Source: Ignavibacteria bacterium (GTDB lineage Bacteria; Bacteroidota; Ignavibacteria; Tepidaquicellales; OLB5). Taken from it: DNA of 33,689 nucleotides. The stretch lies in NCBI GenBank assembly GCA_019912545.1, contig JAIOIK010000107.1, positions 1-33,689 on the forward strand, written 5' to 3'. Below, piece by piece: positions 1 through 33,689 of this stretch. The position numbers were made by a program, and so were the translations under genes. Within the stretch, counting starts at the first letter, position 1, and each line of letters starts with the position of its first letter. The notes beneath the pieces are model-generated. The model did no database searches. It was not told where the DNA came from and saw nothing but the letters and a program-made list of their open reading frames with translations.

Positions 1-1
1 C

Positions 2-697
2 TCAAGATTCCCGGTTTCGATTTACTTTGGACTAATAGGCTTTACATTAACATACCTAATTTGTATCCCGCTTGGAGTTGCGAAGGCGGTTAAAAATGGC
101 GGCAAGTTTGACCTCTTGTCTTCAATACTTGTATTCATGGGATATTCAATTCCCGGCTGGGCATTTGGTACGATAATGCTTGTAATATTCGGAGGGGGAA
201 GTCTTTGGGATGTATTCCCGCTTGGCGGATTCCGCTCAGAAGATTTTGAATACCTTTCATTCTGGGGGCAGATATCTGACCAGTTTTATCACACCGTGCT
301 TCCGGTTGCTTCATATTTAGTTGGCAGTTTCGCAACTTTAACTATCCTAACGAAAAATTCAGTGATTGAAAATCTAAGCCAGGATTATATCCGCACAGCA
401 TTTGCAAAAGGGCTTTCCGAAAAAAGAGTTATCTTTAAACATGCTTTACGGAATTCACTTATCCCCATTGCAACAGGGCTTGGGCATTTCCTCTCGCTTA
501 TACTGGCAGGAAGTTTTTTAATTGAGACCGTGTTCAATATTAATGGTATGGGACTTCTTGGTTTCCGCTCGATTGAGCAAAGGGACTATCCTGTAACGAT
601 GGGAATACTGGTACTATCTTCATTGCTGCTTCTGATAGGCAATATAATTTCAGATATACTTTATGCACTTTTTGATCCAAGGATACGATTTAAATAA
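2..697 (+). CDS. yejB: Oligopeptide ABC transporter permease, YejB-like (5' partial)
   Basis: Inner-membrane permease of a peptide importer. The reading frame is open from base 2, so the gene begins before the window; a TTG at 116 is internal. The visible 231 residues cover the last membrane segments and the cytoplasmic EAA loop (QDYIRTAFAKGLSEKRVIFKHALRN), which contacts the ATPase. The order of blocks resembles E. coli YejB closely (FPLxG, LLTKNS, AKGLSE+RV, LGLLGF, RDYPV, DPRIRF near the C-terminus). It is followed after 19 bp by the partner permease and then two ATPase genes, so this is one operon. The solute-binding protein is presumably upstream of the window. Assignment to the DppB/OppB family is certain; the Yej subtype is inferred from remembered sequence similarity. 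Confidence 0.93.
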   Translation, partial: SRFPVSIYFGLIGFTLTYLICIPLGVAKAVKNGGKFDLLSSILVFMGYSIPGWAFGTIMLVIFGGGSLWDVFPLGGFRSEDFEYLSFWGQISDQFYHTVLPVASYLVGSFATLTILTKNSVIENLSQDYIRTAFAKGLSEKRVIFKHALRNSLIPIATGLGHFLSLILAGSFLIETVFNINGMGLLGFRSIEQRDYPVTMGILVLSSLLLLIGNIISDILYALFDPRIRFK

Positions 698-716
698 TTT
701 TTTAAAATTTTAGTTT

Positions 717-1784
717 ATGCATAAGGAAAAAAAGAAAGAAAAAGTCTCAATTTCCATTTTCAGGAAAAGATGGCGCAAATTCAGGTCTATCAAAAGAGGA
801 TATTACGCCTTTGTTGCACTGATAGTAATGTATGCAATATCTTTTCTTCTGCCGTTGTTCATTAACAATGCAGCACTTATAGTTAAGTATAATGGAGAGT
901 ATTACTTCCCGATCTTTAAGAGCGGTATATATGAGGCCTCAGTATTCGGGCAGGAAAGACACGGAGAAACTAATTACAGGCAGCTTAAGGAGCAGTTCAG
1001 AGGTGATAACAGTGATAACTGGGTTTTAATGCCTATATATCCATACGGACCAAACGAGAATCTGCTGGATGAAATATCAGGCTCACCGCCCCATCCGCCG
1101 AACGTAAAGCATATACTTGGAACGGATGACAGGGCAAGGGACGTATTTTCAAGAATTGCATATGGTTTTAATATATCAATTTCGTTTGCACTGATCGTTA
1201 CATTGTTCTCATATATGATCGGGGTTTCGATAGGGGCATTGCTTGGATTTTTTGGAGGCAAGCTTGATATTTTCGGGCAGAGGCTGATCGAAATATGGAG
1301 TACGCTTCCATTTTTATATGTTATGATAATCGTAAGCTCAATACTTCAGCCGAACTTCTTCCTGCTGGTTTTGATCTTAACAATATTCGGGTGGATGGGG
1401 ATAACTTATTATGTTAGAGGAGAATTTTACAGGGAAAAAGCAAGAGACTACGTCTCAGCGGCGGTTTCTCTTGGCGCAAGGAACAGTACGATTATTTTCA
1501 AACATGTACTCCCAAATTCACTTACTCCGATTATCTCGTTCGCACCATTTGCTATAGTTGCAGATATCGGTATTATGGTATCGCTTGATTTTCTTGGTTT
1601 CGGGCTGCCGCCTCCAACACCAAGCTGGGGCCAGCTTATGCGGCAGGGTATGACAGACATTAATAATTGGTGGCTTATTGCCGCACCGCTTACTATAATG
1701 TTTTTGACGCTTATTGCGATTGTTTTCATCGGTGAGGCAATTCGTGAGGCTTTTGACCCGAAAGTTTATTCAAGGTTGAGGTAG
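717..1784 (+). CDS. yejE: Oligopeptide ABC transporter permease, YejE-like
   Basis: Second inner-membrane permease of the importer, 355 residues. It has one N-terminal membrane segment (about residues 28-50), then a long periplasmic stretch of about 90 residues, then the DppC-type core of five further segments. Diagnostic blocks are LGTDDRARDVFSRIAYGF, the EAA loop DYVSAAVSLGARNSTIIFKH and SLDFLGFGLP. The long periplasmic insertion containing GEYYFPIF and a Pro-rich SGSPPHPP stretch is what YejE has and ordinary DppC lacks. The substrate is probably oligopeptides; YejABEF of E. coli also takes up microcin C. It starts at ATG 19 bp after yejB and ends 3 bp before the first ATPase gene, implying cotranscription. 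Confidence 0.92.
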   Translation: MHKEKKKEKVSISIFRKRWRKFRSIKRGYYAFVALIVMYAISFLLPLFINNAALIVKYNGEYYFPIFKSGIYEASVFGQERHGETNYRQLKEQFRGDNSDNWVLMPIYPYGPNENLLDEISGSPPHPPNVKHILGTDDRARDVFSRIAYGFNISISFALIVTLFSYMIGVSIGALLGFFGGKLDIFGQRLIEIWSTLPFLYVMIIVSSILQPNFFLLVLILTIFGWMGITYYVRGEFYREKARDYVSAAVSLGARNSTIIFKHVLPNSLTPIISFAPFAIVADIGIMVSLDFLGFGLPPPTPSWGQLMRQGMTDINNWWLIAAPLTIMFLTLIAIVFIGEAIREAFDPKVYSRLR

Positions 1785-1787
1785 GAA

Positions 1788-2861
1788 ATGAAGAAATTAG
1801 TAGAAGTTAAGAATTTGAGGACGTATTTTTTTATTGAAGCTACCGATAAGCAGCTTCTTGCAGAAGAGAAGTATATACAGGAAGGCTTCCTTAAGAAGTT
1901 TTATGATGAAGATAAGAAGCTTAAAGGAAAATTTCCTGCCAAAGCTGTTGATGATGTAAGTTTTGATATTTATGAGGGCGAAGTTTTGGGAATAGTGGGT
2001 GAATCAGGCTCGGGGAAATCGGTCACGGCATACTCAATGACAAGGCTTATACCTGATCCCCCGGGCAGGATAGTTGGGGGAGAGGTGCTCTTTAAAGGAG
2101 TGGATATGCTTAAGCTTTCTTACGAAGAGATGAAGAAGTACCGCGGCTTTGAAATTGCCATGATATTCCAGGAACCGATGACTTCTCTGAATCCCGTAAT
2201 GAAAATTGGCGAGCAGATCACAGAAGTAATTCTTACCCACGAAAAAATTTCAAATGATGAGGCTAAACAAAAAGCCATAGAAATGATGAAGGCAGTCGGT
2301 AACCCGGATGCCGAAAAGCGGATGAAAGATTATCCTCACCAGTTCAGCGGGGGAATGAGACAGCGCGTAATGATAGCAATGGCGCTATCATGCAATCCTT
2401 CATTATTAATAGCTGATGAGCCTACTACTGCACTTGATGTAACCATACAGGCGCAGATACTTAACCTTATGGTGAAGATCAAGAAACAAAGAGAAGATGC
2501 TGCAATTGTGCTTATAACACACAATCTTGGTATAGTTGCCGAAATGTGTGACAGAGTTATAGTTATGTATGGAGGCAAGATACAGGAAGTGGGAGATGTA
2601 TTCAGTATATTCAATGACCCTAAGCACCCATATACAAGAGGGTTATTACAGTCATTACCCGATCCTTATAAAGAAAACCAGGGAAAGTTAAAGGCTATTC
2701 CGGGGATAATACCGCATATACTTGAGCTTCCCAAGGGATGCAAATTCTGCACAAGGTGCACTGAAGTGATGGAAATATGCTGGGAAACTGAGCCAGAGCT
2801 GAAGGAAGTTGCTTCCGGCAGGCAAGTGCGCTGTCATTTAATGGATATTAAACATGAATAA
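1788..2861 (+). CDS. oppD: Oligopeptide ABC transporter ATP-binding protein, OppD-like
   Basis: Cytoplasmic ATPase, 357 residues. Walker A GESGSGKS, signature FSGGMRQR, Walker B LLIADEPTTALD and the H-loop (ITHNLG) are all present. The C-terminal oligo_HPY region carries clustered cysteines (CKFCTRC...C...C), a pattern linked to an iron-sulfur cluster in OppD/DppD proteins. One odd feature is a charged insertion of about 35 residues (roughly 18-53, Lys/Glu-rich) between the first strand and the AVDDVSF block, where family members normally have only a few residues. The gene overlaps the following ATPase gene by 8 bp, indicating translational coupling. The choice between the names oppD and dppD is arbitrary. 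Confidence 0.93.
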   Translation: MKKLVEVKNLRTYFFIEATDKQLLAEEKYIQEGFLKKFYDEDKKLKGKFPAKAVDDVSFDIYEGEVLGIVGESGSGKSVTAYSMTRLIPDPPGRIVGGEVLFKGVDMLKLSYEEMKKYRGFEIAMIFQEPMTSLNPVMKIGEQITEVILTHEKISNDEAKQKAIEMMKAVGNPDAEKRMKDYPHQFSGGMRQRVMIAMALSCNPSLLIADEPTTALDVTIQAQILNLMVKIKKQREDAAIVLITHNLGIVAEMCDRVIVMYGGKIQEVGDVFSIFNDPKHPYTRGLLQSLPDPYKENQGKLKAIPGIIPHILELPKGCKFCTRCTEVMEICWETEPELKEVASGRQVRCHLMDIKHE

Positions 2862-3858
2862 AGAAAATATACTTGAAGTCAGAGATCTGAGGGTTAAATT
2901 TCCTGTTCACGGGGGATTGTTTCTTGGGAAAGTTGCTGAAGTAAAAGCAGTGGATGGTATAAGTTTTGATCTTAGACAGGGCGAAACTCTTGGGCTTGTA
3001 GGGGAATCCGGCTGCGGGAAATCAACAGTTGGTAAAGCAATTATTAATATTTTGAAGTTTTCATCTCCGGATGTAGATATTACAGGCCAGGTTTGTTTGA
3101 AGACAGAAGACGGTGAAACTGAATTGCTGAAGCTTTCAAGAAATGATATCCGCAAATACCGCGGTCTCATACAGATGATATTTCAGGATCCGTATTCCTC
3201 ATTAAATGCCAGGTTAACCGTAGGACAGATCATTGAAGAACCGATGCTTTATCATACACATATGCCGAAAAAGGAAAGACTGGAAAAGATCTCGTGGCTA
3301 CTGGATAAAGTAGGACTCCAGGCGGAACAATCCAAGAGGTATCCGCATGAATTTTCCGGGGGGCAAAGGCAGAGGATAGGGATAGCGCGCGCGCTTGCAA
3401 CAAATCCGAAGATCATAATCGCCGATGAACCTGTATCTGCTTTAGACGTATCTATCCAGGCACAGGTTATAAATCTTATGCAGGAGCTTCAGAAGGAATT
3501 TGACCTGACCATATTATTTATTGCGCATGATCTATCTGTTGTTGAGCATATAAGCTCAAGAATTGCCGTAATGTACCTTGGGAGTGTTGTTGAAGTTGGT
3601 GACGGGAGAGAAGTGTATCACCATCCTATTCATCCATACAGCAAGGCGCTTCTATCTGCAGTACCGCTTCCAAATCCGAATTTAAGGAATAAGGAAAGGG
3701 TGATTCTTAAAGGGGACGTGCCGACTCCGCTTAGAAAGCCAAGCGGATGCGGATTCAGGACACGGTGCCCGATAGCAAAGCCTGAGTGTGCCGATGCAGT
3801 TCCTCCGCTAGAAGAGAAAAAACCGGGACACACTGCCGCCTGTCCGTATGTCAGTTGA
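2854..3858 (+). CDS. oppF: Oligopeptide ABC transporter ATP-binding protein, OppF-like
   Basis: Second ATPase of the importer, 334 residues. It has Walker A GESGCGKS, signature FSGGQRQR, Walker B IIADEPVSALD and H-loop FIAHDLS. The C-terminal oligo_HPY part has GCGFRTRC...C...C. It overlaps oppD by 8 bp. In E. coli the Yej-type permeases are served by a single fused tandem ATPase (YejF); here the two halves are separate genes. No clear intrinsic terminator follows; the next 243 bp contain only a short palindrome at 4050-4069. Confidence 0.93.
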   Translation: MNKENILEVRDLRVKFPVHGGLFLGKVAEVKAVDGISFDLRQGETLGLVGESGCGKSTVGKAIINILKFSSPDVDITGQVCLKTEDGETELLKLSRNDIRKYRGLIQMIFQDPYSSLNARLTVGQIIEEPMLYHTHMPKKERLEKISWLLDKVGLQAEQSKRYPHEFSGGQRQRIGIARALATNPKIIIADEPVSALDVSIQAQVINLMQELQKEFDLTILFIAHDLSVVEHISSRIAVMYLGSVVEVGDGREVYHHPIHPYSKALLSAVPLPNPNLRNKERVILKGDVPTPLRKPSGCGFRTRCPIAKPECADAVPPLEEKKPGHTAACPYVS

Positions 3859-4049
3859 GAAGTTCTTTTTAGAAAACACGAATTGACACATTATTAAAAG
3901 CAGAATTAGTGACTAAGTGACTGAATTAGTTGATCGTGATTTCAAAAATTCAATATGAGTGTTAGTAAACAATAAATTATTAATCTTTAGTGACTTACAA
4001 TTGTTCTTTGGACGTAATTCGTTGGCATATTTGAGGATTTATAAAATAG

Positions 4050-4069
4050 ATTCCCACTTTCGTGGGAAT
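4050..4069. repeat. Palindrome of the ATTCCC-N8-GGGAAT type
   Basis: The arms ATTCCCAC and GTGGGAAT flank a TTTC loop. This exactly fits the ATTCCC-N8-GGGAAT pattern of Neisseria dRS3 and of the ATTCCCGC/GCGGGAAT intergenic repeats found in many bacteria. It lies 32 bp before the metallophosphoesterase start, too early and without a T-tract to be a clear terminator. The rest of 3859-4101 shows no gene. Confidence 0.6.
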
Positions 4070-4101
4070 GCGTAACATCAGTTAAGTGATATAATATATA
4101 T

Positions 4102-4941
4102 ATGCGAGCTCTATTTGTATCTGATCTTCATGGAAAATCCGGACATTTTGAAAAACTTTTTTATTCAATTCTTCAAACCAGGCCTGATTCTGTTTTTATA
4201 GGCGGCGATATCCTTCCAAACTATTATTCTGAAAATCCCGAATCATTTGTTCTTGAGTTCCTGAAGAACGGATTAGTATCCTTAAAACAAAAGCTGAATG
4301 AGAGTTATCCTGCTTTTAATCTTATTCTGGGTAATGATGACCCTGCTGATTCAGTTGATCTATTCCTGCAATTGCAGAATAATGGCTTGATCAATTATAT
4401 TCATAACAGAAAAATTTCCTTTGGGAATGTTGATGTTTATGGTTATTCTTTTATTCCGCCTACGCCTTTTCTGCTTAAGGACTGGGAAAAATACGATGTT
4501 TCGGAATTTGTGCCGAGGGGCTCAGTTTCTCCGGCGGAAGGATACCGAACGGTTGAAGTAGCTCCAAATATTATCAAGCATGCAAGGATCTCTGATGATC
4601 TGAGGCTGCTTACACAAGGGGGAAACAATTTTGAAAACAGCATATTTCTCTTTCACGCGCCACCGCATGATACAAATTTAGATAAGATAATAGCAAATGA
4701 TATTAAAGGCAATAAAGGCATAGTTGGTGTAGGCAGCATTGCCATAAGGAGATTTATAGAGAAGAAGCAGCCGCTAATAACATTGCATGGCCATATACAT
4801 GAATCATCTGCTTTGACGGGAGACTGGAAAGACAGGATCGGCAGTACTTTCTGCTATAACGCGTCGTATGAAGGAGACAAGCTTGCGCTTGTGGCCTTTG
4901 ATACCAATGAACCTGAAAATGCATTAAGAGAACTTATGTAG
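4102..4941 (+). CDS. Calcineurin-like metallophosphoesterase
   Basis: Predicted soluble two-metal phosphoesterase, 279 residues. Metal and catalytic motifs are all in order: D8-L-H10, G-G-D36, G-N78-D79-D, H185 (LFHAPPHD) and G-H231-I-H233. It resembles the archaeal/bacterial metallophosphoesterases that act on nucleotide or phosphodiester substrates; the substrate cannot be named from sequence. No Shine-Dalgarno precedes the ATG, which follows an AT-rich run. It converges with the large minus-strand gene and their 3' ends overlap by 8 bp, so the two are not in one operon. Confidence 0.85.
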   Translation: MRALFVSDLHGKSGHFEKLFYSILQTRPDSVFIGGDILPNYYSENPESFVLEFLKNGLVSLKQKLNESYPAFNLILGNDDPADSVDLFLQLQNNGLINYIHNRKISFGNVDVYGYSFIPPTPFLLKDWEKYDVSEFVPRGSVSPAEGYRTVEVAPNIIKHARISDDLRLLTQGGNNFENSIFLFHAPPHDTNLDKIIANDIKGNKGIVGVGSIAIRRFIEKKQPLITLHGHIHESSALTGDWKDRIGSTFCYNASYEGDKLALVAFDTNEPENALRELM

Positions 4942-7900
4942 CCTCAGATTTCCCGATCCTAAGCTGTTTGGCCGGATCAGTAATTGCCCCTATCTTGCTT
5001 GCGAAGCTCGTCCGTTTTTTGATATCTTCATCAGTAATATAATGCAGGTCAAGCAGTCCATCAGATTCATAACCGGTTTTCAGGTAATTCAATTCTGCCA
5101 GGCATTTACTCCAGCCATCAAACCATAGGTCAAGCTTCTCAATATCCGCAGTTTTGTCATCGATATGTATTAACAGGTCAATATCGCTGCCCGGCCCTGC
5201 ATTTGCATTCTTGGAGCTGCCGAAAACATACAGGCCTTTTACACCGAATTTTTCAGCAGGAATAATCGAAGCTATTTTTTCCGCCATTCTGTAACGCCAC
5301 TGCCAGTAATTGCTTGGCTGCCACTCAACATATTCACCGGCATCAATTTCCTTAATGCTTGAAGTAGTAGGCTCATTAATAAATGCAACCGCTTCTTCAA
5401 GCTCTGCGTTAATGAGTACTTTTAATATACAGCCGTCAGTAACATTAGTAACATCAATAACTTTAATTGTCTCTTCCAGATGTTTATATTCAGGGAGAAG
5501 ATGTTCCAGTATATTATCAGATTTCCTGAAGAATACTTCGTTGAATACTGTACCGTCATCATCCGGGTATAATGGCAGATAGCGTATGGAAGCTTCAACA
5601 AGATCCTGGAAAAAATGTGTTCCGAAAGAAAGGTCAGGCGTATAATTGCCGATCTGTTTTGCTACTTCAATAAGCATTGCAGTATTATTAATATCAGAAT
5701 ACGTTACGTTCACTCCAAGCTTTATATCGCCGCGGCTGCCCCATCTTCCGGGACCTATGAGAATAAACTTTCTCTTCGGCAGTATTTTATTCAGCTTACT
5801 TACTGCGCGGCCAACTTCCAGAAGTTCTTCCCTTGATGAAAGGTTATAATAGCTTTTGGTATCAACATAAACTATATGAGAAATCTCGGGTACTTTGCCG
5901 TTTGAGACATATTTATTTGCAGTAAATATGATCTTCTTTGCCGGAATATCCCTCGGGATCGGGTCGGGCTGAATTTCTTTTGATTTGGTTTGAGACCTGC
6001 ACTGCAGTATATAAAAGTCTTTGCCATCTGATGCAAACTCAATATCCACCGGGTTCTGCGTTCCGCGTTGTAAAGTATTCAAAAGTTCTTTGATCTGGGT
6101 TATAAACGGCCCATTCTGGAAGAGGCCTTCGAACGTAACGATAATGTGATCATTATCATAGTCGGTATTAAACCCGAAAGGCTGGGATATATGATTATCT
6201 TTTATTATTGATATAAGGCTCCTGATATTAGGGTAATCACTTCCGGTTTCTTTAATCACGCGCTCTACTTTTTGAGATTCAAATTCATTGGATTCAAGGT
6301 TTATGACATCGATATTCTGGGGTGTGTATTTCATCTTATCGTGCAGCGAGACATTGACTCTTAAATTTGGCTGTCCGGGGGCGATCAGTATGGGGTAATC
6401 ATCAATAAATCTGTCAACGGCCCGTGTTCCAAGTCCGGGTACAAGTCTCACAAGCCCGTCTTCTCTTTTGATCCTTGGTGACCAGCGGAATTCATTATTA
6501 CTGAAAGCAACTCCTGCAAATGAGGGGAGGTAGTACTTGCCAACTTTAGTGCCGACAACTTCCTGGATCATAATTCCCATTTCTTCATGGAAATCCAGCA
6601 GGTTTCTCTCAGCCCGGTATTCGATTGGGTCAGGGCCAAATGTAGATGCATACACTTCGGATATTGCATCAAGCAATGCAGTGAGTCTTTCGATTTTAGA
6701 CCCCTGGTTGGCAAGAAAAAGGCTCTTGTACTTACCCGAAAATGCTGCGCCGAATTTATCTTCAAGCAGACTGGAGCTTCTTACAACAAGCGGCTTTTCG
6801 CCAAAGTCATCGAGTGCAACGGATACTCCATTTATGAAATCAGGTGAGAAATCTGAATTCTTGAATATTTGTACAATATGAGGATACTCTCTGCGAATCT
6901 CCTCTATCTCTTTGTATTTCTGCTCAATTACTTCTTCAAGCTCATTGTAATGCAGGAAATGCAGTATTCCGTCTGATGGAATGAACCATGTCTTCGGAAT
7001 TCTGATATTCTTGAACAGTTCTGATTCTCTTGCCTTTTTCGCGATTATTTTTGAAGCAAGGAACATTCCAGCGCTTTTACCGCCCAATTTCCCATAGCTT
7101 TTAGAAGGCAGAATTATCTTGTCCGTGAGTTCATAGAAATCCTTTATCTCCACAAAATCTTTGGCGATCGAAATGAATTCTGTCTGGTCTGTGAAAAACC
7201 TTCTTAAGAGCGATACTTTTAATCCTTTTTCGATCGAGGGAGAGAGCTCTCCGTTTGATAGCAGGGGATAATATTTTCTGAGGGCTTCTGCTATTTCATT
7301 TAGCGGAGTCTCAAGAGTTTCAACTGTCTTAACCAGCCCGCTGCATTTATCATCATATATCCACTTTTGCAGCTTGGCAAGTATTTCATCATCGCTCAGA
7401 TTTTCATCTGCAAGGCGCAATACTGATTCTACAAACTCTTCATTATCAAGTGATTTTTTCTTAATAGGCTTGTTCTCATCATATGTTTCTTCTGAAAGGT
7501 CGGAAGTTTCGCGTTCAACACCTGCTTCTTTCAGGAGTTCCTGTGCTTCTTTGTTTTCCTGCCAGCAGAGGTTATGCAGGAGCTTACGGATAATTGTATT
7601 GAAGAGCGGCTTATCGGTCTTCCTGAGCATGTCAAGAATAACCTGCCATTTATGCTTTATTTCTCCATCTGATATTCCGCGAATTGAATCAAGGTCATGT
7701 ATGAATGAATAAGTATCTTTATGAAGTATAAAATGGCTTAATCGTTCTGCAATGGTATTAAGGAGTTTTCTTTCCTCCTTCAGGAAAGGCCCTTCATCAT
7801 AATCTCTTGTTGGTTCAATATAGTTAACAGTTATGCTGCCAATAGGCTCATCATTGATCCTGATATTTGACTTCAAAAACCAGGGAGTCTCAATATAACC

Positions 7901-8122
7901 TTCAGATTTGAAGGACTGACCTTTGTACTCAAGCTTAGCTTTTGTGATAGCAGGGAATTGCCAGCCGGGAGGGATAGCATCAATTACGACATTAAACGCT
8001 TCTTCAAGGCTTATATCCGAATGATTCAAAGTATCTTCGATCTTGTACAGACAATTTAGTTCCTTTGCCCGCTCTTCAAGCTCTTTTACAAGATGTTCTA
8101 TTGGTTGTGATTTTTCAGTCAT
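4934..8122 (-). CDS. GAF-like sensor / PEP-synthase-type ATP-grasp / nucleotidyltransferase fusion protein
   Basis: Giant cytoplasmic protein of 1062 residues. Residues 10-135 are a GAF-like sensor of the type normally found in front of histidine kinases (ELNCLYKI, PPGWQFPAITKAKL, ETPWFLKS, GPFLKEERKLLNTIAERL). Residues 140-330 are helical linker. Residues 340 to about 680 form the PPDK/PEP-synthase N-terminal ATP-binding domain (LGGKSAG 346-352, VRSSSLLED 447-455, FSGKY 461-465). There is then a conserved module with GPGRWG at 790-795 and GTHFF about 35 residues later. The last 110 residues are a pol-beta-type nucleotidyltransferase (GSS...GSDIDLL, with third acid in LLDLHYI). No phosphohistidine (TSHxA-type) or PEP-barrel domain is present. 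The start at ATG 8122 is preferred over TTG 8203 because GAGGAA lies at the right distance before it. A paralogue lies at 22555-25506. Its function is unknown. Confidence 0.85.
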   Translation of the reverse strand: MTEKSQPIEHLVKELEERAKELNCLYKIEDTLNHSDISLEEAFNVVIDAIPPGWQFPAITKAKLEYKGQSFKSEGYIETPWFLKSNIRINDEPIGSITVNYIEPTRDYDEGPFLKEERKLLNTIAERLSHFILHKDTYSFIHDLDSIRGISDGEIKHKWQVILDMLRKTDKPLFNTIIRKLLHNLCWQENKEAQELLKEAGVERETSDLSEETYDENKPIKKKSLDNEEFVESVLRLADENLSDDEILAKLQKWIYDDKCSGLVKTVETLETPLNEIAEALRKYYPLLSNGELSPSIEKGLKVSLLRRFFTDQTEFISIAKDFVEIKDFYELTDKIILPSKSYGKLGGKSAGMFLASKIIAKKARESELFKNIRIPKTWFIPSDGILHFLHYNELEEVIEQKYKEIEEIRREYPHIVQIFKNSDFSPDFINGVSVALDDFGEKPLVVRSSSLLEDKFGAAFSGKYKSLFLANQGSKIERLTALLDAISEVYASTFGPDPIEYRAERNLLDFHEEMGIMIQEVVGTKVGKYYLPSFAGVAFSNNEFRWSPRIKREDGLVRLVPGLGTRAVDRFIDDYPILIAPGQPNLRVNVSLHDKMKYTPQNIDVINLESNEFESQKVERVIKETGSDYPNIRSLISIIKDNHISQPFGFNTDYDNDHIIVTFEGLFQNGPFITQIKELLNTLQRGTQNPVDIEFASDGKDFYILQCRSQTKSKEIQPDPIPRDIPAKKIIFTANKYVSNGKVPEISHIVYVDTKSYYNLSSREELLEVGRAVSKLNKILPKRKFILIGPGRWGSRGDIKLGVNVTYSDINNTAMLIEVAKQIGNYTPDLSFGTHFFQDLVEASIRYLPLYPDDDGTVFNEVFFRKSDNILEHLLPEYKHLEETIKVIDVTNVTDGCILKVLINAELEEAVAFINEPTTSSIKEIDAGEYVEWQPSNYWQWRYRMAEKIASIIPAEKFGVKGLYVFGSSKNANAGPGSDIDLLIHIDDKTADIEKLDLWFDGWSKCLAELNYLKTGYESDGLLDLHYITDEDIKKRTSFASKIGAITDPAKQLRIGKSEAT

Positions 8123-8200
8123 ATTTGTTTCCTCAGGCAGCCTTTTAGAAAGTGAACATTCAGGATTGTATGAAAAACTGTTCCGCGAATAATAAGATAA

Positions 8201-8232
8201 CAAAAGCAGCCGGCAGATGTTTCCCGGCTGCT
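8201..8232 (-). terminator. Intrinsic terminator of the NAD-type glutamate dehydrogenase gene
   Basis: On the minus strand, a perfect 9-bp stem AGCAGCCGG / CCGGCTGCT with a 10-nt loop is followed by TTTTGTTATC. It begins 28 bp after the dehydrogenase stop. The stem also lies upstream of the fusion-protein gene, so that gene probably has its own promoter or relies on read-through. Confidence 0.8.
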
Positions 8233-8259
8233 CCTAAAGTTAATAATGAGATCTTTGTT

Positions 8260-9546
8260 TTACAGCCAGCCTCTATCTTTACAAGCATGTGCAACACGGC
8301 TTATTGATATGACATAAGCGGCATCGCGCATGTAAAGCTTATTTTTAATTGAAGTTTCATAGACTGAATCAAATGCGCTTGACATGATATTATCAAGTTT
8401 GGTAAGGACTTCATCTTTTGTCCAGAAATAATTTATGTTAGACTGAACCTGCTCAAAATAACTGCATGTAACTCCGCCTGCATTTGCAAGGAAATCCGGA
8501 ATCACAAATACTCCCTTTTCAGCAAGTATTTTATCAGCTTCGGGAGTTGTCGGGCCGTTAGCGCCTTCGGCAAGTACCTTAACAGTATCAGCTATCTTTA
8601 CGGCATTATCTCCTCTGACCTGGTTTTCAATTGCTGCAGGTATCAGTATATCAACTTTCTGCTCTATCCATACATCACCCGGAAGTATTTCAAATCCGAT
8701 CTTCTTTGCAGCCTCTTTATCAATTCCGCCGAATTTATCGGTGATCTTCATCAATTCTTCGAAAGTTATACCTGAATCTCTTTTGTATGTATATGATGTC
8801 TGGTCTTTCTGGTCCCAGCATGAAACACAGATCGCTTTTCCGCCAAGCTGTGTGTAAAGCTGCAGCGCATACTGTGAAACGTTTCCGAAGCCCTGGAAGC
8901 TGGCAGTTGTCTTTTTTATATCAATACCAAGTTTAATCAGCGCTTCTCTTAATGTGTAAATTACTCCGTAACCTGTTGCTTCAGTTCTGCCCAGAGAGCC
9001 GCCCATACCAACGGGTTTGCCGGTTATAAATCCGGGGTACTTTCCGCCGTGGATAACTTCAAATTCATCAAGCATCCAAAGCATATGCTGCGCATTTGTC
9101 ATAACATCAGGTGCCGGTACATCATTAATGGGACCAACATTTTTTGCAAGCTGTCTAACCCATCCGCGGCAGATAGATTCCTGCTCTCTCATGCTAAGAT
9201 TGTGCGGATCGCAGATAACTCCGCCTTTGCCGCCGCCAAGCGGGATGCCAACAACTGCGCACTTCCATGTCATCCACATTGCAAGCGCTCTTACTGTATC
9301 AATTGTTTCCATAGGGTGGAATCTAATACCGCCTTTGCTCGGTCCAACAGCATCATTATGCTGAACGCGGAATCCTTTAAATACTTTTGTTGTGCCGTCA
9401 TCCATTTTGATAGGTATGCTGAAATGGTATTCGCGTAAAGGTTCGCGCAGTAACTGGCGTGTCGCATCATCCAGCGATAAAATATCGGCTACTTTATCAA
9501 ACTGGGTCTGTGCCATTTGATATGCATTGAAATTTTTGTCACTCAT
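8260..9546 (-). CDS. gdhA: Glutamate dehydrogenase, NAD-type hexameric class (Glu/Leu/Phe/Val family)
   Basis: Oxidative deamination of L-glutamate to 2-oxoglutarate and ammonia, or the reverse, in the cytoplasm; 428 residues, the usual length. Substrate and catalytic residues K71, K95, K107 and D147 have exactly the spacing (24, 12, 40) of Clostridium symbiosum GDH K89/K113/K125/D165. They sit in GPSKGGIRFHP, WKCAVVGIPLGGGKGG and DVPAPDV. The Rossmann domain has GFGNVS. The TTEAT-type block (GRTEATGYGV) and overall pattern match the RocG/GudB group more than the NADP biosynthetic group; the cofactor is inferred. The start is supported by AGAGGT 9 nt upstream. A second, different-class GDH lies at 29320-30687. 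The gene symbol is generic. Confidence 0.93.
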   Translation of the reverse strand: MSDKNFNAYQMAQTQFDKVADILSLDDATRQLLREPLREYHFSIPIKMDDGTTKVFKGFRVQHNDAVGPSKGGIRFHPMETIDTVRALAMWMTWKCAVVGIPLGGGKGGVICDPHNLSMREQESICRGWVRQLAKNVGPINDVPAPDVMTNAQHMLWMLDEFEVIHGGKYPGFITGKPVGMGGSLGRTEATGYGVIYTLREALIKLGIDIKKTTASFQGFGNVSQYALQLYTQLGGKAICVSCWDQKDQTSYTYKRDSGITFEELMKITDKFGGIDKEAAKKIGFEILPGDVWIEQKVDILIPAAIENQVRGDNAVKIADTVKVLAEGANGPTTPEADKILAEKGVFVIPDFLANAGGVTCSYFEQVQSNINYFWTKDEVLTKLDNIMSSAFDSVYETSIKNKLYMRDAAYVISISRVAHACKDRGWL

Positions 9547-9795
9547 CTTACTTACCTCTGATTATTTATTTGATTTTATATATTAATAGTTAAATATAAG
9601 TTATTGTTTATTAAGCATTAGCTTTTCCAAGCTCTGTACAAATATCATCAAAAATAAACTAAAAAAGATTGATTTTAATCATATGAAAATAGAAAACAAC
9701 TTTACAAACTTAACACTTTTAAAACTTACTTACATTGCAAAAAAGGGGTAGCGGAACATAGGGAACCGGGGTATTTTTATACATAAAGAGAATCC

Positions 9796-9837
9796 TGTCA
9801 GACTGCGTCTGACAAGTCAGGTCTGAGGACCTGACTT
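9796..9837. repeat. Tandem pair of hairpins (GTCAGA / GTCAGG type)
   Basis: Two adjacent perfect hairpins. The first has arms TGTCAGA (9796-9802) and TCTGACA (9808-9814). The second has arms AAGTCAGGTC (9814-9823) and GACCTGACTT (9828-9837) with a TGAG loop. The arms share GTCAG with the GCGTCAGAT hairpin that opens both composite repeats (18812 and 33528), so they may be relatives. Probably a REP-like intergenic element. Confidence 0.6.
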
Positions 9838-9882
9838 AACGATAAGGATGAGACATGTCAACAGAGCCTGTTAAAATCAAAC

Positions 9883-9918
9883 AAAAAACCCCGGAATATT
9901 TCTATCCCGGGGTTTTTT
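9883..9918 (-). terminator. Strong (probably bidirectional) intrinsic terminator
   Basis: Perfect 12-bp arms AAAAAACCCCGG and CCGGGGTTTTTT around a 12-nt loop. Read on the minus strand it ends the T9SS cargo gene, whose stop is 23 bp before it. The A/T symmetry lets it work in both directions. Confidence 0.88.
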
Positions 9919-9940
9919 CAAAGGACAAAAATTACTGCGT

Positions 9941-10783
9941 TTACTTCAAAAGTACCATTTTCTTCACATCAGTGAATTCACTTGTTTCAAGCCTGTAAAT
10001 ATAAAATCCGCTCGCGAAGTTTTCGGCATCCCAAACAGCATCGTATCTTCCCGGCTCCATATCCTGATTTACAAGATTTACTACCAACTTACCGAGCACA
10101 TCATAAACGCTTAACTTCACAAAAGTACTGCGCGGTATATCATACTTTATGGAAGTTGAAGGATTGAAGGGATTCGGATAGTTACTGTACAGCTTGAATA
10201 CCGTCGGTAGTTCAACGCTGTTGCCGCTAGTCCCTGTCAGGAAGTCTAGCCTTAAACAACCTGCCGGCTGGTTAGCAAGTGAATCAAAATCTGCAGGTGC
10301 AAGCCATTGTGTTATAGAATCCTGTACAACAGAAAATCCTGCCGTTGTGGTTCTCATATGAAGCGTTATACAACCTGCTGTATCAACCCTGTTAAAGCGG
10401 ATCCTTCCAAGTGTGTATGTTCCCGGATTCAACCGGTAACAAGTACCAAGACGGATGATATTAAGGCTGATAGCGGTACCGCCGCCGATGGAAGTTGTTG
10501 TCATCGGGCTGTATTGACCTGAATTAAGATTAGGATTTGCGCCTGATACAGTTGCATCCGGATGAACTGTTACAGCACCCGGAGGTGTTGTAGTAAAATC
10601 ATAGCGGAGGTTGCTTGAGCCTACTCTCCATTGCTGTCCTGCAGGTACAACTGCAACAACGTCAATAGCCCAGATACCGGCTTCAAGATGAGGATTTGAC
10701 AGTCTGAAAGTCACCTTTACAACTGAAAACCCGGTTCCGGTAATAAGCACAAAAAGCAGAAGTGTTAATATTATTTTTTTCAT
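9941..10783 (-). CDS. Secreted T9SS type A sorting domain protein with cohesin-like domain
   Basis: Exported protein of 280 residues. A signal peptide (MKKIILTLLLFVLITGTGFS) is followed by an all-beta domain (about 22-165) whose pattern (FRLSNPHLEAGIWAIDVVAVVP, GSSNLRYDF, LGRIRFN) resembles the cohesin-like modules of FCB-group secreted proteins. Residues about 195-280 are the T9SS type A C-terminal domain, with NYPNPFNPST, KLSVYDVLGK, FASGFYIYRLET and KKMVLLK at the end. That domain directs outer-membrane passage and is normally cleaved or anchored at the surface. The gene lies just downstream of the dockerin-bearing beta-helix gene (108 bp apart, same strand). The cohesin assignment is an inference from fold pattern; the T9SS domain is certain. 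Confidence 0.9.
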   Translation of the reverse strand: MKKIILTLLLFVLITGTGFSVVKVTFRLSNPHLEAGIWAIDVVAVVPAGQQWRVGSSNLRYDFTTTPPGAVTVHPDATVSGANPNLNSGQYSPMTTTSIGGGTAISLNIIRLGTCYRLNPGTYTLGRIRFNRVDTAGCITLHMRTTTAGFSVVQDSITQWLAPADFDSLANQPAGCLRLDFLTGTSGNSVELPTVFKLYSNYPNPFNPSTSIKYDIPRSTFVKLSVYDVLGKLVVNLVNQDMEPGRYDAVWDAENFASGFYIYRLETSEFTDVKKMVLLK

Positions 10784-10823
10784 TGTTACTTATTTTAGAT
10801 TAAATTTATAGTTTTATTTTACC

Positions 10824-10848
10824 GGCATCCCCGGAATCCGGAGATGCC
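10824..10848. repeat. Short hairpin between secreted-protein genes
   Basis: Arms GGCATC (10824-10829) and GATGCC (10843-10848) enclose an inner CCGG-AAT-CCGG stem, with one mismatched pair between the two stems. It lies between two co-oriented minus-strand genes but lacks a T-tract on that strand, so it is more likely an intergenic repeat or mRNA-processing hairpin than a terminator. Confidence 0.5.
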
Positions 10849-10891
10849 ATGTAAAATCTTTTATTTATTTCTGAGATATCCCATTATTTCA

Positions 10892-13800
10892 TTACCTGTT
10901 GATCTTTTTGCCTTCATTTGGCTGCTGGTTGTCCTTAATCTTAATCGAGCCGTCAAACTGCTTAGTATTCAGTGGTCGGGTAAATCCGCACGGCATAATA
11001 GAACCAAGGCCGCTGTAGGGTACCCATAGTGACTGATCCAATCCGTCAACAAAACCGTCTCCGTTGAGATCGCCTCTTAAGTAACCATCCAGGCCGCTTT
11101 GACCTACCCAAATGGTTTGATCGAGACCATCAACAAACTGATCCTGGTTAATATCTCCGGGCAGCATACCCCAAACAACAGGTGAAGATGATACCTGAAT
11201 CATGTTGCTGCCGTAAGCTTTAGTGCCTGCATCGGTGAAATTATAAGCTGTAACAGCGCCTCTTGTAACAGTTATCCTGTTTGAAGAAGATATTACAACA
11301 TGATTTCTGTGCTTCACGACAAGGAAATAATTGCCGTTTGAAGCATTATTGAAAGTAAATGAGGTCAGGAAAGTAACAGAATCCAATACTCCTTTGGCCG
11401 AATCTACTTTCAGGCAGCCTGCTGCTGAATCAACTAAATATGCCCTTACAGTATCTCTCATTCTGAGTTTACCGGTAGCAGAGTTATAGAAACCTCCCGG
11501 GACTACATTCAGATTCACTGTAATTACCGCAGGCAATCCGGCAAATTCATCAGCTCCAACATCAGGAGTTACAGCGTTGCGCGTATTGCCGTCGTAATCT
11601 GTAGTTATTGCAAATGGTGCTGATATCGGAATGCCGCCGCCTTCACATGCCGTTGGAATAACTGTTGACATATGCAGGTTGTACGGATGCGTAGTTGTGT
11701 TCAAAAATGGCGAGTCTTCGGTAAAAGAATTGTTTTCTCTTGGCGCGACATAAGTTTTGAAATCTGAAATTGTCTGAAAAGCATGGGGTGTGCTTATAGA
11801 CGGATCGAGGTATATTAAATTTTGTGCAGAAGGAGTTCCTGCATAAAAATTATTATTATTTGAGGCAGAATTGTAATTAGTTGTTGTAGTATCTGCCCTG
11901 AATAAGCAAACTGTTGCACCAGTTCCGGTAGCAACAGATTTGTTGACTACAATATTATTTCTGAGATCAACATTTGTTGTCGTGCCGGCAATGTAAAGCG
12001 CCATAGTACCGAAGTTGGTACCAGATGAAGTTGCATTCAGATAGATCGTATTATAGTAATGTCCGCTAGCCAGGGTTCCATTGTGCCAAATTCCCAGTAT
12101 TGCCGGGAAAGTTGGGTTCATATCTGCATACAGCTCGCTGATGAAATTATTGTAAGTAAAGTAAACAGCGGTTGCAATAGTATTAGTCATGAGTATTCCG
12201 TATGTCTGCGGAGTGTTGCCAATACCGGTAGTATTCCTAATGTTATATATACGATTCTTATAAATATATGCAGTATCTGCATAATTCATATAAATTCCGC
12301 CTGTTTGCCCGTAGTTTGTAGTAACATTGTAAACGGAATTTCCATATAAAGTTTTATCACAGCCGCCAGTGGTACCGGTTCCGGAATAAATACCTACAAA
12401 GAACAAAGATGTTGAAGCAGTAGTACCCATATGTGTTATATCATGAACGGTATTATTATTTACATTTTCAATGCCGCCAACTGCCGGCGGACTTCCGTTA
12501 TTGTACATACCGTAAATTACACTTGTAGATGTTGAAGAGCCGCAAGTGATATTATATACCTGGTTATTATAAACGACGGTTATTGGAGTGCTTTGGCTGT
12601 AATACAGGCAATACATAGCGCCGCTTCCGCCTTCTAACTTCCTTAAATCTCTGACTGTGTTACCATAAACATTATATATATTAGCACTTGGGAAAGTATA
12701 AAGCCCTCCTAATGTACCTGTTGTAGAATTATACAGGTCATTTACGGTATTGTTAAATACATTCATAATTCTGCCGCCGGAGGAGATATACATTCCGTAA
12801 CATGTCCCTGAACTAATGACTGACTGAGTTCTTGTTAAGTTTCTTACAGTATTGCCGGAAATGTTAGTAACAGACAATGGATCCAAATTGCTGGCTGAAT
12901 TATATATACCATACTGAGTGCCGGTAGCAGTGGAAAATGACTGTCCGCCAACTGTATTGCTATCAACCGTATTGCCGGTAATGTTTATATTCAGCGCACT
13001 GCCGCCATTATATAAATAATAGCACGTAGCGCTGCTTGCGCTAAAGTAGCGGCACCATCTTACAGTATTATTAGTAATATTAACGGTGTTATCAGTGCCG
13101 GTACTTCCCATACTATTGTATATACCTGCCTGCTGCGATGAAGAAGCTACCGTGCCGTCTGCTGTATCGCTTACAGTGTTATTGGTCAAGTCAACAGATG
13201 AATTTGTTCCGGTACTTAAAAATATACCGTACTGCGTAGCGCTGTTCAATCCTCTGTTTACATTAATTGTGTTGTTGAGAATTCTTAAACTATCGTGGTA
13301 TATGGAGTAAATACCGTAATGTGTGTTGGTATTTGTTGCTCCCACTGAACCGATATTTGAGAGCGTATTACCGGTTACAGTACCTATCTTGAATGAATGA
13401 TCGTATAGACTATATGGGGCAATATCAGCATACCCTGCAAAATACATCCCTATGAAACTATTATTAACAGTACAGCCCTGAACGTTTATGTTCTCGTGCC
13501 TGCCGTCGGTAGTTGTAGGATTTGTTGTGGTGCCTGCTGCATCGATATTAAGTGAAGAAATACCGCAAGTAATGATGTTTATTCTCTCCATATTAATTAC
13601 GCAGCCGCTAAGCGTATCGTTCTTGCATCCGTTTGTGGAAGAACCCCTGACAAAGAGGAATCCATATTCCATTCTTGGAATAGCAACTGCGCCGGTGTAT
13701 AGCTCGGTTAAGTTTATATTCTTGAAAGAAATGTAGTCAGTTCCGACTATTCTGAAAAATGCATCGCCGTTTGATCCAACAGATGCAGAGGTTATCAACC

Positions 13801-14968
13801 CGGAACCTGCGACGTTTGAGAGAAGCTGGGGATTTGATCCTGCTCCGTTCCTCTGGAATATCACCGGTCCTGCTGCGGTTGGCTGGCCGCCGGTAATATT
13901 AATAGTATAGCCACCAGTGGGTATAGTTTCAAAATAACTCGGGATTATGTTAAAAATCACCGGGCTTGTGCCACAAACGCCTCTTGCGTTAAGGTCACTA
14001 ATTGCTGCAGCAACCGTAGCATAACTTCCCGGTATGGTGTAAGTACCGCAAAGCGGCGGCGGGCCCCAAGTCCATGTCTGCCCCGAAGCGGGTTTTATTG
14101 TATTTGTTAAAACGCAATTTGATGTGTTTGAACCGCCTGCTGTAGTTGCTGACCAGTCGGTGGCGGTTGTGCGGATATTAAAATCCGATGTTGTTGTATT
14201 AATTCCGCATTGCGGAGTATAACCTAATGTTACTACTGTCATAGCTCCGAATATGGTAGCTATTTTATTAGTGGTTTCGCTAAGTGTCATCTGGATATTC
14301 ATCACGCTGGCATCTGCGCCGCCACTATATAGACACATAGCGCTCCACTGAACTGTAAAAATACGGTTCGGTGCAACTCCGGTAGTCGTATATGATAAAC
14401 TGCTCGTTGTTCCGTTACCGATCAGATCAGTATGAAAACCGGCATAAATAGTAGTTTGTGTGCTCAAAATATTGGTATAAGAGTTTGATGGAGTCGCGCC
14501 GAATTTGAGATAGCCATTATTACTGATGCCTACGGTAGTATAACTTAAACCGTCGTAAACAAAAGTAAATCCGATAGGTACTGCGGCAAATATTTCGTCA
14601 TCGTTGCCGGATGTGCCAAGAGTGGTACCTGCAATTGGTGTATATGCGCCCGATGTTTGAGACCATGTGTATGGAGCAACAGATTCGGTTACAGGCGTTA
14701 TTGGCTGGATATTATCCAATATGCCGGTAGTGGTTCTTTCAGATGATGACCTGAATTTATTGCTTTCATCAACATAGAACAATCCGTTTGGATCAACCGG
14801 CTTAACTGCATTTTTATTGCCACCAAGAGCATTTAAGTAATCTTTGTACTGTTTAAAGAAGCTTGATTTCTTTTCTCCGTAATTATTACCTGCATCCTGG
14901 CCAAATGAGAACTGTATGGTCATGGACAGGATAATAATTACAAGTATTGGAGTAATTCTGTTTTTCAT
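10892..14968 (-). CDS. Giant secreted parallel beta-helix protein with C-terminal dockerin repeats
   Basis: Exported protein of 1358 residues. It has a signal peptide (MKNRITPILVIIILSMTIQFSFG), then a beta-sandwich region (about 95-300) and a short conserved entry block (CGTYTIPGSYATVAAAISDLNARG). About 700 residues of right-handed parallel beta-helix follow, rich in N-x-V/N-N-T-V turns (NNTVSDTADG, GNTVRNLTR, NNTVNDLYN and similar). After a beta domain come two calcium-binding dockerin-like loops, DINQDQFVDGLDQTIW and DLNGDGFVDGLDQSLW. It ends in a charged tail with no T9SS sorting domain, unlike its neighbour. It is probably a surface or extracellular adhesin or carbohydrate-related protein; no catalytic motif is recognisable. 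Confidence 0.88.
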   Translation of the reverse strand: MKNRITPILVIIILSMTIQFSFGQDAGNNYGEKKSSFFKQYKDYLNALGGNKNAVKPVDPNGLFYVDESNKFRSSSERTTTGILDNIQPITPVTESVAPYTWSQTSGAYTPIAGTTLGTSGNDDEIFAAVPIGFTFVYDGLSYTTVGISNNGYLKFGATPSNSYTNILSTQTTIYAGFHTDLIGNGTTSSLSYTTTGVAPNRIFTVQWSAMCLYSGGADASVMNIQMTLSETTNKIATIFGAMTVVTLGYTPQCGINTTTSDFNIRTTATDWSATTAGGSNTSNCVLTNTIKPASGQTWTWGPPPLCGTYTIPGSYATVAAAISDLNARGVCGTSPVIFNIIPSYFETIPTGGYTINITGGQPTAAGPVIFQRNGAGSNPQLLSNVAGSGLITSASVGSNGDAFFRIVGTDYISFKNINLTELYTGAVAIPRMEYGFLFVRGSSTNGCKNDTLSGCVINMERINIITCGISSLNIDAAGTTTNPTTTDGRHENINVQGCTVNNSFIGMYFAGYADIAPYSLYDHSFKIGTVTGNTLSNIGSVGATNTNTHYGIYSIYHDSLRILNNTINVNRGLNSATQYGIFLSTGTNSSVDLTNNTVSDTADGTVASSSQQAGIYNSMGSTGTDNTVNITNNTVRWCRYFSASSATCYYLYNGGSALNINITGNTVDSNTVGGQSFSTATGTQYGIYNSASNLDPLSVTNISGNTVRNLTRTQSVISSGTCYGMYISSGGRIMNVFNNTVNDLYNSTTGTLGGLYTFPSANIYNVYGNTVRDLRKLEGGSGAMYCLYYSQSTPITVVYNNQVYNITCGSSTSTSVIYGMYNNGSPPAVGGIENVNNNTVHDITHMGTTASTSLFFVGIYSGTGTTGGCDKTLYGNSVYNVTTNYGQTGGIYMNYADTAYIYKNRIYNIRNTTGIGNTPQTYGILMTNTIATAVYFTYNNFISELYADMNPTFPAILGIWHNGTLASGHYYNTIYLNATSSGTNFGTMALYIAGTTTNVDLRNNIVVNKSVATGTGATVCLFRADTTTTNYNSASNNNNFYAGTPSAQNLIYLDPSISTPHAFQTISDFKTYVAPRENNSFTEDSPFLNTTTHPYNLHMSTVIPTACEGGGIPISAPFAITTDYDGNTRNAVTPDVGADEFAGLPAVITVNLNVVPGGFYNSATGKLRMRDTVRAYLVDSAAGCLKVDSAKGVLDSVTFLTSFTFNNASNGNYFLVVKHRNHVVISSSNRITVTRGAVTAYNFTDAGTKAYGSNMIQVSSSPVVWGMLPGDINQDQFVDGLDQTIWVGQSGLDGYLRGDLNGDGFVDGLDQSLWVPYSGLGSIMPCGFTRPLNTKQFDGSIKIKDNQQPNEGKKINR

Positions 14969-15038
14969 AAATTATCTTCTATTTTAAGATCCGTTTAAAA
15001 TTCTGTTTCAAAGTTCAAAGCAAATAAAATTGTTGAAA

Positions 15039-15410
15039 CTATCTTGTTCCGGGTATTTTAAGGTCGATCTTAGGCACTGATTCAGCTTCATTAACTGCAA
15101 GAATTATCTCGCTGGTTTCGCAAATATTAATGTTATCCATAAAATATTCTTTGCCGTTTGTATCTGTAAATTTCAATGAATAAACACAGTTTTCTGCACC
15201 TGCCTGAAAGTCAAAGGTAACTTTCTCGCCATTGTTTATTGAACTTGTCACAGGCAGCCTGCTCCAGGAAGGAGATCCTGAACCCAGGACATAAATACCT
15301 GTAACCGTTGTGCCAGATTTATTAACCAGGTTGTATTCACCGGAATAAACGGTGCTGCCGATAAATACAAACAGGAATAAAACTGCAATACCAATACTGA
15401 ATTGTTTCAT
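15039..15410 (-). CDS. Small secreted beta-rich protein of unknown function
   Basis: 123 residues with a signal peptide (MKQFSIGIAVLFLFVFIGSTVYS) and one compact beta domain containing two cysteines (CVYSLKF, NICETSEI), probably disulfide-linked. The order of blocks (NKSGTTVTGIYVLGSGSPSWSR, CVYSLKFTDTNGKEYFMDNINIC) recalls a small exported domain seen in many bacteria, with pattern NxTGxxIxxxYxSPSxxxxW...CxxDLKxxxxDGxxxxxxxxNLC, whose role is not known. The start is supported by a strong AAAGGGGGAA 7 nt upstream. It is separated by 70 bp from the beta-helix gene, which follows on the same strand, so co-expression is possible. Confidence 0.75.
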   Translation of the reverse strand: MKQFSIGIAVLFLFVFIGSTVYSGEYNLVNKSGTTVTGIYVLGSGSPSWSRLPVTSSINNGEKVTFDFQAGAENCVYSLKFTDTNGKEYFMDNINICETSEIILAVNEAESVPKIDLKIPGTR

Positions 15411-15976
15411 AGAGTTTCCCCCTTTAAGTTTGAGAATTTAATTGATGGTTGATTAATTTTGCTTTAAGATTTTACCACTTGAATTAAATAAAAATATTCT
15501 AAAAAGCGATCAGTTTGACCTGTCAATTCGTTTTGATCTTTGGCAGCAACAGAGCACTATCTATTGCCTATTGCCTAGTTATAACATTTATTTAAAATCA
15601 AATTATAATAAATAAATAAATATAAATACACTATTTTTTACCCCCTTGTAAGAAATTACAGGTTCTGCAGTATTAGTTACTGGAACACCTTAGAGCATCT
15701 TCCTTCCCGGATAATGAATAAAAAGAAAATGATCTTACAACTGATAAAAAACTTGAGACTATCAACAAATTGCCGAATTGCACAGCAATTGGCATTTTAA
15801 GGCAGCAATCTCAATATATTTAAATGAAATTAACAAATATACCAGCACTGGTTTTCACTCACCATAGGCAGATTCATATTGTCATGTAGGAAAATTTGTT
15901 GTAAGTAGTTGTTTCGATTAGTATTTAATTGTAATGAAAACAGCTAAAAATAATTAATATTGCTTAACCAGAATAG
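15411..15976. other. 566-bp intergenic region, no gene seen
   Basis: AT-rich stretch between the response regulator (3' end) and the small secreted protein (5' end). I see an imperfect hairpin at about 15772-15792 (GCC-AATTG / CAATTGGC with a bulged G), a short AAAT microsatellite near 15606, and no open frame with coding character. The promoter of the small secreted protein should lie at its left end. Confidence 0.5.
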
Positions 15977-16615
15977 TTAAGTATTCAACACTAATTTGTG
16001 TTTAATTGCGTAATGAGTAAGTTCAACATTAGTATGCAATTTCATTTTCTCAAGAATTCTTGTCCGGTATGTACTTATCGTCTTTATGCTCAGTGATAAT
16101 TCAATTGCTATTTGTGATAGCGTATTACCCGAGGCAATAAGGCATAATACCTGAAATTCTCTTTCAGAAAGATCATTATGAGGCAATTTGTTCTCATCTT
16201 TTTCCATGGAGAGGAAAATGTTTTCTGCCAGCGAATTGCTTATATACTTCCCGCCTGAGTAAACCTTCCTGATCGCCTTTGAGAGCTCTCCCGGAACACT
16301 GTCTTTGTTCAGGTAACCAGATGCGCCTGTTTTAAGAGCTCTGATGGCAATTTCTTCTTCAGGATGCATTGATAATATAAGGACTTTTAGTTCCGGTTTT
16401 CTTAGCTTAAGTTCTATGAGGGCATCAAGCCCGCTTTTTCCGGGCATGGTAATATCCAGGATGAGAACATCCCAATCTTGTATATAAAGCTGTTCAAAGA
16501 TCTCTTCTGAATTCTCTGCTTCGCCCAGAACCCGGATATCGGTTTCTTCGGATAAGATCTGCTTTATGCCGCGCCTTACAACAGAATGATCATCGGCAAT
16601 CATAACTTTAATCAT
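15977..16615 (-). CDS. NarL/FixJ-family response regulator
   Basis: Two-component transcription factor of 212 residues. The receiver domain (1-120) has acidic pocket D8/D9, phosphoacceptor D54 (LILDITMPG), switch S82 and K104. The LuxR-type helix-turn-helix (about 149-200) has LSEREFQVLCLIASG and IKTISTYRTRILEKM. The gene starts 5 bp after the stop of the histidine kinase, so the pair is cotranscribed and almost certainly cognate. Targets are unknown; the neighbouring secreted-protein genes lie downstream on the same strand and are candidates only by position. Confidence 0.95.
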   Translation of the reverse strand: MIKVMIADDHSVVRRGIKQILSEETDIRVLGEAENSEEIFEQLYIQDWDVLILDITMPGKSGLDALIELKLRKPELKVLILSMHPEEEIAIRALKTGASGYLNKDSVPGELSKAIRKVYSGGKYISNSLAENIFLSMEKDENKLPHNDLSEREFQVLCLIASGNTLSQIAIELSLSIKTISTYRTRILEKMKLHTNVELTHYAIKHKLVLNT

Positions 16616-16620
16616 CAGTA

Positions 16621-17700
16621 TTATTTTTTATTTTCTAATGGAATTTCCAAAACTATTTCCGTTCCAAGATCCGGATTAGAGAGTACTTCCAGCTTACCTC
16701 CTAAATTAAAGGCTCTCTCTTTCATTCCAAGAATACCAAGACCCTTTAGCTCGCCATTGATCTTGTCTTCGTCCATGCCTTTTCCGTCATCTTTTACAGA
16801 CATCAAAACGGTATTATTATGTTCTCTTGTGATACTGATAGAAACACATTTTGCCAATGAGTGTCTTGCTGCATTGGTCAGCGCCTCCTGGCAAATCCTG
16901 AACATTGTGGCAGAAGTATTTTGGCTGATCTCGATCTTTTCTGCCGGTAACTCGGTCAAGCAATCAATTTTTGTCTTGGTTTGAAATTCCTTTGCCAGGC
17001 TTTCTATTGCAGGGAGCAGCCCAAGCTGATCAAGCAGCCTCGGGCGCAGGCTTGAAGAGATCTTTCTGACAGATCTTATAGTTTCATTTATGATCTGGCT
17101 TATCATGAGAGTTCTATCGTAAAGGTCTTTATTACCAGAGTATTTTTTGTTGATCCACATTACTTCAAGGTTTAAGGCTGTTAATGATTGCCCCAATTCA
17201 TCGTGTATTTCCCGTGCGATCCTCAGGTTTTCTTCTTCTTTAATCGTCTCGATCTTTTTTGTGAGTTCTCTTAGCTGGTTATTTTTCTTTATTATTTCGT
17301 TTTTTGCCTTTTCATGTTCAATTATTTCGTTCTGGAGATCGGCAGTTCTTTTCCTGATATTTTCTTCAAGGTTTTCTTTATGATTTTTGAGCTCGCTTAC
17401 AAGATAAACAATTACTGAAAAGAACCCAAATCTTACAAGTGCATTCCAATAATGAACGGCATTTACAGAAAAGTTACGTGCTTCCAGGGAATCCATTCCC
17501 AACCATGTTATTGCACAAATAACCGAGAATACAAATCCCCACTTTCTACCGGTGAACCAGGTAACATAAAACAAAGGGATCAGGTAAAAAATAGAAAATG
17601 AAATTTCACTGCCGGTGATAAAATCAAGTGTACCGATAAGCGCAACAAGCAGAATGCCGGCAAAAATGACAGGGTATTTACCTGTAGTAATCAACTTCAT
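16621..17700 (-). CDS. Membrane sensor histidine kinase, NarX-type (HisKA_3)
   Basis: 359 residues. Four hydrophobic segments span residues 10-102 with very short loops, suggesting a membrane-embedded rather than periplasmic sensor. A coiled coil (about 104-158) leads to the HisKA_3 dimerisation domain with phosphorylated H166 (REIHDELGQSL). The ATPase domain has N276 (QEALTNAARHS), DDGKGMD and GLGILGMKERA. It is upstream of and coupled to the response regulator. The signal sensed cannot be deduced. Confidence 0.93.
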   Translation of the reverse strand: MKLITTGKYPVIFAGILLVALIGTLDFITGSEISFSIFYLIPLFYVTWFTGRKWGFVFSVICAITWLGMDSLEARNFSVNAVHYWNALVRFGFFSVIVYLVSELKNHKENLEENIRKRTADLQNEIIEHEKAKNEIIKKNNQLRELTKKIETIKEEENLRIAREIHDELGQSLTALNLEVMWINKKYSGNKDLYDRTLMISQIINETIRSVRKISSSLRPRLLDQLGLLPAIESLAKEFQTKTKIDCLTELPAEKIEISQNTSATMFRICQEALTNAARHSLAKCVSISITREHNNTVLMSVKDDGKGMDEDKINGELKGLGILGMKERAFNLGGKLEVLSNPDLGTEIVLEIPLENKK

Positions 17701-17823
17701 TTCAACTATTTAATTATTTCTCTGAAAATAAACAATAACAATCAAAAAATTAATACAAAAAACTACTTTAAGATTGATTACATAAGAGAATTTATAAAAT
17801 GATGTTAATTGAAGGTGAACTGG

Positions 17824-18234
17824 TTAAAATTTAACCGGTAGATTTTCTTTTTTCCACTCGTCAAATCCGCCTATTATATAATGAGCATTTGGGAAACGGA
17901 GTTCTTTCATCAACATAAATGTATTTGAGCTCTTTTTATCGGAATTTTCGTAAATTATGTATCTGAGATTCTTATCGAGTTTTTCAATATTATCCGGAAA
18001 ATCGGTTGATGAATAATCAATATTAACTGCATTCTGCAGGTGTGACCTATCGTATTCTTCCTTTGTTCTTACATCCAGCAGAACCACATCTTTATCGCCT
18101 GAGTGCTTTTTCAAGTAATTGTAAGCTTCGTTTACAGGAATTTTATCACCCTTAAGCGGCGGGAAAAAATAATCACATGCAGGCACACTTAGTAATGCGA
18201 GCAGGAAAGAAATTGCTATTAAAAACTTTGTCAT
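17824..18234 (-). CDS. Rhodanese-like lipoprotein lacking the catalytic cysteine
   Basis: 136 residues. The N-terminal segment ends in a lipobox (SVPAC), predicting a lipoprotein outside the cytoplasm. The single rhodanese domain has VVLLDVRTKEEYDRSHLQNAVNIDY and a closing GGFDEWKKENLPV. The active-site loop reads IIYENSDKKSSN, where active sulfurtransferases have YCxxGxRS, so the sulfur-carrying cysteine is replaced by glutamate. It is likely a binding or structural domain rather than a sulfurtransferase. No Shine-Dalgarno is seen at the ATG. It lies 123 bp upstream of the histidine kinase gene on the same strand, so it could be part of that system. Confidence 0.85.
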   Translation of the reverse strand: MTKFLIAISFLLALLSVPACDYFFPPLKGDKIPVNEAYNYLKKHSGDKDVVLLDVRTKEEYDRSHLQNAVNIDYSSTDFPDNIEKLDKNLRYIIYENSDKKSSNTFMLMKELRFPNAHYIIGGFDEWKKENLPVKF

Positions 18235-18406
18235 ATCGATGCTTTTTTTCGTACTGTGAACAGGTGATTTTGTTAATGTAATGATTCAAGTTTAACTTAA
18301 AAATACTCAAAATGCAATTTAAAAGCTGAAAACTCAATTTTTTCTGTGAATTTTATTTGTAACAAAAATTACTACAAGCCTTTCATATATAATACTATTT
18401 GGTTAC

Positions 18407-18592
18407 CCCTTTTGTTGTATTAATTTTGTGTAGTTAGTTGATTAACCCTTGTGTGTTTGAAACCCTTATGATTAATGAATCAACTCTTATGTTAAACGTG
18501 AAAACTCTTATGATTTTAAAAAACCCTTGTGATTTTGAAAATTTCCCCTTATGAAATTGAAGGGCCTATACAATAAAATGGCTTCCCTTATG
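18407..18592 (+). repeat. Array of eight spaced CCCTTRTG-type direct repeats
   Basis: Occurrences begin at 18407 (CCCTTTTG), 18446 (CCCTTGTG), 18463 (CCCTTATG), 18484 (CTCTTATG), 18505 (CTCTTATG), 18524 (CCCTTGTG), 18546 (CCCTTATG) and 18585 (CCCTTATG). Start-to-start spacing is 39, 17, 21, 21, 19, 22 and 39, i.e. one or two units of about 20 bp. All have the same orientation. Spacers of 9-14 bp are too short for CRISPR. Spacing near two helical turns suggests a protein-binding (iteron-like) array, or a degenerate ~20-bp tandem repeat. Confidence 0.7.
18438..18554 (+). CDS. Possible 38-codon repetitive small ORF within the CCCTTRTG array
   Basis: An open frame from TTG 18438 (or ATG 18468) to TGA 18552-18554. 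Because several repeats are 21 bp apart, the product has heptad-spaced TLM triplets (ETLM, STLM, KTLM) and the block NPC(V/D)FE twice. Its TGA overlaps the ATG of the next small ORF (ATGA). No convincing Shine-Dalgarno is visible. The repeat structure alone could create this frame, so confidence is low. Confidence 0.2.
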   Translation: MINPCVFETLMINESTLMLNVKTLMILKNPCDFENFPL

Positions 18593-18622
18593 AAAAAAAA
18601 GTTTGCTCTCTTACTATTATAA
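18551..18622 (+). CDS. Possible 23-codon small ORF with signal-like end
   Basis: ATG 18551 to TAA 18620-18622; the frame starts inside the seventh array motif. The second half (MKKKFALLLL, from ATG 18590 in the eighth motif) looks like the beginning of an export signal that stops abruptly. It may be a genuine small peptide or the first codons of a lost exported protein. Confidence 0.2.
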   Translation: MKLKGLYNKMASLMKKKFALLLL

Positions 18623-18630
18623 GATTGGTT

Positions 18631-18680
18631 AAAACCGGCTGATTAAGGAATACTCCTGATTTGCCGGTTTGTCTTTTATA
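18631..18680 (+). terminator. Terminator-like hairpin after the CCCTTRTG array
   Basis: Arms AAACCGGC (18632-18639) and GCCGGTTT (18663-18670) enclose a loop that itself contains a 4-bp stem AGGA/TCCT. A U-rich tail (GTCTTTTATAA) follows. It would end a short plus-strand transcript covering the array and small ORFs, but no such transcript is proven. Confidence 0.4.
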
Positions 18681-18761
18681 AACCCCGAAGTTAGCACCTT
18701 TACCTGGTACACGACACCAAACTGGGAAGATGATGAATCTGTTGTCCCAAATAGCAATTAG
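18669..18761 (+). pseudogene. Possible decayed coding fragment
   Basis: A 30-codon frame ending at TAG 18759-18761 encodes a hydrophilic, aromatic-containing stretch with PEVSTFTWYTTPNWEDD. The composition looks like protein rather than random AT-rich sequence, yet no gene start or family is recognisable. It is in a different frame from the signal-like MKKKFALLLL just upstream, so both could be remnants of one lost exported protein. Confidence 0.2.
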
Positions 18762-18810
18762 ATCTGAAAATGTTTCAATATTGCATTAAATAGCCTGAAT
18801 GCCCTTTAGT

Positions 18811-18974
18811 GGCGTCAGATATTCATCTGACGCACGAAGCTGTCTTAAAACCAGCAGGACAGACCCGCCTTCACGGGCAGGCATTCCTGTCTGTCGAAAA
18901 CCTCATTTATGTTTAACTATCACAGACAAGAATGTCTGTGCCACCGAAAAATGTTACTTTTAAGACAGCTTCGT
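18811..18974. repeat. Composite palindromic element, copy A
   Basis: Opens with a 9-bp hairpin GCGTCAGAT/ATCTGACGC (18812-18833). It then has outer inverted arms of 17 bp (18834-18850 and 18958-18974, core AAGCTGTCTTAAAA). Inside are two further hairpins, GACAGAC/GTCTGTC (18858-18895) and CACAGACA/TGTCTGTG (18921-18940), which are near-inverted copies of each other. The first inner hairpin is interrupted by an 18-nt palindromic unit (18865-18882). A second copy of the whole element is at 33527-33689. It codes for no protein; it is MITE-like or REP/BIME-like. Confidence 0.85.
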
Positions 18975-19102
18975 CACAATAAATGAGAGTTAATTAAGCA
19001 TGAGATACTCTCATATTTAAAATTTCTCTGAGTGTCATGTAATTAGCTTGTTTCCAAAACCTCAGTTATTTCAATATTTTTTCAATTGAATTATGCATAA
19101 AT

Positions 19103-20293
19103 TTGGGTGTGAAAAAGACACTGAATTTATGCATAATAGGAGCAGGCGCTGTTTTCCGCCTGATGCATTTGCCTGCTTTGTTAAATCTGAATGATAAGTT
19201 CAGGATAAAATCTGTTTATGATCCCGATCCAAAAGCATTAAGTAAGACCGCCAAAGTATTATCTCGCAGAACAAAAGATCCAATGTTTACAGCCTGCCCG
19301 GCTGAAATTCTTTCAGATGAGGGAATTGATGCGGTCGCCGTGCTTACCCCCACATCTGCACATTTTAGATATACAATTGACTCCTTAAAAAAAAGGAAGC
19401 ATGTTTTTCTGGAAAAACCTGCTGCTGTAAATCTGCAGGATGTAAAGAAAATAATTACAGCTGAAAGAAAATACAGAAGATTTGTTCAGGTTGGAATGGT
19501 TTTAAGGTACAGCTCGTTTTATTTGGAGTTAAAAAAACTTATTGATTCCGGAAAATACGGCAAAGTGCTTTGGATGAATTGGCTGGAAACCCGTCCATTC
19601 GACCCCATGTTATGGAGATACAATAATACTAAGCTAAATGGCGATGCAATTATTCACGATAAAGCCATTCACCAGATAAATTTGTTCAATGATTTTGCAG
19701 GAGCGAAACCAAAATGTGTATTGGCTTCCGGCGGGCAATACCTGCTGAGTGGAAGCAGGTATTCAAAAGTCAGGGCATTTAGTTCTGAGGTCAAATTGAA
19801 AGGTGAATCATGTGACCATTTAATGGCAATTATTGAATATAAAAATAAGGTCAAAGCATCACTGACGGTATCGTATGTTAGCCCGCATGCAAGAGAATCA
19901 AGATGGATCATCCAGCTTGAAAGCGCAAAGATTGTTGCTCATTTTGAGACTTTTGTGAGCCGCTCACCTGGCACAAAACATAAGTGGAATGGAAATCCTT
20001 CATGTATTTACCTTTTTAAAGATAATCGGAATCAAGAAATTCCGTGGAAGCACCCAATGTCTTATCCGCCACAAGATAAGAACCTCGTCTTCTATGATGA
20101 ATATAAAAATGAACCGCTGCATCCGGGCTCAACTGCTCAATGGATAGCGTTTTATGATTCTATAATAAATAACAGGAAGCCTGTATGCAATACTGCCTTA
20201 GCGCTGGAAGATATTGCAGCTGCTAATGCTATTGCAAGCTCAATAAAGAAAGGTAAGGTAATTAGACTACAAAAGTCTTTGAGACTTTTGTAG
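19103..20293 (+). CDS. Gfo/Idh/MocA family NAD(P)-dependent oxidoreductase
   Basis: Soluble dehydrogenase of 396 residues, probably acting on a sugar or sugar derivative. The N-terminal Rossmann fold has GAGAVFRLMHLPAL (13-26) and the hallmark E104-K105-P106 (FLEKPAAV). The C-terminal domain has the catalytic D186-x3-H190 (HDKAIHQINLF). No ATG suits the frame; TTG 19103 or GTG 19109 (giving KKTLNLCIIGAG) are the options, neither with a good Shine-Dalgarno. The last nine codons and the stop lie inside a REP palindrome (20263-20297), so the natural C-terminus may have been replaced. Two TTATGCATAA palindromes (19091-19100 and 19127-19136) flank the start. The next intact metabolic gene is namZ-like, suggesting amino-sugar metabolism, which is inference. 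Confidence 0.9.
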   Translation: MGVKKTLNLCIIGAGAVFRLMHLPALLNLNDKFRIKSVYDPDPKALSKTAKVLSRRTKDPMFTACPAEILSDEGIDAVAVLTPTSAHFRYTIDSLKKRKHVFLEKPAAVNLQDVKKIITAERKYRRFVQVGMVLRYSSFYLELKKLIDSGKYGKVLWMNWLETRPFDPMLWRYNNTKLNGDAIIHDKAIHQINLFNDFAGAKPKCVLASGGQYLLSGSRYSKVRAFSSEVKLKGESCDHLMAIIEYKNKVKASLTVSYVSPHARESRWIIQLESAKIVAHFETFVSRSPGTKHKWNGNPSCIYLFKDNRNQEIPWKHPMSYPPQDKNLVFYDEYKNEPLHPGSTAQWIAFYDSIINNRKPVCNTALALEDIAAANAIASSIKKGKVIRLQKSLRLL

Positions 20294-20297
20294 TCTA
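20263..20297. repeat. REP palindrome 1 (RAYT left flank)
   Basis: Perfect 16-bp arms, TAGACTACAAAAGTCT and AGACTTTTGTAGTCTA, with a TTG loop. It overlaps the 3' end of the oxidoreductase and ends 14 bp before the transposase ATG. It belongs to the four-copy family also at 20913, 26773 and 27756. Confidence 0.88.
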
Positions 20298-20311
20298 GTT
20301 TCTGAACAGTT

Positions 20312-20908
20312 ATGATTGAAAATCAGTTTTATCACATATATAATCGGGGCAATAACAGGGAAAATATCTTTCTTGAAGAGAAGAATTATAGTTACTTTTT
20401 AGAGAAGTTTGTATTTTACTTGAAGGATCAAGTAAATGTGTATTCTTACTGTCTTATGCCAAATCATTTTCACTTTTTACTGAAAGTGAATGAGTATAAA
20501 AAGACAGGGGTTGTAAGTGAATCAGAAAGTGCTGCTACAAAGAAATTATCACCTTTAGAAAAGTCATTCAAAGATTTTTTTATTTCTTATGCAAAATCTA
20601 TTAATAAATCATATGACCGTACTGGTAGCCTTTTCGAGTATAAATTTAAGAGAAAACTAATCACTAAAGATTCTTATCTGCAAAATATTGTAGCATACAT
20701 ACATTTAAACCTTGTTAGGGCAGGGCTCTCAAAGAATATGATTGAATGGAAACACAGTTCTTTTGGGTTGTTTAAAGAAGAACAGGAGAGTATTCTAAGA
20801 GTTGATATTGCAGAAGTATTAAACTGGTTTAACGGGATGGATAATTTTATTGAATTTCATAACATAAGACATGATTTTACAAAAGAAAGAGATTTATTAT
20901 TCGGGTGA
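20312..20908 (+). CDS. REP-associated tyrosine transposase (RAYT, Y1_Tnp/TnpA_REP family)
   Basis: 198-residue single-strand DNA nuclease/transposase of the IS200/RAYT superfamily. It starts with the typical YHIYNRGNNRENIF block and has the HUH metal motif H52-F-H54 (LMPNHFHFLLK). The candidate catalytic tyrosine Y93 lies in ISYAKSINKSYDRTGSLFEYKFKRK, followed by YLQNIVAYIHLNLVRAG. RAYTs process the REP palindromes that flank them. Here near-identical palindromes lie 14 bp before the ATG and 4 bp after the stop, and two more family members lie 6 kb away. No terminal inverted repeats or target duplications of an insertion sequence are seen, so it behaves as a domesticated REPtron-type gene rather than an IS. 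Confidence 0.92.
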   Translation: MIENQFYHIYNRGNNRENIFLEEKNYSYFLEKFVFYLKDQVNVYSYCLMPNHFHFLLKVNEYKKTGVVSESESAATKKLSPLEKSFKDFFISYAKSINKSYDRTGSLFEYKFKRKLITKDSYLQNIVAYIHLNLVRAGLSKNMIEWKHSSFGLFKEEQESILRVDIAEVLNWFNGMDNFIEFHNIRHDFTKERDLLFG

Positions 20909-20912
20909 AAAG

Positions 20913-20941
20913 ACTACAAAAGTCTTAAAGACTTTTGTAGT
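20913..20941. repeat. REP palindrome 2 (RAYT right flank)
   Basis: Perfect 14-bp arms ACTACAAAAGTCTT and AAGACTTTTGTAGT around a single base. It starts 4 bp after the transposase stop and ends 1 bp before the preferred namZ ATG at 20943. Its orientation is the same as REP 1. Confidence 0.88.
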
Positions 20942-20942
20942 T

Positions 20943-22151
20943 ATGCTTTTCCTATTATTCAATTTACAGCAGCTAAGCTGCGGCAAGGGAAATCCACAGA
21001 TCAAGAATGATAAGTTTAAACTGGGCAATGAAAACCTGCTTGAAAATATTTCATCAATTAAGGATAAGCGAATTGCCGTATTGACCAATCAAACCGGCAT
21101 ATTACCCGATGGCACCCATATAATAGATGCACTGGTAAAAAAGGGAGTGAATATTGTTAAGATATTTTCGCCTGAGCATGGAATAAGAGGTGATGAGAAT
21201 TATTCTGAGACAGATGAGAAAACCGGTATAAAAATTATTTCATTATACGGTGGCAAAAGCAGTCCTTCAGCAGATGATCTAAGAGATGTAGATATTGTGA
21301 TCTACGATATCCAGGATGTGGGCGCAAGATTTTATACATACACTTCAACGCTGTACTATTTAATACAGGCAGCCGGCGGGAATGGAAAAAAAGTGATAGT
21401 TTGTGACAGGCCAATGATCCTTAATCCCTCTTATGTAGCGGGCTTCATGCTTGATGATGCTTTTTCTTCATTTGTAGGGTCAATTCCCGCGCCAATATGT
21501 TATGGTATGACCTGCGGCGAGCTTGCGAACTATCTGAGCGCTTCACTTAGCCTGCCAGCTGAAATGACTGAGGTTTCGAAAATGTCTAATTACAGCAGGA
21601 ATACAGATTATAATGCACTTAACCTCTTGTGGGTTAAGCCTTCACCAAGTATGTTCTTTCCTTCAACAGCAATTTGTTACCCGGCGACATGTTTACTGGA
21701 AGGCACAAATGTATCTGAAGGCAGGGGAACATCAAATCCATTTGAATATTTCGGCGCGCCATGGGTGAATTCGGAATCACTTGCAAATGAATTAAACAGT
21801 TACGGGCTTGGCGGAGTTACTTTTGATGCAGTTACATTTACTCCCACAGAGAAAATCTCAGCGTACCCGCCAAAATTTTTTAATAAAGAATGCAATGGTA
21901 TATTTATCAGCGTGAAAGATAAAAACAAATTTGAACCTGTTAAAGCTGGGATCGCAATACTTGCAGCTATGTACAAATTATGTCCCGAGTTTAAGATCAA
22001 CAAAGATAATTTTATTGATAAGCTTGCCGGTACTGACAGATTAAGAAAAATGGTGTTGAGCGAAAACACACTCCAGGAAATTGTTGCGGCAATGAATGAA
22101 AGTCTGAATAGTTTCAATGAATCAAGAATGAAATATTTGTTATATAAGTAG
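20943..22151 (+). CDS. namZ: DUF1343 / NamZ-type exo-beta-N-acetylmuramidase, exported
   Basis: 402 residues from ATG 20943. The family (GH171; Bacillus subtilis YbbC/NamZ) removes MurNAc from the non-reducing end of peptidoglycan fragments. Recognisable blocks are RIAVLTNQTG, KIFSPEHGIRG, VIYDIQDVGARFYTY, VCDRPMILNP, YGMTCGELA, SMFFPSTAICYPATCLLEGTNVSEGRGTSNPFEYFGAPW. The short N-terminus MLFLLFNLQQLSC looks like a lipoprotein or export signal that has lost its basic start. The frame stays open upstream through the REP palindrome to ATG 20871 inside the transposase gene, giving an alternative 426-residue product with lysines before the hydrophobic run. The REP has probably disturbed the original start. 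Confidence 0.87.
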   Translation: MLFLLFNLQQLSCGKGNPQIKNDKFKLGNENLLENISSIKDKRIAVLTNQTGILPDGTHIIDALVKKGVNIVKIFSPEHGIRGDENYSETDEKTGIKIISLYGGKSSPSADDLRDVDIVIYDIQDVGARFYTYTSTLYYLIQAAGGNGKKVIVCDRPMILNPSYVAGFMLDDAFSSFVGSIPAPICYGMTCGELANYLSASLSLPAEMTEVSKMSNYSRNTDYNALNLLWVKPSPSMFFPSTAICYPATCLLEGTNVSEGRGTSNPFEYFGAPWVNSESLANELNSYGLGGVTFDAVTFTPTEKISAYPPKFFNKECNGIFISVKDKNKFEPVKAGIAILAAMYKLCPEFKINKDNFIDKLAGTDRLRKMVLSENTLQEIVAAMNESLNSFNESRMKYLLYK

Positions 22152-22155
22152 ATGT

Positions 22156-22515
22156 TTGCAGGAAAATTTGGAAGAAAATGTAAAAACAGAAAGATACCAG
22201 CCTCTTTGGATCAGGATCACAGTTTCAATTGTAATGTTCCTGCTCGTTGGGACTGTATATACAATATCATATGGCTTCTGGGTGGGAATGTCTGCCTGGG
22301 CAGATACAAAACCATCGGATGCAAATACTGCTGAAAGGTTCTATCTTACTTATGTTTGGGGAGGCTTGTTAGTTATTTTCCTGGTTGTTCCTGTAATAAC
22401 TACTTTAATGAATATCAGGTGGCTCTGGAAATTGTTTTACTGGCTCTTGAGCGTAATACTTTCTGCTTTAACATGGATGCTGTGGTTTGCAATAATAGAA
22501 GTTACTTCAAAATAA
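22156..22515 (+). CDS. Small membrane protein of unknown function
   Basis: About 119 residues with three predicted membrane segments (near 18-40, 62-85 and 90-115) and a short hydrophilic start. The best frame has no ATG; TTG 22156, or TTG 22168 with AGGA just upstream, are the candidates. It follows the namZ stop by 4 bp, suggesting co-transcription. I recognise no family. Confidence 0.6.
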   Translation: MQENLEENVKTERYQPLWIRITVSIVMFLLVGTVYTISYGFWVGMSAWADTKPSDANTAERFYLTYVWGGLLVIFLVVPVITTLMNIRWLWKLFYWLLSVILSALTWMLWFAIIEVTSK

Positions 22516-22520
22516 TACTT

Positions 22521-22528
22521 TAGATTTG
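22521..22528 (+). promoter_or_regulatory. Possible -7 element for the receiver/ATP-grasp gene
   Basis: TAGATTTG matches the Bacteroidetes -7 consensus TAnnTTTG 27 bp before the ATG. No TTG is found at the expected 17-23 bp upstream, so this is weak. Confidence 0.25.
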
Positions 22529-22554
22529 ATAAATTATTCATAAATTCCTGAACT

Positions 22555-25506
22555 ATGCTCAAAGAAGAATTAAAGTCGATTTTCAAGATACACAAAAGCG
22601 ATAACGAGATCTACCATGACCTGGCTCAATACCACGTTAGAGAAATACTGCTGGTAACATCACTTTATGACGCATTTATTCTTGAAGAAGAAGAAAAGCT
22701 CAATGAAAAAATATTCGGTGAATATTATAACCTCGATCTATCAAACGTTCCCAGGATCACAAATGCATCTGATGAAAATGAGGTTGAAACTTTTTTAAAG
22801 CAGAAGTATTTCGATTTTGTTATCATTACCATGAGAACGCAGAATATGACACCGCTTGAGCTTGCAGAAATGGTAAAAAACATAAAACCAAACCTGCCGG
22901 TTTTTTTGCTGCTATATGATAACAGCGATATTGCATTTGTAAATAAGATGCGTGATAAGATCGGAATTTTTGAAAGGGTTTTTGTGTGGAACCGTGATAC
23001 AAAGGTATTCCTTGCAATAGTCAAATATTTCGAGGATAAAAGGAATACTGAAAATGATACAAAGGTCGGGCTGGTTAGGGTTATTCTGCTTGTTGAAAAT
23101 TCCATCCGTTATTATTCCCGCTATTTGCCAATTCTTTACAACGAAATTATCAAACAAACTCAACGGCTTATCACAAGAGATAATCTTGACGGTATGAAGA
23201 AGATACTCAGAATGAGAGCAAGGCCTAAGGTACTTATGGCTTTCACTTACGAAGAGGCTATTGAGATATATGAAAAATATAAAGAAAACCTGCTTTGCGT
23301 GATTTCTGATGTAAGGTACCCGCATGGGGGTTCGCTTGATGAAGAAGCGGGGATCAAGCTTTTGAAGCAGATCAAAATGAAGGACCCTGATCTTCCGTTT
23401 TTGCTGCAGTCTTCGGAAAGCGGAATTGCCGAAATTGCTGCAGCAAACGAGGTGTCATTTATCAATAAGAACTCCGATACTCTATCAGAAGACCTGACAG
23501 ATTTTGTATTGAACAACCTGGGGTTCGGCGATTTTATTTTCAGGGATAGAGAGGGAATAGAGATCAGCCGTGCAAATTCACTCGAAGAGTTTAAAAGCCA
23601 GCTTAAGAATGTTCCGTCTCAATCAGTGCTTTACCACGGAACGCGCAATCATTTTTCTGCATGGCTTATGGCAAGAGGGGAGATACAAATTGCAGAAAAT
23701 CTTGAAAGGCTTAAAGTAACTGATTTCCCCGATGCCGATGCAATTCGTAACCATATTATCAAACTTACTAAAAATATCGAGACAACTGTATCCCGTGGCG
23801 GAGTTGTTGAATATAATAAAAAATTCATCGATGAAGATAATATGATCTTGAGGCTTGGCAATGGTTCTTTTGGCGGGAAAGGCAGGGGAATAGCTTTCAT
23901 CAATACACTACTGCAGTCAAAAGAGCTTTTCAGAGGGATCGGGGATGTTTCGGTCAACATACCAAGAACATCAATTATCGGAATTGATGAGTTTGATAAG
24001 TTTATTTCGGGTAATTCTCTCAGTAATATCTACCGAAAGTACAGTTATGAAGAAGTAAAAAAGATCTTCCTGAAAAAAGACCTATCCGATGAACTTATGT
24101 TCAAGCTGAGAAGCTACGTTGATAAAGTTAAAGCGCCCCTTGCTGTGAGGTCTTCGGGAATGTTTGAGGATTCGATATCTGAATCGTTTTCAGGGATATT
24201 CCAGACTTTCCTTATACCCAATAATCATCCCTCACCTATTGAAAGGCTGAAAAATCTTACAGATGCAATTAAGCTTGTATATGCTTCGGTGTATTCATCA
24301 CACTCGAGAAGTTATTTTGAAGCAATAAATTACAGGATAGATGATGAAAAAATGGCTGTTGTGATCCAGGAAATTGCAGGCAATAATTTTGGTGATGTAT
24401 TTTTTCCCCATATTTCGGGTGTTGCGCAGTCATATAACTTTTACCCTATCTCACGGTTCAAACCGGAAGAGGGCATTTGTATTGCCGCTGTTGGACTTGG
24501 AAAGTATGTTATTGATGCAGAAAAAGCTTACAGGTTCTGCCCGAAATTCCCGAAGGTTGATATTTCTGATCCTGAAACCGCGCTTAGAGAGTCGCAATCT
24601 TTTTTATATGCAATTGATATGAGTAAGCAGCTCTCTAACCTTGCAGAAAGTGAAGATATTACTTTAAAAAGAATTGATATTGCAGAGGCAGAAAAGCTTG
24701 GTGTGCTGGACGATGTTGTTTCTGTGTTCGATCCGCAGGATAACAAACTTAAAGTAGGGCTGAATTTTAACGGGCCGAGGATAATTAACTTCGCGGGAGT
24801 TTTAAAATATGATTCATTCCCGCTTGCGAAAGTCCTCTCTCGTTTACTTGAAATTATTGAAAGCTCAATGGGTTTGCCGGTAGAAATTGAATTTGCCGTC
24901 AGCCTTGATGAAGATAAACCGTGCTTCTATATACTTCAGCTTAAGCCGCTTATAAGGAGCAGTGAATATTATTCTGTTGATGCCGATGAGCTTAATAAAG
25001 AAAACCTTATCTTATATACTGAAAGAGGAATGGGTAACGGAAAAATAGATAATCTTTCGGATATTATTTATGCAGATCAGGACTTGTTCAATAAAGCCGA
25101 GACTCAGCAAATGGCAATTGAACTTGAAAAATTGAATGAAAAAATGCGTAAAGAAGGAAGAAATTATGTCCTTATTGGCCCCGGGAGATGGGGAACCCGC
25201 GACAGATGGCTTGGCATTCCGGTGAACTGGACACAAATTTCAAACGCAAAAATAATCGTTGAAACTGATCTTGAAGATTTCCGTGTTGATGCTTCTCTTG
25301 GCTCGCACTTTTTCCACAATATTACCTCCATGAATATCGGTTACCTTACTGTGCATCAGACCAATGGAAGGGATTTTATTGATTGGGATTACCTGAAGTC
25401 AATTAAACCCGAAAACACCACAGATCATTTTGTACATCTTCATTTTGAAAAACCTTTCACAATACTAATGGATGGCAAAAAAAGCCTGAGCGTGATATTA
25501 AAGTAA
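22555..25506 (+). CDS. Receiver-domain / PEP-synthase-type ATP-grasp protein
   Basis: 983-residue cytoplasmic protein, paralogue of the 1062-residue fusion at 4934-8122. Residues 28-160 look like a degenerate receiver (the phosphoacceptor position in FDFVIITM is not Asp). Residues 172-320 are a second receiver with E181, likely phosphoacceptor D252 (CVISDVRYP) and K305. Residues about 430-800 are the PPDK N-terminal ATP-binding domain (FGGKGRG 439-445, LAVRSSGMFED 529-539, FSGIF). The C-terminus has the shared module with GPGRWG 875-880 and GSHFFHN about 35 residues on. There is no phosphohistidine domain, no PEP barrel and no nucleotidyltransferase. It is probably activated by phosphorylation of D252; the reaction is unknown. 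The ATG has no strong Shine-Dalgarno. Confidence 0.87.
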   Translation: MLKEELKSIFKIHKSDNEIYHDLAQYHVREILLVTSLYDAFILEEEEKLNEKIFGEYYNLDLSNVPRITNASDENEVETFLKQKYFDFVIITMRTQNMTPLELAEMVKNIKPNLPVFLLLYDNSDIAFVNKMRDKIGIFERVFVWNRDTKVFLAIVKYFEDKRNTENDTKVGLVRVILLVENSIRYYSRYLPILYNEIIKQTQRLITRDNLDGMKKILRMRARPKVLMAFTYEEAIEIYEKYKENLLCVISDVRYPHGGSLDEEAGIKLLKQIKMKDPDLPFLLQSSESGIAEIAAANEVSFINKNSDTLSEDLTDFVLNNLGFGDFIFRDREGIEISRANSLEEFKSQLKNVPSQSVLYHGTRNHFSAWLMARGEIQIAENLERLKVTDFPDADAIRNHIIKLTKNIETTVSRGGVVEYNKKFIDEDNMILRLGNGSFGGKGRGIAFINTLLQSKELFRGIGDVSVNIPRTSIIGIDEFDKFISGNSLSNIYRKYSYEEVKKIFLKKDLSDELMFKLRSYVDKVKAPLAVRSSGMFEDSISESFSGIFQTFLIPNNHPSPIERLKNLTDAIKLVYASVYSSHSRSYFEAINYRIDDEKMAVVIQEIAGNNFGDVFFPHISGVAQSYNFYPISRFKPEEGICIAAVGLGKYVIDAEKAYRFCPKFPKVDISDPETALRESQSFLYAIDMSKQLSNLAESEDITLKRIDIAEAEKLGVLDDVVSVFDPQDNKLKVGLNFNGPRIINFAGVLKYDSFPLAKVLSRLLEIIESSMGLPVEIEFAVSLDEDKPCFYILQLKPLIRSSEYYSVDADELNKENLILYTERGMGNGKIDNLSDIIYADQDLFNKAETQQMAIELEKLNEKMRKEGRNYVLIGPGRWGTRDRWLGIPVNWTQISNAKIIVETDLEDFRVDASLGSHFFHNITSMNIGYLTVHQTNGRDFIDWDYLKSIKPENTTDHFVHLHFEKPFTILMDGKKSLSVILK

Positions 25507-25554
25507 CAGATTGTTTCTTGTAAATTTCGTTTCCAGAAAGAATGCAGTTTTTCT

Positions 25555-25582
25555 TTGCTTTATTTTTTGATGAATATATTTG
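25555..25582 (+). promoter_or_regulatory. Promoter of the VWA lipoprotein gene (Bacteroidetes type)
   Basis: TTG (25555-25557), 17-bp spacer, then TATATTTG (25575-25582), matching TTG-N17-23-TAnnTTTG. This would give a 5' untranslated leader of about 120 nt before ATG 25711. Confidence 0.5.
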
Positions 25583-25660
25583 TCATTAAAATTCCTGACT
25601 TTTATCTACAATATTTACAATTAATTGGATTTTAATCTGAGATTATATGTGTTAATTTTA

Positions 25661-25703
25661 CTTTCGTAGTACTCTATTTCATTTTTTTTAAATTACGAAA
25701 GGG
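25661..25703 (+). promoter_or_regulatory. Inverted repeat overlapping the ribosome binding site of the VWA gene
   Basis: CTTTCGTA (25661-25668) pairs perfectly with TACGAAAG (25694-25701). The second arm runs into the Shine-Dalgarno AAAGGG (25698-25703), 7 nt before the ATG. Folding of the leader could hide part of the ribosome binding site. The loop is 25 nt, so stability is modest. Confidence 0.35.
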
Positions 25704-25710
25704 TTAGTAT

Positions 25711-26676
25711 ATGAGACTTTTAATATTCTGCTTAACTCTCTTCACCTTCATCCTGTTTTTCCCCGGCTGTTCAGATGACAACCCAGTTACTCCATCAGTT
25801 ACAGCCATAAATGCTAACGGATCACTTACACAGATCGATAGAACCCACATGCAGGGCACAATGTTTGTTACCGATCAGAACAATGCTCCAATTACTGGAA
25901 TTACAAATTCCAATGTTTCAGTAGTACTAAACTGGGTAACTGATGGCAGTGTGAACGGAACTGTTAGTGTTACCAGCGGCTCTACCAGCGGAAAAAAAAT
26001 CGCTGCTGCCATAACCATGGATTACAGCGGCAGTATGGGACCGGACCAGATTGTATGCATGGAAAACGGAGTGAAAACATACATCAATGCTATGCAATCG
26101 GCGGATATTTCTGAGATCATTAAATTTGATAATGCAGTAATAATTGCCCAGCCTTTCACCAGCGATAAATCCTTGCTTATCCGCGCAGTAGATAGTGTGT
26201 TTAATCTTGGCAACGGCACTGCCTTGTACCAGTCAATTTACCAGGCTACCAATGATGCTTCCGGGCAAAACAGCGCACAGTACATAAGGTGTGTTATTGC
26301 CTTTACAGATGGCGGTGAGAATGCATCGTCAATCAGCAGGAATGATATGATCACTAATGCGCTGACTCTTGGTATTCCTATCTATACTATCGGACTGCTT
26401 GATTTCTATAGCGGTACAACCGGAGACCCGGGAAAAGATATGAAGAATATCGCGGATACTACCGGTGGTTTCTATTTCAGGATTCCGCCTGATACATGCA
26501 GCGGGCTTTCGGACATTTACAACACTATCAATGGCCAGTTAAACGGCGCATACTCGCTTGCAGTAACATGGCCTTCTACCGGCTTGCCGCCAAGCGGTAC
26601 AACTGTTACAGCAATTGTAACTGTCAATTATGAAAGCTTATCAGCTTCATTCCAAAAGGTTTATGTGATCCAGTAA
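25711..26676 (+). CDS. VWA-domain lipoprotein
   Basis: 321 residues. The signal ends in lipobox FFPGC20, predicting lipid anchoring outside the cytoplasm. A short Ig-like beta region (about 30-95) precedes a von Willebrand factor A domain. That domain has a complete MIDAS start D104-Y-S106-G-S108, the internal Thr (NGTALY) and AFTDGGEN. It is likely a metal-dependent adhesion or protein-binding module at the cell surface. Ig-like insertions before VWA are common in FCB lipoproteins. AAAGGG precedes the ATG. The gene stands alone with its own promoter and terminator. Confidence 0.88.
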   Translation: MRLLIFCLTLFTFILFFPGCSDDNPVTPSVTAINANGSLTQIDRTHMQGTMFVTDQNNAPITGITNSNVSVVLNWVTDGSVNGTVSVTSGSTSGKKIAAAITMDYSGSMGPDQIVCMENGVKTYINAMQSADISEIIKFDNAVIIAQPFTSDKSLLIRAVDSVFNLGNGTALYQSIYQATNDASGQNSAQYIRCVIAFTDGGENASSISRNDMITNALTLGIPIYTIGLLDFYSGTTGDPGKDMKNIADTTGGFYFRIPPDTCSGLSDIYNTINGQLNGAYSLAVTWPSTGLPPSGTTVTAIVTVNYESLSASFQKVYVIQ

Positions 26677-26695
26677 GCAATTAATGTTTAAATGC

Positions 26696-26730
26696 AAAAG
26701 GGTATATAATTTATTATATACCCTTTTTTT
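26696..26730 (+). terminator. Strong intrinsic terminator of the VWA gene
   Basis: Arms AAAAGGGTATATAA and TTATATACCCTTTT enclose a 4-nt loop, with a run of seven T after the GC part of the stem. It starts about 20 bp after the stop codon. Confidence 0.9.
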
Positions 26731-26772
26731 GTATTCTTTTTTTGCGAGTGCAGCAAAGCAATCTTATCACTG

Positions 26773-26805
26773 AGACTACAAAAGTCTTTAAGACTTTAGT
26801 GGTCT
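26773..26805. repeat. REP palindrome 3 (diverged)
   Basis: Left arm AGACTACAAAAGTCTT, right arm AAGACTTTAGTGGTCT, with one mismatch and one G-T pair. Same family as the palindromes flanking the transposase. Confidence 0.75.
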
Positions 26806-26814
26806 GATAATGTG

Positions 26815-26911
26815 TTAATTCACCGGATTTGCTGCCCATACACCGGCTTCAGGGATAAATCCCTTATCATCCATCTCAAGCATAGCTTTTATCAGGTGAG
26901 CAATCTCTTTG
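26815..26911 (-). pseudogene. Duplicated 3' remnant of the short-chain dehydrogenase gene
   Basis: A 97-bp copy of the last 31 codons and stop of the neighbouring dehydrogenase gene, displaced by 212 bp. By eye it differs at about 8 positions. Read on the minus strand it encodes KEIAHLIKAMLEMDDKGF and then PEAGVWAANPVN, differing from the intact gene only by L to M and T to A, with TAA instead of TAG. Upstream of the Lys codon similarity ends abruptly. This looks like the stump of a deleted paralogue or of a partial tandem duplication. Confidence 0.85.
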
Positions 26912-26938
26912 AAGTTTTTTTTCGTTTCCCTTAAAGAA

Positions 26939-26958
26939 GTCAAACGCATGCGTTTGAC
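26939..26958. repeat. Perfect 20-bp palindrome between the duplicated segments
   Basis: GTCAAACGCATGCGTTTGAC is fully self-complementary with no loop. It lies in the 115 bp that separate the dehydrogenase remnant from the intact gene, near the breakpoint of the duplication. Confidence 0.7.
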
Positions 26959-27026
26959 CTACAATGATATTAGCTTACTGCTGGTCTATGATTCCTTGAG
27001 CGTTCTAAGCAACAACTAAGTTACAA

Positions 27027-27734
27027 CTAATTCACCGGATTCGTTGCCCACACACCGGCTTCAGGGATAAATCCCTTATCATCCATTTCAAGCAAGGCTT
27101 TTATCAGGTGAGCTATCTCTTTGCCTTCGAGCTTGGTTGGATTGTGATCCCGGCCCTTGCCTCCTGCATTTATGCCGAAGTTTGTCTGCACTTCGCTTGG
27201 ATTGACAAGCATGACTCGGATGTTATGCTTGCGCAGTTCTGCGCGCCAGCATTCTGTCATTCCCCTTAGAGCGAATTTGGTAGCGCAATATGGCGAGCCA
27301 TTAGCAAATCCATTCTTTCCCGCGCTGGATGCAATGTTAATAATGCTGCCGTAACTTTTTTCCACGAAGTGTTTTGCAGTCTCACGCCCGCATATCATCG
27401 CTCCGGTAATGTTTACAGTAAGCTGCTCGGCAAATTTTCCGGTATCAATTGCAGTTAACGGACTGAAATATCCATACGCAGCATTGTTAATGAGTACATT
27501 ATATCCCCCAAGTTTTTCTATTGATGCTTTTACGAGTTCAACTATATCACTTTCGCTGCTTACATCTGCAACTATTGGGATTGCACCAATCTCCTTTGCG
27601 GCTTTTTCAAGCCTCCCCTTATCGCGGCCGCAAATTACAACTTTTGCGCCATGTTCTATCAGCATTTTTGCGGTTTCATAGCCAATTCCCATGCTTCCGC
27701 CTGTAACGAGTACTTTTGCGTCTTTGAGGTTCAT
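27027..27734 (-). CDS. Short-chain dehydrogenase/reductase (SDR)
   Basis: 235 residues, classical SDR. The cofactor motif is TGGSMGIG (11-18), followed by NNAAYG (83-88). The catalytic residues are Ser (IASSAG, about 136-137), Y149 and K153 (YCATK). CGRDKGR after the second strand suggests NADP preference, which is inference. It resembles 3-oxoacyl-ACP-reductase-like SDRs of unknown substrate. No Shine-Dalgarno precedes the ATG. A second 3' end of the gene survives just downstream (26815-26911). Confidence 0.9.
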   Translation of the reverse strand: MNLKDAKVLVTGGSMGIGYETAKMLIEHGAKVVICGRDKGRLEKAAKEIGAIPIVADVSSESDIVELVKASIEKLGGYNVLINNAAYGYFSPLTAIDTGKFAEQLTVNITGAMICGRETAKHFVEKSYGSIINIASSAGKNGFANGSPYCATKFALRGMTECWRAELRKHNIRVMLVNPSEVQTNFGINAGGKGRDHNPTKLEGKEIAHLIKALLEMDDKGFIPEAGVWATNPVN

Positions 27735-27755
27735 AATATTTTGGTTTCTGATATA

Positions 27756-27788
27756 AAATTACAAAAGTCTCTAAGACTTTTGTAATTT
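27756..27788. repeat. REP palindrome 4 with compensatory change
   Basis: Perfect 15-bp arms AAATTACAAAAGTCT and AGACTTTTGTAATTT with a CTA loop. Compared with copies 1 and 2, the C-G pair in ACTAC/GTAGT is now T-A (ATTAC/GTAAT), so both arms changed together. It lies in the leader of the dehydrogenase gene. Confidence 0.85.
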
Positions 27789-27966
27789 AGGTTGTGGATT
27801 ATTGAATGACTGTAATAATACCGCATTATTTTTCTTTGTTAAAGGCAATTGTCTACTCATCCGATTTCCTTGAGCCACGGAAGAGTGAGGAATTCATGGA
27901 AACAGAATATAATTATATGTAAATTTGGAAACTGACTTCATTATTGATAAAACTGAACAAATCAAT

Positions 27967-28548
27967 ATGGAAAATCAAAACGTAAACCAAATTCAGAGGA
28001 GAGTTTGGGCGGTATCTTTAATCGTGGCGCCATTACTGCTGACCATTGACCAGTTTTTCTGGAAGAACGGGATACTAACGATCACTTCAGGATGGATTCA
28101 GGTGTTATCATTCGTTGCATGGATTCCTGCATTCCAGGGATTGTTTGATCAGTTGAAGGATAAATTTCCCAGGTATGCTGTTTACGGATTTCTGATAGCT
28201 ATTTATTCATGCATTGGAGGGAATAATTTCGGTGTAGAAGGCATTTACAATGAAGTTTTAGGATTGCATGATGTAACAGCTGCCAATGAGATTCGCGCAA
28301 AATTCGGAGTTGGAGGGGTCTTTGCATTTTATCTTCCCGGACTATTGTTTCCATTAAGTCTTGCAGTTATTAGTATTCAGCTAATGAGGGCAAAAAAAAT
28401 AGAAAGCTGGCTCGGGATAATGATAGTGATAGCAGCCTTCGGATTCCCGGCAAGCAGAATGCCGAGGATTGAGTTAATTGCGCATATAGATAATTTTCTT
28501 ATTCTTATTACTCTGACACTTGTATCAGTTAAGTTATACAAGGCTTAA
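27967..28548 (+). CDS. Membrane protein of unknown function
   Basis: 193 residues from ATG 27967; an in-frame TTG at 27925 would add 14 hydrophilic residues and is less likely. Five or six hydrophobic segments are visible (RRVWAVSLIVAPLLLTI, WIQVLSFVAWIPAF, YAVYGFLIAIYSCIGG, GVFAFYLPGLLFPLSLAVI, SWLGIMIVIAAFGFPAS, FLILITLTLVSVKLY). There are no recognisable catalytic motifs. It lies 45 bp before the DUF2200 gene on the same strand. Confidence 0.65.
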   Translation: MENQNVNQIQRRVWAVSLIVAPLLLTIDQFFWKNGILTITSGWIQVLSFVAWIPAFQGLFDQLKDKFPRYAVYGFLIAIYSCIGGNNFGVEGIYNEVLGLHDVTAANEIRAKFGVGGVFAFYLPGLLFPLSLAVISIQLMRAKKIESWLGIMIVIAAFGFPASRMPRIELIAHIDNFLILITLTLVSVKLYKA

Positions 28549-28593
28549 CTTATGAATTTAAATAACACGAAATTTTAATTCCGGCAAATAAAC

Positions 28594-28962
28594 ATGGACA
28601 ACAACGATAAACAAGCCGGGCGTATCGCGAAAATGATCTTCGCCTCTGTCTATCCTAGGTACATTGCAAAAGTGGAGAGTAAAGGCAGAACGAAGAAAGA
28701 ACTGAATCAGGTCATAGAGTGGTTAACAGGTTTTGATAACAAAAAGTTGAATGAACTTATAAAGAAAAAAGTTACTTTTGAAGAATTCTTCAAGCGTGCC
28801 AAGCTGAATCCAAATGCGCACCTCATTACCGGAGTGATCTGCGGCTATCGCGTGGAGGAGATCAAAAATCCATTAACGCAAAAGGTAAGGTATCTTGATA
28901 AGTTGGTGGATGAGCTGGCTAAAGGCAGAAAAATGGAGAAGATCTTGCGCGGTTCAGAATAG
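28594..28962 (+). CDS. DUF2200 family protein
   Basis: 122-residue basic soluble protein. It matches the DUF2200 pattern nearly end to end: RIAKMIFASVYPRYIAKVESKGRTK, VIEWLTGFD, EEFFKRAKLNPN, LITGVICGYRVEEI and RYLDKLVDELAKGRKMEKIL. The family is widespread in bacteria and its function is unknown. It is followed 45 bp later by a KOW-motif gene. Confidence 0.9.
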   Translation: MDNNDKQAGRIAKMIFASVYPRYIAKVESKGRTKKELNQVIEWLTGFDNKKLNELIKKKVTFEEFFKRAKLNPNAHLITGVICGYRVEEIKNPLTQKVRYLDKLVDELAKGRKMEKILRGSE

Positions 28963-29007
28963 TAATTTAGTTTGATAAATATAAATCTTAAAAATAAAGA
29001 ACAATTT

Positions 29008-29202
29008 ATGGCGACAAGTAAATCAAAAAAATTAAAAGACGGCGACTTCTGTAAGGTTGTTGGCGGTACACGTGCAGGGAAATCCGGTACGGTCAGAGAC
29101 ATAAACACCAGCAAAACCGGCCACATCACAATTACCGTTGTGCAAAAAAGCGGAGTGCGGTTCAAGACGCTTGGAAAGAATGTAGTAGTAGAAAACAAAT
29201 AA
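29008..29202 (+). CDS. KOW-motif small RNA-binding-type protein
   Basis: 64 residues from ATG 29008; an upstream in-frame ATT or ATA would add only non-conserved residues. The KOW motif is clear (DGDFCKVVGGTRAGKSGTVRDI), as in ribosomal protein L24 and NusG. The rest is one short beta segment with a basic tail, so the whole protein is a single SH3-like barrel. It could bind rRNA or transcription complexes; the exact role is unknown. Confidence 0.75.
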   Translation: MATSKSKKLKDGDFCKVVGGTRAGKSGTVRDINTSKTGHITITVVQKSGVRFKTLGKNVVVENK

Positions 29203-29212
29203 TTAAAATTGG

Positions 29213-29235
29213 TCCGATGACTTGAAGTCATCGGA
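29213..29235. repeat. Hairpin after the KOW gene
   Basis: Perfect 11-bp arms TCCGATGACTT and AAGTCATCGGA around one base, 11 bp after the KOW-gene stop. There is no T-tract. It is shaped like the other intergenic palindromes here. Confidence 0.6.
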
Positions 29236-29260
29236 ACAGTTAAAGTGCTGTATCATAACA

Positions 29261-29285
29261 AAAGGACGCCCGATGAGCGTCCTTT
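29261..29285. terminator. Bidirectional terminator between KOW gene and NADP-type gdhA
   Basis: Arms AAAGGACGC and GCGTCCTTT with a 7-nt loop. On the minus strand the stem runs into TTTTGTTATG, 34 bp after the gdhA stop. On the plus strand it can end the KOW transcript. Confidence 0.75.
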
Positions 29286-29319
29286 ATTGTACATTGTTAA
29301 TTGTTAATTGTCTATTGAA

Positions 29320-30687
29320 CTACACTATACCATAAGCAAGCATTGCATTGGCTACTTTAATGAATCCGCCAATGTTTGCGCCTGTGAGGTAATCGCCTTT
29401 TCTGCCGTAAGCTTCTGCAGTATCAAGACATGTTTTGTGAATGCTCTTCATAATACCAAGAAGCTTAGCATCAACTTCTTCGCGGCTCCAGAGTAAGCGC
29501 ATGCTGTTCTGGCTCATTTCAAGTCCTGATACAGCTACACCGCCTGCATTAGCAGCTTTTGCCGGTCCATACAGGAAGTTATTTTCCTGGTAAACCTTAA
29601 TTGCATTTAAGTCGCTTGGCATATTAGCGCCTTCTGATACACAGTAGCATCCGGCTTCAGCAAGACCTTTTGCGAGAGTCTCATCAAGCTCGTTCTGTGT
29701 TGCGCAGGGTAATGCGATATCAACTTTCAGGCCGTGTTCTTTTATAACTTCCCAAACGCCTTTGCCTTCATAATATTTCACATTATGTTTATCAGCGTAT
29801 TCTTTAATTCTTCCGCGGCGGTTGTTCTTAAGATCAAGCAGGAATGCAAGCTTGCCTGCATCAATACCTGATTCATCAACTATCGTGCCGTTTGAGTCTG
29901 ATGCCGTTATAGGGATACCGCCAAGATGGTTGACCTTTTCAATTGCATACTGCGATACGTTTCCTGAGCCGCTAACTGCAACGCGTTTGCTCTTAAATTC
30001 CTCGCCGCGTGTTGCAAGCATTTCTGCAGCAAAGTAAACTGTACCATAGCCTGTTGCTTCGGGTCTTATTAAGCTTCCGCCGTACTCAAGGCCTTTGCCT
30101 GTTAATACGCCGGTATGTTCATTAACTATCTTTTTGTAGTAGCCGTACATGTAGCCGATCTCTCTTCCGCCTACACCGATATCGCCTGCGGGAACGTCTC
30201 TATCGGGACCGATATGACGGAAAAGCTCTCTCATAAATGCCTGGCAGAAACGCATAACTTCGTCATCTGATTTTCCTTTAGGCTCGAAATCACTTCCGCC
30301 TTTTCCGCCGCCCATAGGGAGTGTGGTCAAAGCATTCTTGAAGATCTGTTCGAATCCGAGGAACTTTAATATTCCCAGATTTACTGAAGGATGGAATCTC
30401 AAGCCGCCTTTATACGGGCCGATAGCATTGTTGAACTCTATCCTGAATCCGCGGTTCACCTGAACTTCGCCTGCATCATCAACCCATGGTACACGGAATA
30501 AAATAGCCCTATCAGGAACAACTATTCTTTCATATATTTTTGCTTTTACAAATTCAGGGTGTTTTGCTACTGTTGGTTCTAATGTTGTAAGGACTTCCTC
30601 TACGGCCTGGAAAAATTCAGGCTGAGCTGTATCTTTGATTTTAACTTTTTCAATTACTTCTTTAATAACTGAAGACGATTTTGCCAT
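29320..30687 (-). CDS. gdhA: NADP-type glutamate dehydrogenase
   Basis: 455 residues, the biosynthetic hexameric class, assimilating ammonia onto 2-oxoglutarate. The residue set K93, K117, K129 and D169 again shows the 24-12-40 spacing. It sits in the class-specific blocks NNAIGPYKGGLRFHP, LGFEQIFKNAL, PMGGGKGGSDFEPKGKSD and DVPAGDIGVGGREIGYMYGYYK. SGSGNVSQYA marks the cofactor fold. The start is well supported by AAGGAG 9 nt before the ATG. A Bacteroidetes-type promoter lies at 30764-30795. The other GDH in this window (8260-9546) belongs to a different subgroup, so the cell probably separates assimilation from catabolism. Confidence 0.95.
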   Translation of the reverse strand: MAKSSSVIKEVIEKVKIKDTAQPEFFQAVEEVLTTLEPTVAKHPEFVKAKIYERIVVPDRAILFRVPWVDDAGEVQVNRGFRIEFNNAIGPYKGGLRFHPSVNLGILKFLGFEQIFKNALTTLPMGGGKGGSDFEPKGKSDDEVMRFCQAFMRELFRHIGPDRDVPAGDIGVGGREIGYMYGYYKKIVNEHTGVLTGKGLEYGGSLIRPEATGYGTVYFAAEMLATRGEEFKSKRVAVSGSGNVSQYAIEKVNHLGGIPITASDSNGTIVDESGIDAGKLAFLLDLKNNRRGRIKEYADKHNVKYYEGKGVWEVIKEHGLKVDIALPCATQNELDETLAKGLAEAGCYCVSEGANMPSDLNAIKVYQENNFLYGPAKAANAGGVAVSGLEMSQNSMRLLWSREEVDAKLLGIMKSIHKTCLDTAEAYGRKGDYLTGANIGGFIKVANAMLAYGIV

Positions 30688-30763
30688 TAGTGTGCTCCTT
30701 TTAGCGTGGTTTATTTGATTGGTTCAGGGACATGATTTTGAATAAAAACCCTGTTTTCATATA

Positions 30764-30795
30764 CAAAATTACTATTTTTTTAGTGTTTTAAACAA
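30764..30795 (-). promoter_or_regulatory. Promoter of gdhA (Bacteroidetes type)
   Basis: On the minus strand, TTG (30795-30793), a 21-nt spacer and TAATTTTG (30771-30764), fitting TTG-N17-23-TAnnTTTG. The leader would be about 70 nt. A GTTTAAAAC palindrome lies just inside the spacer. Confidence 0.5.
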
Positions 30796-30852
30796 TGACA
30801 TTAGTCATAAATAAGCAAAATCTCGTGTGGTATTCCCACAAATTTCAGAAAA

Positions 30853-30885
30853 TTGTGTTTAAATACTTTAAACAAGCTATATTTG
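30853..30885 (+). promoter_or_regulatory. Promoter of the zinc-ribbon gene with candidate operator
   Basis: TTG (30853-30855), a 22-nt spacer and TATATTTG (30878-30885) match the same consensus. The spacer holds a perfect inverted repeat GTTTAAA-TAC-TTTAAAC (30857-30873). It lies 33 bp before the ATG. Confidence 0.5.
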
Positions 30886-30917
30886 CTGTAATAAAAATGA
30901 ATAATCCTGAATAATAT

Positions 30918-31838
30918 ATGAAGATCAAGAAATTTACATGCATCAATTGCGGAGCGCCAAAGGTTAACGAATATAAATCACCGTACATTATGTGTGATTA
31001 CTGCGGGTCATTCACGGATATTGATTTTACTCTTGGGCTTGATAAATGGAATGAATCAACCAGCAAAACCCTTAACTATCAGTATAACAAGATCGAAGTA
31101 ATGAACCGCATACAGGCTGCGCTGCAAAGAGGAGACAAAAAAGAATATTATGACCTGCAGAGAAGCTACTGGGATTATTATTACCGCACTTATCCGGCTT
31201 ACCTGCCGCCTTCAATAGATGACGGGTATAAGTACAGGGATTACCTTGATGTGTGCGCCGAATCAAGCACTGAATACGGCTTTGATAAAAAGTGGCAGGA
31301 ATACGGCATTAAGCAGCAGCAATTACAAAATTCACTTTCATACTATCAAAAGGGCGGCGCGACAAAAGTAAACAGCGAAGGATTTTTTAAACTGGCAGAA
31401 TTCTTTCTTGGGATGACAAAAGAAGGAATGCGTGTGTTCTACGAAAATCCAAAATATGCCGTGATGCATGACCTTATCCCTGAACAGGTGCATTTGAAAA
31501 TGAAGCTTTCTATGTTTGTGCAGGTGTGGATTCCGTACCTTACCGATGAAGACCAGGATAAGTTCTTGAAAATGACGGGATTCAATATGCAGTATGTGGA
31601 GATCGAAAAACCTGCCGGAAGAACAGGGGAGTGCGAGCACTGCAAAGCGGAAATCTATATTCCTGAAGGTTCGTTCAAAGTGCACTGCGAGAGCTGCCAC
31701 AAGTCCACAAAAGTTCAACAGGTGTTTAAGTGCATGTCATGCGGCGCAGATAATAAAGTTCCGGAATACCCGGCTAAACCAATAGATTGCGAATTCTGCG
31801 GAGTGGAAAACAGATTGATAAAGGCGCTGTTTGGGTGA
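30918..31838 (+). CDS. Protein with three zinc ribbons, unknown function
   Basis: 306 residues. An N-terminal ribbon (C8/C11 and C26/C29, pattern CINCGAP...CDYCG) is followed by a mostly helical, Tyr-rich middle of about 200 residues. Two more ribbons end the protein (CEHCKAE...CESCHKS and CMSCGAD...CEFCGVEN). The ribbons resemble rubredoxin-like or TFIIB-like knuckles used for protein or nucleic-acid binding. I know no family name for the middle region. It is divergently transcribed from gdhA with 230 bp between them, and ATG 30918 lacks a strong Shine-Dalgarno. Confidence 0.75.
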   Translation: MKIKKFTCINCGAPKVNEYKSPYIMCDYCGSFTDIDFTLGLDKWNESTSKTLNYQYNKIEVMNRIQAALQRGDKKEYYDLQRSYWDYYYRTYPAYLPPSIDDGYKYRDYLDVCAESSTEYGFDKKWQEYGIKQQQLQNSLSYYQKGGATKVNSEGFFKLAEFFLGMTKEGMRVFYENPKYAVMHDLIPEQVHLKMKLSMFVQVWIPYLTDEDQDKFLKMTGFNMQYVEIEKPAGRTGECEHCKAEIYIPEGSFKVHCESCHKSTKVQQVFKCMSCGADNKVPEYPAKPIDCEFCGVENRLIKALFG

Positions 31839-31860
31839 GATTAATCCTGATTGTGACAAA

Positions 31861-31995
31861 ACCCACCCCGCCCCTTCGGGGCACCCCTGCCTGCAGCAGG
31901 CAGGCCTCCCGAGAGGGGAATTAGTTGTTTGAGCCCCACCCTCTACGAGTCTACGACTCGAAAAGTCGTAGACCGGCCCTCCCCAAAGGGGAGGG
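31861..31995. repeat. GC-rich composite palindromic repeat
   Basis: A chain of hairpins much richer in GC than its surroundings: GCCCC/GGGGC (31870-31882), CCTGCCTG/CAGGCAGG (31886-31904), GTCTACGACT/AGTCGTAGAC (31949-31973) and CCCTCCCC/GGGGAGGG (31977-31995). Removing 19 nt at 31889-31907 restores a simple hairpin CCCCTC-CCGA-GAGGGG, so the CCTGCCTG unit looks inserted. It sits between two convergent genes. Confidence 0.75.
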
Positions 31996-32008
31996 AGACT
32001 ATGTATTG

Positions 32009-32029
32009 ATCCTTCGCTGCGCTCAGGAT
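32009..32029. repeat. Short ATCCT/AGGAT hairpin at the aldehyde dehydrogenase 3' end
   Basis: Arms ATCCT and AGGAT around TCGCTGCGCTC, a form often seen as a small intergenic repeat. Its last base coincides with the last base of the aldehyde dehydrogenase stop codon (minus strand). Confidence 0.45.
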
Positions 32030-33450
32030 TAAAGGACCAGAATCTTCTCCTCCGTCATCTCTTTAATTGCATACTTAACGCCTTCACGGGTATTGCCTGA
32101 ATCCTTAACGCCCCCATAGGGCATTGCATCCATGCGGTAGGCTGAGGCTTCGTTTATTATCACGCCGCCGGTGTGAATATTGTCATATGCATACATGATA
32201 TCACTCATTCTGTTGGTAAACACTCCCGCCTGCAAGCCAAATCTGGAGTTATTTATTTCGCTTACGGCTTCTTTAAAACTTGTGAATTTATCAACTGTAA
32301 CAACTGGAGCGAATACTTCACCGCACTTTACATTTGCAGAGTTTGGCGCATTTTCAATTATTGTTGGCTCGAGCACTGCTCCGTTTCTCTTTCCGCCGGT
32401 TAATATCTTCGCTCCAGCTTTTTCGGCTTCATTGATCCATTGTTCTGCGCGAATGGCTTCGTCTTCAGTTATCATAGGACCGGTAATTGTGTTTTCATCA
32501 TATGGATCGCCGAACTTGATCTTTTTGGTTTCAGTAAGCAGATGCCTAACAAATTCGTCGTACACATTTGCATGAATATAAACGCGCTGAACTGAAATAC
32601 AGCTTTGCCCCGCCTGTGAGAATCCGCCCAAAGCAATTTTTGCGGCTGCGGCTTGAATATCGGCGTCATCATTAACCATTACGCCCGCATTTCCTCCAAG
32701 CTCAAGAGATACTTTTTGCCTGTCAGTTTTTCGCCTAATTCCCCAGCCAACATCACTGCTTCCTGTAAAGCTGATAAGTTTTATTCTATTATCAGCAATA
32801 TGTTTATCCATATCACTTCCGGCAAGAGGCAAAACATTTACCGGCATGATGTTAATGCCAAGTTCTTTGCAGGCTTCCATTATTAACTTTCCTAAAGCGA
32901 TTGCAGTAAGCATTGAATTAGACGAAGGCTTGATCATAATAACATTTCCCGAAGCGAGCGCGGGGGATATTTTATGCGCAACCAGGTTTATGGGGAAGTT
33001 CCAGGGAGTAATACCAAGTATCAGTCCTATGGGAAACCTTTTCACAATTCCCGTTTTGTTTTCTGAGCCTCTTAACAGATCAAGCTGTAAAACTTCTCCG
33101 GGAATTCGCGTACATTCTTCTGCTCCAAGACGAAAAGTGAAGATCGCACGGTCAACTTCTATCAGCGAAAATTTTATCGGTTTGCCGGTTTCATCAGTAA
33201 TGAGGCGGGCGAGTTCGTTTTTGATTTGTGATACTTTTTCAGATATCCTGTAAAGCAACTCCTGTTTAGTGTAAGCAGGGATCTTTCTGTATTCTTCAGC
33301 AATTTGGGTGAGGTATTTGCAAGAGCGGTCGAAATGTTCATCACCGGCTATGTAAACTTCGCCAACTGTTTTATTGGTATAGGGATTTATGACCTTTCGG
33401 GTTTTTTCAGAATCGCAAAAAGTATTTTCTATTATAAATTGTTGAGGCAT
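32029..33450 (-). CDS. NAD(P)-dependent aldehyde dehydrogenase
   Basis: 473 residues, complete ALDH-superfamily enzyme oxidising an aldehyde to its acid. N151 (TPWNFP), E250 (VSLELGGNAGVMV) and nucleophile C284 (GQSCISVQR) are all present, with ISFTGSSDVGW in the cofactor fold. The pattern is closest to the lactaldehyde/GapN-like and succinate-semialdehyde group (EVFAPVVTV, NNSRFGLQAGVFT, MPYGGVKDSGNTREG); the substrate is not deducible. No strong Shine-Dalgarno precedes the ATG. Its 3' end touches a short palindrome. Confidence 0.93.
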   Translation of the reverse strand: MPQQFIIENTFCDSEKTRKVINPYTNKTVGEVYIAGDEHFDRSCKYLTQIAEEYRKIPAYTKQELLYRISEKVSQIKNELARLITDETGKPIKFSLIEVDRAIFTFRLGAEECTRIPGEVLQLDLLRGSENKTGIVKRFPIGLILGITPWNFPINLVAHKISPALASGNVIMIKPSSNSMLTAIALGKLIMEACKELGINIMPVNVLPLAGSDMDKHIADNRIKLISFTGSSDVGWGIRRKTDRQKVSLELGGNAGVMVNDDADIQAAAAKIALGGFSQAGQSCISVQRVYIHANVYDEFVRHLLTETKKIKFGDPYDENTITGPMITEDEAIRAEQWINEAEKAGAKILTGGKRNGAVLEPTIIENAPNSANVKCGEVFAPVVTVDKFTSFKEAVSEINNSRFGLQAGVFTNRMSDIMYAYDNIHTGGVIINEASAYRMDAMPYGGVKDSGNTREGVKYAIKEMTEEKILVL

Positions 33451-33526
33451 ATTGTTTGGTGTTATACAGCAAATTTAGTAAAATAAAGTAATCGTTAAAA
33501 GTTATTATTAAATAGACAACTAAGGT

Positions 33527-33689
33527 GGCGTCAGATATTCATCTGACGCACGTCTGCCTGTTGCAGACAGGAGGCTGTCTCAAAACCAGTGGGACAGACA
33601 TTCCTGTCTGTCGAAAACAACATTTATGATTAATAATCACAGACAAGAATGTCTGTGCCACTGAAAAATGGAACTTTTGAGACAGCCTC
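33527..33689. repeat. Composite palindromic element, copy B (runs to the window edge)
   Basis: Same order as copy A: hairpin GCGTCAGAT/ATCTGACGC (33528-33549), outer arms GAGGCTGTCTCAAAA (33571-33585) and TTTTGAGACAGCCTC (33675-33689), and inner hairpins from GACAGAC/GTCTGTC and CACAGACA/TGTCTGTG. A 19-nt palindromic unit (33553-33571) is present between the first hairpin and the outer arm, where copy A has none; copy A instead has a unit inside an inner hairpin. Outer arms differ from copy A at two positions, both compensated. Confidence 0.85.

Follow-up and report, generated by a model that had tools for sequence, protein, structure and literature searches.

What task could be served by a bacterial protein that joins a sensor, an ATP-binding domain and a nucleotidyltransferase (NTase) in one chain? 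The question is raised by a gene in a window of 33,689 nucleotides, the whole stretch of DNA analysed, from an Ignavibacteria bacterium. Its product, here called FUS (fusion protein), is a large bacterial protein, widespread and so far unstudied, in which a sensor is combined with a phosphate-transfer core that uses ATP and with a domain for nucleotide transfer, arranged as follows:

4934..8122 (-): FUS, 1062 aa, with GAF-like sensor, helical linker, PPDK_N ATP-grasp domain, GPGRWG module and pol-beta NTase
7703..8122 (-): N-terminal GAF-like sensor, residues 1-140, with a near-invariant ELxCLY motif
7118..7702 (-): helical linker, residues 141-335
5954..7090 (-): PPDK_N ATP-grasp domain, residues 345-723
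5348..5953 (-): GPGRWG module, residues 724-925
5615..5617 (-): His836 of the G(T/S)HFF motif, invariant, at a helix start
4988..5311 (-): pol-beta NTase, residues about 938-1045, with GS968-969, D980, D982 and D1025

The open reading frame covers 4934..8203 (-), and the conserved ATG at 8122, which is the common start among orthologues, gives the 1062 aa protein. The fusion proposed in an initial annotation is real: Pfam PPDK_N matches residues 345-723 (E=1.4e-56) and NTP_transf_2 residues 957-1002 (E=3e-7), with both PF01909 and PF18765 above cut-off; since hundreds of genomes have the same architecture, with identities of 50-95%, chance or an assembly error is ruled out. Members of the family occur at no fewer than 582 loci, spread over more than a dozen phyla. 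The GAF-like nature of the sensor, also proposed there, is supported at the level of fold, a Foldseek search with the first model having retrieved GAF domains (NifA 8jrc, 3ci6) with probability 0.98-1.00 and E about 0.07-0.6, but not at the level of Pfam, where no GAF match is found in FUS even at E<=10. The same sensor domain also heads histidine kinases in related operons (~40% identity), while the second part of the linker (from ~156) is retained even in short variants devoid of sensor or NTase.

In the ATP-grasp domain K349, R448, E454, D455, E695, Q707 and R709 are conserved across three paralogue classes, and the residues that match by motif Lys22 and Arg117 of rifampin phosphotransferase (RPH), whose roles have been described (PMC4844700), are invariant. 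A PDB sequence search with FUS gave nothing significant. A first AlphaFold run with 18 sequences, which left the GPGRWG module largely under pLDDT 50, was replaced by a run with 127 sequences that produced a good model (pLDDT 89); its best structural match is RPH (VIA Z 27.0; Foldseek 2.4e-15). In RPH and the two-component small-molecule dikinases (HpeHI, CreHI, PpsAB) the ATP-grasp domain has the same fold and the conserved Lys and Arg, and these enzymes probably share with FUS a mobile, His-carrying module; differently from them, FUS has no rifampin- or phenol-binding domain, its swivel motif is unrecognisable by sequence, and it possesses the additional sensor and NTase and a linkage to glutamate dehydrogenase (GDH). 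PEP synthase and pyruvate phosphate dikinase (PPDK) likewise contain a PPDK_N ATP-grasp domain with conserved catalytic residues, followed in the same order by a swivel-like module, and the structural alignment spans both; however, FUS lacks the canonical GGxTSHAA motif, and its C-terminus is an NTase where those enzymes have the PEP/pyruvate barrel.

The initial annotation had described FUS as having no phosphotransfer domain. This stands for the canonical Pfam models, neither PEP-utilizers (PF00391) nor the PEP barrel being matched even at E<=10, and is insecure beyond them, as in structural alignments the GPGRWG module, with its invariant His, falls on swivelling domains. The alignment of the FUS model with PEP synthase (VIA Z 26.7) continues through the module, because it comprises 364 residues, to model position 584, versus 287 for an ATP-grasp domain alone; VIA alignments to 2ols, 1kbl, 1ggo, 1jde and 2r82 also extend through it, as ranges in which a His-to-His match is not directly visible. 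The structural alignment thus places the module on the swivelling domains that bear the phosphohistidine in PEP synthase and PPDK. When the module was compared with the PF00391 swivel at profile level (hhalign, with the classes combined in several ways), no significant match emerged (P 0.13-0.6), and a long profile alignment of the FUS core with PEP synthase is carried by the ATP-grasp part, pairing with very low confidence GPGRWG, and not GTHFF, with GGRTCH. The swivel motif of small-molecule dikinases, T/SxxGGxxxH (PMC12167813), has no exact match in the module, which shows S-x-G-(T/S)-H at 832-836. H836, R793, W794, G795, D799 and E819 vary little or not at all in any of the three classes. 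The module is probably a highly diverged swivelling domain of the phosphohistidine type, an assignment drawn from the model and not confirmed by sequence profiles, and His836 is its candidate phospho-acceptor. Among solved structures none appeared for the module by itself, and a new fold is not claimed.

GDH is a main gateway between carbon and nitrogen metabolism, and a GDH gene lies next to that of FUS:

8260..9546 (-): GDH428, glutamate dehydrogenase, 428 aa, directly upstream of FUS on the same strand, 137 bp gap
4102..4941 (+): calcineurin-like metallophosphoesterase, convergent, sharing 8 bp with the 3' end of FUS, a conserved neighbour

The conserved operon order is GDH, often a short PPDK_N protein, FUS and then the convergent phosphoesterase. 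Among the 56 FUS loci with enough flanking sequence, 47 have a GDH gene within 3.5 kb upstream, on the same strand in 45; it is missing in the other 9, some of which have a GDH farther off. GDH genes are far denser near FUS (57 in 422 kb) than farther away (5 in 344 kb). The GDH428 subtype is confined to FUS-bearing genomes among the relatives searched: counting its presence at >=60% identity across 59 related genomes, 23 have both genes, 34 neither, and 2 are discordant, at contig ends. FUS-linked GDHs also have in common three inserted residues, WDQ 244-246, that the aligned GDHs of the unlinked and receiver-linked kinds lack. Since the FUS gene is almost always found beside a GDH gene, FUS probably controls the adjacent GDH; as a target GDH is well supported by context, linkage and co-occurrence showing association rather than a substrate. 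The adjacency of GDH428 persists in a member without the sensor (L269) and in three with a lost or degenerate NTase (L045, L046, L271), while two short variants without sensor or NTase (L267, L268) have no GDH neighbour.

The GDH linkage had been missed in the initial annotation, and so had a second member of the family in the same window:

22555..25506 (+): P0002, FUS paralogue, 983 aa, with receiver-like domains, DUF5752, PPDK_N and GPGRWG module, no NTase
29320..30687 (-): GDH455, NADP-type glutamate dehydrogenase, 455 aa, related to the GDHs paired with the receiver-PPDK_N class

These two genes are 3.8 kb apart. Of 30 loci of the receiver-PPDK_N class, 23 have a GDH gene no more than about 1.5 kb away; the class forms GDH-PPDK_N-GDH-PPDK_N arrays and pairs with other GDH types in other genomes.

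The reading preferred here, to which a probability of roughly one half is given, is that FUS is a GDH-dedicated, sensor-controlled phosphotransfer regulator of the dikinase type with an accessory NTase. The GAF-like sensor would read a signal and control the ATP-driven core, in which the ATP-grasp domain would activate ATP and phosphorylate a His, most likely H836, on the GPGRWG module acting as a diverged swivelling domain. From there the phosphoryl group might pass to GDH or to a GDH-bound partner, switching GDH activity; the C-terminal NTase could provide an accessory output, with GDH, the short partner or FUS itself as the protein nucleotidylated, and the convergent metallophosphoesterase, a candidate reversing enzyme, may undo the GDH modification. 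The receiver-bearing paralogue would play the same role for other GDH types under two-component control.

Alternatively, the NTase could be the effector, FUS nucleotidylating GDH as GlnE does glutamine synthetase, with the PPDK_N core and module merely sensing ATP or energy state or relaying the sensor signal. The three acidic residues, already recognised in the initial annotation, are indeed nearly invariant in 83 aligned sequences (D980 in 82, D982 in 78, D1025 in all), GS968-969 is present, and the domain resembles the AMPylating enzymes MNT/MntA and AAD(9); furthermore, no match to the GlnD and GlnE domains (PF03710 and PF08335) was found in the window's genome, where control searches worked, a result that counts equally in favour of the preferred reading. 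However, D982 is replaced by N in 4 of the 83 sequences, the NTase is lost or degenerate in the three GDH-linked members mentioned above and absent from both GDH-linked paralogue classes, and full conservation of the ATP-grasp catalytic residues is unlike a mere sensor. This explanation is considered unlikely, and the emphasis initially placed on the NTase is at best insecure. With the MntA/MNT antitoxins the domain shares the small pol-beta fold with GS and DxD, but in FUS it is a C-terminal fusion domain and no HEPN partner was seen. A defence role for FUS is not supported, PADLOC and PHROGs having returned NTase similarity alone.

The core could instead belong to a metabolic dikinase or ligase, phosphorylating or activating a small-molecule product or substrate of GDH (e.g. 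glutamate, 2-oxoglutarate or a derivative), with the sensors tuning a pathway enzyme. Its characterised relatives (RPH, HpeHI, PEP synthase, PPDK) do act on small molecules, and the linkage could reflect a shared pathway; conversely, FUS has no recognisable second-substrate domain, be it a PEP barrel or a RIF-binding one, and several GDH types each with their own sensory PPDK_N partner, as well as the paralogue arrays, fit regulators better than one pathway step, leaving only a minor chance for it. Production of PEP by an ordinary PEP synthase or PPDK relative is scarcely credible: the PPDK_N match and a partial NCBIfam PEP_synth match, far below cut-off, speak for it, but PF00391 matches in the genome lie only outside FUS, and elsewhere the genome encodes a canonical PPDK (C143), whose swivel has TSHAA. 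The latter, together with paralogues that are equipped with sensor domains or located in GDH operons, agrees with the initial view of a signal-controlled enzyme and not a metabolic dikinase. A catalytically weak scaffold, binding ATP and metabolites and regulating GDH allosterically by contact without covalent modification, would explain why the linkage is independent of the NTase and why no phosphohistidine domain is seen at the sequence level; it is nevertheless quite improbable, given that three divergent classes share invariant residues in the ATP-grasp domain and the module, H836 among them, and that a phosphoesterase is a conserved neighbour.

The GDH-dedicated regulator may be part of something larger. 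Dedicated enzymes that modify a dehydrogenase or a synthetase at the 2-oxoglutarate/glutamate node exist in AceK (isocitrate dehydrogenase kinase/phosphatase) and GlnE/GlnD; no homology to FUS was detected, and they are work-alikes in idea only. More tentatively than for FUS itself, one can envisage a phylum-spanning, previously undescribed GDH control system. Its phosphorelay proteins, of the dikinase type, would come with a GAF domain, with a receiver or on their own, every one of them serving a particular GDH; an NTase and a phosphoesterase would be added, and the system would have a role like that of the GlnE/GlnD-type cascades for glutamine synthetase. No paper on a link between PPDK_N proteins and GDH turned up in a literature search, and the operon that joins GDH to these unstudied, dikinase-like signalling proteins is conserved across more than a dozen bacterial phyla. 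Should they prove to modify GDH, they would amount to a protein-directed dikinase of a new type and to a widespread means of setting ammonium assimilation without GlnD/GlnE. In a survey of aspartate-less receivers, the passages on receiver-PPDK_N proteins mention neither the GDH linkage nor the GAF/NTase form; they do mention dikinase outputs on receivers, including receiver-PPDK_N fusions (PMC4395418), an architecture that P0002 shares.

The minus-strand frame at 4934-8203, when read from a conserved ATG at 8122, encodes a 1062-aa fusion protein (FUS) belonging to a widespread and hitherto undescribed family of dikinase-like signalling proteins linked to glutamate dehydrogenase (GDH). The genes concerned are:

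4934-8122, minus strand: FUS
8260-9546, minus strand: GDH428, the 428-aa GDH beside FUS
22555-25506: P0002, local member of the receiver-bearing class (RRPPDK)
29320-30687, minus strand: GDH455, a 455-aa NADP-type GDH

The proposed fusion of PPDK_N with a pol-beta nucleotidyltransferase (NTase) is borne out by Pfam, which finds PPDK_N at residues 345-723 (1.4e-56) and the NTase (NTP_transf_2 3e-7, Polbeta 1.6e-6); among 83 aligned sequences the three acidic residues claimed for the latter are D980 (82/83), D982 (78/83, Asn in 4) and D1025 (83/83). The PEP-utilizers and PEP-barrel domains gave no Pfam match in FUS, as the initial annotation had stated, and NCBIfam PEP-synthase models match it partially and far under cut-off. 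Its GAF-like sensor stands on structure and not on Pfam, where GAF gave no match: in Foldseek searches with a first FUS model, the N-terminus resembled GAF domains, the middle the ATP-grasp of rifampin phosphotransferase (RPH) and the C-terminus the MNT antitoxin.

Mean conservation over the 83 sequences is highest in PPDK_N and in the GPGRWG module at 724-925 (both 0.72), followed by NTase (0.65), sensor (0.56) and linker (0.51). The core of PPDK_N and module is common to three paralogue classes: FUS, the short sPPDK (about 580 aa) and RRPPDK. All three keep, with little or no variation, K349, R448, E454, D455, E695, Q707 and R709 of the ATP-grasp, and R793, W794, G795, D799, E819, H836 and F837 of the module; by motif, K349 and R448 correspond to RPH Lys22 and Arg117, implicated in ATP phosphate positioning (PMC4844700).

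The claim that FUS contains no phosphotransfer domain is insecure, because the module is a probable, though unproven, diverged swivelling phosphohistidine domain. In favour of the claim, profile comparison found no significant similarity between module and swivel domains, and the published motif T/SxxGGxxxH (PMC12167813) has no exact match in the module. Against it, in the final model (127 sequences, pLDDT 89.3, pTM 0.76) the module consists of strand-helix-strand elements, with H836 predicted at a helix start after a strand and a glycine loop, a placement that by our own comparison resembles swivel domains. VIA-align matched PEP synthase 2ols over 364 residues (Z 26.7, model 1-584, chain 4-467), versus 287 for the isolated ATP-grasp domain 5hv6_A (model 1-377); it matched PPDK 1kbl, 1ggo and 1jde over 327-353 (model 1-5 to 579-594, chain 2-4 to 505-521), versus 228-230 for alignments covering the ATP-grasp alone. 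Since the PEP synthase and PPDK alignments run past the ATP-grasp, the module probably occupies the swivel position and shares its fold. FUS may transfer a phosphoryl group via H836, and its C-terminal domain may transfer nucleotidyl groups.

FUS loci number at least 582 in a scan of species genomes, and the 80 best show about 50-80% identity; record titles assign them to Ignavibacteria and other Bacteroidota, Zixibacteria, Neomarinimicrobiota, Calditrichota, Acidobacteriota, Aminicenantes, Planctomycetota, Gemmatimonadota, Myxococcota, Cloacimonadota, Fermentibacteria, Spirochaetes, Eisenbacteria, Krumholzibacteria and others. Of 59 related genomes, about 24 carry orthologues (about 50-95% identity), nearly all full length.

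Gene context strongly suggests that GDH is the target of FUS. The recurrent order in relatives is GDH, sPPDK, FUS and a convergent metallophosphoesterase, which might reverse the modification; in the window GDH lies 137 bp ahead of FUS, with no sPPDK gene. Because loci and genomes are related, the following counts do not represent independent cases: among loci whose flanks are long enough, GDH lies at most 3.5 kb upstream of FUS in 47/56 (same strand in 45), sPPDK directly upstream in 38/65, mostly with a few-base overlap, and the phosphoesterase downstream in 32/54 (opposite strand in 31); the same loci hold 57 GDHs in 422 kb near FUS versus 5 in 344 kb farther off; and of 59 genomes, 57 have either both or neither of FUS and the GDH428 subtype (at least 60% identity), the two that depart from this (G008, G036) doing so at contig ends. 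More weight attaches to the recurrence across phyla. A WDQ insert at 244-246 is clade-specific in FUS-linked GDHs (8260-9546 in the window) and absent from other aligned GDHs.

FUS-like genes adjoin GDH428 also when they lack the NTase (L045) or the sensor (L269), or carry a degenerate NTase (L046, L271). As this adjacency survives either loss, the GDH-linked activity is best placed in the PPDK_N and module core, with the NTase as accessory. Two proteins of 776-778 aa (L267, L268) lack both sensor and NTase and have no GDH neighbour; they are possibly the core enzyme with a different partner. The FUS sensor is also found at the N-terminus of histidine kinases in nearby operons, including three upstream of the GDH operon (L036:14655-15827, L037:11812-13062, L055:6045-7214; 38-41% identity), which suggests that a single signal feeds both transcription and enzyme control.

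RRPPDK pairs with GDH455-type GDHs, a GDH lying within about 1.5 kb in 23/30 loci. L197-L199 contain arrays such as GDH-RRPPDK-HK-RR-GDH-RRPPDK-GDH, and in L208 two GDHs, RRPPDK, sPPDK and FUS adjoin; alternating arrays of GDH and RRPPDK genes, seen in all of these loci and in L202, contain as many as three GDHs per cluster, of two types. P0002, the second PPDK_N/GPGRWG protein of the window, has DUF5752 and receiver-like domains, of which the first seems to lack its Asp (VIITMRT) and the second retains ISDVRYP; dikinase outputs on aspartate-less receivers had already been noted in a receiver survey (PMC4395418).

The source genome encodes a separate canonical PPDK (C143) and, apart from FUS, a PTS enzyme I-like protein (C83); no GlnD or GlnE domains were found in it, and P-II gave only a weak match. 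Elsewhere in the window, 10892-14968 encodes a protein of 1358 aa that matches neither Pfam nor NCBIfam models, and 20312-20908 weakly matches Y1_Tnp (IS200-like, E=1.2e-4), with a NamZ exo-muramidase gene just downstream.
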